Assembly (NCBI RefSeq): GCF_036322705.1
Contig: NZ_AP027270.1
Span: forward strand, 986,501-1,050,500
Reading direction: 5' to 3'
Length of the DNA stretch: 64,000 nucleotides
Origin: Maricaulis maris
Lineage (GTDB): Bacteria > Pseudomonadota > Alphaproteobacteria > Caulobacterales > Maricaulaceae
The notes beneath the pieces are model-generated. The model saw only the letters and a program-made list of their open reading frames with translations. It ran no database searches and was not told where the DNA came from. The stretch's first letter is position 1, and every line of letters begins with the position of its first letter. Position numbers and translations under genes: made by a program. Positions 1-64,000 of the stretch are shown here, in pieces.

Positions 1-270
1 GCGGGCCATGGCGCGGACCGACTGGACGCGCGGACCTTCCGACCCGTCCATATTGACCGGCAGGCCCATCACGATGGCGGTGGCCTGGCGCTCCTCCAGC
101 AGCGCGAAGATGCGCTCCGCGTCGGCGGTGAATTTGGTGCGCTTGATGGTCTCCACCGGGGTCGACAGGCCGCGCGAGGCGCCGCAGGCGGCCACGCCAA
201 TGGTCTTGGTGCCCGGGTCAAGGGCAATCAGGGGCCCGTCGGGCAGGTCTTCCAGCGTCACAATCGGCAT
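1..270 (-). CDS. ruvX: Putative pre-16S rRNA nuclease / Holliday junction resolvase RuvX (YqgF), 3' part cut by window edge
   Basis: The minus strand reads openly from an ATG at 270 to base 1, giving 90 residues with no stop, so the C-terminus lies outside the window. The family hallmark LIALDPGTKTIGVA (residues 14-27) contains the catalytic aspartate of the RNase H-like fold. It is followed by the typical ATAIVMGLPVNMDGSEGPR stretch. Members of this family act in 5'-end maturation of 16S rRNA and were first proposed as Holliday junction resolvases. The gene diverges from gatC with about 100 bp between, an arrangement I recall as common in Alphaproteobacteria. Identification is confident even from the N-terminal two thirds. 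Confidence 0.9.
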   Translation of the reverse strand, partial: MPIVTLEDLPDGPLIALDPGTKTIGVAACGASRGLSTPVETIKRTKFTADAERIFALLEERQATAIVMGLPVNMDGSEGPRVQSVRAMAR

Positions 271-370
271 GTTTGCGGGATGCGCTTTGCACGCGCCACC
301 GTCAAGCTTTCTTGCACCTGCGAAAACCGGTTGGTACTCAGACGACTTCGACTATCCGGAGTGATTTCCC

Positions 371-658
371 ATGTCCGTCACTGCTGATGATGTGCGGCGC
401 ATTGCGCGCCTCGCCTGTCTTGCCGAACCGACCGATCGCATCGACACGCTGGTCGGTGAACTCAACGGCATTCTGAGCTGGATTGAACAGCTCAACGAGG
501 TCGATGTCGAAGGCGTCGACGCCATGACGACCCCGGTGAAATTCCCGCTGCCGCAGCGCGAGGACGTGGTCACCGACGGCAATTGCCGCGACAAGGTCCT
601 CGCCAATGCGCCAAGCTCCGACGAAGGCTTCTTCGTTGTTCCCAAGTCGGTGGAGTAG
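371..658 (+). CDS. gatC: Asp/Glu-tRNA(Asn/Gln) amidotransferase subunit C
   Basis: This 95-residue protein has the usual GatC length and begins MSVTADDVRRIARLAC, the helix that packs against GatA. The middle segment GILSWIEQLNEVDVEGV and the late LPQREDVVTDG are family landmarks. GatC stabilises GatA and links it to GatB in the transamidosome that converts misacylated Glu-tRNA(Gln) or Asp-tRNA(Asn) to the amidated form. The ATG at 371 has a GGAG about ten bases upstream. gatA follows after only 3 bp, so the two are surely cotranscribed and probably coupled. Confidence 0.95.
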   Translation: MSVTADDVRRIARLACLAEPTDRIDTLVGELNGILSWIEQLNEVDVEGVDAMTTPVKFPLPQREDVVTDGNCRDKVLANAPSSDEGFFVVPKSVE

Positions 659-661
659 GTC

Positions 662-2137
662 ATGAGCGAGCTTTTCAAACTCACCCTGTCCGACATCACC
701 GCCAAGCTGAAGGCGCGTGAGGTGTCCGCGGTCGAACTGGCGACGGAAGGCCTTGCCCTGTGCCAGGCGGCCCAGCCGAAGCTGAATGCCTTCACGGCCT
801 TTGATGCCGACAAGACGCTGGCCATGGCCAAGGCGTCGGACGAGAAGCTTGCGCGTGGCGAGGGCGGTCTCATCGAGGGCGCACCGCTGGCGATCAAGGA
901 TCTGTTCGCGGTCGAAGGCGTCGATACGGCGGCCTCCTCGAACATCCTTAAAGGCTTCAAGCCGACTTACGAATCGAGCGTCACCGCCAAGCTCTGGGAA
1001 AATGGCGGCGTTTTCCTGTGCAAGACCTCGATGGATGAGTTCGCCATGGGCTCGTCGAACGAGACGGCGAATACCGGCCCGGTCAACAATCCCTGGAAAG
1101 GCCCGAACGGCGAAATGTTGACGCCGGGCGGCTCTTCGGGCGGGTCCGCGGCGGCGGTGGCAGCCGATCTCTGCTTTGGTGCCACCGGCACCGATACCGG
1201 CGGTTCGATCCGCCAGCCGGCCGCCTTCACCGGGACGGTCGGCGTGAAGGCCACCTATGGCCGCACCTCGCGCTGGGGCACGGTGGCTTTTGCCTCCTCG
1301 CTCGACCATCCCGGCCCCTTTGCCAAGACGGTGAAAGACTCGGCCCTGATGCTGCAGGCCATGTCCGGGCACGACCCCAAGGACTCGACCTCGCTGCCCA
1401 ATGACGTGCCGGACTTTGTCGCGGCAGTCGGCGGTTCTGTGAAGGGGCTGCGCATCGGCGTGCCGAAGGAATACCGCGTTGACGGCATGCCCGGCGAGAT
1501 CGACGAGGTCTGGCAAAAGGGCATTGACTGGCTCAAGGCGGCCGGTTGCGAGATCGTCGACATCTCCCTGCCGCACACGAAATACGCCCTGCCGGCTTAT
1601 TACATCGTCGCGCCGGCGGAAGCGTCCTCCAACCTCGCCCGCTATGACGGCATGCGCTATGGCAATCGCGTGGAGGGGGAGAACCTCAATGCGACCTATG
1701 AGAACACGCGCGGCGCCGGTTTCGGCCATGAGGTCCAGCGCCGGATCATGATCGGCACCTATGTGCTCTCGGCCGGCTATTACGACGCTTACTACCTGCG
1801 GGCCCAGAAAGTGCGCACGCGCATCCTGCAGGATTTCGAACAGGCGTTTGAAAAAGTCGATGCCGTTCTGACCCCGTCGGCCCCGTCCGCCGCCTTTGCG
1901 CTGGGGTCCAAGTCGGACGATCCGATCGCCATGTATCTCAATGACGTCTTCACCGTGACCGCCAACCTGGCCGGCCTGCCGGCCATGTCGGTCCCGGCCG
2001 GTGTCGACAAGGACGGCCTGCCGCTGGGCCTGCAGATCATCACCCCGGCGCTGGACGAGGAAACCATGTTCAAGGTCGGCGCCGCGATCGAGGATTCGGC
2101 TGGCTTTGTCGCCAAGCCGGAGAATTGGTGGAGCTGA
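662..2137 (+). CDS. gatA: Asp/Glu-tRNA(Asn/Gln) amidotransferase subunit A
   Basis: This 491-residue amidase-signature enzyme hydrolyses glutamine and supplies the ammonia used by GatB. The Ser-cisSer-Lys catalytic set is visible: Lys79 in PLAIKDLF, the cis-Ser near 158 in [11 protein letters not shown], and the nucleophile Ser182 in [13 protein letters not shown]. The length matches the family. The start at 662 lies 3 bp after gatC. The TGA stop overlaps the next start (ATGA at 2137). There is no sign of damage. In organisms lacking GlnRS or AsnRS the complex is essential for translation. Confidence 0.97.
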
Positions 2138-2430
2138 TGACAGACCCGCAAACCCCGACGCCGAACCCGGCCCCGGACCCGGATCCCGCGCCGGAGCCGC
2201 CGAAGAAGCCCAATACCGGCTTCATGATCCTGATCGCGATCCTTTGCCTCGCCTTCGGCCTGCCGACCACCTATTCCGGCGGTGTGATGGTTGGTGCGGC
2301 TTTTGGTGCCGGGGATTTCCCGTCCATCGGCTTTATCGCCCAGCTCGGACTCGGTCTGGTTCTGACCGGTTTCGGCCTGGCGTCGGTGCTGGCCGTGGTG
2401 AAGGTGTTTACGGGGCGGCCCAATGGCTGA
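2137..2430 (+). CDS. Small Pro-rich membrane protein inside the gat operon
   Basis: This 97-residue protein has an N-terminal Pro/Asp-rich tail (residues 2-25, many PxP and PDP units) and then two hydrophobic helices, about residues 29-50 and 62-88. The ATG at 2137 overlaps the gatA stop as ATGA, so translation is probably coupled. A longer in-frame reading from 2125 would lie inside gatA and is less likely. The 3' end overlaps the next small gene by 8 bp. I do not recognise a family. Its place between gatA and gatB suggests co-expression with the transamidosome but gives no function. Topology is probably cytoplasmic N-terminus plus hairpin, by inference. Confidence 0.7.
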   Translation: MTDPQTPTPNPAPDPDPAPEPPKKPNTGFMILIAILCLAFGLPTTYSGGVMVGAAFGAGDFPSIGFIAQLGLGLVLTGFGLASVLAVVKVFTGRPNG

Positions 2431-2695
2431 ACCCGTCCACCCGGCCATGAAGCTGGCGCGCCCGAGCCTGCTGCTGGGTGCGCTTCTCCTGCTGGCCGGG
2501 GCGGTAGTGTTTCGTGGCGTGATCGAGCTGGAGCCGCGCAATCTGTGGACCGTGCTCCTGGTCACACCGGGGGTCGGATTTTTGTTTTTTGGCCTGACTG
2601 TCACAATGGCGGGACGGGTCCTGGTTGCGGCGATGAATACGCCGGAAGACGAGCGTCCCAAATGGGATGACGACGAGGAAGATCGAGATGAGTGA
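2423..2695 (+). CDS. Small two-helix membrane protein inside the gat operon
   Basis: This 90-residue protein has two hydrophobic segments (about residues 13-29 and 38-65) and a strongly acidic C-terminal tail, [17 protein letters not shown]. The start overlaps the upstream small gene by 8 bp and its stop overlaps the gatB start by 8 bp (ATGAGTGA at 2688-2695). The overlaps on both sides argue that it is truly translated. No family is recognised. It may form a pair with the preceding membrane protein. Confidence 0.7.
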
Positions 2696-4181
2696 TCACA
2701 GCTACATCCTGCCCGGCGCAACCGGCGACTGGGAAGTTGTCATGGGTCTGGAGATCCATGCCCAGGTGGTCTCGAATGCCAAGCTGTTCTCCGGCGCGGC
2801 GACGGCCTTCGGCGCGGCGCCCAACACCCAGGTGTCGCTGGTCGATGCGGCGATGCCGGGCATGCTGCCGGTGATCAACAGCCATGTCGTCGAGCAGGCC
2901 GTGAAGACCGGTCTCGGCCTTAATGCCCAGATCAATCTCTGGTCCCGCTTCGATCGCAAGAATTACTTCTATCCCGACCTGCCGCAGGGCTATCAGATCA
3001 GCCAGTTCCAGTTCCCGATCGTGGGCGAGGGCGAGATCGAGTGCGAGCGCGATGACGGTTCGCGTTTCACCGTCGGTATCGAGCGCCTGCACCTGGAACA
3101 GGACGCCGGCAAGTCGATCCACGATCTCGACCCCAATTCGACCTATGTTGATCTCAACCGGTCCGGCGTTGCGCTGATGGAGATCGTCTCGCGCCCGCAT
3201 ATCCGCTCGCCCGAGGAAGCCTCGGCCTATGTTGCCAAGCTGCGCACCATTTTGCGCTATCTGGGCACGTGTGGCGGCGACATGGAGAAGGGTCAGCTGC
3301 GCGCCGACGTCAATGTCTCGGTCTGCCGTCCCGGCCAGTACGAGAGATTCCGCGAGACCGGCGATTTCTCGCATCTGGGCACGCGCTGCGAGATCAAGAA
3401 TGTCAATTCGCTGCGCTTCATCCGCCAAGCCATCGAGTACGAAGCCAAGCGCCAGATCGACATCATCGAGGAGGGCGGCACGATCGATCAGGAAACCCGC
3501 CTGTTCGACGCCAATACCGGTGTGACCCGCTCGATGCGCTCCAAGGAAGAAGCCCACGACTACCGCTACTTCCCCGATCCTGACCTGCTGCCGCTCGAGC
3601 TGCAGCAGTCTTTCGTCGATGATATCAAGGCCAGCCTGCCCGAACTTCCCGACCAGAAGCGCGTGCGTCTGGTTTCCGAGCTCGGCCTGTCGGAGTACGA
3701 CGCTGCCGTCCTGTCTGCCGACAAGGACCGCGCCGACTATTTCGAGATTGTCGCCGAGGGGCATGACGCCAAGCTGGCCTCCTCCTGGGTCAATAACGAG
3801 CTCTATGGCCGCCTCAACAAGGAAGGCCTCGACATCACCGAAAGCCCGGTCTCGGCCGAACAGCTCGGTGGTCTGATCGCGCTGATCTCCGACGACACCA
3901 TCTCCGGCAAGATCGCCAAGGATGTCTTCGAGATCCTGTGGACCGAGGGCGGCGATCCGGCGAAAATCGTCGAGGAAAAGGGCCTCAAACAGGTCACCGA
4001 TACCGGCGCCATCGAAGCCGTTATCGACGAGCTCATCGCCGACAATCCCGACCAGGCCGCCCAGGTCAAGGACAAGCCCAAGACGATGGGCTGGTTCGTC
4101 GGTCAGGTGATGAAGGCGATGCAAGGGAAGGCCAACCCGCAAGCGGTGAACGAGATTTTGCGGAAGAAGCTGCTGGGGTAA
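2688..4181 (+). CDS. gatB: Asp/Glu-tRNA(Asn/Gln) amidotransferase subunit B
   Basis: This 497-residue subunit phosphorylates the misacylated aminoacyl-tRNA and then amidates it. Landmarks are MGLEIHAQV near the N-terminus, the [19 protein letters not shown] block, [17 protein letters not shown], and a YqeY-like tail ending in [11 protein letters not shown] chose the ATG at 2688 because the protein then starts [20 protein letters not shown] as in relatives and the site overlaps the previous stop. A start at 2667 would add seven residues. It closes the gat operon, and a hairpin sits on its stop codon. Confidence 0.95.
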
Positions 4182-4199
4182 TCCCGGACACCGGGATTA
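4179..4199 (+). terminator. Hairpin on the gatB stop codon
   Basis: A perfect 9-bp stem, TAATCCCGG / CCGGGATTA with loop ACA, includes the gatB TAA. No U-tract follows, so it may be an mRNA-stabilising hairpin or a Rho-independent terminator of weak form. Confidence 0.45.
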
Positions 4200-4200
4200 C

Positions 4201-4244
4201 CCCCTCATCCGCCCCTCCGGGGCACCTTCTCCCAGGGGAGAAGG
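4201..4244 (+). repeat. REP-like palindromic repeat, copy 1
   Basis: A GC-rich element beginning CCCCTCATCCGCCCCTCCGG has two internal short palindromes (CCCCTCCGGGG and CTTCTCCCAGGGGAGAAG). It resembles the dispersed intergenic repeats common in alphaproteobacterial chromosomes. A related copy lies inverted at 4311-4351. No coding function is seen in this gap. Confidence 0.6.
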
Positions 4245-4310
4245 AAAGCGTGTGAGCGTGGTCACGTGGGGCATCGGGTTTTCTGAGCTAGTCTGGATAA
4301 CTCCACTTTC

Positions 4311-4351
4311 CCTCTCCCTCGGGAGAGGGTGGCCGCAGGCCGGGTGAGGGG
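4311..4351 (-). repeat. REP-like palindromic repeat, copy 2 (inverted)
   Basis: Read on the minus strand this begins CCCCTCACCCGGCCTGCGGC and ends CCTCTCCCGAGGGAGAGG, the same plan as copy 1. Its internal palindrome CCTCTCCCTCGGGAGAGG is perfect. The two copies form a head-to-head pair between gatB and the MscS gene. Confidence 0.6.
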
Positions 4352-4434
4352 AAAATCCCGGAGCTTGCCGCATACCTCTGGCTCCCATCCCTCCAACAAT
4401 GCTATCCCTCTGAATTCAGGGGAGACACCATTCC

Positions 4435-5808
4435 ATGACCACACCACAGGATGACAGCGCGCTGGGCGAGCTTTTGCCGATCGAGGTGCTTGAGGGGCAT
4501 GTCCGTGATGCGTGGGAGTGGTTTTTGGCCAGCCTGCTCAATCTGGATGTGGCGATCCAGATGGGCCTCATCCTGGCGGCTTTCATCCCCGCCCTGATTT
4601 TCGGACCCCGGTTGCGCGAGGTCGTCGAAAGCCTGACCAAGGGGCGGATCAAGACCGGTCTCGCGCGGCGCCTGCTGACAGCCGCGATTTCGCTGGCGAC
4701 GCCGCTGGCGCTGATCGCGGTGCTGGCGCTGACCCGGATCGTGCTGGGCGCGCTGGATCAACCCTTCGCACTGGTCGACGCGGCGATGAGCCTGATGACG
4801 GCCTGGCTGGTCATCCGCGCCGTGACCCTGATCATCCGCTCGCGCTTCTGGTCCAAGGTCGCCTTCTATGTCGCCTGGCCGGTGGCCGCGCTGGATGTGT
4901 TCGGCCTGCTCGACGATGTCGTGGTCCAGCTGCAGGCGTTGGCGATCCCGCTCGGCGAGACCGATGACGGTCAGCCGGTCGACCTGTCGCTGTTCGATAT
5001 ACTGCGCACGATGATCTATTTCGGGGCGTTGTTCTGGCTCGCCTCGATGGCCGGACGGACCGTCAATACCCAGCTTGAACGGACCGAGGAGATCTCGCCG
5101 GCCCTGCGCGCCCTGATCGCCAAGGTGCTGGGCGTTGCCCTGCCGGTGATCGCGCTGCTGATCGCCCTGCAGCTGACCGGCTTCAACCTCGCCACGCTGG
5201 CGATCTTCTCCGGCGCTGTGGGCATCGGCGTCGGTCTGGGCCTGCAGAAGACCGTCGCCAACTTCGCTGCCGGCTTTACCCTGCTGGCTGACAAGTCGAT
5301 CAAGCCCGGCGATGCGCTTGAGGTGGATGGCCAGTTCGGCTGGGTGACCGGCATGGAGTCGCGCTATGTCTCCATGCGCACGCGTGATGGCACCGAGCAT
5401 CTTATCCCGAACGAGCATTTCATCGCCAACGGGGTGATCAATTGGTCAAAGTCCGACCGTGTCGTGCGTCAGCACGCGCCGTTCGGTGTGTCCTACGACA
5501 CGCTGGACCTGGAGCGTGTCCAGCGCCTTGCGATCGAGGCGGCCAAGACTGTGCCTCGGGTCGTCGCCGAAAAGGACCCGGTCTGCAATCTGATGGATTT
5601 CGGCGACAGCTCGGTCAATTTCGATCTGCGCTTCTGGATTTCCGATCCGGAGAACGGTCTCTCCAATGTCCGCAGTGAGGTCTATGTCGCGATCTGGAAG
5701 AGCTTCCACGAGCACGCGGTCGAATTCCCCTATCCGCAGATTGATCTCCATGTCCGCGATCTGCCGGCCGGCGTGAAGAAACAGATGATGGCCGACAAGC
5801 CGGCCTAG
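4435..5808 (+). CDS. MscS-family mechanosensitive ion channel
   Basis: This 457-residue membrane protein opens under membrane tension to release solutes on osmotic downshock. Several hydrophobic helices precede the pore helix TM3, seen as the glycine/alanine-rich GAVGIGVGLGLQKTVANFAAGF (about residues 259-280). The beta domain follows, with IKPGDALEVDGQFGWV and RDGTEHLIPNEHFI, then the alpha/beta C-terminal domain. The extra N-terminal helices make it longer than E. coli MscS (about 286 residues). It stands alone between repeats and a terminator. Which subfamily member it is cannot be told. Confidence 0.9.
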   Translation: MTTPQDDSALGELLPIEVLEGHVRDAWEWFLASLLNLDVAIQMGLILAAFIPALIFGPRLREVVESLTKGRIKTGLARRLLTAAISLATPLALIAVLALTRIVLGALDQPFALVDAAMSLMTAWLVIRAVTLIIRSRFWSKVAFYVAWPVAALDVFGLLDDVVVQLQALAIPLGETDDGQPVDLSLFDILRTMIYFGALFWLASMAGRTVNTQLERTEEISPALRALIAKVLGVALPVIALLIALQLTGFNLATLAIFSGAVGIGVGLGLQKTVANFAAGFTLLADKSIKPGDALEVDGQFGWVTGMESRYVSMRTRDGTEHLIPNEHFIANGVINWSKSDRVVRQHAPFGVSYDTLDLERVQRLAIEAAKTVPRVVAEKDPVCNLMDFGDSSVNFDLRFWISDPENGLSNVRSEVYVAIWKSFHEHAVEFPYPQIDLHVRDLPAGVKKQMMADKPA

Positions 5809-5978
5809 TCACGCCTCCCACCTGTACGTGTATACCCGTCATTCAACTGTGTTGGCGTTCAAAGAGGCTTTCCCGACAGGTGGTTAGGGAAGGAGCAATG
5901 CAACCTTTGGATATTTTCCCTCGCCGGAACGATGGCGCACGCAAACGGGCGACCATTGACGGGAATACACAGATCTGA

Positions 5979-6010
5979 GGGGTGCGAGCATGGGGCCGCA
6001 CCCCTCTTTT
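5979..6010 (+). terminator. Rho-independent terminator
   Basis: The stem GGGGTGCG / CGCACCCC (5979-5986 with 5997-6004) is followed by TCTTTT. It would stop plus-strand transcripts, presumably from the MscS gene 170 bp upstream, before the convergent oxygenase gene. Confidence 0.65.
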
Positions 6011-6015
6011 CTGAC

Positions 6016-6969
6016 CTAGTTCAACAAGCCGATCTCGCGCAGGCGCTGGTTTAGATAGTCATTGGCACGCATCGGCTCGGGATATTTGTCCGGATTGTCC
6101 GGCCCGCTGCAGCCCGGCAGTGTCGTGATCATGTAGTCCGGCCGATAGTGAAGGAAGAATGGCAGGGAATAGCGCGAGAAGCCGGTGCGAGCGCCGGCCG
6201 GATTGATTACGCGGTGCTGGGTCGAGGGCAGGAGGTCATTGGTCGAGCGGGCCAGCATGTCGCCCATATTGACCACCAGACAGCCTGGCGGCGGGTTCAT
6301 GTCGATCCACTCGCCGCTGCGCGTCTTCACTTGCAGCCCGGGCTCCTCGGCACCGAGCAGCAGGGTGATTGTGTTGATGTCGCCATGCGCCTCGGCCCGG
6401 ATAGAGCCACCCGGATCACCGGTGACCGGCGGGTAATGCAGAAGGCGCATCACCGAATTGCCGTCCTTCACCGTGTCATCGAAGAAGCTCTCCTCGAGGC
6501 CGAGATCGAGGGCGATCGCGCGCAGGACCTGTACACCCAGCTGGTCGAAGGCGTCATAGAGACCGTGCACGACGGTGCGCCAGTCGTCGATCTCGGCGGG
6601 GACCAGGTTGGGTGCCATGTCGGCTTCGTACTTGTGACCGGCCGGCAGGTCGCGGCCGACATGCCAGAATTCCTTCAGGTCGACATGCTTGGCGTCCTTG
6701 GCAATCTCCTTGCCGAAGGGCGTGTAGCCGCGCGCGCCGCCACCGCCCTCGACCAGGTATTGCATCTTGGTCGCTTCCGGCAGGGCGAAGAATTCCGCTG
6801 CCTTGTCATAGGCCGCCTTGATCAGCGCCGGGTCGAGTCCATGATCAGAGATCGCGGCAAAGCCGTATTCGCGGAAGCTGCGGCCCAGCTCGGCCGCAAA
6901 GCGCGCCTTGTCAGTCGCGGCCAGCGCCATGGAGACGGGCGGAAATCGGGAAAGCGTATCGGACGGCAT
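6016..6969 (-). CDS. Isopenicillin-N-synthase-like 2-oxoglutarate/Fe(II) oxygenase
   Basis: The 317-residue protein has the non-haem DIOX layout: an N-terminal DIOX_N part (REYGFAAISDHGLD) and a C-terminal 2OG-Fe(II) domain. The iron ligands are visible as HGD in RAEAHGDINTITLL and the distal His in PSTQHRVINP, with the co-substrate Arg in FSRYSLPFFLH. I chose the ATG at 6969 because AGGAG lies eight bases before it; a longer reading adds 33 residues of unlikely sequence. Bacterial homologues are usually of unknown substrate. The name does not imply beta-lactam synthesis, and there are no beta-lactam genes nearby. Confidence 0.85.
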   Translation of the reverse strand: MPSDTLSRFPPVSMALAATDKARFAAELGRSFREYGFAAISDHGLDPALIKAAYDKAAEFFALPEATKMQYLVEGGGGARGYTPFGKEIAKDAKHVDLKEFWHVGRDLPAGHKYEADMAPNLVPAEIDDWRTVVHGLYDAFDQLGVQVLRAIALDLGLEESFFDDTVKDGNSVMRLLHYPPVTGDPGGSIRAEAHGDINTITLLLGAEEPGLQVKTRSGEWIDMNPPPGCLVVNMGDMLARSTNDLLPSTQHRVINPAGARTGFSRYSLPFFLHYRPDYMITTLPGCSGPDNPDKYPEPMRANDYLNQRLREIGLLN

Positions 6970-7150
6970 GACGGGCTCCTGTCGGTCACCCGTGGGGGAT
7001 AATCGCACCAGCCGCGCCTGCCAACTCCCCTTGTCTGTGGGGACCCGCAGTGTGGCGACAGGTCGCAAGCGCTTTCTCGCGCCTCAGGGGCATCGGCTTG
7101 CAAGGTTAACGGAGCCGGTCCTAACTGTTGAGCGGGAACAGGGGGGCATC

Positions 7151-8722
7151 ATGACGGACACCGTCGATGCTGCAGAGACGAGCATACCGGGCGCCGACGC
7201 CTGGCAGCGGGTCGGCTTGACCCGGCGCGAAGCCTTGCGGCGTGAGCGCCATGACCGCCTGCGGGCTGAGACCCTGTCGCCGTGGGAGGCGCGGCTGCCG
7301 GGGATCGCCGTCTGGCTGGTCTGGCGGGCTTTCTACAAGGGACTGCAGCCGCTCTGGCTTCTCGCCTCGCTGGCGGCGGCGGGCTGGTTTGGCGTGCAGA
7401 TGCTGGCCCAGACCGGCGGGCTGGCCGCGCATGTCGCGCCACAGCCGGGTGAGGCCGAACGGCTTGGTGCGCTGATCCGCGAGGCGGTGCCGGCCGGGGA
7501 AGATGCCCGCACGCTCTGGCAGGGCCGTCTCGAGGACGCCTTGCGGGGTGACGAACGACGCCGAGCCGATATTGATCGCTTCCGCAGCTGGGCGGCTCTC
7601 GGTCCGATGCTGATCGGACCGGACCGTCTGGCGCTTGAGGCGATGGCCGGCCCGGCTGGTCCGCGGGCCCTTGATGCCCGTCTGCGCGCGGGACCGGCCT
7701 GGCAGCGCCGACAGCAGCTTGATACGGCCTTTGCCGAGGAGCTGGCGCGCGGCGCCGTGCTTGATCTGGATCCGCCGGCGCTCATCTTTGCTCCCGAGAT
7801 GCTGGCACGTCGGCAATCGGCCCGCCAGTTTGCGTGGGCGGTGGCGCGGACCAGCGCCGACGGTTTCTTCCAGGGCGATTATCGCGGTCAGTTTGAAATG
7901 CGCTCGGTTCCCGCGCTGGTGGTCGGCAATCCTGGCGATACCCGTCTTTATGGCGGCGTCCGCCATCTGGTGATCCAGCTCTGTGCTGATCCGGCGACCC
8001 GGATGGCGGGCTGCGACAGTGCCATCATCCCGCCGGCCCGCGCCGACCGGCTCTCGCTGGTTCTGGCCGGCATTGAGTCCGGCCTGATCGAATTGCCCGG
8101 CCGGGATCACGGTTTGAGGTCGGGCGCCGAGATCCTCACTGCGGCGCGGCGGGCCGGGCGCTTGCACCCGCAGCTGGAGGCCTGGCTCGAGGCTGAACTT
8201 GCAAGCCTCGTTTCGGTCGAGGATATCGGCCCCGCCCTCGCGCGGGCCGGCGTGCGACCGGATGTCGGCTTTGCCGCCCCGGGTCGTATGGCGTCCCGCA
8301 TTGCGGACGGCATCGATGCCCGCACGGCCCCGTCGGCGGTCGCTGTGGCAAGTGCGCTCGAACGCGTCGCGCAGGTGAGGGCCAGGACATCCAGCTTTGA
8401 AGCCATTCGCCTGATGGCGCATGTTTCGGGACCCGCCGCGCTGGAGGATTTGCAGCGCTTGGCCGGTCTCTCGGGCCTGTCGACCCTGGCGGTGATGGAA
8501 TTTCTGGGTGATGCCGCCTTTCAGGCTCTCGCGCCCTTGCCGCCCCGGCCGGAAGTCGAGCCGCGCGTCCGGCAGGGGTTGATCGCAGCGCTGGTATCCG
8601 CCGCCCTGGTCTTGCTGCTCACGCTGATCCGCCTCGCAACGCCGGACCGTCTGCGCCGGGCCAGCCGGACAAGTCTTACCGATGCGTGGATATCGCGTTT
8701 ACTACTCGGCAGGAAACTATAA
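7151..8722 (+). CDS. Unrecognised membrane-anchored protein with terminal helices
   Basis: The 523-residue protein starts at the ATG at 7151 (MTDTVDAAETS). A longer frame from 6908 runs antisense through the oxygenase promoter and is unlikely. One hydrophobic segment lies near residues 59-77 (LWLLASLAAAGWFGVQM) and another near the C-terminus (GLIAALVSAALVLLLTLIRLA), leaving a large, probably periplasmic middle of about 400 residues. That region is Arg/Ala-rich, carries two cysteines (LCADPATRMAGCD) and has a stretch of helical character. I know no family for it. It is divergent from the oxygenase and is not tightly linked to any neighbour. Confidence 0.75.
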   Translation: MTDTVDAAETSIPGADAWQRVGLTRREALRRERHDRLRAETLSPWEARLPGIAVWLVWRAFYKGLQPLWLLASLAAAGWFGVQMLAQTGGLAAHVAPQPGEAERLGALIREAVPAGEDARTLWQGRLEDALRGDERRRADIDRFRSWAALGPMLIGPDRLALEAMAGPAGPRALDARLRAGPAWQRRQQLDTAFAEELARGAVLDLDPPALIFAPEMLARRQSARQFAWAVARTSADGFFQGDYRGQFEMRSVPALVVGNPGDTRLYGGVRHLVIQLCADPATRMAGCDSAIIPPARADRLSLVLAGIESGLIELPGRDHGLRSGAEILTAARRAGRLHPQLEAWLEAELASLVSVEDIGPALARAGVRPDVGFAAPGRMASRIADGIDARTAPSAVAVASALERVAQVRARTSSFEAIRLMAHVSGPAALEDLQRLAGLSGLSTLAVMEFLGDAAFQALAPLPPRPEVEPRVRQGLIAALVSAALVLLLTLIRLATPDRLRRASRTSLTDAWISRLLLGRKL

Positions 8723-8886
8723 CGCATTTAAAGACTTAAGGCGTATTTTTCCTGATTCGCCTTAACCTTAATGCAATCCTCTTTGCTCAGGATCACATCT
8801 GTTCGAAGGCATTCGGACTGGATGGTGGTTGCGGGTCACAGGTCAAAAAGACAGGACCCGCCAGTGTAAGAGTAAGGGGAAGTCCC

Positions 8887-9159
8887 ATGGCGTTCACGGA
8901 CGTAGAAACGGCCCAAGCGCATCAAGCGGCATTTGCTGACCCGACGGGTGAGGATCTGTGCAAGCTTGGTATTCTGTACTCAACGGGCCAGGGTGGTGAG
9001 ATCGACTATGTCGAAGCCCACAAATGGTTCAATCTGGCGGCCCTGATGGGCTCGGAGCCGGCGAAATACTATCGCGCGGAAATCTCCGACCAGATGTCGA
9101 CCTTCGAGGTCGCAGCAGCCCAGCGCGCTGCCCGCGAATGGCTGTCGACGCGCCACTAG
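8887..9159 (+). CDS. Sel1-repeat-like small protein
   Basis: This 90-residue protein contains one clear Sel1-like unit: LCKLGILYSTGQGGEIDYVEAHKWFNLAALMG has the GxxYxxGxG...A..W...AA pattern. It has no signal peptide. Sel1 repeats make short helical hairpins used for protein contacts. A Shine-Dalgarno-like AAGGGGAAG precedes the ATG. An imperfect TTAAGGCG / CGCCTTAA inverted repeat lies upstream at 8736-8765. Partner and role are unknown. Confidence 0.75.
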   Translation: MAFTDVETAQAHQAAFADPTGEDLCKLGILYSTGQGGEIDYVEAHKWFNLAALMGSEPAKYYRAEISDQMSTFEVAAAQRAAREWLSTRH

Positions 9160-9654
9160 GCGAAACCGACACCAGCGATGACAGCCGGCGGATGGGTGCA
9201 TCTGCCGGCGGCGAAATCCGCGTGCGTTCTGAGATAATCTCGAGACCGTCTGGTGATGTGCTTCGGCCGCGCTTCCATGCCTGGCTTGCGCCGGGACGGA
9301 CCGGACAAAGCGCCTTCGCCGCCGATCAGGAACAGCCGCGCGGTCTATCGCCGGACGCGAGCTGTGGGCGCTCTGTCTCGACATCTTTTGCCTTGTCATC
9401 CCGGGCGTACGGCCCGCGACGGCAGGCCTCAGACCCGGGACCTGGCGGTTTGTCAGGAGCCAGGCAGCGGTCGTTGGTCCGGCCTGCGTCGGACGTCCAG
9501 CGGATATGTGTCGTGTGTCTTCAGGGCCTCGCCCGGACAAGCCAGGTTCGATTGCCGCGCCAGCGGCAAGACGGAACCGGTGACGCCATTCGCGCCAGGC
9601 GCGTATACCTGTGGCGATGGCGATGGCGATGGCGATGCGAGGGGTGTCCCGGCC
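9160..9654. other. About 500 bp gap without a convincing gene
   Basis: Open frames here are short or antisense and lack family signal. Around 9396-9470 the sequence TCATCCCGGGCGTACGG with a later CCCGGGACC resembles a dispersed intergenic repeat. Nothing else is recognised. Confidence 0.5.
9613..9636 (+). repeat. Hexanucleotide microsatellite (GGCGAT)x4
   Basis: Four perfect copies of GGCGAT lie 18 bp beyond the hfsD stop codon, in the gap. They are outside any gene I accept. Confidence 0.8.
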
Positions 9655-10380
9655 TCAGTTGTTCGTGATCGCGTCCGCGATGGCGTAGGAGAAAGCCTGG
9701 TCCAGTGGCAGGACGCCGGAGACGTATTGCTCCACGAAGACATTGATCTCGGCGACCGTGGAACGCGGCACGAAGATGATGTCATGGCGACGTATCTGGA
9801 TGTCGTCGGCGCCGGGCCGACCGCGCAGGGCGTTATGCAGGTTGACTGTCCGCATCATCAGAGCGCCACCGGGTTGGCGTCGCAAGACGACCACATCGCC
9901 GCGCGCCGCCGTGTTCTGGAAGCCGCCGGCCATCATCACCGCTTCAAGTGCGCCAACCGGACCGGTCAGCTCGACCAGGCCGGGCGCATTCACTTCGCCG
10001 CCGACAATGATGTTCTGCGGACCCAGCGCCGCGCGGCGCACTTCGATGATGGGCGAGACCAGCACGTTCTGCGCGTAGGCATCGGCCAGCGTGTTCGCGA
10101 TTTCATAATCGGTCTTGGCCGCGACCATGACATTGCCCAGCAGGGGCAGGGAGACGCGGCCATCCGGTCCGATCAGTGCCGTGCGTGACAATTCCGGGGC
10201 CGAGTGGACCGTGACGTCGATGGAGTCGCCGGGATAGAAGCGATAGGCGGGGTCGGTGTCCTGCCAGGCAGCAAAACGCGGCTGGCCCCAGTCCGCGGTT
10301 GCGGGCGTGGACGGCGTGCCGGCGCAGGCGCTGACAGCGAGGAGAGCGGCGGCGCAGAGGCCATATCGGATCGCACGCAT
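9655..10380 (-). CDS. hfsD: Wza-like outer-membrane polysaccharide export lipoprotein (holdfast HfsD)
   Basis: This 241-residue protein begins at 10380 with a lipoprotein signal: MRAIRYGLCAAALLAVSAC, a lipobox with Cys19. A polysaccharide-export domain follows (YRFYPGDSIDVTVHSAPELS ... GRVSLPLLGNVMVA) and then an SLBB-type part (NIIVGGEVNAPGLVEL). Such proteins form the outer-membrane channel for exopolysaccharide. It diverges from the chain-length gene hfsA with 88 bp between. Together with hfsA, B, C, E, F, G and H nearby this matches the Caulobacter holdfast locus. It is shorter than E. coli Wza (about 380), as holdfast and GumB-type exporters usually are. Confidence 0.8.
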   Translation of the reverse strand: MRAIRYGLCAAALLAVSACAGTPSTPATADWGQPRFAAWQDTDPAYRFYPGDSIDVTVHSAPELSRTALIGPDGRVSLPLLGNVMVAAKTDYEIANTLADAYAQNVLVSPIIEVRRAALGPQNIIVGGEVNAPGLVELTGPVGALEAVMMAGGFQNTAARGDVVVLRRQPGGALMMRTVNLHNALRGRPGADDIQIRRHDIIFVPRSTVAEINVFVEQYVSGVLPLDQAFSYAIADAITNN

Positions 10381-10468
10381 GAGACATCTTTCCGGTCGGC
10401 TGTTAATGCCCATTCTTCGCGCGTCATGGATAACAAATTTTTAAGCGCAGCCGGGGTCTTATTGGGGA

Positions 10469-12019
10469 ATGACACGCGCGTATCACGATAGCGGCCCCGC
10501 TTCCGCGGCGGCCCCGGGGTCGGCTCACTCCTCGCGAGGCGAGCTGGACCTGTTCGACGTGATCGCGCTCGCATGGTCTCAGAAGGGCTTTATCCTTCTG
10601 ATTTTCGCCGTGATTTTCGCTGTTGGCGTGGCCGCGTCCCTGACCCTTCTCAAGCCGAGCTACACGGCCGAGACCCGGCTTCTGGTCCTGCTTGATGCGA
10701 ATCCCACGCCCAATGCGGCCGGTGTCGGTGATGCCTTCATGCTCGACCAGGTCATGCAGTCGGAGAGCGAATTGCTCAGTTCCGACGCCGTGCGGCGCTT
10801 GGCGCTGCAGACGCTCGGTGCCGATGTCGTGCTGGGCGAGCCGGTCGCGCTGAACGCCGACGGTCTTGCGCTGCGTGAGCTGCGCACCGGCTTCCAGCTG
10901 TCGCGCGAGCCCAATTCCTCGGCCATCAATGCCAGTTTCAAATCGGCCTCGGCGGAGCGCTCCGCGCTGATCCTCAACACGATTGTCGATGCCTATCTCG
11001 CCTATCGCGAGCAGGTCCTGTTCGAGACCGGGCTCAGCGGGCTGGAAGTGCAGCGCGAGCAGGCCGACCAAGCGGTCGCCGTTGCCCGTTCTGCGCTCGA
11101 TAGCTTCCTGCGAGCCAACGACCTGGCCAATTTCGAGGCCGAGCGTCAGACCGCCGAAAACCTGGTCGGAAATCTGTCCGAACGGATCAGCCAGGCTCGG
11201 GCAGAGCGCGACTCGGCCCTGGCCGGCGCCGCGGCCTTGCGGGACCGCCTGTTCCAGATTCCCGAGAGCATCGAGCTCTATGTCGAGAATGGCGTGTCGG
11301 GTGTCCTGCTTGATCGCCGCGCCGAACGGGCCAGCCTGCTGGCTCGCTATCAGCCGAGCGCACCGGCCGTCCAGGCCATCGACCGCGAGATCGCCGCCAT
11401 CGAGAGCTTTGTCGCGTCCGGCGCGACCGAGGGCGAAGGGCAGCGCCGGACCGGTGCCAACCCGGTTCGTCAGGCGCTCGAGTCCGAGCTGGCGACCCGT
11501 GAGGCCAACGCCCAGGCCCAGGCCTCGCTGGCCACCGCGCTGGAAGCCCAGGCCCGCACCAATCGCAGCCTGGTCACCCGGCTTCGCCAGCTTGAGCCGG
11601 ACTATACCCGTCTGGCCCAGAACATCACGGCCGCTGAAGAAGCCGCTGCGGCTGTGGCGGCGCAGGAAGCCACGGCCACGGCCCGCCGTTCGCCCAGCCT
11701 GGGCGCCGCCGATGCCGTCCGCCTCATCGATCGCGCCTCGCCGCCGATGGAAGGCTCATCGATGAAGAAGCTCGGTCTGATCGGTGCCTTTGTTGCAGCC
11801 GCCGGGATCGCGCTCTTTCTCGGTCTGCTGCGGGGCTATTGGCTGACCTATGTCCGGGCCGCGGCCTTGCCGGTCTCCCGTCCGATCACGTCTGCAGCCG
11901 TGGCGACCGCACATGGTCAGGCCCGCAGCTCTGGCGCGGCATACGCCCAGCCGGTTGCGGCCAATGATCCGTTCGACGGTCTGCCGATCCTCGCGCGTGT
12001 GTCCGATCGTTCAGTGTAA
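10469..12019 (+). CDS. hfsA: Wzz/GumC-like chain-length determinant (holdfast HfsA)
   Basis: This 516-residue inner-membrane protein has a first transmembrane helix near residues 43-63 (GFILLIFAVIFAVGVAASL) and a second near 433-453 (LIGAFVAAAGIALFLGLL). Between them is a long Ala/Gln/Glu-rich periplasmic coiled coil (about 190-400). The N-terminal block ELDLFDVIALAWSQKG is the Wzz signature. It lacks a C-terminal kinase; that half is encoded separately by the next gene. It should bridge polymerase and exporter and set chain length. The GGGGA before the ATG is very close, so the exact start is not certain. Confidence 0.8.
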   Translation: MTRAYHDSGPASAAAPGSAHSSRGELDLFDVIALAWSQKGFILLIFAVIFAVGVAASLTLLKPSYTAETRLLVLLDANPTPNAAGVGDAFMLDQVMQSESELLSSDAVRRLALQTLGADVVLGEPVALNADGLALRELRTGFQLSREPNSSAINASFKSASAERSALILNTIVDAYLAYREQVLFETGLSGLEVQREQADQAVAVARSALDSFLRANDLANFEAERQTAENLVGNLSERISQARAERDSALAGAAALRDRLFQIPESIELYVENGVSGVLLDRRAERASLLARYQPSAPAVQAIDREIAAIESFVASGATEGEGQRRTGANPVRQALESELATREANAQAQASLATALEAQARTNRSLVTRLRQLEPDYTRLAQNITAAEEAAAAVAAQEATATARRSPSLGAADAVRLIDRASPPMEGSSMKKLGLIGAFVAAAGIALFLGLLRGYWLTYVRAAALPVSRPITSAAVATAHGQARSSGAAYAQPVAANDPFDGLPILARVSDRSV

Positions 12020-12084
12020 GCGCGGCGTTAACCTCGTTTCTCGCATTCTTGGCCGGACCGAATCGCGCAGGGCGCCGCAGACCC

Positions 12085-12720
12085 ATGAATCTTACCGCTG
12101 ACCTCTCCCAGCTGATCGATGAGCTCGAGCCGATTGCCCGTCCGGGCGGTCAGGGCCGTGTCCTCATGGTGATGGGGACCAGTCGCGGGGCCGGAGCCTC
12201 GACCGTGGCTCGCGAGCTGGCCCGTCTGGCCGCGCGTCGGTCGACCCGTGGCGTCTGGCTGTTTGATCTCGATTTCAACGCCAATGCCCAGGCCGAGGCC
12301 GCCCGCGTCCAGGGCCAGGCTTATGATGCCGGCTTCGGCCGTGATCCGTTCTGGTCCCTGACCACGCAGGACGGTGAGCGCGCCCGGATCATCGCGCGCC
12401 AGTCGGCCGCTCCCAATCTCTTCGTGACCGAGCTGCAGGCCCGTCCCGGTGCCGTGCGTCAGGCCGGTCTGCGTCCGGCCCCCGAATATTGGGCGGCTGT
12501 TCGCGGCGCTGTCGATCTGGCGGTCATCGATGCGCCCGGCAATTCGCGCGCCCCGCTGTCGCTGGTCGAGGATGCCGATGGTGTCATCCTCGTCGTCGAT
12601 TCCCGGCTCAGCCGCGTCGACGGCATCCAGGCCCGCAGAGCCGCCATCGAGGCGCGTGGTGGGGTTGTGGCCGGGCTTATTCTCAACCGGACGCGGAGCG
12701 CTGCCCGGAGTGCAGCATGA
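12085..12720 (+). CDS. hfsB: BY-kinase-like P-loop protein with degenerate Walker A (holdfast HfsB)
   Basis: This 211-residue CpsD/CapB-like P-loop protein is the partner of HfsA. The Walker A equivalent reads GTSRGAGAST (residues 31-40): the lysine expected in GxGK(S/T) is an alanine (Ala38). A Walker A'-like segment, WLFDLDFNAN, follows. There is no tyrosine cluster at the C-terminus. It is therefore probably not an active tyrosine kinase, in line with what is known of HfsB-type proteins. The ATG at 12085 gives MNLTADLSQLIDEL, the expected N-terminus. Its stop overlaps hfsC by ATGA. Confidence 0.72.
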   Translation: MNLTADLSQLIDELEPIARPGGQGRVLMVMGTSRGAGASTVARELARLAARRSTRGVWLFDLDFNANAQAEAARVQGQAYDAGFGRDPFWSLTTQDGERARIIARQSAAPNLFVTELQARPGAVRQAGLRPAPEYWAAVRGAVDLAVIDAPGNSRAPLSLVEDADGVILVVDSRLSRVDGIQARRAAIEARGGVVAGLILNRTRSAARSAA

Positions 12721-13979
12721 GCCTCGCAGCCAGTCATGACCCGGCTTTCCTGTCGGCCTGGCGCCGGGCACCAGCTCTTCAATTTACCGGTGCGATCGAA
12801 GGCGGGCTGACGCTGCTCTGCCTCTTCCTGTTCTCGCAAGGCCTGATCGGGCCGCTTTTTGCCGATCCGGCCAATCCGGAAAGCTCCGTCGTCTTGCGTC
12901 TGATCTGGTTGCCGGTCTACGCGCTCACCCTGGTGCTCGCCATAACCCGGCCCGGAGCTGTGATGCGCACGCTGGCTGGCAACTGGTTGATGCTGGCGCT
13001 GGTTCTGCTGACGGCGGTCTCGGTGCTCTGGTCGGTCGCGCCCGATACCACGTTGCGGCGGGCCTTTGCTCTCATCATGACGACATTCTTCGGTTTCTGG
13101 ATGGCCGCGCGCTGGTCCTGGCGCAGCCTGATCCTGCTGACCGCGACGACCTTTATCGGGCTTGCGGTCCTGTCGACACTGATGGCGCTGGCCATGCCGT
13201 CTCTGGGCGTCGACCATGAGGTTCATGCCGGTGCCTGGAAAGGCGTCTGGTGGGAGAAGAACACGTTGGGTGCGATGATGGCCTGGGGCGCCGTGGCCTG
13301 TTTCGCCGCGCTGCACATGGACCCGCGCCGGCGGTGGATCTGGATGGGCGGGGCCATCCTGTGCTGCGCCCTGGTCCTGCTTTCGACCTCCAAGACCGCG
13401 CTGCTCGCCCTGCTGCTGGGCACAGGCGGGGCGATGGGAATTGCCCTGTGCCGGCGTGGTTTCGGCTTTGCCAGCCTGATGCTGTTCCTCGGCCTGACCG
13501 GCGCTGCGGGGGGTGCACTCATCCTGCTGATCGCGCCGGTGGAATTTCTCGAACTGCTCGGACGCGACGCCACCCTGACCGGCCGGACCGATATCTGGGC
13601 CATCCTCTCGCGCCAGGCCATGGAAGTGCCTTGGACGGGCTATGGATACATGGCCTTTTGGGCCAATGAGACCGGGCCGGTATTCTGGGTCCGACAGGGC
13701 ACGGACTGGCCCGTGCCGACAGCGCATAATGGCTGGATCGAGACCGCGCTGGCGGTCGGACTGCCGGGTGTGGCGATGATGGCGCTGGTCTTTGGTCGCG
13801 CCCTGGTGCGGGCAGCCGGGCGACTGTTCCACGGGCCGGAGACCTACTGGACGCTGACGTTCCTCGCCATGCTGAGTCTGGTCAGCATATCGGAATCCAA
13901 CCTCTTGCAGCAGAATTCGATCGGCTGGGTATTGCTGGTCGCGACGGCTGCCAAGCTGGCTGATCGGCGGGCGCGCTAG
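12717..13979 (+). CDS. hfsC: O-antigen ligase/polymerase-like protein (holdfast HfsC)
   Basis: This 420-residue polytopic membrane protein has about ten hydrophobic helices and the Wzy_C landmark: a periplasmic loop with GRTDIWAILSRQAMEVPWTG and PTAHNGWIETALAVGLPG. These occur in WaaL and Wzy enzymes that join lipid-linked repeat units. I chose the start at 12717 because it overlaps the hfsB stop (ATGA) and gives a normal N-terminus. The longer reading from 12489 runs out of frame through hfsB. By order after hfsA-hfsB it corresponds to HfsC. It converges on the next operon with a 13-bp gap. Confidence 0.78.
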   Translation: MSLAASHDPAFLSAWRRAPALQFTGAIEGGLTLLCLFLFSQGLIGPLFADPANPESSVVLRLIWLPVYALTLVLAITRPGAVMRTLAGNWLMLALVLLTAVSVLWSVAPDTTLRRAFALIMTTFFGFWMAARWSWRSLILLTATTFIGLAVLSTLMALAMPSLGVDHEVHAGAWKGVWWEKNTLGAMMAWGAVACFAALHMDPRRRWIWMGGAILCCALVLLSTSKTALLALLLGTGGAMGIALCRRGFGFASLMLFLGLTGAAGGALILLIAPVEFLELLGRDATLTGRTDIWAILSRQAMEVPWTGYGYMAFWANETGPVFWVRQGTDWPVPTAHNGWIETALAVGLPGVAMMALVFGRALVRAAGRLFHGPETYWTLTFLAMLSLVSISESNLLQQNSIGWVLLVATAAKLADRRAR

Positions 13980-13992
13980 CGTTCGCGGGGGC

Positions 13993-14913
13993 TCAGTCGG
14001 CCGGAGCGGCTTCGCCATAGAAGCGCGGCTCGAACGCCTCGACCCAGAACAGTTTGCCGGCGCCTTGAACGGCCCGGTCCAGCCAACTCGCGGCCGAGGC
14101 CGAGCGGGTCAGGCTGGTGATCGCAGCCATGGCACCGTAGGCCACCAGCTGGCCCAGGCCGACCGCCATCCAGAACGCAATCCCGACCCAGCGGCGTGGA
14201 CGGGCATTGGCGGCCGACTGGGTCGCGCCCTGTCCAAAGGCAAAGCTGCGAGCCAGCAGGTAGCGCCAGCTGGTCCGGCGCGCGTCGACGGTCTCCACGG
14301 CATGAGCCTTGGCGGACCAGCCGAAGCGGGCGCCCTGACGGGCCAGCTCGGCAAAGAAGAGATCATCCTCACCGCCGCTGACATTCATGCGCGGATCAAA
14401 CGGGGCCTCTGCCAGCGTGAAGGCGTCACGGTCGACGAGGGAATTGCCGCAGCCATAGGGCGCGTCCAGCCGCTCGTCGCGGTTCGCGCCAGGGCGCGAA
14501 TACAGGCGCTGTGCCAGTCCGGCCCGCAGGCCGGTCGGGGCATCCAGGGCTTCGCCGCGCAGGGGGCCGAAGACGATGTCGGCGGGCAGGGCCTGTGCCG
14601 TTGCAAGCAGGGCTTCCAGCCAGCCAGCCGAGGCAATCTCGTCATCATCGAGGAAAGCGATATAGCGACCCGAGGCCGCCGCCCAACCGGCATTGCGCGC
14701 ATTGGCGACACCGGCGCGGGGCTCGTGCACATAGACGACCTTGCAGCGCGCCACGGCCTCGGCATTGGCCACGCCCGTGCGGGCGGACCCGGCCGGGTCA
14801 TTGTCGACGACAATGATTTCATCGGGCTGGCGGCTTTGCGCCATGAGGCTGCCCAGTGCCGCGCGCAGGCCTTCGGGGCGCCGGAATGTCGGCAGGATGA
14901 TAGAGACGCTCAT
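13993..14913 (-). CDS. Family 2 glycosyltransferase (second GT of the holdfast cluster)
   Basis: This 306-residue GT-A enzyme begins MSVSIILPTFRRPEGLRAAL, with nucleotide-sugar contacts IIVVDNDPAG and a metal-binding DDDE in YIAFLDDDEIASAGWLEAL. A hydrophobic C-terminal stretch may tether it to the membrane. The ATG at 14913 overlaps the stop of the deacetylase gene (ATGA). It would add one sugar to the lipid-linked holdfast repeat. Caulobacter has further holdfast GTs (HfsJ, HfsL) besides HfsG. It might correspond to HfsL, but I cannot assign it from sequence alone. Confidence 0.8.
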   Translation of the reverse strand: MSVSIILPTFRRPEGLRAALGSLMAQSRQPDEIIVVDNDPAGSARTGVANAEAVARCKVVYVHEPRAGVANARNAGWAAASGRYIAFLDDDEIASAGWLEALLATAQALPADIVFGPLRGEALDAPTGLRAGLAQRLYSRPGANRDERLDAPYGCGNSLVDRDAFTLAEAPFDPRMNVSGGEDDLFFAELARQGARFGWSAKAHAVETVDARRTSWRYLLARSFAFGQGATQSAANARPRRWVGIAFWMAVGLGQLVAYGAMAAITSLTRSASAASWLDRAVQGAGKLFWVEAFEPRFYGEAAPAD

Positions 14914-15677
14914 GCGGCGGTCTCCATTTGCTGCACGGCCTCGCGCATGGTCAGGACCTCGGCACCGCTCTCGGCGATCGCCGCGCAGACGCGTTCGAGC
15001 TGTGCAGGCGTGCAGCCCCACTGGGTCGGACAGTCCTGGACATCGTGGGCATAGTAGATGAGCCAGCCGGTATGGCGTGACAGGCTCTCCGCGGCGTCGA
15101 TGGCGCGCTGGATTCCCGGCTCGCCGCCATCGATCGGGACCGATTTGAGCAGGTTGCGATCCGCCCCGCCGCGATTGATGTCGGCATGGACGCCGCGCAA
15201 ATTGCTGAAGTGCTCGGACAGTGCCCGCTTGGTCGTTGGCGTTGCCTCGCCATAGGGAAAGGCAAAGCTGTCGAGCTCGGTCTCCAGACCCATGGCTTTC
15301 AGGGCGCGCTCATTGCGGGCGATATCAGCGAGGAATGCGGCGCTGCCGACCTGGCTGGCATCGAGATGGCTATAGGTATGACAAGCGATTTCATGGCCCG
15401 CCCGGGTAAGACGGTGCAGGTCGCCGCTATCGAACATCGCTCCATGATGGGTCACGCCGCCGGCATAGCCGGCCGAGGCGTAATACGTCCCGCGCCAGCC
15501 GTGTTGTTCCAGCAGGGCTGCTCCGATGGTCGCGGCTGATTTCGGGAAATCGTCGAAAGTGATGGTGACAATCGCGCGGTCGGACGGCAGCTGCAGCGGG
15601 TGTCGCGCGGCGAAGCGGGCCCAGCGGCGATTGAGACCGGCCAGCAGGCCGGAGGCGGGTGTGTAAGGGGCGTTCAT
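14910..15677 (-). CDS. hfsH: NodB-type polysaccharide deacetylase (holdfast HfsH)
   Basis: This 255-residue carbohydrate esterase family 4 protein has the metal triad in view: Asp43 in TITFDDFPKS, and His100 and His104 in CHTYSHLDAS. Deacetylation of N-acetylglucosamine in holdfast gives positive charge needed for cohesion and surface anchoring. The ATG at 15677 overlaps the previous gene's stop by one base (TGATG), and the 3' end overlaps the next GT gene by four. The gene order flippase-GT-deacetylase equals hfsF-hfsG-hfsH of Caulobacter, which supports the name. Confidence 0.85.
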   Translation of the reverse strand: MNAPYTPASGLLAGLNRRWARFAARHPLQLPSDRAIVTITFDDFPKSAATIGAALLEQHGWRGTYYASAGYAGGVTHHGAMFDSGDLHRLTRAGHEIACHTYSHLDASQVGSAAFLADIARNERALKAMGLETELDSFAFPYGEATPTTKRALSEHFSNLRGVHADINRGGADRNLLKSVPIDGGEPGIQRAIDAAESLSRHTGWLIYYAHDVQDCPTQWGCTPAQLERVCAAIAESGAEVLTMREAVQQMETAA

Positions 15678-16621
15678 CAGATGACCTCCGCAGTCCAGCT
15701 GGCGCGCCAGAGTTTGAGAGCGAGTGTGCGAGCCCGCAGGGGCAGGGTCTCGCTTTTGCAGATCCAGGCCCAAACACCGCGCAGGACCTGCTGACCTGGA
15801 ACCGACTTCAGTGTCCGGGCCGCGCGGGCACCGGGCAGGGTGGCGAGTTCGGGATGGCGGACGAGCAGGCGTTTGAAATTGCCGGCACCGTCGCGGAATT
15901 TCTCCAGCAGGATTTCGGCTGGCTGCAGACCGTCATGGCTGGCCGGATTGTCGATATGCGCAAGCTGGAAGCGCTGTGCCGCGCTGACCGCCCAATCGAC
16001 ATCTTCCCAGCCCCAGCCGGTGAAACCGTCATCATAGGGGCAGGCCCGCATCACCGAGGCGCGAACCAGGATGTTGGACGAGCAGAAGGCCGTGGCACCG
16101 ATGACCGCGCGGCTGGCAGCATCGTGCTGATCGCTGGCGCGTGACAGGGCGGCGTGTAGCTGCAGCTCGGGATGGTCCGGCCAGGAAGTCTCATAACCGC
16201 CGAAGACGGCGTCGGCCGTGTCGTCCTCGATGATCGCCCTGTAGCGATCAAGAAACGCGTCATCGGCCGGGATCATGTCGGCGTCGAGATAGAGCAGCCA
16301 GGCGCCACGGGCCTGGTCCGCAAGCAGGTTGCGGCCGGCCGCCCGTCCGCGATTGCGCAGGCTGGTCAGGAGGCGGACCGGTATGTCGAGCGTCTCGAGA
16401 TGGGCGCAGACGGCGTCGTTCAGCGCCGGATCCGGCTCGCCGTCATCATGAAGGATAATCTCGACATCGCCGGCCCGGCGTTCCAGAGGGGCCAGTGCGT
16501 CCAGGAGCGCGCGCGGGTCGTCGCGATAAAAGGGAACCAGGACAGACAGGCTGACCGCGCCCGCTCCACTTGCCGCGCTATTGGCGTGTGCCCGCATCGT
16601 GATGTCCGTCATCGCATTCAT
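15677..16621 (-). CDS. hfsG: Family 2 glycosyltransferase (holdfast HfsG by position)
   Basis: This 314-residue GT-A enzyme has SLSVLVPFYRDDPRALLDAL, an EIILHDDGEPD loop and the metal-binding DAD of WLLYLDADMIPADDAFLDR. The C-terminal acceptor-side block, GWGWEDVDWA, carries the ED motif typical of GT2 enzymes. I chose the start at 16621, 2 bp after the flippase stop. It lies between hfsF and hfsH as hfsG does in Caulobacter. The sugar specificity is not readable from sequence. Confidence 0.75.
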   Translation of the reverse strand: MNAMTDITMRAHANSAASGAGAVSLSVLVPFYRDDPRALLDALAPLERRAGDVEIILHDDGEPDPALNDAVCAHLETLDIPVRLLTSLRNRGRAAGRNLLADQARGAWLLYLDADMIPADDAFLDRYRAIIEDDTADAVFGGYETSWPDHPELQLHAALSRASDQHDAASRAVIGATAFCSSNILVRASVMRACPYDDGFTGWGWEDVDWAVSAAQRFQLAHIDNPASHDGLQPAEILLEKFRDGAGNFKRLLVRHPELATLPGARAARTLKSVPGQQVLRGVWAWICKSETLPLRARTLALKLWRASWTAEVI

Positions 16622-16623
16622 GC

Positions 16624-18150
16624 TCAAGCCTCGGCCGGACGGAGGAGAAGGCGCGCATCGCGCAGCCAGGACCGGCAGCCGGCAATATCGAGGCAATAGG
16701 CTGAAATCACGTAAACAAAGCCGCCAGTACCGGCCTTGAGCGCGAGATCCAGCCAGGCCGTGCCAAGATCGGGCAGGGCAAACACGGCTGCCGCCATGAT
16801 CGCGGTGGCGGCACCGGCCTTGATCCAGTCGGTCCAGGGCAGGGGCAGCACGAAATGACGGCGCCCCAGAATGGCGCAGGCGGCGAGGGCGAGGGCATAG
16901 GCGATCACGGTCGCCATGGCGGCGCCGGCAATACCGAAGATCGGGATGAGGACGAGGTTGAGGCCGAGGTTGAGCGCCGCCGACGCCGCCATGATGGTGG
17001 CCATGACACCGGTCTTTCGGGTCAGGGTGAAGGCCTCGTGGAAATAATAGGTCATCATGCCCTTCATCAGGCCGGACAGGGCGATCCAGGGCAGGATGGC
17101 GGCCGCTTGGGCACGCACCGACTCGCCGATGATCAGGGTGGTGAGCGGCGCCGAGACCAGGGCCAGGCCGGCGGCGGCGGGAAAGCAGATCATCCCCATC
17201 AGGCCGGCCGCCCGACCGGCCATGGCCTGTGCGGCGGCGGTGCCGTCCTTCTCGAAAGCCTTGATGGTCAGCGGCCAGACGGCGGCGCCGAACCAGATGA
17301 AGATGACGTCGAGCAGGCGATCGGCCAATCCGTATCCGGCGGCATACATGCCGACCGCGCCCTGGCCGATGAAGGCGGCGATCAAAAAGCGGTCACCGAC
17401 CGAAAGCAGGTGCTCGAAGATCAGCGACATCGACAACGGCGCGCCGTAGCGGGCGAAGCTTGCGGCCCGGACCGGCTGGCGTCGGCCACCGGCGGCTCGC
17501 TTGAGCATCACGGGCAGGTCGAAGACCAGCATGGCCAGGGCGGCCACACCGGTGCCGACGAAGATTCCAGCGGCGCCGAGGTCGGTGGTCAGGATCACGC
17601 CGATGCCGACCAGAAAGCCGACCATGAGATAGCTCGCCTCGAGCGCTGAATAGCGGCCGACATCACCGCTGGCGCGATGCGTTTCCATACCGATCTGCAA
17701 CAGGGCGCGCAGCAGCAGCGAGACAACGGCGAAGCTCAGGGCGGCCTGCAGTCGGGGTTCCACCGGCAGGATGTGCACGCCCAGCACAAGCAGGGCACCG
17801 GCGACGACGGCGATGACCAAATAGAGACCATAGGCCGTGGCGAGGTGGTCGCGCAGGCGGCCGCGCTGCTCAGCGCGTGCGTGAAAGCGCGCAACGGCCG
17901 CCTCCAGCCAGGTGAATGTCAGAATGTGGGTGAGCGAAAGTGCAGCAATGGCAATGGCATAGCGCCCATACTCGTCGGCCGGCATGATCCGCGTAAAGAC
18001 CGCAACTCCGCCGAATCCGACCAGGATTTGCGCCAATTGCACAGGCAGATAGCCCAAGAGATGTCGTCCAAGCATGAAACGCTCCGCTCGCCTGAGAGGG
18101 GAAGCTTGCAAGAGCGGTGCCGCGTCGCGGGCGAGGGCAGACCCGTTCAC
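16624..18150 (-). CDS. hfsF: Wzx-type polysaccharide flippase (holdfast HfsF)
   Basis: This protein of up to 508 residues has 12-14 hydrophobic helices in the MATE/MOP flippase pattern (polysaccharide biosynthesis protein), with the early LGYLPVQLAQILVGFGGVAVFTRIMP broken into two helices and an internal DRFLIAAFIGQGAVGMYAAGY. It should flip the lipid-linked repeat unit across the inner membrane. The GTG at 18150 is the longest start. An ATG at 18075 (MLGRHLLGYL), with GGAG upstream, would remove 25 residues and may be the true one. It heads the minus-strand unit hfsF-hfsG-hfsH-GT and diverges from the acyltransferase gene. Confidence 0.8.
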   Translation of the reverse strand: MNGSALARDAAPLLQASPLRRAERFMLGRHLLGYLPVQLAQILVGFGGVAVFTRIMPADEYGRYAIAIAALSLTHILTFTWLEAAVARFHARAEQRGRLRDHLATAYGLYLVIAVVAGALLVLGVHILPVEPRLQAALSFAVVSLLLRALLQIGMETHRASGDVGRYSALEASYLMVGFLVGIGVILTTDLGAAGIFVGTGVAALAMLVFDLPVMLKRAAGGRRQPVRAASFARYGAPLSMSLIFEHLLSVGDRFLIAAFIGQGAVGMYAAGYGLADRLLDVIFIWFGAAVWPLTIKAFEKDGTAAAQAMAGRAAGLMGMICFPAAAGLALVSAPLTTLIIGESVRAQAAAILPWIALSGLMKGMMTYYFHEAFTLTRKTGVMATIMAASAALNLGLNLVLIPIFGIAGAAMATVIAYALALAACAILGRRHFVLPLPWTDWIKAGAATAIMAAAVFALPDLGTAWLDLALKAGTGGFVYVISAYCLDIAGCRSWLRDARLLLRPAEA

Positions 18151-18208
18151 AGCCTGCTAAGGCGTTGCGGCTAATCTGGGATTCCTGACGGGAAAAGAAG
18201 TTCGGTCC

Positions 18209-19288
18209 ATGCAGGTCGATATCCGAAAACCAAGCGAGCTGACCGACGCCGAACGGGGTGCCTGGCGCGCCTTTCTGGCCGCGGAGCCGACACTCGCAAG
18301 CCCTTGTTTTGCGTTGGAATTCGCCGAGTGTTGCGAAGAGGCGCGCGATGATACGCGGGTCCTGGTCATGCGTCGGCAGGGCGTGATTTCCGGCTTCCTG
18401 CCGTTCCAGGCCGGCCGTCTGGGCTTCGCGCGTCCGCTCGCCGGACCGCTCAGCGATGTCCACGGGGTGATTGCGCCGAATCCCCACGAGGCCGACCCGG
18501 CGGGCTGGCTGGCGCAGGCCGGCATCGCGGTTTTCGACTTTCACAGCGCGCTCGCAGGACAGCGCGGGTTTGCCTGTGTCGGCGGGGTTCCGGACGGGTC
18601 CTGGGTGATCGATACGGCGGACGGGTTTGACGCTTGGCATGCGGCGCGCAAAGCGGTCAATCCCAAAGCCATGCGAAACATCGCGACGCGCCTCAGGCGG
18701 CTCGAAGAGGTCGAGGGCGGGTATTCCTTCGTGATGGCGGACTACCGCCCCGAGGTCTTTGCGGCGATGGTCAGGTTGAAGCGGGATCAATACCGCCGGA
18801 CCGGGGTTTTCGATGTCTTCTCGGTTGGTTGGACGGGCCGTCTGTTGCAGGCGATCCTGAAACGACAGAGCGACCATTTCTCCGGGGTCTGTTCCAGCCT
18901 CTGCGTCGGCGACGAGATCGTCGCGGTCCATGTCGGCATGGCGAGCGACCGTCTCTGCCATTACTGGTTCCCGGCCTATGAGGCCGACCACAGCCGCTTG
19001 AGCCCTGGCGTGCTTTTGCTGGTGGAGATGGTGCGGACGGCGGCGGCCATGGGACATCTCGGCGTCGAGCTGGGGCCGGGCGATTATGCGTTCAAGAAAG
19101 ACCTGGCGAGCAGTCAGACGGGACTTGTCAGCGGCCGCTTCACCACGAACAGTCTGCGCGGACGTCTTGTCCGGTCCTCCGAGGGCTTTGCCGAGGCCTG
19201 TTCCAAGGCTCCGGTGGGCGCAGTCGGCGTACTGCCGGCCAAAGGACTCCGCAAGCTCGGACGCCTGACCGGCTTCATGGCATTATGA
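18209..19288 (+). CDS. HfsK-like / CelD-type GNAT N-acyltransferase
   Basis: The 359-residue protein is built like the BcsL/CelD (Acetyltransf_6) and FemAB-type double GNAT family. It has an N-terminal half with VLVMRRQGVISGFLPFQ and a C-terminal half with MVRLKRDQYRRTGVFDVF, DEIVAVHVGM and YWFPAYEADHSRLSPGVLLL. Caulobacter HfsK is an acyltransferase of this kind that modifies holdfast polysaccharide, so a role in acylating the repeat unit is likely given the neighbours. It is divergent from hfsF and overlaps the downstream GH5-like gene by ATGA, so the two are probably made together. Confidence 0.72.
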   Translation: MQVDIRKPSELTDAERGAWRAFLAAEPTLASPCFALEFAECCEEARDDTRVLVMRRQGVISGFLPFQAGRLGFARPLAGPLSDVHGVIAPNPHEADPAGWLAQAGIAVFDFHSALAGQRGFACVGGVPDGSWVIDTADGFDAWHAARKAVNPKAMRNIATRLRRLEEVEGGYSFVMADYRPEVFAAMVRLKRDQYRRTGVFDVFSVGWTGRLLQAILKRQSDHFSGVCSSLCVGDEIVAVHVGMASDRLCHYWFPAYEADHSRLSPGVLLLVEMVRTAAAMGHLGVELGPGDYAFKKDLASSQTGLVSGRFTTNSLRGRLVRSSEGFAEACSKAPVGAVGVLPAKGLRKLGRLTGFMAL

Positions 19289-20484
19289 CCGGGATTACGC
19301 GTCGCCAGGGCCTGACCGCGGCCGCCGCCGCATTCGTCTGGCCGCCCGGCAGCCATGCCCATACGCTCCGCCAATCTCTGTGGGACAACAGCGCGGGAAC
19401 CCGCCTGCGAGGAATGGTGATCGCCCAGCGTCGGGTCTATCCCACGATCGATGGCCCCGAGTTTCTGGGACCGGGCCCGGTCGGGGCCCCGGTCAGCGAG
19501 GCGTCGCTGCAGCGATTGAGCGTGCTGGGAGCCAATCTGGTTGTCCTGTCCGTCCCGGCTCCGGCCAGCGAAGCTCCGCCCTATGCCCCTGATCGCGCGA
19601 TCGAACAGCATCTGCACCGTCTGGTGCGTCGCTGCGCCCGGCAGGGCCTGTTTGTCGTGATCGGATTTCGCAGCGGTCCGGGCCGCAGCGAGTTCACCTT
19701 CCATCGCGATCAGGCGGGCAGCTGGTTTCCGGCCAGTGCCATTGACGAGAGCGTCTGGCGGTCGCGCGAGGCGCAGGATGGCTGGGTCGCGATGTGGCAA
19801 CGAACTGCGCAGCAATTCCGCATCTATCCCAATCTGGCCGGCTATCTCCTGATGGTCGAACCGAATGCCAATCTGGCAGCGCCGGGTGCCGATGGCGGCG
19901 ATTTGGATATCTGGGAGGCTGACCGTCTGGCCGAGACGGTTGCCGGGACACCGGCAGACTGGCCGGCGCTGGCTGCGCGGCTTGCCCGGGCGGTCCGGCG
20001 TGAGGATACCGTCACGCCGATTCTTGTCAGCCCGGATGGTTATGCCGGTCTCGCCTTTGCCGGTCTGATCGATCGCGGGGCTGCGCCGGGTCAGGTGCTG
20101 GCCATTCATGACTATGCGCCGCGGGCCTATACCCATCAGCCGGCCGGCGCCGGGATCGGGTTCAATCCTGACCGGGCTGACTTCGCCCAAGCGACCGGTG
20201 GTCCCTGGATGCTGGGCGAGTTCGGCGTGTCGCGCTGGGCGCCAGGCGCTGATCGCTACCTCACCAGCCGGATCGCGGCGGCCGAGGCAGCGGGCGCAGG
20301 CTGGTCCGCCTTTCGCTGGGATAGTGGCTGGCGGGTCTATGAGGATGCGGAGAACCGCTTCAATCCGCTCTACGGCGCTGACCCGGAAGCGTCGTCACCC
20401 GATCCGGCATCATCGCTGATCGCCCCGCTCGCGCGCGCCTGGTCCGCCAATCGGCTTCGCCCGGCGCCGCTTCTGCGGCGTTAA
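19285..20484 (+). CDS. GH5-like glycoside hydrolase, exported, within the holdfast cluster
   Basis: The 399-residue protein starts with a twin-arginine-like signal (TRRQGLTAAAAAFVWPPGSHAH). GH5 landmarks are visible: the acid/base Glu192 in YLLMVEPNAN, IHDYAPRAYTHQ (His/Tyr of the active site plus the FTHQ-type motif) and the nucleophile Glu312 in WMLGEFGVSRW. The residue before the acid/base Glu is Val rather than the usual Asn, which is a deviation. It is translationally coupled to the acyltransferase, so it could trim or release holdfast polysaccharide in the periplasm or outside. Family GH5 is my reading; a related TIM-barrel clan A family is possible. Confidence 0.7.
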   Translation: MTGITRRQGLTAAAAAFVWPPGSHAHTLRQSLWDNSAGTRLRGMVIAQRRVYPTIDGPEFLGPGPVGAPVSEASLQRLSVLGANLVVLSVPAPASEAPPYAPDRAIEQHLHRLVRRCARQGLFVVIGFRSGPGRSEFTFHRDQAGSWFPASAIDESVWRSREAQDGWVAMWQRTAQQFRIYPNLAGYLLMVEPNANLAAPGADGGDLDIWEADRLAETVAGTPADWPALAARLARAVRREDTVTPILVSPDGYAGLAFAGLIDRGAAPGQVLAIHDYAPRAYTHQPAGAGIGFNPDRADFAQATGGPWMLGEFGVSRWAPGADRYLTSRIAAAEAAGAGWSAFRWDSGWRVYEDAENRFNPLYGADPEASSPDPASSLIAPLARAWSANRLRPAPLLRR

Positions 20485-20490
20485 GCCGGG

Positions 20491-22071
20491 TCAGCGGATA
20501 TTGATCTTGTCGCCGAGCAGGGCGGGCAGGGTGCGGAGCATGATCCACAGGTCGAACCAGAAGCCGGCCTTGGCAATATAGGCCACGTCATAGGCGATCC
20601 GCTCGCGGGCGGCTTCCGGCGAATGGAGCGGCCCCCGCGAACCATTGATCTGGGCCCAGCCGGTGATGCCCGGCTTGACGCGGTGACGGTGCGCATACTC
20701 GGCAACCAGATTGGCGGTTTCGGTGCCGCCCGTGCGCATGCCGATGGCGTGCGGCCGGGGACCGACGAGAGACATGTCGCCGGTCAGCACATTCCACAAT
20801 TGCGGCAATTCATCGAGGCTGGTCTTGCGCAGGAAGCCGCCAACCCCTGTGACCCGCGGATCATGCAGCTCGACCTGGCGCATGGGCTTCTCGGCGGCCG
20901 CGGGATCATGGCGCATGGTACGGAATTTCAGCACCTGGATCGGCCGGCCATTGAAGCCTTCACGGACCTGCCGGAACAGTACCGGGCCGCGACTGTCGAG
21001 GCGAACGGCGAGGGCGATCACGGCCATCACCGGCAGGCTGAACACAAACAGGCCGAAGCCCAGAACGAGGTCCTGCAATCGCTTGGCCGCCAGCTGTCCG
21101 AACGGCACTTCGCTGCCGCTCATGCGGGCCGCCTGGACACCGACGATTTCGTCGAGCGAGGTCGCTTCCGGGTCAAACCTTTCGAGGTCGAGCAGAAGGC
21201 AGACCGTGTGCGGCAGGGCGCGGAGCTTGGTGAGCAGGAGACGCACCCGCGCTTCGGCCTTCGGCGTCACGGTCAGGATGATCCGGTCGACCTCGTGCAG
21301 CAGGCTCCATTTCAGCAGGTCATCAGTCGTGCCGAGATAGGGCGCGCCGGCCAGAGCCTGCGGGCTGCGGGCTGCACGGTCGTCAAAAACGCCGACCACA
21401 TTGATCGTCCCGGATCCGGCATTGGCGGTGATGAGTTTGCTGGCATTGGGTGTCGCGCCGACCAGCACGACGTTGCGGGCGAGACGCCCCGCCCGGGCCC
21501 AATGCTGGATGAAACCGGCATAGATCACGTGCAGAAGGGTGACCGCGCCAACGGCGGTGATCGAAAAGGTAGCGACGAGGTGGGCAACGCCCGGTGCCGT
21601 CACACCGGCCAGCAAGGTGATCGCGCTGCCGGTCAGGGCTGCGGCAATGAAGGCCCGCAGCATCCGCAACATGGAACTTTCACGCGGCTCGATCCGGTAC
21701 AGGCCCATCACCATCAACAGGGCCGGGCACAGGGTTGCGAAGGCCAGCAGCGGCAATAGCTCCCCGGCGGCGACTTCGGTGACGGCCCCCCCGGACAGCG
21801 CATAGGCGCCAGCCACGGTCAGGGTCAGGATGGCGAAGATGTCGATGGCCTGCCAGACATGACCGAGCGCCTTGCGATCAAGGCGATTGCGCGGAGCTCG
21901 GGCATCGGCTTTCAAATGGGCACGGGTCAGGCCGGCCGCGTCCAGGCTGGACGGGCGCAAGGCATCCGAGAAGTCATTCGCCGGACCTGAGGCCTTGCGG
22001 GCCTGTTGGTCGGTCGGGCGATCTGGTGCGTTGGAATAATCCACGGCAGTCCCCATCGATTTCGAGGCCAT
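20491..22071 (-). CDS. hfsE: Undecaprenyl-phosphate glycosyl-1-phosphate transferase (holdfast HfsE)
   Basis: This 526-residue polyisoprenyl-phosphate hexose-1-phosphate transferase has the usual WbaP-like plan. A disordered N-terminus (about 1-65) is followed by four or five membrane helices, a Rossmann-like CoA_binding_3 middle (ARNVVLVGATPNASKLI) and a last helix. The catalytic bact_transf domain ends it: LDSRGPVLFRQVREGFNGRP, FRTMRHD, FLRKTSLDELPQLWNVLTGD and GPRPHA. It loads the first sugar phosphate onto the lipid carrier and so starts repeat-unit synthesis. Its location beside the other hfs genes supports HfsE, though PssY/PssZ-type paralogues have the same layout. Confidence 0.82.
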   Translation of the reverse strand: MASKSMGTAVDYSNAPDRPTDQQARKASGPANDFSDALRPSSLDAAGLTRAHLKADARAPRNRLDRKALGHVWQAIDIFAILTLTVAGAYALSGGAVTEVAAGELLPLLAFATLCPALLMVMGLYRIEPRESSMLRMLRAFIAAALTGSAITLLAGVTAPGVAHLVATFSITAVGAVTLLHVIYAGFIQHWARAGRLARNVVLVGATPNASKLITANAGSGTINVVGVFDDRAARSPQALAGAPYLGTTDDLLKWSLLHEVDRIILTVTPKAEARVRLLLTKLRALPHTVCLLLDLERFDPEATSLDEIVGVQAARMSGSEVPFGQLAAKRLQDLVLGFGLFVFSLPVMAVIALAVRLDSRGPVLFRQVREGFNGRPIQVLKFRTMRHDPAAAEKPMRQVELHDPRVTGVGGFLRKTSLDELPQLWNVLTGDMSLVGPRPHAIGMRTGGTETANLVAEYAHRHRVKPGITGWAQINGSRGPLHSPEAARERIAYDVAYIAKAGFWFDLWIMLRTLPALLGDKINIR

Positions 22072-22258
22072 TTGAGCAGGTCAGGCAAAAGATTTCGTTG
22101 AGAAGCGTGGTTAGTGAAGCGTTACCGGTCTGCCCGGCGCCGGCCGGAGCGTCGTGAAGAAAAGGGGTGCATTTTTGTGCGCCGCAACATATCACGGGCC
22201 GATGAGGGGGCGTGCGCTCGCCTTCTTTTGACCTGCGCAGCTGCCTGATGGACTTCCA

Positions 22259-23869
22259 ATGCTCAAAGCTTCTCTCGCCGCCTTCACGGAACGGCTCTCC
22301 GCGACCATTGGTGACCGCGGCGAACTGCCACCGCTGAATGCGAGTCGGATCCGCATTGAAATCCTCGCCGGCCTGACTGTCGCGCTGGCGCTGGTTCCCG
22401 AAGCTGTCGCCTTCGCATTTGTTGCCGGTGTGCCACCGCTGGCCGGCCTCTACGCCGCCTTCATTGTCGGTCTGGTCACGGCCGTGCTGGGCGGTCGCCG
22501 CGGCATGATCTCCGGGGCGACGGGAGCCCTGGCGGTGGTCATGGTGCATCTCGTCGCCACGCACGGGATCGAATATCTGTTCGCCACTGTGGTGCTGATG
22601 GGCATTATCCAGATCACGGCCGGTCTGCTTCGCCTTGGCAAGTTCATCCGGATGGTCCCGCACCCGGTCATGCTGGGCTTCGTGAACGGGCTGGCAATCG
22701 TGATTTTCCTCGCCCAGATGGAGCAGTTCAAGACCGTCAATGAAGCCGGCGAGCACGTCTGGATGACCGGCTGGCCGCTGCTGCTGACGCTCGGCCTGGT
22801 CGGGCTGACCATGGTGCTGATCTGGGCTGTGCCCAAAGTCACCAAAGCGGTCCCGGCGCCGCTGGTCGCCATTGGCGTGGTCGCGGCCCTGGTCATCGGC
22901 TTCGGACTGCCGGTCCCGCGGGTCGGTGATCTGGCCTCGATCGAGGGCGGTCTGCCGACCTTCCATATTCCGATGGTCCCGCTCAGTCTCGAGACTTTCG
23001 AGATCATTCTGCCCTACGCCTTCATCCTGGCCGCGATCGGTCTGATCGAAAGCCTTTTGACGCTCAACCTGGTCGGCGAGATCACCGGCCGTCGAGGCGG
23101 TGCGTCGCAGGAATGCGTGGCCCAGGGCCTGGCCAATCTCATCACCGGCTTCTTCGGCGGCATGGGTGGCTGTGCGATGATTGGCCAGTCGATGATCAAT
23201 GTGAAATCCGGCGGCCGTCTGCGCCTTGCCGGCATCGCTGCAGCACTCTTCCTGCTCGCCTTCATTCTGGTCGGGTCGTCGGTGATCGAGCAGATCCCGC
23301 TGGCGGCGCTGGTCGGTGTGATGTTCATGGTCGTGATCGGGACATTCGCCTGGCAGAGCCTGCGCATCCTGACCCGGATCCCCAAATCCGACGCCTTCGT
23401 GATCATCCTGGTGACCGGTGTCACGGTCTATTCCGACCTCGCCGTAGCGGTGATCGTGGGGGTTATCGTCTCGGCGCTTGTCTATGCCTGGAACGCGGCG
23501 TCGCGCATCCATGCCCGCGAAAGTATCGGCGAGGCGGGTGAGCATATCTACAAGCTGGAAGGCCCGCTCTTCTTCGGCTCGACGGCCAGTTTCCAGGAAT
23601 TGTTCGACATCGAGAATGATCGCGACCTGGTGGTGATCGACTTCGCCGACAGCCGTGTGGTCGACCAGTCGGCCCTGCAGGCGATCGAGGACCTGGCCGT
23701 CAAGTACGACCAGGCCGACAAGCGCCTCGAACTGCGCCATCTCAGCCGCGAGTGCCACAAGCTGCTCACGCGGGCCGGTCAGCTGATGGTCGATAGCGAT
23801 GACGATCCGGCCTATGAGATCGCCGTGGATTACAAGGTCCGGCTGGGCCGCATGGGTGGCGCGCACTAG
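22259..23869 (+). CDS. SulP-family anion transporter with STAS domain
   Basis: This 536-residue protein has a 10-14 helix SLC26/SulP core (about 25-410) that starts [35 protein letters not shown] (shown here as the family signature region, residues 31-65) and includes [11 protein letters not shown] and [18 protein letters not shown] domain follows, with [22 protein letters not shown] (about 455-476). Such proteins move sulfate, bicarbonate, chloride or carboxylates; substrate cannot be told here. An alpha-carbonic anhydrase is encoded about 3.4 kb away on the other strand, but the two are not in one operon. Confidence 0.9.
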
Positions 23870-23992
23870 CGCCCGGCCGGCTGGTCCGGCACCCGGCCCT
23901 CCCGATCCCGCACACGTGACAGCCTGACCGGTTTGTGGTCGGAGGGATTGCGTCTTAGTGTCTGCTCCAAGAATCCATTCTTGGGGGAAAAC

Positions 23993-26900
23993 ATGACCAG
24001 ATTTGTTGCCATTTTGGCTGCGTCCACGATGCTGACGGCCGCGCCGGTCTTTGCCTTTCAGGGTGAGGAAAGCGGAGGCTGGGACGTCGCCAACCCGCCG
24101 CTCGAAACGCGTGCGATCGACATCAATGTCACTGAGGGCACCTGGATGTCGGTCGATGTCAGCCCGGACGGGCAGACCATCGCCTTCGACCTTCTGGGTG
24201 ACATCTACACCATCCCGGTCACCGGCGGTGAGGCGACCAATATCGCCTCCGGCCTGCCCTGGGAGATCCAGCCGCGCTTCTCGCCCGATGGCAGCCAGAT
24301 CGCCTTCACCTCGGATCGCGCCGGTGGCGACAATATCTGGGTGATGGATGTTGACGGTTCGAATGCCCGTCAGCTGACCGAGGAAAGCTTCCGTCTGCTC
24401 AACAATGCGACCTGGCACCCGTCCGGTCGCTATATCGCGGCGCGCAAGCATTTCACGACCTCGCGCTCGGCCGGTACCGGCGAGATCTGGCTTTATCACG
24501 TGCTGGGCGGCAATGGCGTCCAGCTGGTCGAGCGCCCGAACGAGAATTTCCAGAAGGAACTCGGCGAGCCGATCTTCTCGCCGGACGGTCGCTATCTCTA
24601 TTACACGCAGAACGTGACCCCGGGTAACACCTTCATCTACGCCCAGGATTCCAACACCGACCTGTTCGACATCCGTCGCTATGACATGGAAACCGGCGAG
24701 ACCGACACGGCTGTCTCCGGCGCCGGTGGCGCCGTGCGTCCGTCGCCATCGCCGGATGGCCGCTACATGGCCTTTGTGCGTCGCGACCGCATTCGCTCCG
24801 GTCTGTGGATCAAGGACCTGACCAGCGGCGAGGAACGCCGCATCGTCGAGACTGTTGACCAGGACATGCAGGAAACCTGGGGCATTACGGGCATGTATCC
24901 GAACATGGACTGGATGCCGGACAGTAACTCCATCGTGTACTGGTCCGAGGGGGGCATCCAGCGCGTCGATATCGCCTCGGGCGAGGTCACCAATATCCCG
25001 TTCAGCGTCACCGATACGCGCGATGTGATCGATCCGCCGCGCCCCTCTGTCGAGGTCGCTCCGAACGAATTCCAAACCCGCATGCCGCGCTTTGCCACGG
25101 CCTCGCCGGATGGCAGCCAGATCGTCTATGAGACGCTCGGCCAGCTCTGGGTGCGCGACGCCAATGGTGGCGAACCGCGCCGCCTGACCCGCGATGACGG
25201 CTCGCGCCGCGAGATGATGCCGACCTGGTCGGCCGATGGTCGCACCATCGCCTTTGCCACCTGGGACGACCAGGATCTCGGCTCGATCCGCACCATCTCG
25301 GCCCGTGGCGGCCGTGAGCGCGTGCTGACCAGCCAGCCCGGTCATTATCGCAGTCCGCGTTTCTCGCCGGATGGCCAGACGGTGGTCTTCGAGAAGGGCT
25401 CCGGCGGTTATCTGACGGCGCCGGAATGGTCCGAGAATGAGGGCGTCTATCGCGTTCCGGCCAATGGCGGCGAGATGGTGCGCGTCACCGACAGCGGATC
25501 GGATCCGCATTTTGGCGCGTCCAATGACCGCATCTTTGTCACCCGTGGCGGGGGCGGGGCCAGCCTGGTCTCGATGGATCTCGATGGCGATAATGAGCGC
25601 ACGCATGTCACCGGTGAACTGGTGACCGGCTATCAGGTCTCACCCGATGGCACCCATGTCGCCTTCCGGCAGAATTATGACGTCTTCGTCCAGCCGCTTC
25701 TGCCCGGGCCGCAATCGGTCTCCGGTGGCCGCGGTGGCTCGGCCCTGCCGACGGTCGAGGTATCCGGCAATGGCGGGAGCTATTTCCACTGGAGCGGCTC
25801 CGGCGATGCCGTTCACTGGTCGATGGGACCGACCTTCTACACGGCGACCGTGGCGGAGTTCCGTCCGGACCCGACGGGTGAGCGCGAATACACGCCGCCG
25901 ACCGAAGGCGTGAACCTGTCCATGACCGCGACGGCTGACCGCCCGACCGGCATGGTCGCTCTGACCAATGCGCGCATCATCACCATGGCCGGTGAGGATG
26001 GCGGCGTGATCGAGAACGGCACGATCGTCATTGATGGAAATCGCATTGCGGCCATCGGTGCCGATGTGGCGGTGCCAGAAGGAGCCCGGGTCGTTGACCT
26101 GGACGGCCGCACCATCACGCCGGGCTTCATCGATGCCCACGCGCACGGACCGCAGGGCACAGGCGATATCATTCCCGAGCAGAACTGGTCGGCGATCGCC
26201 CATCTCGCGCTCGGCGTGACCACGATCCATGACCCGTCGAGCCAGGCCAGCCATATCTTCACGGCCGGCGAGTATCAGCGTGCAGGCCGCTATCTCGCAC
26301 CGCGCATCTATTCGACCGGCGAGATCGTCTACGGCGCCCGCGCCGCGTCGGTCTATGCCCAGATCGACAATTACGAGGACGCGACGGAGCACGTCTTCCG
26401 CCTCGCCTCGCAGGGCGCCCACTCGATCAAGAACTACAACCAGCCGCGTCGTGACCAGCGCCAGCAGGTCGTCGCCGCGGCTCATGCCGCGGGTGTCGAA
26501 GTGGTCGCCGAGGGCGGATCCAACTACCATATGGACATGGCCATGGTGGCCGACGGCAATACCTCGATCGAACACAATCTGCCGCTCTCCATGATCTATG
26601 AAGACGTGCTGCAGATGTATTCCCAGACCGAGGTCGCCTACACGCCGACCATCGTCGTGACTTATGGCGGTCTGGCGGGGGATCCCTACTGGCGTCAGGC
26701 AACCGATGTCTGGCTGCATCCGATCCTGTCGCGTCATGCCCCGCCCAGCATTCTACAGGCCGGGTCGGTTCGCCGGACCACGGCGCCGGAAGATGACTTT
26801 GTCGATGACGACAATGCCCGCACCGCCCATCTCCTGATGGAGCGCGGCGTGGATGTCTCGATCGGGGCCCATGGTCAGCAGGAAGGTCTCGCCGCCCATT

Positions 26901-27181
26901 GGGAAATGTGGTCCTTCGTGCGGGGTGGCTGGTCGCCGCTGGAGGCCCTGCAGGCGGCCACGGTCATGCCGGCCCGCCATCTCGGCTTCGACAATGACCT
27001 CGGCTCGCTTGAAGTCGGCAAGCTGGCGGACCTCGTGGTCATGACCGCAAACCCGCTCGATGATATCGGCAATACCGACGAGATCGAATACGTTATGCTC
27101 AATGGTCGCCTCTACGAGGCCGGAACGATGAACGAGACGGTCACCGGGGATCACCAGCGTCAGCCCTATTTCTGGGAATAG
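23993..27181 (+). CDS. TolB/WD40-type propeller fused to amidohydrolase, secreted
   Basis: This 1062-residue protein starts at 23993 with a signal peptide (MTRFVAILAASTMLTAAPVFA). Residues about 50-640 hold repeated PD40-like blades, each with an SPDG.Q.AF core (e.g. FSPDGSQIAFTSDRAGGDN). From about residue 660 an amidohydrolase begins: LTNARIITMAGEDG, then the metal motif FIDAHAHGP (HxH), a later SIEHNLP and GAHGQQEGLAAHWEM, and the end ADLVVMTANPLDDI. The catalytic core is intact by eye. The substrate (peptide, cyclic amide or lactone) is unknown. The same fusion occurs in other bacteria, so it is not a local accident. A terminator follows. Confidence 0.88.
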   Translation: MTRFVAILAASTMLTAAPVFAFQGEESGGWDVANPPLETRAIDINVTEGTWMSVDVSPDGQTIAFDLLGDIYTIPVTGGEATNIASGLPWEIQPRFSPDGSQIAFTSDRAGGDNIWVMDVDGSNARQLTEESFRLLNNATWHPSGRYIAARKHFTTSRSAGTGEIWLYHVLGGNGVQLVERPNENFQKELGEPIFSPDGRYLYYTQNVTPGNTFIYAQDSNTDLFDIRRYDMETGETDTAVSGAGGAVRPSPSPDGRYMAFVRRDRIRSGLWIKDLTSGEERRIVETVDQDMQETWGITGMYPNMDWMPDSNSIVYWSEGGIQRVDIASGEVTNIPFSVTDTRDVIDPPRPSVEVAPNEFQTRMPRFATASPDGSQIVYETLGQLWVRDANGGEPRRLTRDDGSRREMMPTWSADGRTIAFATWDDQDLGSIRTISARGGRERVLTSQPGHYRSPRFSPDGQTVVFEKGSGGYLTAPEWSENEGVYRVPANGGEMVRVTDSGSDPHFGASNDRIFVTRGGGGASLVSMDLDGDNERTHVTGELVTGYQVSPDGTHVAFRQNYDVFVQPLLPGPQSVSGGRGGSALPTVEVSGNGGSYFHWSGSGDAVHWSMGPTFYTATVAEFRPDPTGEREYTPPTEGVNLSMTATADRPTGMVALTNARIITMAGEDGGVIENGTIVIDGNRIAAIGADVAVPEGARVVDLDGRTITPGFIDAHAHGPQGTGDIIPEQNWSAIAHLALGVTTIHDPSSQASHIFTAGEYQRAGRYLAPRIYSTGEIVYGARAASVYAQIDNYEDATEHVFRLASQGAHSIKNYNQPRRDQRQQVVAAAHAAGVEVVAEGGSNYHMDMAMVADGNTSIEHNLPLSMIYEDVLQMYSQTEVAYTPTIVVTYGGLAGDPYWRQATDVWLHPILSRHAPPSILQAGSVRRTTAPEDDFVDDDNARTAHLLMERGVDVSIGAHGQQEGLAAHWEMWSFVRGGWSPLEALQAATVMPARHLGFDNDLGSLEVGKLADLVVMTANPLDDIGNTDEIEYVMLNGRLYEAGTMNETVTGDHQRQPYFWE

Positions 27182-27211
27182 GACCGAGCGCGACGATCGC
27201 CGGACAAAAAA

Positions 27212-27245
27212 GAGGGCGCTCCATCGGGGCGCCCTCAGTCTTTCG
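27212..27245 (+). terminator. Rho-independent terminator after the amidohydrolase gene
   Basis: The stem GAGGGCGC / GCGCCCTC (27212-27219 with 27229-27236) is followed by AGTCTTTC. On the other strand the stem is followed by TTTTTTGTCC, so it also suits the converging carbonic anhydrase gene, whose stop is at 27264. Confidence 0.75.
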
Positions 27246-27263
27246 GGGGGATTGTGAGTGCGG

Positions 27264-28010
27264 TCAGCCGGCGGTCTGCAGCAGCACCCGTCGATGGTGC
27301 GGCATGACCGGCCGGTTGGAATGGGGGTGACGTTCGGCGAACCAGTCGATCTGGGCCTGGGTCGCCGTGACGGCATGGGCGTAAACCGTCCAGGAGACGA
27401 TTTCGCTGCAAGGCGGGGTCGTCAGCGAGCCGGCATAGCGAAAGGCGGCCGGGTCGGTCGGGAGGAAGTCGCGCAGGCGCAGGGCGGCGGCCACGCCCCC
27501 ACTGCCGTGCGGGTCGGGATCAATGGCCCAGATGCCGGACAGGGCCGGCATCGCCGCGCCGACCTCGACCATCACGCCGACAACGGCGAGAGACCCGTCT
27601 TCCGCGGCATGCACGAAATGGACTTCCATCGGCGCATTCTGGCCCTCGATCTGGTGCTCGCTTTCGGCATGGAAGTGGAATTGCACGAGCCGGTAATGCC
27701 GACCGTCGAGATCAAGGCCGGCCTCGCCGGTCACGGTGACCTGTACCGTATGGCCATTATCGACCACCTCACCGGCAAGGGTGTCGGGCCAGTCCAGGGC
27801 CGGACCTGCGGCAAAGGCCGGGATGGCGCCGGTGATGTTGATCGGGGATTGTTGCTGTCCGGTAGCGCAGCTGGCGTCGGCACCGCCATGCTCGCCCCAG
27901 TGCGCCGGCCCCTCGTCGCCGGAATAACTCCAGTGCTGAGCCTGGGCCGTCAGCGGGGCCGCGAGCGCGAGCGCCGCGGCGAGGGTGAGGCTATGGAGGG
28001 TGCGCGACAT
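27264..28010 (-). CDS. Alpha-class carbonic anhydrase, periplasmic
   Basis: This 248-residue protein begins at 28010 with a signal peptide (MSRTLHSLTLAAALALAAPLTAQA) and continues HWSYSGDEGPAHWGE, the alpha-CA start. Zinc ligands appear as QFHFHAESEH (two His) and MEVHFVH (third His). QQSPINI and a late GSLTTPPCSEIVSWTV are diagnostic. It hydrates CO2 in the periplasm. It sits downstream of the TonB receptor gene on the same strand, but a strong terminator lies between. Confidence 0.93.
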   Translation of the reverse strand: MSRTLHSLTLAAALALAAPLTAQAQHWSYSGDEGPAHWGEHGGADASCATGQQQSPINITGAIPAFAAGPALDWPDTLAGEVVDNGHTVQVTVTGEAGLDLDGRHYRLVQFHFHAESEHQIEGQNAPMEVHFVHAAEDGSLAVVGVMVEVGAAMPALSGIWAIDPDPHGSGGVAAALRLRDFLPTDPAAFRYAGSLTTPPCSEIVSWTVYAHAVTATQAQIDWFAERHPHSNRPVMPHHRRVLLQTAG

Positions 28011-28075
28011 CAAGGAAGCTCCGGCCGGTTGGCGACAGGCTTGAGACTGAACGATCCGGTCACCCTGTGCAGCGA

Positions 28076-28105
28076 ATAAAAAAGCCCCGGGCAAACGCCC
28101 GGGGC
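28076..28105 (-). terminator. Rho-independent terminator of the TonB receptor gene
   Basis: On the minus strand the perfect 9-bp stem GCCCCGGGC / GCCCGGGGC with loop GTTT is followed by TTTTTTATTC. It sits 32 bp after the TonB receptor stop and overlaps the leader of the carbonic anhydrase gene. Confidence 0.85.
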
Positions 28106-28136
28106 TTCTCAAAACCTTAAGCTTTTCAGCGTCGGG

Positions 28137-30365
28137 CTAGTTCAGGCTGGCGCGGAAGGAGGCGCCGACAATGCGCGGCTCGTTGACGAAGCCGGTATTG
28201 TTGTTGAAGTCGATGCCGCCGACGAGGTTCTCTTCGTCGGTGATGTTGCGGGCAAACAGGGCGACTTCGTAGTTCTGGCCGCCGGACAGCTCGCCGGCAT
28301 AGCCGACGCGCAGGCCACCCTCGAAATTGCCGTCCGAATAGAACTCTTCCGACTCGTAGAGGAAGAGGTTCGTGCGACCCTGATAGTACCAGTCGGTGTA
28401 GGCGAACCACTCGCCGCCATTGCCGGCCGGGATGGCGTAGCGGGCGGTGAAGGACAGGATGTAGTCCGGTGCCTGCGGGAAGGGATTGCCGTCGACTTCA
28501 TGGAAGCCGTCGAGATCGGCATCCGGATCCAGCACGGTGCACTGGCTGCAGACGCCGACTTCCAGCGCATTGTCCTGCAACTCGGTCTCGTTCCACGAGA
28601 AGCCGGCCGTGATGAACAGGTTGTCGGTGACGAAAATCTCGCTGTCGATCTCGAAGCCATAGCCCACACCGCGATCGGCATTGATCAGCTGGACCAGGTT
28701 GCCGGCACCGCCAACGGCGGAAAGCTGAAGATCGTCGACTTGGTAGTAGAAGGCCGTGGCGTTGAAGCGGGCGCGGCCGTCCAACGGCTCGGACTTGTAG
28801 CCGAGTTCGAAGGAGGTCGAGGTTTCGCTGTCGGCGATCGAGGGCGGGTTGAAGAAGGCGACATCACGGGCCTGGATCGACGGGCCGCGGAAACCGCGAG
28901 CGAGGCGTGCAAATACCGCCTGGCGGTCGTCGAGGTCGTAATAGGCCGACAGGTCCCAGCTGAACTGGTCATCGGAGACCGAGACCGGGGTGACCGGGAT
29001 GGAGGTGACGACACCGACCAGTTCCTTGGCATCATGCGTGAAGCGCAGACCACCCGAGAGCTGGAGGTTGTCATTCACCTGGTGGCTGAGCTGACCGAAG
29101 GCCGACCACAGGTTATTGTCGTGACGAACCGTGGTCGACGGCGGGAAGCCGCCATTCGGGCCGACCGTCGTGATGTCGAACTCGCTCTGGAAGTAGTAGG
29201 CGCCGACCTGCCAGGTCGTGGCCTGATCGTCGGATGAGGCGAGACGGAATTCCTGGGTGATCTGCTCGAGCGAGTCGATGCCGTCCTGGGTTTCCGACGG
29301 GAAGGGGATGATGCCCGGGCCGGTGACGAGGTTGCCGCCGTCGATATCGCCCAGGCTGTAGCCGTCAGCGGTTTCGTAAGCGGTGATCGAGGTCAGGGTC
29401 AGACCGCCATCAGTGTAGAGGTTCAGCGCCGCACTGGTGCCCCAGCTGTCATAGGCCTGCGGGTTGTTAAACGTGCTGTCGTAATAGACCTCGTCGCGGA
29501 CGAAATTGCCGTTCAGGGCATTGCTGCCCGGGGTCAGGATGTTGGCGCGGAAGACGGCCGAGGTGCCGACGAGCGAACGGGCATGGACGTTGAGCAGGGC
29601 GTCAAAGGACTCGTTCGGCGTGAACAGCAGCTGGGCGCGGCCCGCCTGCTCCTCATAGCCACCCAGCGCATTGTTCTCGCCGGTGAAGCCATTGTCGATC
29701 CAGTCATCGCGGCGCTGGGAAAGCACCGAGAGGCGGGCGCTCAGAACGTCCTCGACCAGAGCGCCGCCAAGTGCGGCTTCCAGGTTGGTCGTGCCGTAGG
29801 AGCCGACAGCGAGGCTGACATAGCCGTCAGTGTCCTGGGTCGGGCGGACGCTGTCGAACTTGATCGTGCCGGCCGTGGTATTGCGACCGAACAGCGTGCC
29901 CTGCGGGCCGCGGGCGACCTCAACCTGGGCGACGTCGAACAGCGGAAAGGATTTCAGGATGACGTTTTCCATCACCACATTGTCCATGATCACCGAAACC
30001 GGCTGCGAGGCGGCCAGGTCGAAATCGGTATTGCCGAGGCCACGAATGTAGAAGCGCGGGGCGACGCGGCCGTTCGAGCTCTCGGCATAGACCGACGGGA
30101 TACGTGCGGCGAGGGTGAGGATGTCGGCACCGCCCTCGGTCAGCGGGGCCAGGGCCTCACCCGACACGGCCGTGACGGAATTGGCGATATCCTGGAGGTT
30201 CTCTTCGCGACGGGTGGTGGTCACGATGATGGTTTCGATCGTCGAGCCGGACGGCGCTTCGCTCTGGGCAACAGCCACCGAGGGGGTGATGGCGAGTGCA
30301 GAGAGCGCGAGCGCGCTGACACCGGCGAGCTGAAGCGACTTGCGGGCAGAGGGGGCAAAGGTCAT
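28137..30365 (-). CDS. TonB-dependent outer-membrane receptor
   Basis: This 742-residue protein has a signal peptide (LAGVSALALSALAITPSVAVAQ), a TonB box and plug start (ETIIVTTTRREENLQDIANS), plug landmarks (RFYIRGLGNTDFDL, EVARGPQGTLFGRNTTAGTI) and a 22-strand type barrel ending PRIVGASFRASLN with a C-terminal aromatic-poor Asn. This is the type abundant in Caulobacterales, and it may import siderophores, vitamins or sugars. No cognate enzyme gene is in the same operon, so the ligand is open. The ATG at 30365 gives a good leader. Confidence 0.9.
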   Translation of the reverse strand: MTFAPSARKSLQLAGVSALALSALAITPSVAVAQSEAPSGSTIETIIVTTTRREENLQDIANSVTAVSGEALAPLTEGGADILTLAARIPSVYAESSNGRVAPRFYIRGLGNTDFDLAASQPVSVIMDNVVMENVILKSFPLFDVAQVEVARGPQGTLFGRNTTAGTIKFDSVRPTQDTDGYVSLAVGSYGTTNLEAALGGALVEDVLSARLSVLSQRRDDWIDNGFTGENNALGGYEEQAGRAQLLFTPNESFDALLNVHARSLVGTSAVFRANILTPGSNALNGNFVRDEVYYDSTFNNPQAYDSWGTSAALNLYTDGGLTLTSITAYETADGYSLGDIDGGNLVTGPGIIPFPSETQDGIDSLEQITQEFRLASSDDQATTWQVGAYYFQSEFDITTVGPNGGFPPSTTVRHDNNLWSAFGQLSHQVNDNLQLSGGLRFTHDAKELVGVVTSIPVTPVSVSDDQFSWDLSAYYDLDDRQAVFARLARGFRGPSIQARDVAFFNPPSIADSETSTSFELGYKSEPLDGRARFNATAFYYQVDDLQLSAVGGAGNLVQLINADRGVGYGFEIDSEIFVTDNLFITAGFSWNETELQDNALEVGVCSQCTVLDPDADLDGFHEVDGNPFPQAPDYILSFTARYAIPAGNGGEWFAYTDWYYQGRTNLFLYESEEFYSDGNFEGGLRVGYAGELSGGQNYEVALFARNITDEENLVGGIDFNNNTGFVNEPRIVGASFRASLN

Positions 30366-30529
30366 GGGGATTTCTTTCGAGCCAACCAGAACAGGCCGCG
30401 CTGGGCGGGATCAGTGTCGCCCCGGGAGGATACGCAGCCTCGATAGGACTCCCGATAGCGGATATTACCGATTTGCGACAGAGAATTGCTGCGGTGCAGC
30501 AGAGATCGCGGTCGGGGTGTGGACTCGCT

Positions 30530-30565
30530 GCATCACCCGGGGCATCACCCGGGGCATCACCCGAG
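30530..30565. repeat. Three tandem 12-bp units
   Basis: GCATCACCCGGG occurs twice perfectly and a third time as GCATCACCCGAG. The last unit covers the stop codon of the GST gene (minus-strand TGA at 30557-30559), so it may have arisen by duplication of the gene end. Confidence 0.85.
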
Positions 30566-31204
30566 CTCTGTCGGCGCCGTCTCGGCGCTTTCCGGTGCCC
30601 AGACCGGGTGTTTTTCCATGATGGCAGCAAAGCGCTGCGAGCCCAGATGGCCGTCGAGCCAGGCGTGAAGCGCCGGCCAGCGCTGGCCGTCAAACCAGTC
30701 CCGATCAGTATGGGCGAACTGGCGCACGAAAGGGAAGATGGCGATGTCCGCCAGCCGCACCCGGGCACCCGTCAGGGCCGCATGGGTCGACAGCCGATGA
30801 TCCAGGTCGAGCAGGAATTCGCAGGCGGCCTCGCGATGCGCGACCGGATCGGCGCCGTCATAGCGGGTCGCATACTTGTAGCGATCAAGATGGGATTTGA
30901 AGCCGCTATCACACCGCTCAATCAGGTCCAGCGAGGTGTCCCGATCGTCGAGCCAGTTGTCCGGATCATTGCGGGCGAGCGCCCACAGCATGATGTCGAG
31001 GCTTTCCTCAAGGACCTGACCGTCCTGCAGGACAAGAACCGGCACGGTGCCCTTGGGCGAGGCGTCGAGCATGGCCCGGGGCTTGTCGCGCAGCAGGATC
31101 TCGCGATGCTCGACCTCGCAGCCACTGCCATGCAGGGCCAGACGCGCCCGCATCGCATAAGGGCAGCGACGAAAGGAGTAGAGAACCGGGTGCGGCTCGC
31201 TCAT
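30557..31204 (-). CDS. Glutathione S-transferase family protein
   Basis: This 215-residue protein has a thioredoxin-fold N-terminal domain, [17 protein letters not shown], with the Cys in the catalytic loop, the cis-Pro segment GTVPVLVL and the GSH-binding [10 protein letters not shown] helical C-terminal domain includes [16 protein letters not shown] chose the start at 31204 because ATGA overlaps the stop of trhO. Substrate is unknown. It may reduce or conjugate electrophiles. Its coupling to trhO, a tRNA modification enzyme, is a genomic observation without a known functional link. Confidence 0.85.
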
Positions 31205-32136
31205 CCGTCGGCCTCGCGCGGCGCTCCGGGCTGACCGAGATGCCACTCACCGCGGGCCCTCGCCAGCTCCTCCTGGCGATGGCGCTCGGCATAGCGCTCG
31301 CGCTGCTCTGCAGTCCGGATCTCGACACAGTGCGGGCAGGACGCGCCGGGTACATAGTCGGGTGATCGCAGGTCCTCCGGACCCAGCGGCTCGCGGCAGG
31401 CATGACAAAGCGTGTGCGTACCGGCTTCCAGACCGTGCCTGACGGCAACGCGCCGGTCGAACACGAAGCACTCGCCCTGCCAGCGGCTCTCGGCTTCCGG
31501 CACGGTCTCGAGATATTTCAGGATGCCGCCCTTGAGGTGGAAGACCTCGTCCACGCCTTCCATGCGGGCGAAGGCGGTGGCCTTCTCGCAGCGGATCCCG
31601 CCGGTGCAATACATGGCGATTCGAGCATTCGGGCGGGTTTCACGGAACCGCCGGAACCAGTCCGGGAACTCGCGGAAGGAGACTGTTTCGGGATTGATGG
31701 CGCCCTCGAACTGGCCGATTCGGATCTCGTAATCATTGCGCGTATCGATCGTGACCACATCGGGTGCTGTGATCAGCTCATTCCAGTCCTTGGCTTCGAC
31801 ATAGGTGCCGACATCGCCGACAGGGTCGATGTCGGTGATGCCCATGGTGACGATTTCGCGCTTCAGCCGGACCTTCATCCGCAGGAAGGGCTGCTCGTCC
31901 GCCGGACTTTCCTTGTGCTCAAGCTCGGCCAGCCCCGGGATGGCCCGAAGCCGGGCGAGGACGGCCTGCACGCCTGCGGCCGGTCCGGCGATCGTGCCAT
32001 TGATCCCCTCGCGCGCCAGCAGCAGCGTCCCGAACACCGCGTGCTGGTCGCACACAGCCTTGAGATCGGCTTGCAGGGCCGCGTCCGGGACAAGCGGTGC
32101 GAATTTGTAGAGGGCGGCAACGAGATAGCGGGACAT
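31201..32136 (-). CDS. trhO: tRNA uridine-34 hydroxylase TrhO (rhodanese-like YceA)
   Basis: This 311-residue protein has the TrhO layout: an N-terminal ferredoxin-like domain ([10 protein letters not shown]-type motif seen as [13 protein letters not shown]), a rhodanese domain with the active-site Cys in [18 protein letters not shown], and a C-terminal CxxC...CxxC zinc-like part ([13 protein letters not shown] ... CPHC). It makes 5-hydroxyuridine at tRNA position 34 by an oxygen-dependent route, a precursor of cmo5U. It is coupled by overlap to the downstream GST. Confidence 0.9.
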
Positions 32137-32229
32137 GGGTAACCGTCAGGCAGGAGGCCGTGCACTGTATCAGGGACGGTGGGGCGCTGTCAGGTCGCGC
32201 GGCTGCAGCCTGTCATGCCGGGCCGCAGA

Positions 32230-33939
32230 CTAGCGATCGTTTGACACCGACTGTTCGGCGACAGCCTCGTCGCTGTCATTGGCGACCTGGTCCGCGAGGC
32301 TGGCGGGCAGGCGGATCGTGAAGCATGAGCCTTCGCCCGGGGTCGAGCTGACCCCGATATCACCACCATGCAGCTCGACCGCGCGCTGGCACAGGGCAAG
32401 GCCGATCCCGGTGCCCTCATAGGCCTCGCTGCCATGCAAACGCTGGAAGACCTCGAAAATCCGGGTGAAATAGGCCTTGTCGATTCCGATCCCGTTATCG
32501 GTGACGCTGATGCGGACATAGTCGCCGGCCCGGCTCGCCTGAACGCGCACATGGGGCGCGACATCGCGGCGGTATTTGACCGCGTTGGAGACGAGGTTCT
32601 GCAGGGTGCGAACGAGCAGGAAGCGGTCGGCATGGATGGGCGTGTCGAGCGACCACTCCACACGGGCCCCGGCCTCGGCGATGACGGCGCCGAGCAGTTC
32701 CTCGATTTCAGCGATGAGGGTCTGGGTGTCGATCCGTTCGATCTTCGCGGTCTGGCGCTCGGCCTTGGTATAGGTCAGCAGGTCCTGGACCAGGCGTTGC
32801 GCCCGGTCGGCACCGCGGTTGATCCGTTCCAGCATGTCCCGCGAGCGCTCATCGAGATCGAGTTGGCGCTCGACCCGGATCGAGGAAATCCCCTTCATGG
32901 CCCTTAGCGGTGCCTGCAGATCGTGGGAGGCGTGCGAGGCAAATCGCTCAAGCTCGGCATTCTTGGCCGCAATGATTGCGTTCGACTGGCGCAGGGCTTC
33001 CGTCTTGCGGGCGACCTCGCGCCGGACTTCGTCGGCGCGCTGGGCGTCCTTGAGCGAGATGGCGCCAATCGTGATCGTGGCGAACAGGGCCGAGAACAGG
33101 GCGACCCAGGGCAGGGGGGCGGTCTGCATCAGGAAGGAGCGCCGGGGCAGCAGGGCGGCGCGGATATCGGAGAAGGGGGCCTGAGCGGTCCAACGCACCA
33201 GGAAGGGGGCGCTGTTCAGCGCCGAGGGAATATTGGCCTCTTCATTGGCGGCGGCCATTTGCAGCTCAACCGAGCTTGCGAGCACATAGGTTGGGGCGCG
33301 GTCGGCAATGGTCGCAACGACCCAGATCGGATCAATGCTTCCCACCGGACTGGCCAGCATGACCTCGAAATCCGAGACGACATAGGCCCAGGCGCCGGGC
33401 CGGGTCTCAACCCTCTGGGCGAGCGCGAAGCGGCTGTTGCGGCCATTGTCATCGACGAGGGGCAGGATGATCGGGGCATTGCCGCTGGTCTCGCGCGGCA
33501 TCAGACCCCGGACCTGTTCGGCCACCTGGTTGGCGATCGTGGCATTGATCGAGACGGTCGCTGAGCCCGGCTCCACAATGCCCATGTCACGCACCACGGG
33601 GATGCGCTGCGTGAGTTCGGCGGCGCGGAAAATCTCGATGGCGGCGGCCGGATCGAGCCCGCTCTGGACAGCTTGCTGAAGCTGGCGGAGTTCGACATCG
33701 AGGGTGGCCATGGACCGGTCCAGCTCTCCGGTTCGTGCGACGGCGAAGCTGCGGAAGTCACGCTCGATGCTGCGCGTCTGCCCGACCAGGGTCGCAAAGA
33801 AGAGCAACATCGACACCATGATGCCGAAGAGAATGATGGCCACCGGCGTCCGATAGGCGTGAAGAAGCCCGGACAGGCTCTCATAGTCACTTGCATCACC
33901 GCCAATGCGGGGCTTGGGGCTCGAAGCGCGGTTGGCCAA
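32230..33939 (-). CDS. Membrane sensor histidine kinase with periplasmic CHASE-like domain
   Basis: The 569-residue protein has helices near residues 32-52 and 275-296. They enclose about 220 residues of periplasmic sensor that could be a CHASE domain (an inference from the early helical FRSFAVARTGELDRSMATLDVELRQL region, residues 62-88). A short coiled coil leads to the H box ERFASHASHDLQAPLRA with phospho-acceptor His339, then the N box LQNLVSNAVKYRR and the G boxes DNGIGID and EGTGIGLAL. There is no receiver domain. It starts 9 bp after the ethylene-receptor-like gene on the same strand, so the two are surely cotranscribed. The response regulator is not in the window. Confidence 0.85.
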   Translation of the reverse strand: MANRASSPKPRIGGDASDYESLSGLLHAYRTPVAIILFGIMVSMLLFFATLVGQTRSIERDFRSFAVARTGELDRSMATLDVELRQLQQAVQSGLDPAAAIEIFRAAELTQRIPVVRDMGIVEPGSATVSINATIANQVAEQVRGLMPRETSGNAPIILPLVDDNGRNSRFALAQRVETRPGAWAYVVSDFEVMLASPVGSIDPIWVVATIADRAPTYVLASSVELQMAAANEEANIPSALNSAPFLVRWTAQAPFSDIRAALLPRRSFLMQTAPLPWVALFSALFATITIGAISLKDAQRADEVRREVARKTEALRQSNAIIAAKNAELERFASHASHDLQAPLRAMKGISSIRVERQLDLDERSRDMLERINRGADRAQRLVQDLLTYTKAERQTAKIERIDTQTLIAEIEELLGAVIAEAGARVEWSLDTPIHADRFLLVRTLQNLVSNAVKYRRDVAPHVRVQASRAGDYVRISVTDNGIGIDKAYFTRIFEVFQRLHGSEAYEGTGIGLALCQRAVELHGGDIGVSSTPGEGSCFTIRLPASLADQVANDSDEAVAEQSVSNDR

Positions 33940-33948
33940 GCGGGCGCC

Positions 33949-34332
33949 TTATCCTTCTCGTGTTTCGATGCGGGTGAAGCGGTCCAGCAGCACCGGCACC
34001 AGCGGCAGCATCAAGACGGCTGTGGCAATCGAGGCTGCAGCCGTCAGGAGTTTGAGCACGGCTTCGATGTAGTAGAGCGGATACCAGAGCACGACGATAT
34101 TCATCACGTGATTGATGCCGCAGAACAAAATGAAAATGCCGAACATGATGAACGCCCAGCGAAAGGGCAGGGCCTTTTCGATGCGACGCAGGAAGAAGGT
34201 GATGGTGACGGGGATCGAGAAGTAGGCCAATGCGATGGCCAGGTCGGCAATGACATGCATGCCGAGGAGTTCGGGGCGCCAGAGATAACACATGCCGTGC
34301 GGCATGAAATTGTTGAGATCGAAATAGCCCAT
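33949..34332 (-). CDS. Stand-alone ethylene-receptor-like (ETR1-type) copper-binding membrane domain
   Basis: The 127-residue protein has three hydrophobic helices (about 23-47, 57-80, 88-115). Read against the ethylene-binding domain of plant ETR1, the key residues are all present: Asp30 (IADL), Tyr37, Ile40 and Pro41 (LAYFSIP), and Ile68, Cys71 and His75 (FILFCGINH). They match ETR1 D25, Y32, I35, P36, I62, C65 and H69. Cys and His four apart bind Cu(I) in the plant receptor. The start PHGMCYLWRPELL is the form I recall from bacterial versions. Unlike most known cases there is no attached kinase or output domain; the kinase is a separate gene 9 bp downstream. Ethylene binding is inferred, not shown. 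Confidence 0.88.
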   Translation of the reverse strand: MGYFDLNNFMPHGMCYLWRPELLGMHVIADLAIALAYFSIPVTITFFLRRIEKALPFRWAFIMFGIFILFCGINHVMNIVVLWYPLYYIEAVLKLLTAAASIATAVLMLPLVPVLLDRFTRIETREG

Positions 34333-34470
34333 CTACGCGCTCCGCATATGCTTCGGGTGGTCAGGTTTGCATCGATTACCAGTTTAGGGTGAATCCCTTC
34401 TTCGTTTCGTGTTCGTTGAGCGAACTAATTTTATTACCCGGCCGGTCGTCAGCGGCCGCCCTGACGCAAG

Positions 34471-34500
34471 CGGCCTTTCCCACGGGGGTGGGAAAGGCCG
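34471..34500. repeat. Perfect 13-bp inverted repeat
   Basis: CGGCCTTTCCCAC pairs with GTGGGAAAGGCCG across a GGGG loop. It lies between the lipoprotein gene (stop at 34569, minus) and the ethylene-receptor-like gene. No clean U-tract follows on either strand, so terminator function is plausible but unproven. Confidence 0.6.
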
Positions 34501-34568
34501 TGGCAGTCATCATGGTCCAGCTTTTTGGTTTGGAGGCGTGTCGGCGATCACACCGGGGCCCGGCACTG

Positions 34569-35429
34569 TCAGCGCAGCGCGTTGGCGCCGGTCCGGACGT
34601 CCTCGGCGAGGGCCATCAGGGCCGCACTGTCACCGGTCAGCGTTTCCGGGCGGGTCGCGGTCGGGAAACTCACCTGGATGGCGGCGATGGCCCGTCCGAT
34701 ACGGAGCGCGAGATCGGCATCCCCCTCGGCGACCTGCTCAAGGTGATCGCCGGCATAGCGCCGGGCCGCGCGGCCGAACCCATAGCCGTCCAGATACGGC
34801 TCCCGGGCGTCCGGATTGGTCGCCAGAACCTCATATTGCAGGGCCGAGCGAACGATCAGGTCCGCCAGCACCCGGGCGTGGACACCGGCCGGCGAGAGGG
34901 TATTGCGTGGTGCAAAGGCCGAGGCGACATCCAGGGCTGCGAGGACGTCGGCGACATGGGTCGCAATGGCTTCGTCGCTCTCACCGCTATAGGGCGCGAC
35001 CGACGCGTCCGTCATGGTATCACCGAAGAGCGGTGCACCGCGGGCCTCCAGGGCCGGTTCGAAATCAATGTAGATCTCGGAGATCGGGTGCGCGAACATC
35101 TCCGCGCCGGCGCTGCGTTCGCCGGCCTGGAAGGCATCGATCCCGGCCAGATAATGCGCCCGCATGACTTCAATCGCGGTCAGGTAGACGACCGGATTGG
35201 TCTCGGCCTCGACCGGATCAATGCCGAATTCACCGCCTGAGCCGCCGGCTTCACCACCTTCACCATCGCCTTCGGAAAAGCTCGGTGCGGCGGCCGGCGT
35301 CACGCTGGCCTCGCTATGGGTGTCCGGGCTGGCGGGTGCATCGGCCGGCTCGCTGCAGCCGGCGAGGCTGCCGAGCAGGGCCGCCGTCCCGACCGATGTC
35401 CAGATGCGTGTGCGACGCGTGATACCCAT
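34569..35429 (-). CDS. Secreted lipoprotein of unknown family, possibly iron related
   Basis: The 286-residue protein has a lipobox, AALLGSLAGC, at Cys25, an acidic/Gly-rich linker (EGDGEGGEAGGSGGEFGID) and then a helical domain. Recognisable stretches are AHYLAGIDAFQAGERSAGAEMF and AHPISEIYIDFEPALE. I do not recognise a named family, though similar His/Glu-rich helical lipoproteins occur beside iron-uptake genes. A Fur-box-like sequence lies between it and the divergent PKHD hydroxylase gene, which would fit iron regulation. Function is unassigned. Confidence 0.7.
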   Translation of the reverse strand: MGITRRTRIWTSVGTAALLGSLAGCSEPADAPASPDTHSEASVTPAAAPSFSEGDGEGGEAGGSGGEFGIDPVEAETNPVVYLTAIEVMRAHYLAGIDAFQAGERSAGAEMFAHPISEIYIDFEPALEARGAPLFGDTMTDASVAPYSGESDEAIATHVADVLAALDVASAFAPRNTLSPAGVHARVLADLIVRSALQYEVLATNPDAREPYLDGYGFGRAARRYAGDHLEQVAEGDADLALRIGRAIAAIQVSFPTATRPETLTGDSAALMALAEDVRTGANALR

Positions 35430-35493
35430 GGCGCTTCCTTTCCCGGATGGCTTTCGCCTTGATCAATGGCATAAACGCCTATCGGGCTTTCAA

Positions 35494-35512
35494 GCAAATG
35501 ACAATTAGTCGC
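35494..35512. promoter_or_regulatory. Possible Fur box between lipoprotein and PKHD hydroxylase genes
   Basis: GCAAATGACAATTAGTCGC matches 12 of 19 positions of the classical Fur consensus, by hand comparison. It lies 10 bp before the hydroxylase ATG and about 65 bp from the divergent lipoprotein start. Only a prediction. Confidence 0.35.
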
Positions 35513-35522
35513 AGGTAGTGCC

Positions 35523-36182
35523 ATGCTTATCCATCTGCAAAATGTCTGTTCGCCGGAGCAGGTCACCACCCTTCGCGCCCTAATCGCAAAAGGCGATTTC
35601 GACGATGGCGGCAAGACGGCGGGCCGGGTGGCGCGGTCGGTGAAGTCCAATCAGCAGCTGGAAAGCGGTGCGCGGGTCGACACCGTTCGCAGCGAAGTGC
35701 GCAAGGCGCTGATGGCGCATGCGGGCTTTGTCAGCTTCGCCCGTCCCAAGACGCTCTCGCGCATCCTCGTCTCGCGCTATGAGGCCGGCATGGCGTATGG
35801 CTCCCATATCGACGATGCGCTGATGGGTGGGCGCCGGGCCGACCTCTCTTTCACCCTCTTTTTGAGTGAACCGGACAGCTATGACGGCGGCGAGCTGGTC
35901 ATGGAAGGCGCAGACGGCGAAACCGGGATCAAGCTCGCACCGGGCGATGCCGTGGTCTACGCCACCTCGGCCATCCATCGTGTGGCCACCATGACCCGTG
36001 GCGAGCGCCTCGTCGTGGTCGGCTGGGTCCGCAGTCTCGTGCGTCGCGCCGACCAGCGGGAAATCCTGTTTGACCTCGACCAGGTCGCCAATGCGCTGTT
36101 CGAGCGCGAGGGCAAGACGCGCGAGCTTGACCTGATCCTCAAGAGCCGCGCCAACCTCCTGCGACAGTGGGCCGAGGACTAG
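35523..36182 (+). CDS. piuC: PKHD-type Fe(II)/2-oxoglutarate hydroxylase (PiuC/YbiX family)
   Basis: This 219-residue protein starts MLIHLQNVCSPEQ, as the family does. It has the iron ligands His/Asp in YGSHIDDALMG and the distal His in TSAIHRVATMTRGERLVVVGW, with the 2OG-binding Arg following. PiuC proteins are Fur-regulated oxygenases that accompany TonB receptors for catecholate siderophores in Pseudomonas; the exact substrate is unclear. A possible Fur box precedes the gene. It converges tail-to-tail with the GNAT gene, with a 4-bp overlap. Confidence 0.88.
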   Translation: MLIHLQNVCSPEQVTTLRALIAKGDFDDGGKTAGRVARSVKSNQQLESGARVDTVRSEVRKALMAHAGFVSFARPKTLSRILVSRYEAGMAYGSHIDDALMGGRRADLSFTLFLSEPDSYDGGELVMEGADGETGIKLAPGDAVVYATSAIHRVATMTRGERLVVVGWVRSLVRRADQREILFDLDQVANALFEREGKTRELDLILKSRANLLRQWAED

Positions 36183-36490
36183 CGACTGGCGGGCTTCAGG
36201 CCCTCAATGACATCAGCCCAGTCGGGATGACGATCGGCCTGAGCCTTCAGAAAGGGGCAGAGCGGGATGATGGTGAAACCCTTGGCGCGGGCCTCTTCGA
36301 CGATATTGCGGGCCAGGGCGCTGCCGATGCCCATGCCCTTGAGGCTGTCGGGAACACCCGTGTGATCGACGATGATCCGCGTCGCCGAGAGGCGGGAATA
36401 GGTCATTTCTCCCGTCTCCGCCTGGCCTTCGACCCGGGCCACATAGCGACCCTTCGAACCGGTTTCTTCCAGTGTGATCGTAATGGTCAT
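36179..36490 (-). CDS. Small GNAT-like N-acetyltransferase (YjdJ type)
   Basis: This 103-residue protein has SRLSATRIIVDHTGVPDSL followed by the acetyl-CoA-binding loop KGMGIGSALARNIVEEARAKG and IIPLCPFLKA with a Cys. These are the hallmarks of the minimal GNAT_acetyltr_2-like group (YjdJ/Gtn). Partner substrate is unknown. The gene is preceded 15 bp upstream by a 47-residue membrane peptide gene, and its end overlaps the PiuC gene end. Confidence 0.85.
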   Translation of the reverse strand: MTITITLEETGSKGRYVARVEGQAETGEMTYSRLSATRIIVDHTGVPDSLKGMGIGSALARNIVEEARAKGFTIIPLCPFLKAQADRHPDWADVIEGLKPASR

Positions 36491-36505
36491 GAAACCTCCC
36501 TGGCC

Positions 36506-36649
36506 TCAGGCGCCGATTGTATCGACTGCCGGCAGGCTCGCTTCCGTCGCGCGGACCGTCAGTGTCTGGCCGGTCAGGCCTTGCTGGACCAGCAGGATCC
36601 CGGTTCCGGCGAGGATCATGATGGAAAGAATGAGTCCGACAAAGCGCAT
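36506..36649 (-). CDS. 47-residue single-helix membrane peptide
   Basis: Minus-strand ATG at 36649 is preceded by GGAGGCGGAT, a strong ribosome-binding site. The product, MRFVGLILSIMILAGTGILL and then 27 more residues, has one N-terminal membrane helix and a short polar tail ending TIGA. It is too short for usual ORF calling but is well placed: 15 bp upstream of the GNAT gene and in the same direction. Function unknown. Confidence 0.6.
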   Translation of the reverse strand: MRFVGLILSIMILAGTGILLVQQGLTGQTLTVRATEASLPAVDTIGA

Positions 36650-36867
36650 ATCCGCCTCCGTTGTGTCGGTCACGGATATAGAATGGATCGTTTGGCGCGA
36701 TTAGCGTTAGGTTTGGAAAAAGAGTGGCGCCGGACACGATCAGATCAATGATGGGATCCGGGCTTCGCGATCAGGTCTCGGCCCGCCTCGGCAGCGTCGG
36801 CGCGCCTTGGGTCGAAAGGACAGGCGCTTGGTTCAAGACACGCGCTGCTCAACGGGACGTGATGGTT

Positions 36868-37677
36868 CTACTGGAAGCGCGGCGGGCGCTTTTCCATCTG
36901 TGCCATCACGGCCTCGACCTGGTGCTCACCGCCCATCAGCGCGGCCTGCTCGCGGGACTCGGCCAGCAGGACCTCGGCCGGCGTGGCGCTGCCCGCGAGG
37001 GTCAGCAATCGCTTGCTGGCCTGGATCGCGGTCGGGCTCTTGCCGGCAATCGACCCGGCCATGGCGAGTGCGTCCGCCAGCGGGTCGGCACTGACCTGGG
37101 TCGCCAGACCCAGGGCGACGGCCTCGTCACCGGTGACATCGCGGCCGGAGTAGGTCAGGGCCCGGATCTGGTCGTCGCGCATCAGTTGCGGCAGCACAAC
37201 GCAGCCGCCCATGTCGGGCACCAGTCCCCAGCGAATTTCGGCAATGGCGAGGCGGGCCTCGGGTCTGACCAGGCGGATATCGGCACCCAGCGCGATCTGC
37301 AGGCCGCCACCCAGGGCACCGCCCTGGATCGCTGCGATCACCGGGACGGCAAGGTCACGCCATTGCAGGCAGGCCTGTTGCGGTTGGTTGGCGATGCCAT
37401 GGGTGCGGGTTTCCAGCGGTTCCAGGACTTCGCTATCACCGGCCATGGCGGCAAAACTTGCAAAGTCGAGACCGGCACAGAACATCCGCCCGCGTCCGCT
37501 AAGCACGACAGCGCGGACATCGGAGCGCTCGGCCAGAAAGCTGCCGGCGGCGAGCAGCCCGTCAAACATCGCCGGATCGATGGCATTGAGCTTTTCCGGG
37601 CGGTCGAGCTCGACGTGCGCGACGCCGTTCTCGATCCTGAGGGCTACCCGATCGGCAAACTGTTCCACCTGTGCCAT
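36868..37677 (-). CDS. Enoyl-CoA hydratase/isomerase family protein (crotonase)
   Basis: This 269-residue protein has the crotonase fold signature: an early LDRPEKLNAIDPAM, oxyanion-hole loops RGRMFCAGLDFASFA and IQGGALGGGLQIALGADIRLV, and DMGGCVVLPQL. I chose the ATG at 37677 because AAGGAG lies eight bases upstream; a start at 37692 is possible. The reaction (hydration, isomerisation or other) cannot be read without the Glu pair seen in true hydratases. It stands alone. Confidence 0.87.
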   Translation of the reverse strand: MAQVEQFADRVALRIENGVAHVELDRPEKLNAIDPAMFDGLLAAGSFLAERSDVRAVVLSGRGRMFCAGLDFASFAAMAGDSEVLEPLETRTHGIANQPQQACLQWRDLAVPVIAAIQGGALGGGLQIALGADIRLVRPEARLAIAEIRWGLVPDMGGCVVLPQLMRDDQIRALTYSGRDVTGDEAVALGLATQVSADPLADALAMAGSIAGKSPTAIQASKRLLTLAGSATPAEVLLAESREQAALMGGEHQVEAVMAQMEKRPPRFQ

Positions 37678-37806
37678 CACCGTCTCCTTCATGTTCAAGG
37701 GCAGATATCCCTGATTCCCCGCCCCGGGGGAGTTTGCGGTTTGATCGACTGCGCGTTCGACAGGCTGTCGGATTGCGCGTAGGTTGCGGAGCCACGGGAG
37801 GCAATC

Positions 37807-37965
37807 ATGAAGATTTCGCGCAACCGTACCACCACCATCGCCCTGATTTCTGCCCTCGCCGTCGCCGCGGTCGCGGTCGGCTATTTTATCTGGAAGGACT
37901 CCCAGCGTGACACGCTGCGGATTGAGTTGGGCGACCAGTCGATCGAGCTGACGCACGAGCGTTGA
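37807..37965 (+). CDS. 52-residue membrane peptide
   Basis: The ATG at 37807 follows GGGAGGCAATC, a good ribosome-binding site. The product starts MKISRNRTTTIALISALAV and has one helix (about 10-27), then a charged tail, KDSQRDTLRIELGDQSIELTHER. The hydrophobic start and the 3-bp gap to the next convergent gene support a real gene. Function unknown. Confidence 0.6.
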   Translation: MKISRNRTTTIALISALAVAAVAVGYFIWKDSQRDTLRIELGDQSIELTHER

Positions 37966-37968
37966 TCA

Positions 37969-38853
37969 TCAGGCCGGCCTCGTGAGGCTGGCTGCGATCC
38001 AGTCGGCGACCGCGCCCGGGGCCTCCATCGGTGCCAGGTGTCCGGCGCCGGACAGCAGGTCGATACCGATCCCGCGCCGCGTCAGCGCCCGCTTGTTGAC
38101 GATAGTCGAGCCATGCTCGGCCCGCAGCACGCGGACCGGTCCCGACACCTGACGCAGGGCCGCGCCGAGGTCATGACCCTGGGCCTCATAGTTCGCGGCC
38201 TCCCACATCGGGTTGCAGGCGAGCCGGATATCGTGCTCGCCGGCCTCGGTGAGGCCATCCTCGAGATAGTCCGCCAATACACCTGCCGACCAGTTGCGGA
38301 AGGTCTTGTGGCGGGCATAGCGCGCGAAGGCGCCGTCGCGGTCCTCCCAGCCATCAAAGCGCTTGCGGGCCGCCGCGGCGATCGGGATGCGGCCCCGCAT
38401 CAGGCGCTGGAACGGACTGCGCGCGGTCAGATAGACCATGGGAGGCAGGACGACCGGCTCGATCAGCGCCAGTGGCACGGCCTCGCGGCGGCGGCTCGCC
38501 GCCAGCAGCGATACCACCGCGCCCATCGAGTGCCCGGCAAACGCGTCGGCCGGTCGGTCGAGGCGATCCAGCCAGGCGCTGATATCATCCGCGTAGATGT
38601 TCCAGCTGCGGTGCCGCTCGGGGTCGGCGGGCAGGTTTGAGCGGCCATGGCCGCGCAGGTCCGGGGCCAGAATGTCGTACTTCGCGGCCAGGCGTCCCAG
38701 TACGGATTTGTAGGCGCTGGCGCAGAAGCCGTTCGCGTGGATGAAGACGAGGCGCGGCTTGTCCGCTGCGGGCCAGGCCAGTCCGGCCAGCCGCCCGTCC
38801 GCCAGATCATGATGGAAGCGCAGCGGTGCCGCGGGGTCGCTTGTATCCGTCAT
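37969..38853 (-). CDS. Alpha/beta hydrolase
   Basis: This 294-residue protein has the alpha/beta-hydrolase core: LVFIHANGFCASAYKSVLG (oxyanion hole), APDLRGHGRSNLP, the nucleophile elbow AGHSMGAVVSLL (Ser in GHSMG), a later Asp (VLRAEHGSTIV region) and the catalytic His in SGAGHLAPMEAP. It is likely an esterase or lactonase-like enzyme. Substrate is not evident from neighbours. Confidence 0.88.
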   Translation of the reverse strand: MTDTSDPAAPLRFHHDLADGRLAGLAWPAADKPRLVFIHANGFCASAYKSVLGRLAAKYDILAPDLRGHGRSNLPADPERHRSWNIYADDISAWLDRLDRPADAFAGHSMGAVVSLLAASRRREAVPLALIEPVVLPPMVYLTARSPFQRLMRGRIPIAAAARKRFDGWEDRDGAFARYARHKTFRNWSAGVLADYLEDGLTEAGEHDIRLACNPMWEAANYEAQGHDLGAALRQVSGPVRVLRAEHGSTIVNKRALTRRGIGIDLLSGAGHLAPMEAPGAVADWIAASLTRPA

Positions 38854-39068
38854 GTCCTGGCTCCGGTCTCGTGATCATCGGGCAAAGTTAGTGCGCTCAG
38901 CGGTTCGCTTCGAGCCGGGATGGCAGACAGGGGCGCATGCCCGCCATTCGGCCGCCCGTCCGGCCTCATCCGGTCGCGCCAGACACGCGAGGCCCGCACG
39001 AAATACAGCTTCTGCGCGCGCGCGGATTTGCTACAGTGGGGCGGGCGCATCCGATGGAGGGTTCAGAC

Positions 39069-39509
39069 GTGCTGACGCGAAACTTCAAACTGGCCGAGTT
39101 CATTCGTTCCGACAAGGCAGACGAGATGGGGGACCCGAATACGCCGGATGAGGAGCATCTGCGCGCTCTGCACGGCCTGGCTTGCGGCATGGAGCAGGTC
39201 CGCCGCATTCTCGGTGACCGTCCGATCAGCATCACCTCCGGTTACCGCAACCCGGCGGTCAACAAGGCCGTTGGCGGCGTCAGCAATTCGGCGCATGCGC
39301 TGGGCTATGCGGCCGACTTCAGCGTCAAGGGCATGACGCCGGTCGAGGTTGCTCGGGCACTCGAAGCCTCGACGCTGGCCTTTGACCAGCTGATCTATGA
39401 GGCTTCGCGCAACATCAATCATATCAGCTTCGACCCGCGCATGCGGCGCGAAGTGAAAACGCAGAAGAAGGGCGCCGGCACCCCGGTTGTCTGGGGAATT
39501 GTTGACTAG
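39069..39509 (+). CDS. M15-family peptidase (DD-/LD-carboxypeptidase-like)
   Basis: The GTG at 39069, preceded by GGAGGG, gives 146 residues starting MLTRNFKLAEFIRSD. It contains the Peptidase_M15_3 pattern: ITSGYRNPAVNKAVGGVSNSAHALGYAADFS (residues about 58-88) holds the Zn ligands His (SAHALG) and Asp (AADF), and the last is His in INHISFDPR. Members are cell-wall DD-carboxypeptidases or phage-endolysin-like enzymes. No signal peptide is seen, so its location is uncertain. An ATG at 39054 is the alternative start. Confidence 0.8.
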   Translation: MLTRNFKLAEFIRSDKADEMGDPNTPDEEHLRALHGLACGMEQVRRILGDRPISITSGYRNPAVNKAVGGVSNSAHALGYAADFSVKGMTPVEVARALEASTLAFDQLIYEASRNINHISFDPRMRREVKTQKKGAGTPVVWGIVD

Positions 39510-40567
39510 GGCGTGATCTCCGGCGCTGCGAACACGGTGATCCCGTCGCGCTCCAGCCCGGCCGTCCACAATTCGCCATTCCAGACCAGCGCCGTTGTCG
39601 TCCCGCTGATCCCCGTCTCGGTCGGGCCGAGCAGGCCATAGACGGCTTGCCCGTCGGTATCGACCGCGATGGCCATGGCGGGCGTACCGGGCAGTGGCGG
39701 CAGTCCGGCAATCTGCAGCCAGCGCCAGGCCAGTCGCTTGACGAAGGGGCGGGGGTGCAGCGCATCCAGTTCGGCCGAGCGTTGCGAGGGCAGCGAGGTC
39801 CAGATCAGGCCGGTCTCGCTGTCGAATTCGAGATTGTCGGGATAGCCGGGCAGACCGTCGATCAGCACGCTCGCCTCGCCGCTATCCGGATCGAGCTGCC
39901 AGATCCGTCCGGCCCAGGTCTCGTTGACATAGACCAGCCCGCTCTCGGGATCATGATCAACGCCATTGATGAAGCCCAGCCCGCCGGCCAGCTCGGTGAC
40001 CTCACCGGGGGCGGTCACCAGCAGGATGCGCCCGGTTTGCTCACCTTCCAGGAAGGAGGCCATGTGCGCGCCATAGGGATGGCGCAGGGAGGCGTCGGTC
40101 ATGATGATGCGGCCATCGGCCAGAACGGTCAGGTCGTCCGCGAAGACCAAGGGGCCGCCATCCTGCGCCGACGCCAGCCATGTCACCCAGCCGTCATCGG
40201 TCAGTGCGATCAGGCCGCGTAGCGCATCGGCGACAAAGAGCGTGCCGTCCGGAGCAAAGCTGAGACCGAGCGGGCGACCGCCGGTGTCGGCAAATTGCGA
40301 CCAGTCGCCATCGCGCTCACGCACCATGATGCGGCCATCGGCGAGCGAGGTGTAGAGACGGCCGTCCGGTCCCGGCTCAAGGTCCTCGGCGCCGTGAAAA
40401 CCGGGCTCTTCGGTCCGTACCGGTTGCGACACGGTCTCGAAATAGGCATCGAGCCCGGGATCGGGCGGTGAGGGGCTGAACGCCATCGCGTTGAGCGAAC
40501 CCGGCCCGTAGGCCGCCAGGCCGACAAGGGCTGCCAGGACTGCAAGAATGATCAGGATGGTGCGCAT
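39506..40567 (-). CDS. SMP-30/strictosidine-synthase-like beta-propeller hydrolase
   Basis: This 353-residue protein has an N-terminal membrane anchor or signal (RTILIILAVLAALVGLAAYG). Propeller blades follow: GAEDLEPGPDGRLYTSLADGRI, LGLSFAPDGTLFVADALRGL, and GFINGVDHDPESGLVYVNETW, typical of SMP-30/gluconolactonase relatives. LPGYPDNLEFDSETGLIW is the late strictosidine-synthase-like motif. I chose the ATG at 40567 because GGGGAGGACG precedes it. Likely a calcium-dependent lactonase or esterase in the periplasm. Confidence 0.8.
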   Translation of the reverse strand: MRTILIILAVLAALVGLAAYGPGSLNAMAFSPSPPDPGLDAYFETVSQPVRTEEPGFHGAEDLEPGPDGRLYTSLADGRIMVRERDGDWSQFADTGGRPLGLSFAPDGTLFVADALRGLIALTDDGWVTWLASAQDGGPLVFADDLTVLADGRIIMTDASLRHPYGAHMASFLEGEQTGRILLVTAPGEVTELAGGLGFINGVDHDPESGLVYVNETWAGRIWQLDPDSGEASVLIDGLPGYPDNLEFDSETGLIWTSLPSQRSAELDALHPRPFVKRLAWRWLQIAGLPPLPGTPAMAIAVDTDGQAVYGLLGPTETGISGTTTALVWNGELWTAGLERDGITVFAAPEITP

Positions 40568-40723
40568 TTCGTCCTCCCCAGACGTCATCTCCAGCTAAGC
40601 GGAATTCGGTCGCGCCGGAAAGCCTTGTCACGCGCGGGCCCAGTTTGGGTGCGCATTCCCTGGCGCGGCCTGTTCGGCTAGGGTCAGTCCGGGCGTCATG
40701 GGAGACGTCAGGGGAGAGACACC

Positions 40724-41176
40724 ATGATGACCACCAGCCTGATTGCCACCGCAGTGCTCGCAACGCTTGTGGTCCAGGATCAGCAGGCCGCTCAACCGGC
40801 GCGCGTTGACTTGCAGCCCGCAGCGGTCACAAGGCTCAGCCGGCCGGACACCGACCGCGCCCGGGATAGCGGTCGCGACCAGGACGCAACCGCGGAGCAG
40901 GCCGTTATCGAACATGCCGACCAGGCAGACCGTCAGGTCGGGGGCGTGGCGGATCCGCTTGCGCCGGCGCGGCGTCCCGTCATTCCACAATTGGGTGGTG
41001 GTGATCCCGGTTGGGAGCGGCCCCAGCAGCGGGCTGCCCGCGCGCAAACCCCGCCGGCTCACGAAGAGCCGCAGGCTGATCGCACGGACGGCGATGCCCC
41101 GTCACCCCCCGATGGACGGCCGGGCGACCGGCCGCGCAGCCATGAGCGGCGTTCCGGATCGCGTCAGCCGGACTGA
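40724..41176 (+). CDS. Putative exported low-complexity protein
   Basis: This 150-residue frame starts at an ATG with GGGGAGAG eight bases upstream and has a possible signal (MMTTSLIATAVLATLVVQDQQA). The rest is polar, rich in Asp, Arg, Gln and Pro, without cysteine or recognisable domain, so it may be disordered. The opposite strand also holds a long frame (40628-41062), so I am not certain which strand is used. The ribosome-binding site favours this one. Confidence 0.5.
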   Translation: MMTTSLIATAVLATLVVQDQQAAQPARVDLQPAAVTRLSRPDTDRARDSGRDQDATAEQAVIEHADQADRQVGGVADPLAPARRPVIPQLGGGDPGWERPQQRAARAQTPPAHEEPQADRTDGDAPSPPDGRPGDRPRSHERRSGSRQPD

Positions 41177-41215
41177 TCGCCCTTCAATCAGGCCGCTCGA
41201 TTGAGGTCACTCGAT

Positions 41216-42280
41216 TCAGGCCGGTTTGATCCGGCCGGCCTCGATCAATTGCCGGAAATGGTCGGTGACGGTCTCGGCCAGGGGGCGATAGTGAACCCCC
41301 AGCCTGGCCTGGCTCTTGGTGTTGTCGGCGACAAAGGCGATACCGACATTGCGGCTGACCATCTTGCGGGTCAGGCCCGGATTGATCATCGGCCCAACCA
41401 GCCAGACCAGGGCCTTGGGCAATCGCCCCTTGCCGATCCGGTAGCCCGTTCCGAAACTCTCCCGCAACAGGCCGCACATCTCGATGAAGCCGGTATTGTG
41501 ACCAGACAGGATATGGCGGCCTTCCGCGTCGGGCGTGAAGCCGGCCGCGATATGGGCCGCGGCGACCTCGCGCACATCGACCACGCCGATCCGGAAATCG
41601 GGAATGCCATTGGCCATTGTCCCATTGCCCATCTGGGTCATCAGCGAGTAGCTCTCGCCGCGCGTCTGCGGATCAAGACCCGGTCCGAGGATGAGCGAGG
41701 GGTTGATGGTCACAAGGTCCCAGCGTGATTGCTCGCCGGCAAGCGTCCAGGCCTCGCGCTCGGCCAGGGTCTTGGAGAGGGAGTAAGCGCCATGGCGGAG
41801 GCTGGAGGAGGTGTTCCAGACCGCTTCGGTCAGCTTGCCCTCGGGCATGCCGGCAATATCGCTGTTGTCGCCATAGATCGCGGCGCAGCTGGAGGTCAGC
41901 ACCACGCGCCGGACGCCGTCGGTCGCGTTGGCAGCCGCAAGCACATTGCGCGTGCCCTCGACAGCCGGTTCGACCAGATCGCGCTGGGGGTCGGCCACAT
42001 GCGAGCTGAAGGGCGAGGCGGTGTGGATGACCAGCTCGCAGCCCGCCATGGCCGGGGCAAAGGCGTCGGCATCGCGCAGGTCCGCCTTGAAGTAACGGAT
42101 GTGCCCGGGTGACGCCTCGGCGAGGGTGTCGAGATGCTGCAGCTTGCCGCTATTGGACGGGTCGCGGACGGTGGCGTGGACGGTATGGCCCTTGTCCAGC
42201 AGCTGGGAAATGATCACGCCGGCCAGATAGCCGGTGCCGCCGGTGACCAGGATGGGGGCGTCCGGATTGATGACTGTCAT
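41216..42280 (-). CDS. NAD(P)-dependent epimerase / dihydroflavonol-reductase-like protein
   Basis: This 354-residue short-chain extended (SDR) protein starts ILVTGGTGYLAGVIISQLL, the GxxGxxA/G nucleotide-binding motif. It has LVIHTASPF, the catalytic Tyr/Lys in HGAYSLSKTLAE, and NPSLILGPGLD. It most resembles dihydroflavonol-4-reductase/cinnamoyl reductase-type SDRs. I chose the start at 42280; the longer frame is unlikely. It is 75 bp downstream of a P450 gene on the same strand, so the pair may oxidise and then reduce a common substrate. Confidence 0.86.
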   Translation of the reverse strand: MTVINPDAPILVTGGTGYLAGVIISQLLDKGHTVHATVRDPSNSGKLQHLDTLAEASPGHIRYFKADLRDADAFAPAMAGCELVIHTASPFSSHVADPQRDLVEPAVEGTRNVLAAANATDGVRRVVLTSSCAAIYGDNSDIAGMPEGKLTEAVWNTSSSLRHGAYSLSKTLAEREAWTLAGEQSRWDLVTINPSLILGPGLDPQTRGESYSLMTQMGNGTMANGIPDFRIGVVDVREVAAAHIAAGFTPDAEGRHILSGHNTGFIEMCGLLRESFGTGYRIGKGRLPKALVWLVGPMINPGLTRKMVSRNVGIAFVADNTKSQARLGVHYRPLAETVTDHFRQLIEAGRIKPA

Positions 42281-42354
42281 GGCGCGTCCTCTCGCATGGG
42301 GCGTCCTCTCGGGCGGGACGTCCTTTCCGGTGCAACGGGGCTGACCGCGCCCGC

Positions 42355-43725
42355 CTATCCCGGAGTCTTTACCTGTACCTGTGTCGGGCGGTCCTTGCCC
42401 AGCCCGTAGAGATTGACCTCGAGGCTGGAGATGGCGTGGACCAGCGTGTTGGGCGAGATGGTCTGCTTGCCGGTCCAGGCGATGTGCGGGAAGCGTTCGA
42501 ATATCTTGCGGAAGGCCGATTGCAGCTGCATCTGGGCGATCCGGTTGCCGAGGCATTTGTGCGGGCCGTGACCGAAGGCGATATGCTTGTCGACATTGTC
42601 GCGGTGCATGTCGAAGCGGTCGGGGTCCGGGAAGATGTCCGGATCGCGATTGGCTGCCGGATACCAGAGCACGACCTTTTCGTCCTTGGCGATGCGCTGA
42701 CCGTTGAGCTCGGTATCCTCCATCGCCGTGCGGCGCATGTGTTGAACCGGCGAGATCATCCGCAGCGCCTCATTCGACATCGCCGGGATCAGCGAGCGGT
42801 CGGCGAGGACCATTTCACGTTGGTCCTCGAACTGGGTCATCAGGCGGATCGTGCCGGACAGCGAGTTCCGCGTCGTGTCATTGCCGGCGAAGATGATCAG
42901 CAGCCAGGAGCCGTCGAGATATTCCTGCGGCAGCGGCTTGCCGGCCATCTGGGTATTGGCGATCGCGGTCATCAGATCCTTGCGCGGATTGACCCGGCGC
43001 TCGGCCATCACGCGCTCGCCATAGGCGAACATCTCGTTGACGTAGTGGTAGAATTTGATCGGAAACCAGGGCCGCCGCGAAAGCAGGGTCCAGGGGTTCA
43101 CGAAATACTGGTTGGCCAGCTCGAGATAATGCATCCATTGGATGATCTTGGGCCGGTCTTCCTCGTCGATACCGAGCATTTCGCAAAGGGTGAAGAGCGG
43201 CAGCTCCTGCGAGAACATCTTCACGAAATCGACGACCGGACCCTTGCGTTCCATCTCGTCGAGCAGGCTGTCGATCTTGATATCGATCCGCTCGCTCAGC
43301 TCCGCCACGAAGCGCGGGATGAAGAAGTCTTTCTGCTGGATGCGCATTTCCATGTGATGCGGCTGGTCCAGGTTGATGATCGAATTGAAGGCGGCCGGGA
43401 TCAGCTTTTTCGGCTTCCATTCCTTCCGCGGCATCACGAACATGTTGATGCTGCCGCGTTCTGAGGAATAGACCTCCGGCGCCAGTTCCACCGTCTTGAT
43501 GTCCTCATAGCGCGATACCGACCAGAAACCGGCCCGCTTGGGGTCGGAGCTCTGCCACATCACCGGCGCTTCCTCACGCATGCGGCGGAAGAAATCGTGC
43601 GGGTGACCGGCGGTCCAGTCCTGCGGGTCCCACAGGTTAAATCCGTCCAGAGACGGGTAGCGCGCGCCGAAATGCGGCTCGACCTGAGGACGGTCTTCCA
43701 GAATGACATCACTGACGAGTTGCAT
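42355..43725 (-). CDS. Cytochrome P450 monooxygenase
   Basis: This 456-residue soluble P450 has the I-helix oxygen motif FAGNDTTRNSLSG, the ExxR pair with SNEALRMISPVQHMRR, and the haem loop FGHGPHKCLGNRIAQ with the axial Cys. The ATG at 43725 is the better start; a TTG at 43758 would add 11 residues. No ferredoxin or reductase is adjacent, and the redox partner is unknown. The sequence style is like alphaproteobacterial P450s acting on lipids or terpenoids, but substrate cannot be stated. Confidence 0.92.
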   Translation of the reverse strand: MQLVSDVILEDRPQVEPHFGARYPSLDGFNLWDPQDWTAGHPHDFFRRMREEAPVMWQSSDPKRAGFWSVSRYEDIKTVELAPEVYSSERGSINMFVMPRKEWKPKKLIPAAFNSIINLDQPHHMEMRIQQKDFFIPRFVAELSERIDIKIDSLLDEMERKGPVVDFVKMFSQELPLFTLCEMLGIDEEDRPKIIQWMHYLELANQYFVNPWTLLSRRPWFPIKFYHYVNEMFAYGERVMAERRVNPRKDLMTAIANTQMAGKPLPQEYLDGSWLLIIFAGNDTTRNSLSGTIRLMTQFEDQREMVLADRSLIPAMSNEALRMISPVQHMRRTAMEDTELNGQRIAKDEKVVLWYPAANRDPDIFPDPDRFDMHRDNVDKHIAFGHGPHKCLGNRIAQMQLQSAFRKIFERFPHIAWTGKQTISPNTLVHAISSLEVNLYGLGKDRPTQVQVKTPG

Positions 43726-43752
43726 GCGCCCGGTACTTTCCTGCGAAAAAGC

Positions 43753-43768
43753 GAACAATGTTCACATT
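43753..43768. promoter_or_regulatory. Overlapping palindromes upstream of the P450 gene
   Basis: GAACAATGTTC and AATGTTCACATT overlap at 43753-43768, 28 bp before the P450 ATG. Two overlapping short palindromes suggest a regulator site such as a TetR-type operator. Prediction only. Confidence 0.35.
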
Positions 43769-43949
43769 TTACGTTAGGGGGTGGCGGGCGGTCTTGGCAA
43801 GAGCCGTTTTTGTGTGCGGCAGGTCCAGAAAAACTTGGCCGAACAGGGAGGCGCCGGGGGCCGCCAATCGACGCCGGAACACAGATTGGAGTTGCACATC
43901 AGGACGGGCCGCGCTTGTCTTGATGCTTGGACGGGGAGGGGACGTTTCG

Positions 43950-44246
43950 ATGCGTGTACAATCAGGTGCTGTAAAATCAGCTCTCAAGTCAGCGGTATTG
44001 ATCGCCGCTGTGTTTGCCGTCGGGCTTGGCGCGGCCGGCTCTGCAGCCTTTTCCCAAGGCTCGACCGCGCCGTGCAATGTCATCCCGATGACGGGTGTTA
44101 CCTACATCGCGCCGGCACCTGTCCGGTTTGACGGGGAAGTCGCGGCCTACATGGTCGGCTGCGCGGATGGCTCGGTTCACCATGTGGCGCTTTTGAGCAC
44201 GGGAAGTCTTCGGGTCGGTGGAAGTTATGGCGGGCAAGTCTGTTGA
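43950..44246 (+). CDS. Small exported cysteine-containing protein
   Basis: This 98-residue protein has a long signal peptide (MRVQSGAVKSALKSAVLIAA ... SAAFSQ). A short mature part with Cys residues in APCNVIP, MVGCADG and the final GGQVC suggests disulfides. I chose the ATG at 43950 with GGGGAGGGGACG before it; upstream frame to 43758 has no support. It lies 24 bp before a secreted cysteine protease gene and may be its inhibitor, chaperone or substrate. No family recognised. Confidence 0.65.
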   Translation: MRVQSGAVKSALKSAVLIAAVFAVGLGAAGSAAFSQGSTAPCNVIPMTGVTYIAPAPVRFDGEVAAYMVGCADGSVHHVALLSTGSLRVGGSYGGQVC

Positions 44247-44270
44247 GCCGGCTGACGGGGGAGGTTTGAC

Positions 44271-44888
44271 ATGGACAGACGTCATTTTCTGCTCGGGGGG
44301 CTGGCCGCCGCGACCGCCAGCACTGCGGCCTCTGCGGACTATCAATGCGTGCAGCAGCCCGGCGGTCTGGCCTGCAGCGCCGGCATCCCGGCGATGGATT
44401 TCTACTACGCGCAACAAGCCTGTCCGAACTGGTGCTGGGCGGCCTCGATCCAGATGTGCCTGGCGGTTCAGGGGCTGTGGGTCGACCAGCGCTATATCGT
44501 AGCACAGGCCTATCCCGATCTGTCCTGCCGTCCGGCGACCAGCTCGCAGATGAACCGGGTCGTGAACCAGACGACCTGGCCAGGCAATCGCCGCACCGCA
44601 GCACACATTGTGCGGCAATGGGATCGCGGGGTGGATGCGAACAATCCCGATAGCTGGGTCGCGCAATATCTGGCCAACCGGATCCCGGTCATCGTCGCCG
44701 GTCTGGGCCATGCCATGGTCGCGACGCGGATCGACTACAGGCTGGACCGCTACGGGCGATCGCAGGTCGACGCGGTCACCGTGCGGGACCCCTATCCCTA
44801 TACGCCGCGGCGCCCCAACCGTGTCGTGCTCGATCGCAATCAGCTGGACAATATCAACTACATCATGGCCGTCACACGCCTGTACTGA
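44271..44888 (+). CDS. Secreted papain-like cysteine protease (C39-like)
   Basis: This 205-residue protein begins with a Tat-like leader (MDRRHFLLGGLAAATASTAASA). It has a papain-like catalytic start, QQACPNWCWAASIQMCL (Gln, then Cys in CWAAS), and the later His in GLGHAMVATRIDY followed by a hydrophobic strand and VRDPYP. This matches papain-like domains of the Peptidase_C39_2 type found in bacterial secreted proteins. The active-site Cys is likely in NWCWAA. It is linked to the small Cys-protein gene. The substrate is unknown. Confidence 0.82.
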   Translation: MDRRHFLLGGLAAATASTAASADYQCVQQPGGLACSAGIPAMDFYYAQQACPNWCWAASIQMCLAVQGLWVDQRYIVAQAYPDLSCRPATSSQMNRVVNQTTWPGNRRTAAHIVRQWDRGVDANNPDSWVAQYLANRIPVIVAGLGHAMVATRIDYRLDRYGRSQVDAVTVRDPYPYTPRRPNRVVLDRNQLDNINYIMAVTRLY

Positions 44889-44990
44889 CGCCTGTACTGA
44901 CGCCGGGCGGTGCCGGAACCGGACGCCTGCCTTGCTCTTGGACCGACCCACCATAGCTTGACTCCCGCAACCGGGACGGAGAGCACCAGG

Positions 44991-46313
44991 ATGGCGCGGC
45001 GGACAGAGGATGATGACGGCGTTGCCGTGCCGCGCGGGCGGCTGAACCGGCTGGCCCGCCTGGCCGGTGTTGCCACCACGATCGGGGCTGACATGGTCGG
45101 TGGTCGGCTGCGGGCCGCGGCAAGCGGACGCAAAGTCGATATGCGGACCCTCGCGCTCAGCCCAGCCAACGCCTTGCGGTTGACGCGCGAACTGGCGCAG
45201 ATGCGCGGCGCGGCCATGAAGGTCGGCCAGCTTTTGTCCATGGATGCCGGCGAACTCCTGCCACCTGAATTCGCCGAGGTGCTGGCTCGTCTGCGGGCCG
45301 ATGCTCGGCCTATGCCGCCGCAACAACTCAAAGCCGTCCTCGACCGCGCCTGGGGGGCGGGCTGGCTGAAACGCTTCCAGAGCTTTGAGCCCCGCCCGCT
45401 GGCGGCGGCCTCGATCGGACAGGTGCACCGGGCCCGCACCCGCGATGGCCGCGACCTCGCCATCAAGGTCCAGTTTCCCGGCGTGCGCGAGAGCATCGAC
45501 AGCGATGTTGACAATATCGGCTCGCTGATCCGCCTCTCGGGCATCCTGCCGGACCGGCTCGCGCTTGATCCACTGCTCGATGCCGCAAAGGCTCAGCTAC
45601 GCGAGGAGGCGGATTATCTGGCTGAAGCGGATGCGCTGGCGGATTTCCGGACGGCCCTTGACGATGCCCCTGAATTCCTCATTCCGGCCCCGGCCCCGGA
45701 CCTGATCCGCCCCGAAGTCCTGGCGATGGATTTCATCCCGTCCGAGCCGCTCGAAAGCCTGGTCGACGCTTCCCAGGCGGTTCGTGACGAGGTGGCCACA
45801 CGTCTGTTCGCGCTGCTCTTTCGGGAGGTGTTCGCGCTGGGGCGGATTCAGTCCGACCCGAACCTCGCCAATTACCGCCATGACCCGGAGACCGGACGTC
45901 TCGTCCTGCTCGATTTCGGCGCCGTGCGGCATCTCCCGGACGTGCTAGTTGACGGCTATCGCCGCCTGCTGCGCGCAGGAATGCAGGGCGACAGCGCGGC
46001 GCTGGAAGCGGCGGCCCGGGGGATCGGCTATCTGGAAGACGCGACACCGCACGAACAGGTCGCGCTGCTGGTGCCCATGCTGGCAGCGGCGACCGAGCCC
46101 TTGCGCGTACCGGGCGCATTCGACTTTGCCGCCACGGACCTGGCCCAGCGCATGCGCGATGATGGCATGGTGCTGGGTCTCGACGCGGGCTACCGCCATC
46201 TGCCGCCGATCGATGCCCTTTACCTGCACCGCAAGTTCGGCGGCCTCTATCTGCTGGCGCGCCGCCTCCGGGCAACGGTCGACATACGCGGCCTGTTGAC
46301 GCCCTACCTTTGA
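44991..46313 (+). CDS. ABC1/UbiB-family atypical kinase
   Basis: This 440-residue protein has the ABC1 signature: the KxGQ segment AAMKVGQLLSMDAGELLPPEF, the A-rich loop AAASIGQVHRARTRDGRDLA, IKVQFPGV and later HRDP-equivalent SDPNLANYRH with DFGAVRHLP (DFG). UbiB/COQ8 members are ATPases needed in ubiquinone synthesis; this one may be the paralogue rather than UbiB itself. It has no C-terminal UbiB membrane helices. The ATG at 44991 follows GGAGAGCACCAGG. Confidence 0.9.
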   Translation: MARRTEDDDGVAVPRGRLNRLARLAGVATTIGADMVGGRLRAAASGRKVDMRTLALSPANALRLTRELAQMRGAAMKVGQLLSMDAGELLPPEFAEVLARLRADARPMPPQQLKAVLDRAWGAGWLKRFQSFEPRPLAAASIGQVHRARTRDGRDLAIKVQFPGVRESIDSDVDNIGSLIRLSGILPDRLALDPLLDAAKAQLREEADYLAEADALADFRTALDDAPEFLIPAPAPDLIRPEVLAMDFIPSEPLESLVDASQAVRDEVATRLFALLFREVFALGRIQSDPNLANYRHDPETGRLVLLDFGAVRHLPDVLVDGYRRLLRAGMQGDSAALEAAARGIGYLEDATPHEQVALLVPMLAAATEPLRVPGAFDFAATDLAQRMRDDGMVLGLDAGYRHLPPIDALYLHRKFGGLYLLARRLRATVDIRGLLTPYL

Positions 46314-46331
46314 GGCCGCGGCGATCGGCCG

Positions 46332-47762
46332 TCAGTGCTGCGCCGCGCGCCGCAGTCTTGGGCTGTAAGCGATGGCAAGCCGCAACAATGCCCACAGGAG
46401 GCCGGTCACCGCGCTGGCGATCAGGACAAGGACAAGGTCGGGTTGGTAAAGGCCCAGTGTCGACAGGGTGACACCGAACAGCCGCGGGATGAGGTAGACG
46501 AAGGTCCAGGCCATGGCGGTGATCGCCAGCAGTGGAAACCACAGGCTGAACAAGCCGGCGAGCCCCGACTTTGCCCGCAGACCCGAGCGCAGCCAGACGC
46601 TTGCGATTATCCCGGCGACGAAGATGAAGGGCAGGATCACCAGCGGCACAAACAATGCCTGACGCCAGATCAGACCGCCGGCGCTTTCGTAGGCCTGGCC
46701 CAGCCCGAGGGTCGCGGTGCCGGACAACAGGTCTGCCGTTTCACCAAAGCCCATGCCGCTGCCGGCGTTGACGAGAACGACCACTGCGCGCGGCTCCGAG
46801 CGCGACAGGGCGGCGATGGTTTCAACGCCCGGAGTGACGCCGGTGTGGTAGGCTGTATCAGCGGCCTCATTGATGAACCAGCCAAACCCGTAATGGGGTG
46901 AGACCGGGCCGGCGGGACGGAGCATCAGGGCCTTGCTTTCGGCGCTGATGAGATCGTCTTGACCATTTGTCATGAAGCCGAGATAGCGGGCGACGTCGGC
47001 GGCGCTGGCGACAATCCCGCCGGCCGGCGCTCCACTGGCCGGGAGGCTGCGACCGGTGAGGGGACGTTTTGTGCCAAACCAGGGGAGGTGGCCGACGGCC
47101 ACGTCATCATGGTAGCGGTCATCGGCAACAAAGCTGTCGGCCATGCCTGCCGGTTCGAGAATGTGCGTCTCGACATAGTCGGCATAGTCCTCACCACTGA
47201 CCGTTTCGATCAGTGCGCCGAGGATCAGATAATTGGCGTTCGAATATTGCCAGCGGCTGCCGGCGCTGGCGGTCGGCGTGGCCAGTGCCAATTGCCGGAC
47301 CCGGCCGGTGAGGGTGTTGTCAGCCTGCGCCTGACCGGTCTGGAATGCATTCCCCTGCAAGGTGGAATACCCACTGGTATGGCTCAGAAGCTGACGGATC
47401 GTGATTGGCGCACCGGCTTGTCCGGCGAAGCTTTCGAGGTAATCGACGATCGGTGCATCCAGCGCGACATCACCGGCTTCGACCAGCTGCATCACGGCCA
47501 GCGCCGTAAAGCTCTTGGAGATTGATCCCAGCAGAAAGGGCGTGTCGGGCGTCAACGTTTGGCCGCTGCCCGCCAGGCGCTCGCCGCGCGCGCCGCTTTG
47601 AAGCTCTCCATCGTCAATCATCGCCCAGGCCAGACCGGGAGCTGCCGAGGCGGGCAGGGCCTGATCGATGAAATCCTCGAGGACCCGGACCTCCCGGCCG
47701 TCCTGAGCGGACGCACCGGCGCTGGTCAAAGCGACGAGCAGGATGAGCGCCCTGCGCCACAT
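46332..47762 (-). CDS. Beta-lactamase-like serine hydrolase with C-terminal membrane helices
   Basis: This 476-residue protein begins at 47762 with a signal peptide (MWRRALILLVALTSAGASA). It has the serine hydrolase triad motifs SISKSFTALAVM (SxxK), QYSNANYLILG (YxN) and YHTGVTPGVETI (HTG in place of KTG). After about residue 330 come four hydrophobic helices (e.g. LFVPLVILPFIFVAGIIASVW). Such penicillin-binding-protein-like hydrolases are often esterases or D-amino-acid peptidases. The membrane tail anchors it, presumably with the hydrolase domain in the periplasm. Resistance function should not be assumed. Confidence 0.85.
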   Translation of the reverse strand: MWRRALILLVALTSAGASAQDGREVRVLEDFIDQALPASAAPGLAWAMIDDGELQSGARGERLAGSGQTLTPDTPFLLGSISKSFTALAVMQLVEAGDVALDAPIVDYLESFAGQAGAPITIRQLLSHTSGYSTLQGNAFQTGQAQADNTLTGRVRQLALATPTASAGSRWQYSNANYLILGALIETVSGEDYADYVETHILEPAGMADSFVADDRYHDDVAVGHLPWFGTKRPLTGRSLPASGAPAGGIVASAADVARYLGFMTNGQDDLISAESKALMLRPAGPVSPHYGFGWFINEAADTAYHTGVTPGVETIAALSRSEPRAVVVLVNAGSGMGFGETADLLSGTATLGLGQAYESAGGLIWRQALFVPLVILPFIFVAGIIASVWLRSGLRAKSGLAGLFSLWFPLLAITAMAWTFVYLIPRLFGVTLSTLGLYQPDLVLVLIASAVTGLLWALLRLAIAYSPRLRRAAQH

Positions 47763-48162
47763 GGAAATCCCCTTCTTCAGGCGAGTGTTTGTACGATCCA
47801 TCGTCACGAGCAATCGCGGCAGACCAATATCCGCTATTTGGCAAAAACAGGCCACCGGGGCTTGTGCATTCGATTGCCGCCTTGTCGGCCAGCAGGTCCG
47901 ACCCGGGCAAGCCCTTCATGGTGACCTGTGCGTCGCGTTCGCGGTGTGACGGTGGGGCAGGGAGGAGGATACGGTCGAAATCGGGCAGTTCATCTCCCTA
48001 TCCAGCCTCTTCCTACCCCTCGACTGCCGGGATCGACCAGCGCCATGCGCCATGGCGATGTCGGTGCTTTCCTGCCCAGAGAATGCCCTGATTTCGACTT
48101 GTCGTTGTCGCTTACCCCGCTCACTCTGGGCGTTGAGGGATTTGGGACCGGAAGGGGATCTC
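47763..48162. other. 400 bp gap between divergent genes
   Basis: This is the shared promoter region of the serine hydrolase (minus) and the VWA lipoprotein (plus). Short frames inside lack start signals or family likeness. No operator or promoter element could be identified with confidence. Confidence 0.5.
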
Positions 48163-49836
48163 ATGAAACGCGTACTTTTGATCAGTGTCGCGGGCCTGGC
48201 CATGCTGGCCGCCTGCTCCACGTCGGATGAAGCCGAGTCCAATCCGCCCTATTGGTCTCCGGACTATGTACCGCCAACACCGCCGCCACCTGCGCCTCCG
48301 CCGCCGGCTATGGCCGAGATGGTCACCGTCACGGGGTCGCGGCTGCGCAGCGCCGATGTCTATGGCGCGATGGCGCCGGTCACCAACCCGCAGCAAACTG
48401 TTGACCGGGAACGTTATGAGGATGTCAATCCCAATCCGGTGTTGTCCACGGTCGACGAGCCGGTCTCGACCTTCTCGATCGATGTCGATACGGCGAGTTA
48501 TTCACTTGTCCGCAACTCGCTCGAATTCGGCCAATTGCCCCCGACCGACGCCGTGCGGATCGAGGAGATGGTCAATTATTTCGACTATGATTACGCCCTG
48601 CCGTCCGGACCGGACGAGCCGTTCGCAACCCATGTGACCGTCACTCCGACACCGTGGAATGCCGATACCCAGCTCTTGCATATCGGCATCCAGGGCTATG
48701 AGATCATTCCGGACGAGCGACCGCGTGCCAATCTGGTCTTCCTGATCGATGTCTCCGGCTCGATGAATGCGCCCGACAAACTGCCGCTGGCGATCCAGGC
48801 CATGCACATGCTGGTCGACGAGCTGGAGCCCGACGATACGGTTGCCCTCGTTGTTTATGCCGGTGCTGCCGGTGCTGTGCTCGAGCCGACCGCGGCGCGC
48901 AATGCGCGTGAAATTCACCGGGCACTGGACCGGCTGAGCGCGGGTGGCTCGACCGCTGGCGGGGCCGGTCTCGCGCTGGCCTATGATCTCGCCGAACAGA
49001 ATTTCGACGAGGACGCGGTCAACCGGGTGATGTTGCTCACCGACGGCGATTTCAATGTCGGGGTGACCCAGGACGAGCGGCTCGAGGACTTTGTCGCCCG
49101 CAAGCGCGAGAGCGGCATCTATCTGTCGGTGATGGGCTTTGGTCGCGGCAATTACAACGACCAGATGATGCAGACCATCGCCCAGGCCGGCAACGGCACG
49201 GCGGCCTATATCGACAGCCGCCAGGAAGCTCGGCGCATGCTGGTCGAGGAGAGTTTCTCCGCGCTCTTCCCGATCGCCAATGACGTCAAGATCCAGATCG
49301 AGTTCAACCCGGCGCGGGTCGCCGAGTATCGCCTGATCGGCTACGAAACGCGGCTTCTGGATCGGGCCGACTTCAACAATGATGCGGTGGATGCCGGCGA
49401 GGTCGGATCTGGCCATGCGGTAACGGCGATTTACGAGATCGCGGCGCCGGGCTCGGAAGGCGTGCTGATGGACCCGCTGCGCTATGGCGGCGGCGCCTCG
49501 GTCGAGCCGGACCTCGCAGGTGAGTTCGGCTTTCTGCGCCTGCGCTATAAGCGTCCCGGCGAGGATGACAGCCGGCTGATCGAGCGCCCCATCACTGCGT
49601 CCGATGCGGTTTCCGACTTTGGCGATGCGCCGCAGGAGGCCCGCTTCTCGATCGCCGTCGCTGGCTTTGCCCAGCGGCTGCGCGGCGACAGTTATCTTGC
49701 CGAGGGGTATGACTGGGACGCGATCCGGCAAACCGCGGCGGGCGCCGTGGGGGAGGACAGCTTCGGCTATCGCGCCGAATTCCTCGACCTGGTTGATCTT
49801 GCAGCCGCCGCCGATGCGGCACGCGACAAGCCCTGA
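48163..49836 (+). CDS. VWA-domain lipoprotein (YfbK-like)
   Basis: This 557-residue lipoprotein has the lipobox AGLAMLAAC at Cys18 and a Pro-rich linker. A short motif MVTVTGSRLRSADVYG resembles the start of a TonB plug. The conserved segment FSIDVDTASYSLVRNSL follows, and then a VWA domain with the MIDAS motif FLIDVSGSMN (DxSxS) and LLTDGDFNVG. The C-terminal DUF3520-like part ends it. Related proteins of unknown role occur widely in Gram-negative bacteria; metal-dependent binding of a protein partner is expected. The ATG at 48163 follows GGAAGGGGATCTC. Confidence 0.88.
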   Translation: MKRVLLISVAGLAMLAACSTSDEAESNPPYWSPDYVPPTPPPPAPPPPAMAEMVTVTGSRLRSADVYGAMAPVTNPQQTVDRERYEDVNPNPVLSTVDEPVSTFSIDVDTASYSLVRNSLEFGQLPPTDAVRIEEMVNYFDYDYALPSGPDEPFATHVTVTPTPWNADTQLLHIGIQGYEIIPDERPRANLVFLIDVSGSMNAPDKLPLAIQAMHMLVDELEPDDTVALVVYAGAAGAVLEPTAARNAREIHRALDRLSAGGSTAGGAGLALAYDLAEQNFDEDAVNRVMLLTDGDFNVGVTQDERLEDFVARKRESGIYLSVMGFGRGNYNDQMMQTIAQAGNGTAAYIDSRQEARRMLVEESFSALFPIANDVKIQIEFNPARVAEYRLIGYETRLLDRADFNNDAVDAGEVGSGHAVTAIYEIAAPGSEGVLMDPLRYGGGASVEPDLAGEFGFLRLRYKRPGEDDSRLIERPITASDAVSDFGDAPQEARFSIAVAGFAQRLRGDSYLAEGYDWDAIRQTAAGAVGEDSFGYRAEFLDLVDLAAAADAARDKP

Positions 49837-49862
49837 GGTCATTGGCCCGGGCAACAACGAAA

Positions 49863-49897
49863 AGAGCCGCGTCCCGGGGGACGCGGCTCTTCTTGTT
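49863..49897. terminator. Bidirectional Rho-independent terminator
   Basis: A 12-bp stem, AGAGCCGCGTCC / GGACGCGGCTCT, has TCTTGTTTC on the plus side and TTTTCGTTG on the minus side. It separates the VWA gene from the converging TonB receptor gene. Confidence 0.8.
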
Positions 49898-49920
49898 TCA
49901 GGCGCAAACCCTGTCCGGCG

Positions 49921-52416
49921 CTATTCGCCGAACTGGTAGTAGAAACGCACGCCGAAGGTCCGCGGCGGGGCCACATTGGCGTAGTGGCTGCGAACAACCG
50001 CACCATTGATGGTCTGGTTGGAGAGCGCCGTGCCGCGAATACCGGTCTCGATATACTCATTGCCGATATTGTTGATGAACAGCGTCGCACCCCAGTCACC
50101 GGCGTCGTAGTTGATCGAGCCATTGGCGACGACATAGCTGTCCAGCGTGGTGCTGCTGCCCCGGCCACCGGTCCGGGTCAGGATGTCGCCCGTGTAGGAG
50201 ACGCCGAAATTGTAGTTCAGCTGGGCGCCGCCCTCGAGGTCCATCGTGTAGCGGGCAAAGGCCGAGGCCTGGGTCTCGGGAGAACCGGGCAGACGGTCAC
50301 CGGATTCGCCGTTCTCGAAGGCCGAGCCGAAGCCCGGTGTCGTGATCGTGCGGATCAGGAAGGGCACGTCGGCTGTAAGTTCCGACTGGGTGAAGGAGTA
50401 GGTCCCGCGCACTTCGAAATTATGCGCAACCTGCCAGGAGCCTTGCAGCTCGAAGCCCTTCGATTCAGCACCGGCGGCGTTGACCGTAATCGGGATATTG
50501 GCGTTCACCGTGGCCGAGGAGACCTGCGGATCGGTCCATTCGACCAGGAAGATGGCGCCGTTCAGCGTGATCGCGCCACCGGCCCAGGTCGTTTTGGCTC
50601 CGAGCTCGTAATTGGTCGTCTGGTCCGGGCCGAACTGGCGCTCGTCGAACTGGGCGATATCGCCGGGATTGGGTCCGTATTGCTGGCCCGGTGCGAGGGC
50701 GCAGGCGCCCTGGGTCGCCAGCGGATCGAAGGCCGGGCAAGGGCCGAGGCCGTTCGAGGCGCCGATACGGTAACCTTCAGAGACCGTGAAGTAGGCCAGG
50801 ATCTCGTCGCTGAGGTCATAGGCAATGTTGAACTTGTAGAGGAAACCGTCATCCGACTGCGCCAGTGCCGGATCGAAGGCGAGATCGCGGATCTCGCTCA
50901 GCGTCAGCGGGGTGTAGGTCGGAGCTTCAAAGAGCGGGAAGTCCACGGTCGAGACCGACTCCAGCTCGTACTCGTAGTAGCGACCGCCAACCGTGATCGA
51001 CAGGCGATCGGTGATGTCCCAGCCCAGCTCGCCGAAAAGAGCACTCTCGGTCAGCTGCGTGTTGGAGGTCGAGAAATACTCCAGGTCGGTTGGGTTTTCG
51101 GTCAGGCCGAAGGCGAAATTATCATTCACATAGGCGGCGTAGTTCGGCGTGAACTCGCTTGAGTTGCTGACGAATTCCGCCTTGTTGTAATAGGCGCCGA
51201 TGATCCAGTTAAACTGGCTCTCATAGGTCGAGACGAGGCGGAGTTCCTGGTTGAAGAACTCGTCTTCACCCTGCTCGCGGGTGAAAGCGGTGAAGTTCGG
51301 GAAGCTCTCATAGGAGTATTCCAGCGAGATCAGCAGGTCGGTCTGGTCGCGCTGACCGTCTTCCTCATAGGTACCGAAACCGGTCGCCGAGGTCAGCTCG
51401 GCAAAGCCAAGGTCGGCGGTCAGCTCAATCGCGAGAAGCTGGTTGTCGCGCTCGATCGGCTCCAGCACGCGCAGCGCTGACTCGTAGGCACCCGCCTGGA
51501 TCGGCGAACGGCGCGAGGAGATCTGGCGCCCTTCGATGTCCTGGAACTGGAAGTAATAGGTGGCGGTCGCGTCGAGCCAGTCGGTCGGTGCCCAGCGTGC
51601 GGCGAGGCGCCCCGACACGGCTTCTTCGCCATCGGCATCATTGACTGGCGCCAGGTTGGCGGCGACGTCAGCCGGGTCATTGAAATCCGGGTTCGGGTTT
51701 GAGACACCCGGCGTGCGGACCCGGTAGGAATAATCCGTGAAGCCACTGTCATGCAGGACATCAACCGAGCCGCGCACCGCGAACGTGTCGGAGACCGCGT
51801 GGTTGAAGGTGAAGCCGATATCGGCAGAGGGGGAGCCGGCTTCCTGGTACTGGTAGAAGGAGGAGCGGATCTGCAGCATGTTGCTGTCGAAGTCCGGACG
51901 GTTCGGCAGGTAGCGGATCGCGCCGCCCAGCGTTCCGGCACCGTAGAGCGTGCCTTGCGGCCCGAGCAGGACTTCGACGCGCTCAAGATCGTTCAGCTTG
52001 AGGTCAATGAAGAGCGGGATTTCGCCGAGATAGGTCGCGACCGTGCCGCCGCCATCATTATTGCCGTCACCGGAATTGATCGGGTCGGCGTTGAGGCCAC
52101 GGACAATGATCGGGTTGCCCTGACGGCCACCGCGATCAACAATGTTGATACCCGGAACATAGGCAAGGGCGTCAGCAAGATCTTCAAAGCCTTGTTCTTC
52201 GATCTGGGCGCCGCCGATGGCCGCAATATTGAGTGGCACGTCCTGGACAGTCTCGGAGCGGCGCGTTGCCGTGACAACGATGACGTCTTGGGAAGTTGTG
52301 CCTGTCTCTTGTGCTTGTGCGCTACCAATTGTCGCCATGCCGGCCAGCGGCAGGGCAAGCACACTGATCGAACAAGCAAGGCGCGAGCGAAGTGTTGCTT
52401 TGGATTTTGCGGCCAT
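49921..52416 (-). CDS. TonB-dependent outer-membrane receptor
   Basis: This 831-residue protein has a signal peptide (ISVLALPLAGMATIGSAQAQ), a plug domain beginning DVIVVTATRRSETVQDVPLN, LADALAYVPGINIV and NPIIVRGLNADPI, and the EVLLGPQGTLYGAGTLGGAI barrel entry. It ends FGVRFYYQFGE. I chose the ATG at 52416 with GGAGAACCC upstream; a start at 52452 is possible. The type is common in sphingomonads and Caulobacterales. The ligand is not evident. A TPR-sulfotransferase gene diverges from it. Confidence 0.9.
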   Translation of the reverse strand: MAAKSKATLRSRLACSISVLALPLAGMATIGSAQAQETGTTSQDVIVVTATRRSETVQDVPLNIAAIGGAQIEEQGFEDLADALAYVPGINIVDRGGRQGNPIIVRGLNADPINSGDGNNDGGGTVATYLGEIPLFIDLKLNDLERVEVLLGPQGTLYGAGTLGGAIRYLPNRPDFDSNMLQIRSSFYQYQEAGSPSADIGFTFNHAVSDTFAVRGSVDVLHDSGFTDYSYRVRTPGVSNPNPDFNDPADVAANLAPVNDADGEEAVSGRLAARWAPTDWLDATATYYFQFQDIEGRQISSRRSPIQAGAYESALRVLEPIERDNQLLAIELTADLGFAELTSATGFGTYEEDGQRDQTDLLISLEYSYESFPNFTAFTREQGEDEFFNQELRLVSTYESQFNWIIGAYYNKAEFVSNSSEFTPNYAAYVNDNFAFGLTENPTDLEYFSTSNTQLTESALFGELGWDITDRLSITVGGRYYEYELESVSTVDFPLFEAPTYTPLTLSEIRDLAFDPALAQSDDGFLYKFNIAYDLSDEILAYFTVSEGYRIGASNGLGPCPAFDPLATQGACALAPGQQYGPNPGDIAQFDERQFGPDQTTNYELGAKTTWAGGAITLNGAIFLVEWTDPQVSSATVNANIPITVNAAGAESKGFELQGSWQVAHNFEVRGTYSFTQSELTADVPFLIRTITTPGFGSAFENGESGDRLPGSPETQASAFARYTMDLEGGAQLNYNFGVSYTGDILTRTGGRGSSTTLDSYVVANGSINYDAGDWGATLFINNIGNEYIETGIRGTALSNQTINGAVVRSHYANVAPPRTFGVRFYYQFGE

Positions 52417-52611
52417 GATTGGGTTCTCCGAAGGAAATTGTGCGTTAATCATGGTCTTGTGCGTCCAACGAAAGCAATTGCCAGTGCCTGAATTCCTGTC
52501 ACATTCTTGTGTTATTTTGAGACCTGTTGCGTGCAGGACACGCTGCATCTGCGAAGGGGTTTCGCATATGCAGCAAATTGCCGGATGGAGTTTGCCGATG
52601 GGCCACCTGTC

Positions 52612-54228
52612 ATGAGTTTGCCCCGGCCGGCCGAGTCGCAACTGGCCGCAGCGGCGGAAGCGTTGAGCGCGCGGAACTACCGTGATGCCCATGCGCTGTG
52701 CCTGTCAGTCTTGCAGGCGCATGGACCTCATCCCGAGGCCTTTTTTCTGCTGGGCCTGCTGACGGTTGATCACGACAATCATGCCAAAGCGGTGGAGATT
52801 TTCGACCGGGCCATCGCTGTGGACAACCAGGATCCGCGGCTTCATGCACACCGCGCGAAGTCCCTGTTGGCCTTGCACCGGCGCGACGCGGCCGGAGCGG
52901 CGGCTGCGCGCGCCGCCGAACTCGGCCCGCGCGACGCCCTGACGTTCGACACGATCGGGGTGGTCTTCACCCGTCTGGGTCAGCACAGCTCCGCCATCAA
53001 CCTGTTCGAGGCCGCCGTGAACCAGGACGAGTGCCGTCCGGATTATCATTATAATCTGGCCGCCTCACGTCAGTTCGCCGGAGAGTTCGAGGCTGCCGAG
53101 ACCGCCTATGGCCGCGTGCTTGAGCTGGACCCCGGTCATGTGAAGGCCTTGTCGGCGATCGTCGGTTTGCGAAAGCAGCTCGCGGGTGACAATCGGCTGG
53201 AGGCGCTGATTGCGGCGTTCGGGACCCGGGGGGGCACCGACGAGGAGGCGCAGCTGCATCTCGGGCATGCGATCGCGAAAACGCTCGAGGACCTCGGTCG
53301 CCATGACGAGGCCCTTGCCTGGCTCGGGAAGGCGAAGGCCGGCGTCAGTCAGCGCCGTGGCTATGACCCTGAAAACGACCAGGCTCTCTTCGCGGCCGCC
53401 GCGGCTTCGGTCGGGGAGGCCGGCATGGCCCCGGAGCCGGGCTGGGACAGCGAGCGACCAATTTTCATCGTCGGTCTGCCGCGGACCGGAACCACGCTGG
53501 TGGACCGCATTCTCGGTGCCCACAGCGCCATCCGTCCGGTCGGGGAGCTTTCCAACTTCGCCCTGATCGGCAAGCAGATGGCCGGTACGGCCGGACCCTT
53601 CGTGATGGACGCGGCGACGCTTGAAGCGGCCGGTGCCGTCGATGCCGCGACCTGGGGCAAGGCCTATGAGGAGAGCGTCGCCTCACTGGCCGGTGACGCG
53701 CCGCGCTTCACCGACAAGATGCCGCTCAACCTCATCTGGGCGGGACATATCCACCGGGCCTTGCCGGAAGCCCGCATCATCTGCCTGCGTCGGCACCCGA
53801 TTGATGCCTGCCTCAGCAATTACCGCCAGCTCTTCGCGACCAGTTTTTCCTATTACAACTACGCCTACACGCTGGAAGACTGCGCCCGCTACTACCTGAA
53901 TTTCGACCGGCTCCGCGCCCATTGGGCCGCCACCCTGCCGCCCGAGCGCTATACCGAAATCGCCTATGAGGACGTGGTCGCCGATCTCGACAGCGAAGCG
54001 CGTCGCCTGATCGCCCATTGCGGGTTGGACTGGGAGCCGGCCTGCCTCGATTTTCACACCCAGTCCGGCAGCGTGGCCACGGCCAGCTCGGTCCAGGTCC
54101 GTCAGCCGCTCTATTCCAGCTCGGTCGGTCGATGGAAACGGCACGCCGAAGCTCTCGCGCCGATGCGGGCCATTCTTGAGGCGGGCGGGGTGGTCGATGG
54201 CAATGGAACATGGCTGCGTGGCGTCTGA
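52612..54228 (+). CDS. TPR-repeat protein with sulfotransferase domain
   Basis: This 538-residue protein has an N-terminal TPR region of about 200 residues (helical hairpins such as AFFLLGLLTVDHDNHAKAVE) and a sulfotransferase domain from about residue 283. The PAPS-binding P-loop is IFIVGLPRTGTTLVDRIL, and later ARIICLRRHPIDACLSNYRQL is the 3'-phosphate motif. The start at 52612 gives MSLPRPAESQLAAAAEAL; the upstream frame is weak. It is the same architecture as tetratricopeptide sulfotransferases in many Alphaproteobacteria; the target may be a sugar or peptide. Confidence 0.88.
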   Translation: MSLPRPAESQLAAAAEALSARNYRDAHALCLSVLQAHGPHPEAFFLLGLLTVDHDNHAKAVEIFDRAIAVDNQDPRLHAHRAKSLLALHRRDAAGAAAARAAELGPRDALTFDTIGVVFTRLGQHSSAINLFEAAVNQDECRPDYHYNLAASRQFAGEFEAAETAYGRVLELDPGHVKALSAIVGLRKQLAGDNRLEALIAAFGTRGGTDEEAQLHLGHAIAKTLEDLGRHDEALAWLGKAKAGVSQRRGYDPENDQALFAAAAASVGEAGMAPEPGWDSERPIFIVGLPRTGTTLVDRILGAHSAIRPVGELSNFALIGKQMAGTAGPFVMDAATLEAAGAVDAATWGKAYEESVASLAGDAPRFTDKMPLNLIWAGHIHRALPEARIICLRRHPIDACLSNYRQLFATSFSYYNYAYTLEDCARYYLNFDRLRAHWAATLPPERYTEIAYEDVVADLDSEARRLIAHCGLDWEPACLDFHTQSGSVATASSVQVRQPLYSSSVGRWKRHAEALAPMRAILEAGGVVDGNGTWLRGV

Positions 54229-54283
54229 ACCGGCTACTGGCCAGTCCCGTGAAGCTGTGTAGGATCGCGCTTTCCCGACCGGC

Positions 54284-54323
54284 GCGGGCGTGGCGGAATC
54301 GGTAGACGCAGCAGACTTAAAAT
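54284..54323 (+). tRNA. tRNA-Leu(UAA), 5' half only (split at the anticodon arm)
   Basis: GCGGGCG (acceptor 5' strand), TGGCGGAATCGGTAGACGC (D arm) and GCAGACTTAAAA with the TAA anticodon at 54318-54320 match tRNA-Leu exactly in layout. The next bases are TTCCC, which cannot pair with GCAGA, and no variable arm, T arm or acceptor 3' strand follows. So the gene is interrupted in or just after the anticodon loop. It is probably the left attachment site of an integrated element, with the 3' half outside the window. Confidence 0.82.
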
Positions 54324-54694
54324 TCCCTTCTCACAAGTACCTAGGTAGACACAATTTGCCCCTGATCCTCTAGCCGGGAAGGTGGTTTTCTTTCCAAAGC
54401 AAGTTGTTAGGTCGCGACTAAATTTGGAACGATCTCCATTTGTGACGTGACGCGGTGACGCAGGAAGGCATTGTCTCGGAACAATCTGGGAACGGTTGTG
54501 CGGCATTCGCAGCAGCACCGTAGGCGCTTGGCACTGATCGCCAGGACTCCTTCTGACACCCCCATGTGACCAAGATCACATCCTGAGACCAGCCAAATGG
54601 CTATCTCATGAAAATTCAAAAGGTTGAACGGCTACGAGCTTGCCTAGGGCGGGCGCTTGGTGTCTTCTCAACCTAGAGCATATGGGGCGGATAT
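54324..54694. other. Leader of the integrated island upstream of hsdM
   Basis: About 370 bp of lower-GC DNA with no accepted gene. A short minus frame (54407-54619) has no family likeness. It presumably holds the attachment site and the hsdM promoter. No integrase was seen here. Confidence 0.55.
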
Positions 54695-56713
54695 ATGAGT
54701 GACACGTCATCGAACGTGCAGGGCTTGGCGAATTTCGCCTGGTCTATCGCGGAACTCCTGCGGGGGGATTTCAAGCAGTCCGAATACGGCAAGGTGGTGC
54801 TGCCCTTCGTGGTGATGCGCCGTCTGGACGCGATCCTGGAGCCGACCAAGGGTAATGTCCTTTCGGCGGCTGCAAGCCTGCCTGAAGACATTGATGACGA
54901 GACCAAGCGGATGATCCTGCTCGGAGCCGTGGGCAGCGATATCAAGGTCTACAACACCTCGCGCTTCACCTTCGCCAAGCTCAAGCAACAGGACCCCGGC
55001 CAGCTTCACGCCAATCTGATCGACTATCTCCAGGGCTTCCCGTCCGATGTGCAGGACGTCTTCCTGGAGAAATTCCTCTTCACCGATCAGCTCAAGCGTC
55101 TGAAGGATGCCGAACTGCTCTGGAAGGTGTTCGAGCGTTTCACCGAGATCGACCTTCACCCGTCCAAGGTCTCCAACCTGGAGATGGGTTATCTCTTCGA
55201 GGAGTTGATCCGCCGCTTCTCGGAAATCTCCAACGAGACGGCGGGTGAACACTTCACCCCGCGCGAAGTAATCCGCCTCATCGTCGACCTCCTGGTCGAA
55301 CCGGACAAGGACAAGCTCTCAGGCCTGGGTGTCATCCGTCAGGTCTATGACCCGGCTTGCGGCACGGGCGGCATGCTGGCCCTCACCGAGGAAGCCTTGA
55401 AGGAAACCAACGCGGACATGCGCGTGGAACTCTTCGGGCAGGAACTCAATGGCGAGTCCTTCGCCATCTGCCGGTCGGACATGCTGGTCACCGGCCATGA
55501 CCCGGACCAGATCGCCTATGGCAATACACTCACCCAGGACGCCCATCCCTCCCGCAAATTCCACTACATGATCTCCAACCCGCCCTATGGGGTGGACTGG
55601 AAGAAGTACAAGGAACCCATCGAGGCTGAAGCCAAGGATATGGGCCATGATGGCCGCTTCGGTGCTGGTACGCCGCGTGTGTCCGATGGTCAGCTGCTTT
55701 TCCTGCAGCACATGATCTCCAAGATGCGCCAGGACGAGGCCGGCTCGCGGATCGGGATCGTCATGAATGGCTCGCCGCTCTTCACGGGTGGAGCGGGCTC
55801 TGGCGAGAGTGAAATCCGGCGATGGATGCTGGAGAAGGACTGGGTCGAGGCGATCATCGCCTTGCCCACAGACCTCTTCTACAACACCGGTATCCAGACC
55901 TATGTCTGGCTCCTCTCCAACCGCAAGTCGTTGGAACGCCGGGGCAAGGTCCAGTTGATTGACGCCTCGGGCGAAGCCTTCTGGAAATCCATGCGTAAAT
56001 CGCTGGGGTCCAAGCGCCGCGAGATCCCTGATGAAGCCCGCGCCGAGATCGTGCGCAATTACACCCTCTATGAGGCGGCAGACGAGAAGATCTCCAAGGT
56101 CTTCCCGCGTGAGGCCTTCGGCTATCGGGAAATCCGGGTGGAGCGTCCTCTCCAGCTGGCGTTCGAGGTGACGGACGAGAAGGTCGAAGCACTCAAGACC
56201 GAGAAGGCGATACAGAAGCTCAAGGATGACGAGGTAGAAGGCCTGCTGGCCGCTGTGGGAAGTCTGCCCAGAGACCATCGTTGGATGTCGCGGGATAGCT
56301 TCGAGGCAGACTTGCAGAAGGTCCTCAAGGCCTCTGGCGTGAAGATCGGAGTGCCGGTGCGGAAAGCCATCCTCTCGCTGTTTGGGGAACGCGATGAGGC
56401 GGCTGAAGTCTGCCGCGACAAGAACGGCCAGCCGGAACCGGACAGCGATCTCAGGGACACCGAACTCGTCCCTCTGGACGAAACCTGGGAAGCCTATGTC
56501 GAGCGAGAGGTGAAACCTTTCGTGCGGGATGCCTGGGTGGACGAAAGCCATACCGATGCCAGCGACGGCGAAGTGGGCCGGGTCGGCTATGAGATCAACT
56601 TCAACCGGTATTTCTACGAATATGTCCCGCCGAGACCGCTGGAAGAGATCGATGCGGAATTGAAGGCACTGGAGGCAGAGATCGCCGGGCTGTTGAAGGA
56701 GGTCGCGGCGTGA
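54695..56713 (+). CDS. hsdM: Type I restriction-modification DNA adenine methyltransferase subunit
   Basis: This 672-residue protein has an HsdM N-terminal helical domain (NFAWSIAELLRGDFKQSEYGKVV begins at residue 13) and an N6-adenine methylase domain. That domain has motif I in YDPACGTGGMLAL and the catalytic NPPY in ISNPPYGVDWK. It is longer than E. coli HsdM (529) because of a C-terminal extension. It modifies the recognition site set by the S subunit. GTGA overlap couples it to hsdS. It lies inside an island bounded by a split tRNA-Leu. Confidence 0.95.
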   Translation: MSDTSSNVQGLANFAWSIAELLRGDFKQSEYGKVVLPFVVMRRLDAILEPTKGNVLSAAASLPEDIDDETKRMILLGAVGSDIKVYNTSRFTFAKLKQQDPGQLHANLIDYLQGFPSDVQDVFLEKFLFTDQLKRLKDAELLWKVFERFTEIDLHPSKVSNLEMGYLFEELIRRFSEISNETAGEHFTPREVIRLIVDLLVEPDKDKLSGLGVIRQVYDPACGTGGMLALTEEALKETNADMRVELFGQELNGESFAICRSDMLVTGHDPDQIAYGNTLTQDAHPSRKFHYMISNPPYGVDWKKYKEPIEAEAKDMGHDGRFGAGTPRVSDGQLLFLQHMISKMRQDEAGSRIGIVMNGSPLFTGGAGSGESEIRRWMLEKDWVEAIIALPTDLFYNTGIQTYVWLLSNRKSLERRGKVQLIDASGEAFWKSMRKSLGSKRREIPDEARAEIVRNYTLYEAADEKISKVFPREAFGYREIRVERPLQLAFEVTDEKVEALKTEKAIQKLKDDEVEGLLAAVGSLPRDHRWMSRDSFEADLQKVLKASGVKIGVPVRKAILSLFGERDEAAEVCRDKNGQPEPDSDLRDTELVPLDETWEAYVEREVKPFVRDAWVDESHTDASDGEVGRVGYEINFNRYFYEYVPPRPLEEIDAELKALEAEIAGLLKEVAA

Positions 56714-58044
56714 GGCTACGGCATCTCCTACAAGTCGCACCATCACCAACAGAAGTGCGCCACCTCCCTGACGATCTAGAGGTAACCTTCGCGCCTATGG
56801 AAGCGTTGAGTGACGGGCTAGGAGGCCTCGATGCGTCGCGCTCCAGGCCGCTCTCGGAAGTCGCTAAGGGAAGCTACAATTACTTCGCGGACGGCGACGT
56901 GCTTCTGGCGAAGGTCACGCCATGCTTCGAGAATGGAAAGAAGGCCGTGGCAACAGGCTTGGCCAACGGGATCGGCTTCGCCACTTCGGAGGTACATGTA
57001 CTCCGACCTGACCCGGAGCGCATTGACCGAAGCTATCTCAGATATCTCCTTAGCAGTGAGCCGTTCCGAGCCGCCGGGATGCGAAGCATGACGGGAGCCG
57101 GAGGACTAAGGCGTGTGTCGGAAGCTGCCATCAAGGATTTTGTTCTCCCGACAGCAGACCTCGATACCCAGAAGGCCATCGCGGACGTCCTCGACAAGGA
57201 AACCGCCCGGATCGACCAGCTGATCGAGAAGAAGCAGCGCCTGGTGGAGCTGTTGGGGGAGCGGGAGGCAAGAGCCATCAATGACCTACTGCTAGGTCGG
57301 TTCGTGAACCAGGGACAAACGGTGCCTTCCGGTTGCAAATTCTTAGGGAAACTTCCGCTGTCCTGGAAGGCAGTGCGCCTTCGGGCGCTGGTATCTCATC
57401 TTGGTAACGGCTTTGTCGGACCGACACGTGATATCCTCGTCGATCCCGATCATTCTGACCGTGTCCCATATCTTCAGTCGACCCATATCAAGTGGCAGCA
57501 AATCGACTTCGAGCGCAAGCCCTACTTCGTTACGAAATCTTGGCTCGGAAGTAAGCCGAAAGCTCGCGTGGAGAAAGATGACCTCCTGATCGTTCAAACA
57601 GGTGACTGTGGGGCCACGTCGATAGTTGACGATCAGTTCGCTGGCTCTGGCTGCCACGCGCTAGTAGTTGCACGACCAATCAAGAGGGCGGTTGAGCCGC
57701 GACTGCTCCTTCGTTTCCTTGCTTCGCAGATTGGACGGGCGAAGCTGAAAGCAATTGAAACTGGAGCCCTTCATCCGCATCTCGAGGTCGGGTTCTTGCG
57801 CGATGTGTTGGTGCCGTTGCCACCGCGAGATCACCAAGCTGCTCTTGTAGAGCGTATTGACAAAGAGATTGACGCAAGCCGGTCAGTTAGTGAGGTGACG
57901 ACAATCTCCATCGACCGCCTCAAGGAATACCGCTCGGCCCTCATCACAGCCGCCGTCACAGGCCAGATCGACGTGACCCGCTGGGGCCAGACCGGCGAAG
58001 GCGACAAGCGCCTCGATCAGATCCAGGAGGAGATGGCGGGATGA
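56710..58044 (+). CDS. hsdS: Type I restriction-modification specificity subunit
   Basis: This 444-residue protein has two target recognition domains separated by the conserved long helix DKETARIDQLIEKKQRLVELL (residues about 162-182) and closed by a second helix with DRLKEYRSALITAAVTGQIDV. This is the standard HsdS plan. The start is GTG at 56710, overlapping the hsdM stop. Its own stop overlaps the next gene by ATGA. The recognition site cannot be read from sequence. Confidence 0.93.
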   Translation: MRLRHLLQVAPSPTEVRHLPDDLEVTFAPMEALSDGLGGLDASRSRPLSEVAKGSYNYFADGDVLLAKVTPCFENGKKAVATGLANGIGFATSEVHVLRPDPERIDRSYLRYLLSSEPFRAAGMRSMTGAGGLRRVSEAAIKDFVLPTADLDTQKAIADVLDKETARIDQLIEKKQRLVELLGEREARAINDLLLGRFVNQGQTVPSGCKFLGKLPLSWKAVRLRALVSHLGNGFVGPTRDILVDPDHSDRVPYLQSTHIKWQQIDFERKPYFVTKSWLGSKPKARVEKDDLLIVQTGDCGATSIVDDQFAGSGCHALVVARPIKRAVEPRLLLRFLASQIGRAKLKAIETGALHPHLEVGFLRDVLVPLPPRDHQAALVERIDKEIDASRSVSEVTTISIDRLKEYRSALITAAVTGQIDVTRWGQTGEGDKRLDQIQEEMAG

Positions 58045-58934
58045 GTGGTGTTGGAGAGAATTATACCTCAGTCCACATCCCGCCGGACGATAGAGGACTC
58101 GGCGGGTTGCAAGTCGTGCATGCGGGGCTACCGGTCGAGATGATCATGACCCCGCGCCCATTTTTTTTCTGCCGACTGGATCAGACTTGCCGGGAAGTAA
58201 AGGAGCGCAATGCGGCGCGCTACAGCTTCCTGCCGGTGATGAATGGCGAGCGGGTCCTGGGCCTGCTGGACGCCCGCCCTTTCTTCGACGCTGCGGCTCC
58301 TGACGCCACGGTGGAGGAGCATTACCACTCACTGAGCGAAGAGATGCTTATCGGTGCCGACGCCAGTATTTGGCAGTTTCTCCGGACAGCCGACCAGGTG
58401 GAGACGCGTCTGGTGGTGAAGGGACATTCTGTTGCCGGTCTTGTCACTCTTTCCGATCTGCACAAGCTGCCGGTGCGGACGGCATTGTTTGCCGCGCTGA
58501 CCAATCTCGAAGTCTGCATGACCACCTTGATCGGGGAGAGTTTGGGCTACGATGCGGCCAATTGGCTGCAGCATCTGGCACTGAACCGTCGTGACGTACT
58601 TGCTAGACATGAGAAGAGCGCGCGCGCGAACGACGAGTTCATCAACAGCCTTCTACTGACCCAATTCTGCGACAAGCGGGAGATCATCGCCAAGGCGGGC
58701 TTGGTTGATTTGCCGCCTGACCGGTTGCGTCAAGACCTCAAAGAAGCTGAGCGGCTCAGAAACTTTGTCGCTCACAGCAATGACTTCGCCCAGGACGACC
58801 TGAGAGCGCAAGAAGTCTGCAGGACGGCGCGGTCGATTGAAAGGTTGATCGTCTCAATGCAGCGCGCAATCGCCGCAGGGCGGGATAACGGCGGCCATCG
58901 ACTTGATGAGGCCCAGAAGGAGATGGCTAGATGA
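58041..58934 (+). CDS. CBS-like protein with C-terminal HEPN-type RNxxxH motif
   Basis: The 297-residue protein has two CBS-like segments: VEMIMTPRPFFFCRLDQTC...FLPVMNGERVLGLLD (about 32-77) and a weaker LVVKGHSVAGLVTLSDLHKL (about 124-143). After about residue 145 it is mostly helical, with AALTNLEVCMTTLIG and then ERLRNFVAHSNDF. Arg240, Asn241 and His245 there form the RNxxxH motif of HEPN-fold ribonucleases. A CBS-sensor plus HEPN-effector fusion is therefore proposed. It is placed between hsdS and a DUF262 gene with ATGA overlaps on both sides, which marks it as part of one defence operon. The fold calls are by eye. Confidence 0.6.
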   Translation: MSGVGENYTSVHIPPDDRGLGGLQVVHAGLPVEMIMTPRPFFFCRLDQTCREVKERNAARYSFLPVMNGERVLGLLDARPFFDAAAPDATVEEHYHSLSEEMLIGADASIWQFLRTADQVETRLVVKGHSVAGLVTLSDLHKLPVRTALFAALTNLEVCMTTLIGESLGYDAANWLQHLALNRRDVLARHEKSARANDEFINSLLLTQFCDKREIIAKAGLVDLPPDRLRQDLKEAERLRNFVAHSNDFAQDDLRAQEVCRTARSIERLIVSMQRAIAAGRDNGGHRLDEAQKEMAR

Positions 58935-61189
58935 AAAATGCTCAATTACCTGGTCATATCAGTCTTAACACCCTGCTTGGCCGTCTCAAGGAGGGCAGGT
59001 ACGCGGTCCCGGACTTTCAGCGCGATTTCGAGTGGGACCCATGGGATGTTAGCGCTTTGATGCGGTCCATCTTCAAGGACTACTACATCGGCAGCCTGCT
59101 GCTTTGGAAAGGCAAGAAGAGCAACTTCGAAGCGCTCTCGTGCGAGCCTCTTCGTGGCGTCGCGCCGACGGGCGCTGAAGAGTACATCGTTCTCGATGGC
59201 CAGCAGCGCTTGACGGCCATGAATTACGCTTTTCATGGTCCTGACGATCCGACGATCTTGAAGCGCAAGAAACCAGCGGCCTACTTCATCCGGATCAATG
59301 AATTCATGGCGGGGCAGCATGAGCGGGCGTTCAGCTATGACTTCCTCTCACAGCGTTTCCGGAAGTTTCTCGCTGATGAAGAGGCTCAGTTTGAAGCGCA
59401 CATTTTTCCTCTGTCAGTGATCGGGCAAGGTGGCCGCAAGCTCTATCGCTGGTTCGGGAGGTATGAGGACTATTGGAAAGCCAAAGCTGAATTCGCGCGA
59501 GATGCGAACGATTTGGAAGAAGCGAGCAGAGCAGAGCAATTCGCGCGAGATGCAAGGGAGTTCGAGGAGTTTGTCGGCGAGCTGATTGATGAGTACCAGG
59601 TTTCTTTCGTCGAGCTTGATCAGGAGCTGGAGATTGGCAAGGTCTGCGACATCTTCACCCAGATCAACAGCAAGGGTGTGCAGCTCGACGTCTTCGACCT
59701 GATTAACGCGCTGCTGGTTCCCAAGGGACTAAAGCTGAAGCACCTATGGCGAGAAGTAGCAGATCGCCTAGCGTTCATCGAAAGCGGCAAGATGAACGTC
59801 TACATCCTCCAGGTGATGTCGATCTTGCGGCAGGAATACTGCTCTCCTGCGTATCTCTATTATCTGATCCCAGGCAGCGAAAAGCCAATCCGCGAAGCGG
59901 ACGGAACCCGGCGGAGAGAGGTGCTGATCCCAAGCGCTGAAGAGTTTCAATCTCGGTGGGATGTCGCTGTTGGAGCGATTGAACGGGCGATAAAGACCAT
60001 TCGGCACCCGCAGGAATATGGGGCGATTTCCCCGAAATACTTGCCCTACGTATCGATCCTGCCTGCCTTCTCGGCCCTTCTGGAGGCCGCCAAGAGACTG
60101 CCTGCGGAGCGCCAGCTATCCGCACAGAGGAAGGTTCGCCACTGGTACTGGGCCTCGGTTTTTACCGCCCGGTACTCCGGCTCGGTGGAGTCGACAAGCG
60201 CACGAGATTTCCGCGAGGTCTGCGCCTGGCTTGAAAACGACAATCTGGAGCCCGGCCTCATTGCGGAGTTCAAATCACGCTTCAAGCAGCTTGACCTTCG
60301 AAACGAGCAGAAGCGTGGTTCGTCTATCTATAACGGCATTTTCAACCTCTTCATCATCAGCGGCGCACGGGATTGGGTGTCGGGCGCGGTCACGGACCAC
60401 GAGGATCTGGACGACCACCACATCGTCCCGGCGTCTTGGGGCGCCAAGAACCTTGGGGACAAGACGATCCATTCCATCCTGAACCGCAGCCCTTTGAGTT
60501 CCAGCACAAATCGGGCCGTGATCAGCGACAAGCTCCCCAATCAGTATCTTCCGGAATGGATAGAACGAAATGGAGAAAAGGAAGTTCGCGCAACGCTTGA
60601 GACTCATCTCATCTCGCCGGCCGCGTTCGACATTCTCTTGCGAGCCCCTTTCACGCCTGCTGACTATGAAGAGTTCATCACCGAACGTCAGAAGACAATT
60701 CGCGATGCGGTCGAGAACCTGTTGATCAAGCAAAGGCTCGACCTGCCATCCAACCTCCGCGAGCTAGACGAGAAAATCGAAAGCGTGGAGCTGGGCATGC
60801 GGGATCTTATCGCCGCAAGCCTCGAAGGAACAGTCGAGAACCTGCCCTCGCACGTCAGGCAGAAGGCCGGCGAGCGCATCAGCCGTGCCGCACGGAAAGA
60901 CCCCGCTTTCGATGCCGATCGCTATGAGACTATCGACGGTTTGCTAGAGTTCTTCGATCTCAGGGAACTGCAAGACACCATGACTTCGAAGGCATGCTGG
61001 CCGGCGTTTCAGGGGGCCTTTCTGAACAAGGACGCTTTGGTCACGAAGTTCGGGCAGCTGGCAGAGTTGAGAAACTGCATCGCTCACAGTCGAAGCGTCG
61101 ACACGATTACACAACGAGAGGGCGAAGCCGCCATCGAGTGGTTTGAGAGAGTGTTGGGGCGTCGAAACAGCGCACTAAAGCGGGGGTGA
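58931..61189 (+). CDS. DUF262/DUF1524 (GmrSD-like) protein with C-terminal RNxxxH motif
   Basis: The 752-residue protein starts with a DUF262 domain showing the DGQQR motif at residues 89-93 (YIVLDGQQRLTAMNY), an NTP-related signature in GmrS/Dnd-type proteins. A DUF1524/HNH-like region follows, with DDHHIVPASWG (His496, His497) and NRSPLSSSTNRAVISDK. This is the GmrSD type IV restriction layout in one chain. The C-terminus adds AELRNCIAHSRSV, a HEPN-type RNxxxH (Arg714, His719), which is extra to the usual architecture. It is coupled to the CBS protein gene. It may cleave modified or foreign DNA, possibly replacing HsdR. Confidence 0.75.
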   Translation: MKNAQLPGHISLNTLLGRLKEGRYAVPDFQRDFEWDPWDVSALMRSIFKDYYIGSLLLWKGKKSNFEALSCEPLRGVAPTGAEEYIVLDGQQRLTAMNYAFHGPDDPTILKRKKPAAYFIRINEFMAGQHERAFSYDFLSQRFRKFLADEEAQFEAHIFPLSVIGQGGRKLYRWFGRYEDYWKAKAEFARDANDLEEASRAEQFARDAREFEEFVGELIDEYQVSFVELDQELEIGKVCDIFTQINSKGVQLDVFDLINALLVPKGLKLKHLWREVADRLAFIESGKMNVYILQVMSILRQEYCSPAYLYYLIPGSEKPIREADGTRRREVLIPSAEEFQSRWDVAVGAIERAIKTIRHPQEYGAISPKYLPYVSILPAFSALLEAAKRLPAERQLSAQRKVRHWYWASVFTARYSGSVESTSARDFREVCAWLENDNLEPGLIAEFKSRFKQLDLRNEQKRGSSIYNGIFNLFIISGARDWVSGAVTDHEDLDDHHIVPASWGAKNLGDKTIHSILNRSPLSSSTNRAVISDKLPNQYLPEWIERNGEKEVRATLETHLISPAAFDILLRAPFTPADYEEFITERQKTIRDAVENLLIKQRLDLPSNLRELDEKIESVELGMRDLIAASLEGTVENLPSHVRQKAGERISRAARKDPAFDADRYETIDGLLEFFDLRELQDTMTSKACWPAFQGAFLNKDALVTKFGQLAELRNCIAHSRSVDTITQREGEAAIEWFERVLGRRNSALKRG

Positions 61190-61193
61190 ACAG

Positions 61194-61380
61194 ATGGGCA
61201 GTGGTGGCAAAGACGATTTCACCGAAGACGAGGTGACTTTGACAGCTCGGCTGGGTGAGGAGTGGTCAGCCGGGACCGGAGAGGCAGTCCTGCCGGAACC
61301 TCCGGAAGCGGTGGCGATGGGAGAGACTTCGCAAGAAGCCAGCGTGCTGCCTCGAAACACCTGCTCTGCCCCCAGGAAAC
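61194..61380 (+). pseudogene. 5' fragment of a gene cut by the IS3 element
   Basis: The ATG at 61194 lies 4 bp after the DUF262 stop with GGGGG upstream, so it was probably the next gene of the operon. About 62 codons are left (MGSGGKDDFTEDEVTLTARL and on) before the IS left end. No family is recognised and nothing resembles an HsdR start. The remainder is not found directly after the IS. Confidence 0.5.
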
Positions 61381-61440
61381 TGGATCGTTTCAGTTTAGAG
61401 TTTCCGGTAGTCTGGAACCTGGCTGGGCGGAGACAGAAGG

Positions 61441-61707
61441 ATGCGAGCATCGAAGTTCACGGACGCGCAGAAGGCGTTCATTATCAAGCAGGGTGAAGCT
61501 GGAATTCCGGTTGCCGAGATTTGCCGCAAGGCGGGGATCAGCCAGGCAACTTTCTTTAACTGGAAGAAGCGGTATGGCGGTCTGATGCCGTCCGAGATGC
61601 GGCGTCTCAAAGAGCTGGAAGATGAGAATTCCCGCCTGAAACGGATTGTCGCTGATCTATCTCTCGACAAGGAGATGCTACAGGACGTTCTCAAACGAAA
61701 GCTGTAA
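61441..61707 (+). CDS. IS3-family transposase OrfA
   Basis: This 88-residue HTH_Tnp_1 protein begins FTDAQKAFIIKQGEAGIPV and has ISQATFFNWKKRYGGL as recognition helix, then a leucine-zipper-like tail LKELEDENSRLKRIV. It binds the IS ends. Its end overlaps the upstream extension of orfB in the -1 frame (around CAAACGAAAGCTG), so an OrfAB fusion by frameshifting is expected. Confidence 0.9.
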   Translation: MRASKFTDAQKAFIIKQGEAGIPVAEICRKAGISQATFFNWKKRYGGLMPSEMRRLKELEDENSRLKRIVADLSLDKEMLQDVLKRKL

Positions 61708-61757
61708 GGCCTGATCGCAAGCGGGAGCTTGTCAAAGAGGCGGTTCGAGAATGGGGC

Positions 61758-62543
61758 GTGTCGATCCGGAGGGCTTGCGGTAATCTGCTGCTCGACACGT
61801 CCACCTTCCACTACCGTTCTCGGCGACCCGATCAGGCCGCGTTGAAAGAGCGCATCAAGGACATCTGCGAGACACGCGTGCGGTATGGATATCGGCGCGT
61901 CCACGTCATGTTGAGGCGGGAGGGCTGGTTCGTGAACCAGAAGAAAGTTCGACGTATATACAATGAGATGGGCCTTCAACTTCGTAACAAGCATCCGAAG
62001 CGGAAGGTCAGAGCCAAGCTGATCCGCGACCGCAAGGAGGCGGTGTCGCCTTTGGAAGTCTGGGCGATGGACTTCGTGCATGATCAGCTCGCAACCGGGC
62101 GTAAGTTCCGGATCCTGACCGTCGTCGATACATGGTCAAGATACGTGCCCGCCATCGACGCCCGCTACAGCTATCGCGGTGAGGACGTCGTTCAGACCAT
62201 GGAGCGGGTCTGCGCCCAGACGGGTTATCCAAAGATGATCCGAGTGGACCAGGGATCGGAATTTATCTCCCGTGATCTCGACCTGTGGGCCTACGCAAAC
62301 AATGTCACGCTGGACTTCTCCAGACCGGGCAAGCCAACGGATAATGCGTTCATCGAGGCGTTCAACGGCCGTCTACGTGCCGAGTGCCTGTCGGCAAACT
62401 GGTTCATGAGCTTGCCCGATGCCCGTGAAAAGCTGGAGTGTTGGCGTAGAGACTACAATACGGTAAGACCGCATAGTGCTATCGGGAACAAACCCCCGGT
62501 CGCGCTGATCAATCACGCTGGCGTCACCAGTCCGCCAGCGTGA
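61758..62543 (+). CDS. IS3-family transposase OrfB (DDE integrase domain)
   Basis: This 261-residue catalytic half contains an HTH_21-like start (YGYRRVHVMLRREGW) and an rve domain. The DDE residues are visible: Asp in EVWAMDFVHDQ, Asp in MIRVDQGSEF and Glu in AFIEAFNGRLRAECL. The frame continues upstream of the GTG at 61758 into orfA, so the real product is probably the fused OrfAB. No internal stop is seen; it looks active. Confidence 0.9.
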   Translation: MSIRRACGNLLLDTSTFHYRSRRPDQAALKERIKDICETRVRYGYRRVHVMLRREGWFVNQKKVRRIYNEMGLQLRNKHPKRKVRAKLIRDRKEAVSPLEVWAMDFVHDQLATGRKFRILTVVDTWSRYVPAIDARYSYRGEDVVQTMERVCAQTGYPKMIRVDQGSEFISRDLDLWAYANNVTLDFSRPGKPTDNAFIEAFNGRLRAECLSANWFMSLPDAREKLECWRRDYNTVRPHSAIGNKPPVALINHAGVTSPPA

Positions 62544-62576
62544 AAAGCCCGGAAAACTCTAACCGGGCATGATCCA

Positions 62577-62849
62577 GACTTGGGTCTCAGAGCACGGACG
62601 GTTACGACTCTACTAACGAACGGCCCGGATCAGGGGGCTGGGTCAGAAGCTCAGCACACTCCGCTGGTCATCACGCGGTTCGGGCGGCGTTCAAGTGTCC
62701 TCCTGTCCTACGAGCTTTATGCCGCACTCACCGCTGGACGGATCGTCGGGAGGTTGGACGAGGCCGACAGCAGAATGGTCGAAGCTGTCCTTGAGGCAGA
62801 AATGGATGCCCGGCACAGCCATCTCGACCGCCTGATGTCGGAGCGGTGA
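62577..62849 (+). pseudogene. Phd/YefM-antitoxin-like remnant, start lost
   Basis: The frame joined to the IS right end includes HTPLVITRFGRRSSVLLSYELYAAL, which reads like the Phd/YefM core (PVVITRHGRP-type), then an acidic helix, VEAVLEAEMDARHSHLDRLM. There is no credible start after the IS, so it is probably an N-terminally truncated antitoxin or its fusion remnant. No toxin is visible next to it. The family call is tentative. Confidence 0.45.
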
Positions 62850-63360
62850 GGCGAGGCGCTTCTGCGCCCCAGATTGGGTCCTGGATGCTTGACCAAAAAG
62901 CCAACTGTTCCTGGTGAAGCTACTGGCCGGTTCGTGCCGTAGTCTGGGGTGCCTTCGGGGTGATCGCGCAGGATAGATGCGCGACAGTCCTCAGGTCAAC
63001 AGTACCGCCCTGTCGCCTTGGGTAGAATGGGCCGACTGTATGGTTATCCATTGTCGCCAACGTGAGCGTACCATCGAACACCTGTTCTCAACGTAGACCG
63101 AAACGCGAAGCCCTATCGAGGCCCCACACCTCGCCGGCCGGACCGGCAAACCCACAAGCACCGATCCAGATCTCCTGAGCGACTTATCGGCTCGCCAAGC
63201 CCCGACCCAGAAATCCAAACGACTAAGCTAGGCGAACAGACGCTCCTCGCCAACCACCGGAATTGGGCGCTGGGTCACTCCACTTCAAGGCGTTATAAGT
63301 GTTGCGCCGACTTAACGTTTATGGCAAAAAGTCCCTTTGCAACCCCTGAGGGAACTATTG
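62850..63360. other. 510 bp gap without a gene
   Basis: Several short frames occur but none has family likeness or a good start. It contains the likely promoter region of the double-glycine peptide gene (the last about 60 bp are AT-richer, with TTATAAG near 63293). Nothing further is recognised. Confidence 0.5.
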
Positions 63361-63750
63361 ATGCGAGCCTTATCTCAGAGTGAAATGAAAGCTGTATCTG
63401 GCGGGATCGAGACCATCACCGTGGTGGGTCACAGGCCTGACAACAACCCGGCCACTGTGGACGTATTCTTTGCACATGGATATGCAGAAGACGGTGCGTC
63501 AGATTGGGTCCAAGAATACCAAGAGCTGGGCGAAATGTCCACAACATTACATGGCTGGGTCGATGTCAACGATGTAATGCTCGAATTGGACCTCCAAGAC
63601 GACCCCAACTATGAAGCCCACACAATCGTGCAATGGAATGGGTTTCCCTCAAATGTTACAATATATATTGCCACAGACGGCTCCGGGTTTTACGCTCCAA
63701 CCAATTCCGCGGGATTGTACGAGTACTATGGCCTGCCAGCCATGTCATGA
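63361..63750 (+). CDS. Double-glycine-leader peptide (bacteriocin-like secreted protein)
   Basis: The ATG at 63361 gives 129 residues. The first 15, MRALSQSEMKAVSGG, fit the double-glycine leader (LSxxExxxVxGG) cleaved by peptidase-containing ABC transporters. The mature part would begin IETITVVGHRP, which resembles a TonB box (ETITV-type). The rest, about 114 residues, is acidic with no Cys and includes YIATDGSGFYAPTNSAGLYEY. No transporter is in the window. A strong hairpin and another secreted-protein gene follow. It may be a bacteriocin, but a role as effector or signalling peptide cannot be excluded. Confidence 0.65.
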   Translation: MRALSQSEMKAVSGGIETITVVGHRPDNNPATVDVFFAHGYAEDGASDWVQEYQELGEMSTTLHGWVDVNDVMLELDLQDDPNYEAHTIVQWNGFPSNVTIYIATDGSGFYAPTNSAGLYEYYGLPAMS

Positions 63751-63758
63751 ATATGTAC

Positions 63759-63797
63759 AGCCGAAGCCCATTCGCTTAAGGCGAATGGGCTTCGGCT
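63759..63797 (+). terminator. Perfect 17-bp hairpin after the peptide gene
   Basis: AGCCGAAGCCCATTCGC pairs with GCGAATGGGCTTCGGCT over a TTAAG loop. No U-tract follows, so it may slow or stop transcription partially, or protect the 3' end of the peptide mRNA. Confidence 0.6.
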
Positions 63798-63823
63798 CAA
63801 TTAAGGGCTCAGGAGAAAGCTCA

Positions 63824-64000
63824 ATGCTGTTATCGCCACTTCTCTTTCTGGTTTCGCAATTATTTTTTCAGCCCGCAGGTGCGCAATCTATTATATTAGA
63901 GCAAGATGCCACAACATCTGAAATTACGCGCACTGCCCCCCCAAGCTCCTTCAATAGCTGCCAGTACAATCGGGCTTCCTTGTCGCCTGATGGCGCATTT
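63824..64000 (+). CDS. Exported protein of unknown family, cut by window end
   Basis: The ATG at 63824 is preceded by AGGAGAAAGCTCA. The first 59 codons are visible with no stop. A signal peptide is clear: MLLSPLLFLVSQLFFQPAGA with likely cleavage before Gln. The mature start has SIILEQDATTSEITR and one Cys. It lies 27 bp after the hairpin downstream of the double-glycine peptide. Family cannot be told. Confidence 0.6.
   Translation, partial: MLLSPLLFLVSQLFFQPAGAQSIILEQDATTSEITRTAPPSSFNSCQYNRASLSPDGAF

Follow-up and report, generated by a model that had tools for sequence, protein, structure and literature searches.

The window analysed here, a stretch of 64,000 nucleotides taken from a 3.14 Mb genome held on a single contig, carries on its minus strand two adjacent genes that encode a small ethylene-binding membrane protein and a sensor histidine kinase, the TTG start of the latter lying 9 bp past the stop of the former. 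The features relevant to our analyses are given below with the evidence that identified them.

33949..34332, minus strand: stand-alone ETR1-type ethylene-binding domain (EBD) protein, 127 aa, three transmembrane (TM) helices, without output domain (PF25487, seven ETR1 residues, TM segments)
34288..34302, minus strand: PHGxC motif (P11-H12-G13-M14-C15) preceding EBD TM1 (motif counts over 81 EBDs)
34108..34122, minus strand: EBD codons C71 to H75 in TM2, predicted Cu(I) ligands (alignment to ETR1 C65 and H69)
32230..33939, minus strand: partner sensor histidine kinase, 569 aa, TTG start (HisKA, HATPase_c, H/N/G1/G2 boxes)
33787..33843, minus strand: kinase TM1, aa 33-51 (hydropathy); putative site of contact with the EBD
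33127..33765, minus strand: kinase periplasmic sensor, aa 59-271, predicted dCache/CHASE-type fold (AF2 model, Foldseek)
33052..33108, minus strand: kinase TM2, aa 278-296 (hydropathy)
32755..32952, minus strand: HisKA dimerisation/phosphoacceptor domain with the HASHDLQAP box (PF00512, E = 1.1e-11)
32302..32628, minus strand: HATPase_c catalytic domain (PF02518, E = 4.6e-28)
34471..34500, minus strand: perfect GC-rich inverted repeat with 13-bp arms, separating the EBD gene from the lipoprotein gene upstream (sequence)

The inverted repeat is a putative end of the upstream transcript and may make the EBD and kinase genes a unit of their own. The order of genes around the pair, common to the eight Maricaulis genomes that carry it, is PKHD hydroxylase, lipoprotein, EBD, kinase, TrhO-type rhodanese and GST-like protein (PKHD and rhodanese named from Pfam, GST and TrhO by resemblance). 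No response regulator was noticed among the open reading frames (ORFs) adjoining the window kinase, and no copper gene beside the pair among the ORFs read.

The EBD gene runs from an ATG start to a real stop. An HMM search bore out the original prediction of an ETR1-type domain, the protein matching PF25487 (ETR1_N) with E = 2.4e-33 and 114.7 bits against a Pfam cut-off of 27. The seven residues that had been named as essential, including Cys71 and His75, were likewise found in place when aligned to ETR1: they are D30, Y37, I40, P41, I68, C71 and H75, which we take to be the equivalents of ETR1 D25, Y32, I35, P36, I62, C65 and H69, and K94 occupies the position of the helix-3 lysine, presumably ETR1 K91. 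Hydropathy analysis delimited three hydrophobic segments (residues 22-40, 64-82 and 98-116) with 11 residues beyond the third, and the AF2 model of an artificial read-through chain of both proteins placed helices at 20-50, 58-83 and 87-132, the last of which enters the artificial joint past residue 127. A PDB search with the model of that chain gave few matches beyond the sensor part of the kinase, no relatives of the EBD were found among PDB sequences at E ≤ 1, and NCBIfam held no useful family for it. This is the only protein of the host genome above the Pfam cut-off; a match of 22.8 bits inside another membrane protein, presumably DUF2306-like, lies below the cut-off of 27 and was rejected as a second EBD. 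The protein at 33949-34332 is confirmed, at the level of sequence, as an intact ETR1-type ethylene-binding domain. It does not belong to a canonical ethylene receptor, in which the EBD is fused to its output, as the two are separate ORFs in the window and in seven other Maricaulis genomes.

The neighbouring kinase had been described as having a periplasmic sensor of its own, and its layout agrees with this: TM segments at residues 33-51 and 278-296 flank a periplasmic region of about 225 residues, followed by HisKA (330-395) and HATPase_c (438-546) in the Pfam search. This kinase and its seven Maricaulis orthologues all retain the H, N, G1 and G2 boxes, so that the kinase is predicted to be catalytically competent. 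Mean identity to these orthologues was 76% in the TM1 region (residues 23-58), 39% in the periplasmic sensor, 63% in TM2, 82% in HisKA and 65% in HATPase, TM1 thus lying within the best conserved region of the kinase outside HisKA. The AF2 model of the kinase N-terminus, built from 17 sequences, reached a pLDDT of 80 and a pTM of 0.67, and Foldseek comparison of the sensor model with the PDB gave nine matches at E ≤ 0.001, including KinD and LuxQ, both among the best, an rpHK1S sensor and PcrK. The CHASE protein PcrK (PDB 6k62) ranked ninth and is a weak fold match (E = 9.9e-4, TM-scores of 0.38 and 0.45). Pfam sensor families all scored below their cut-offs, both for the window kinase and for the periplasmic portion of nine related kinases; in the former neither CHASE (PF03924) nor dCache (PF02743) was matched at all, and among the latter CHASE gave one sub-threshold match (E = 0.035, L133) and dCache sub-threshold matches in four, the best of them (L090) with 27 bits against a cut-off of 45. 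The sensor resembles the dCache/CHASE class at the level of fold class, where scores are modest. The earlier view of it as CHASE-like holds to that extent, through the matches to KinD, LuxQ and PcrK, whereas the specific assignment to CHASE was not confirmed.

We examined the association between the two genes within the genus. The named relatives returned by the search were seven loci, all of them from Maricaulis, and the EBD was found in eight of the 19 Maricaulis genomes searched, its own included; of the 11 genomes lacking it, two are 65-69% complete. All eight carriers encode the EBD as an ORF of its own, 125-131 aa long, with the kinase immediately downstream, so the stand-alone state of the domain held throughout. 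EBD identity between the window and the seven orthologues was 78-90%. In a comparison that scored up to 22 candidates per genome, a near-full-length kinase appeared in exactly the same eight genomes (45-68% identity in the seven others), and the best match in each of the 11 EBD-less genomes covered the kinase core only. The corresponding site was then inspected in the six EBD-less genomes that had a near-full lipoprotein match. Three of them (G006, G015 and G012) have intact flanks with a lipoprotein-TrhO gap of about 90-150 bp and no EBD or kinase match between the flanks (E 1e-4), both genes being missing from the same site in all three syntenic genomes; G002, G004 and G005 showed no TrhO match beside the lipoprotein. 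In a tree of five flanking genes, in which TonB was missing for L085, the three empty genomes each adjoin a different carrier and at least three changes are needed. The EBD and kinase genes thus come or go together, repeatedly and at one site. The pairing of EBD and kinase exceeds what chance would give.

The pairing also recurs outside Maricaulis. Matches to PF25487 came from 28 of 385 alphaproteobacterial genomes and 29 of 398 Pseudomonadota genomes (one of the 29 below threshold), as well as from nine of 114 genomes of the G295 order, nine of 104 of the G295 family and four of 60 of the G064 family; 19 plasmid records also held EBD-like matches. Most matches in the class and phylum samples sit in long open frames. 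Beyond Maricaulis, stand-alone EBDs in intact ORFs came from eight G295-order genomes (L090, L133, L134, L135, L136, L137, L145 and L146), from G192 (L089) and from four genus g34 genomes (L091, L147, L148 and L149), and all 13 have a histidine kinase immediately downstream. The kinase linkage of homologues, whose absence would have counted against the original prediction, is thus seen in the eight Maricaulis carriers and in 13 further alphaproteobacterial stand-alone EBDs, and the count of stand-alone and kinase-linked homologues that had been proposed came to 21 of the 22 stand-alone frames examined, in four groups, preceding a sensor kinase. In each of these 21 kinases a pair of TM segments flanks a periplasmic region, which in L085 contains a third hydrophobic stretch. 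The 22nd frame (G120, L088) adjoins a 229-aa kinase frame in which HisKA starts at residue 36; it is a probable broken fusion and was kept apart from the split pairs. Neighbour counts also leave aside L092, a frame of 101 aa close to the end of its contig (G253:C31).

A different architecture is found in the remaining proteins. In our table of 81 EBDs, 59 are long-tailed, fused proteins. In the portion of the tail covered, 58 of them are free of additional TM segments, the single exception being marginal (1.62); tails were seen over 240-490 residues, 23 of the 59 proteins running off their locus, and Pfam was run on two (L093 and L150). The table excludes several matches above the Pfam cut-off, namely six that came without a locus (G335:C39, G435:C1:454842, G253:C31:17932, G139:C51, G567:C233 and a frame of 48 aa in G678) and two missed by our own profile (G320, L048, and G697, L121), as well as the sub-cut-off matches G788 (L122) and G253:C139. 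As a rule, it seems, the EBD is fused to output parts that lack a membrane segment and is encoded separately from kinases that possess one. Both kinds occur within one family, as in G885, where the split pair L133 exists alongside the fused protein L152.

Could the two frames represent a single fused receptor, either disrupted through a sequencing error or produced by reading through the stop codon? In the window the kinase is indeed in frame with the EBD across one TAA. Counted from the base following the EBD stop to the nearest kinase start, and considering starts up to 30 nt inside the EBD gene, the distance ranged from -20 to +13 nt in each of the 17 pairs outside genus g34, and the kinase shares the frame of the EBD in four of the 17, which is near the third expected by chance and speaks against a read-through fusion. 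Stops also vary (TAA, TAG and TGA), as do frames, and the ORFs are separate in all eight Maricaulis carriers. We consequently rejected a read-through or broken fusion in the window, giving it a negligible chance. The tight spacing suggests instead, as a prediction, that translation of the two genes is coupled.

Phylogenetic analysis of the EBDs pointed to more than one beginning for the split arrangement. The Maricaulis, G295-order and G192 EBDs, 17 rows, form one clade (100/93), while the four genus g34 EBDs lie far off on a long branch; this tree has few columns, its bootstrap values are not settled, its long branches are flagged and a partial domain (L043) was excluded from it. The partner kinases differ in parallel, those of the first clade having a TM1 motif common to Maricaulis and the distant pairs and those of genus g34 carrying CHASE3 (PF05227) in four cases out of four. 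All seven residues are kept in 15 of the 17 EBDs of the first clade. The genus g34 EBDs have N in place of D25 and Y in place of K91, the other six of the seven residues being kept in three of the four and I35 also replaced by L in L143. Split pairs therefore probably have two origins, judging from these sequences, one in the Maricaulis/G295 order/G192 clade and another in genus g34 with its CHASE3 kinases. Fission of a fused receptor belonging to the family itself is not favoured because the fused EBDs of four family-mates (G022, G025, G027 and G031) branch elsewhere in the tree.

The reverse question, whether the kinase module occurs without the EBD, was addressed with a profile of the kinase N-terminal module. 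Full-length matches appeared only in G000, G192 and G295 in a sample of 372 genomes and only in G000 in a sample of 398, and all other matches were weak (50 bits or less) and nearly all partial. With up to five candidates scored per genome, no full-length module without an EBD was found in the two samples; as every full-length match already belonged to the query alignment, the result speaks for absence from the rest of the samples and adds no new cases. These data bear on the view that the two genes are nothing more than co-regulated neighbours, the EBD serving another kinase or storing copper and the kinase sensing its own periplasmic ligand alone. Such a view has in its favour that the model shows the periplasmic sensor as a complete domain and that contact between the two proteins is something that we infer. 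It has to face their exact co-occurrence in eight of eight genomes together with their joint absence, the recurrence of this order and tight spacing in distant genomes, and the lack of full-length kinase modules without EBD in the samples, and we regard it as improbable.

Several observations relate the EBD to copper. Of the 73 EBDs that have both Cu ligands, 61 carry the PHGxC motif just before TM1, as against none of the eight without them, a contrast to be read without a clean probability because the rows are related. The motif would be extracytoplasmic if the topology is that of ETR1, and is a possible copper entry site. A SCO1/SenC copper-chaperone-like gene (PF02630) lies directly upstream in three of the eight G295-order pairs. 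A natural signal of copper, or of its redox state, would leave the two-subunit arrangement as it is and make the EBD a membrane Cu(I) sensor gating the kinase. The retention of the Cu ligands, the absence of PHGxC where they are missing and the SCO1/SenC genes beside three of eight related pairs are what this explanation has to offer. All seven ETR1 ethylene-binding residues are kept, however, beyond those that hold copper, and no SCO1-like ORF was seen by eye in the stretch read around the other five G295-order pairs (L133 having only about 900 bases upstream), none being noticed beside the window pair either. We consider copper an unlikely signal, if the most deserving of attention among the alternatives.

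Two members of the first clade depart from the pattern. In G801 (L130/L136, L136 having been read as far as its kinase) the EBD has no copper cysteine, and in G810 (L131/L137) it has lost this cysteine and nearly the whole site, yet both keep the partner kinase, so that at least there the subunit is not working by Cu/ethylene. One may ask whether the EBD is in general a structural or assembly partner of the kinase with a ligand site unused for signalling, as these two loci, retaining gene order and partner, would allow. The conservation of all seven residues in 15 of the 17 clade members argues against this, as does an EBD identity of 78-90% within Maricaulis when the kinase sensor averages 39%, and we give this explanation a low probability.

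We favour, at a probability of roughly 0.6, a split two-subunit receptor, in which a membrane EBD of the Cu(I)/ethylene type that has no output of its own would use contacts within the membrane to act on a kinase bearing a dCache/CHASE-type sensor. This reading starts from the presence of both genes, their order and tight spacing, the conserved residues, the joint presence and absence, the recurrence and the distinct class of kinase. The 127-aa EBD would be an inner-membrane protein, in all likelihood dimeric, hold Cu(I) through C71 and H75 and bind ethylene or another small ligand at that site. Having no cytoplasmic output domain, it would have to signal through the membrane, packing against TM1/TM2 of the neighbouring kinase, and ligand binding would alter the geometry of the kinase TM segments and coiled coil and, in turn, autophosphorylation. 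Since the kinase has its own periplasmic sensor of the dCache/CHASE type, that sensor would provide a second input and the complex would read two. Ligand identity, copper loading, EBD-kinase contact, direction of the response and dimer state are the parts of this scheme that we infer. The two-protein receptor of the original prediction is in this way partly supported, in its domain, its stand-alone state and its kinase linkage, the ligand (ethylene, copper or an olefin) and the EBD-kinase contact being proposed by us as they were there.

Comparison with known systems helps to place this arrangement. LuxP-LuxQ of Vibrio likewise combines a dCache-type kinase sensor with a separate sensing subunit, but LuxP is a soluble periplasmic binding protein and the Maricaulis subunit a membrane gas-binding domain. 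The available text on PcrK of Xanthomonas, a CHASE-type cytokinin-sensing kinase whose periplasmic sensor is of the same fold class (by the weak match at E = 9.9e-4), mentions no EBD partner (PMC7700396), and the window kinase differs from it in having no CHASE Pfam match. The same text reports a wide range of output domains for bacterial EBD proteins (PMC7700396). According to the portion available of another report, ETR1-type binding requires the seven residues, C65 is needed to hold copper, K91 is involved in receptor output and residues 1-130 of AzoEtr1 bind ethylene (PMC11819568). AzoEtr1, from Azospirillum brasilense, is described there as a bacterial receptor whose EBD contains the seven residues together with the helix-3 lysine and whose output is a histidine kinase; it is a single EBD-PAS-kinase polypeptide, and a co-transcribed neighbour is taken as its response regulator (PMC11819568). 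In Maricaulis, by contrast, two polypeptides share these parts, and a periplasmic sensor flanked by TM segments belongs to the kinase itself. SynEtr1 of Synechocystis, in the text accessible, resembles our case in that the EBD feeds a histidine kinase with a second input, light, but is a fused EBD-cyanobacteriochrome-kinase (PMC6682694), while the second input in Maricaulis would be periplasmic and on another protein. Control of another kinase in trans is known from plant ETR/ERS proteins: the available text reports that OsERS2 of rice inhibits the separate kinase MHZ1/OsHK1, which is predicted to be cytoplasmic, mainly via its GAF domain (PMC6981129). Action of an EBD protein in trans on a kinase thus has a precedent. 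The Maricaulis EBD differs in having neither a GAF nor any other cytoplasmic domain and is partnered by a membrane kinase. The bacterial receptors whose domains are spelled out in the available texts (AzoEtr1, SynEtr1, GeiEtr1 and GeiEtr2) are all fused, and the titles and abstract openings of open PMC papers, among the matches listed, held no description of a stand-alone EBD with a separate kinase.

Placing the split pairs together, they may represent a distinct class of alphaproteobacterial receptor, a proposal for which we see about equal grounds to accept and to doubt. The EBD would be a separate gas-sensing subunit clipped through the membrane onto kinases that already had a dCache-type or CHASE3 sensor; such receptors would probably have arisen twice and would read two inputs, and the copper site would, as part of this same proposal, have been lost in some lineages while the EBD subunit stayed. 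There is continuing debate on how the state of a three-helix EBD reaches a kinase. A naturally occurring EBD that has nothing on its cytoplasmic side makes this transfer of the signal directly testable, as any effects must go through helix contacts, and the two proteins are separable and can be made and mixed independently. Relatives in which the EBD has no copper ligands but has kept its partner are natural controls. If our reading is true, ethylene sensing would be extended to marine alphaproteobacteria.

Downstream of the pair formed by a stand-alone ethylene-binding domain (EBD) gene and its partner kinase gene, a single-domain response regulator follows the kinase at all seven loci examined in the order of G295 (L090, L133, L134, L135, L137, L145 and L146), and a response-regulator/kinase protein lies after the pair at the six of these that were read that far (all except L146), with Pfam assignments for these regulators coming from the L134 copies only. 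No response regulator was noticed in the ORFs adjoining the window pair. The GC content of the window falls to about 0.57 at 56001-64000, from 0.61-0.67 across the remainder.

On the other side of the pair, a SCO1/SenC copper-chaperone-like gene lies immediately 5' of the stand-alone EBD at three loci:
L090, 5288-5851
L134, 4399-5007
L135, 3749-4336

An ABC1-type atypical kinase gene also occurs near the pair on this side, identified by Pfam at L135 and by resemblance at L137, L145 and L146.

Single loci with altered EBDs or a split frame are the following:
L136, 5728-6249: stand-alone EBD, copper cysteine lost
L137, 4548-4994: stand-alone EBD, copper cysteine, histidine and most other key residues lost
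L088 (genome G120), 4465-6264: separate EBD and kinase frames

The partner kinase is retained at both L136 and L137 despite the missing copper cysteine, and the L088 frames look like a fused receptor split by an apparent frameshift. L091, L147, L148 and L149 constitute a second, divergent lineage of stand-alone EBDs, partnered by CHASE3 kinases, in which the position of D25 (ETR1 numbering) is N in 4/4.

Ahead of TM1, the window EBD carries a PHGxC motif:
34288-34302: PHGxC motif

Among 81 bacterial EBD rows, this motif precedes TM1 in 61 of the 73 with both copper ligands, compared with none of the 8 without them. PHGxC is possibly a site of copper capture.
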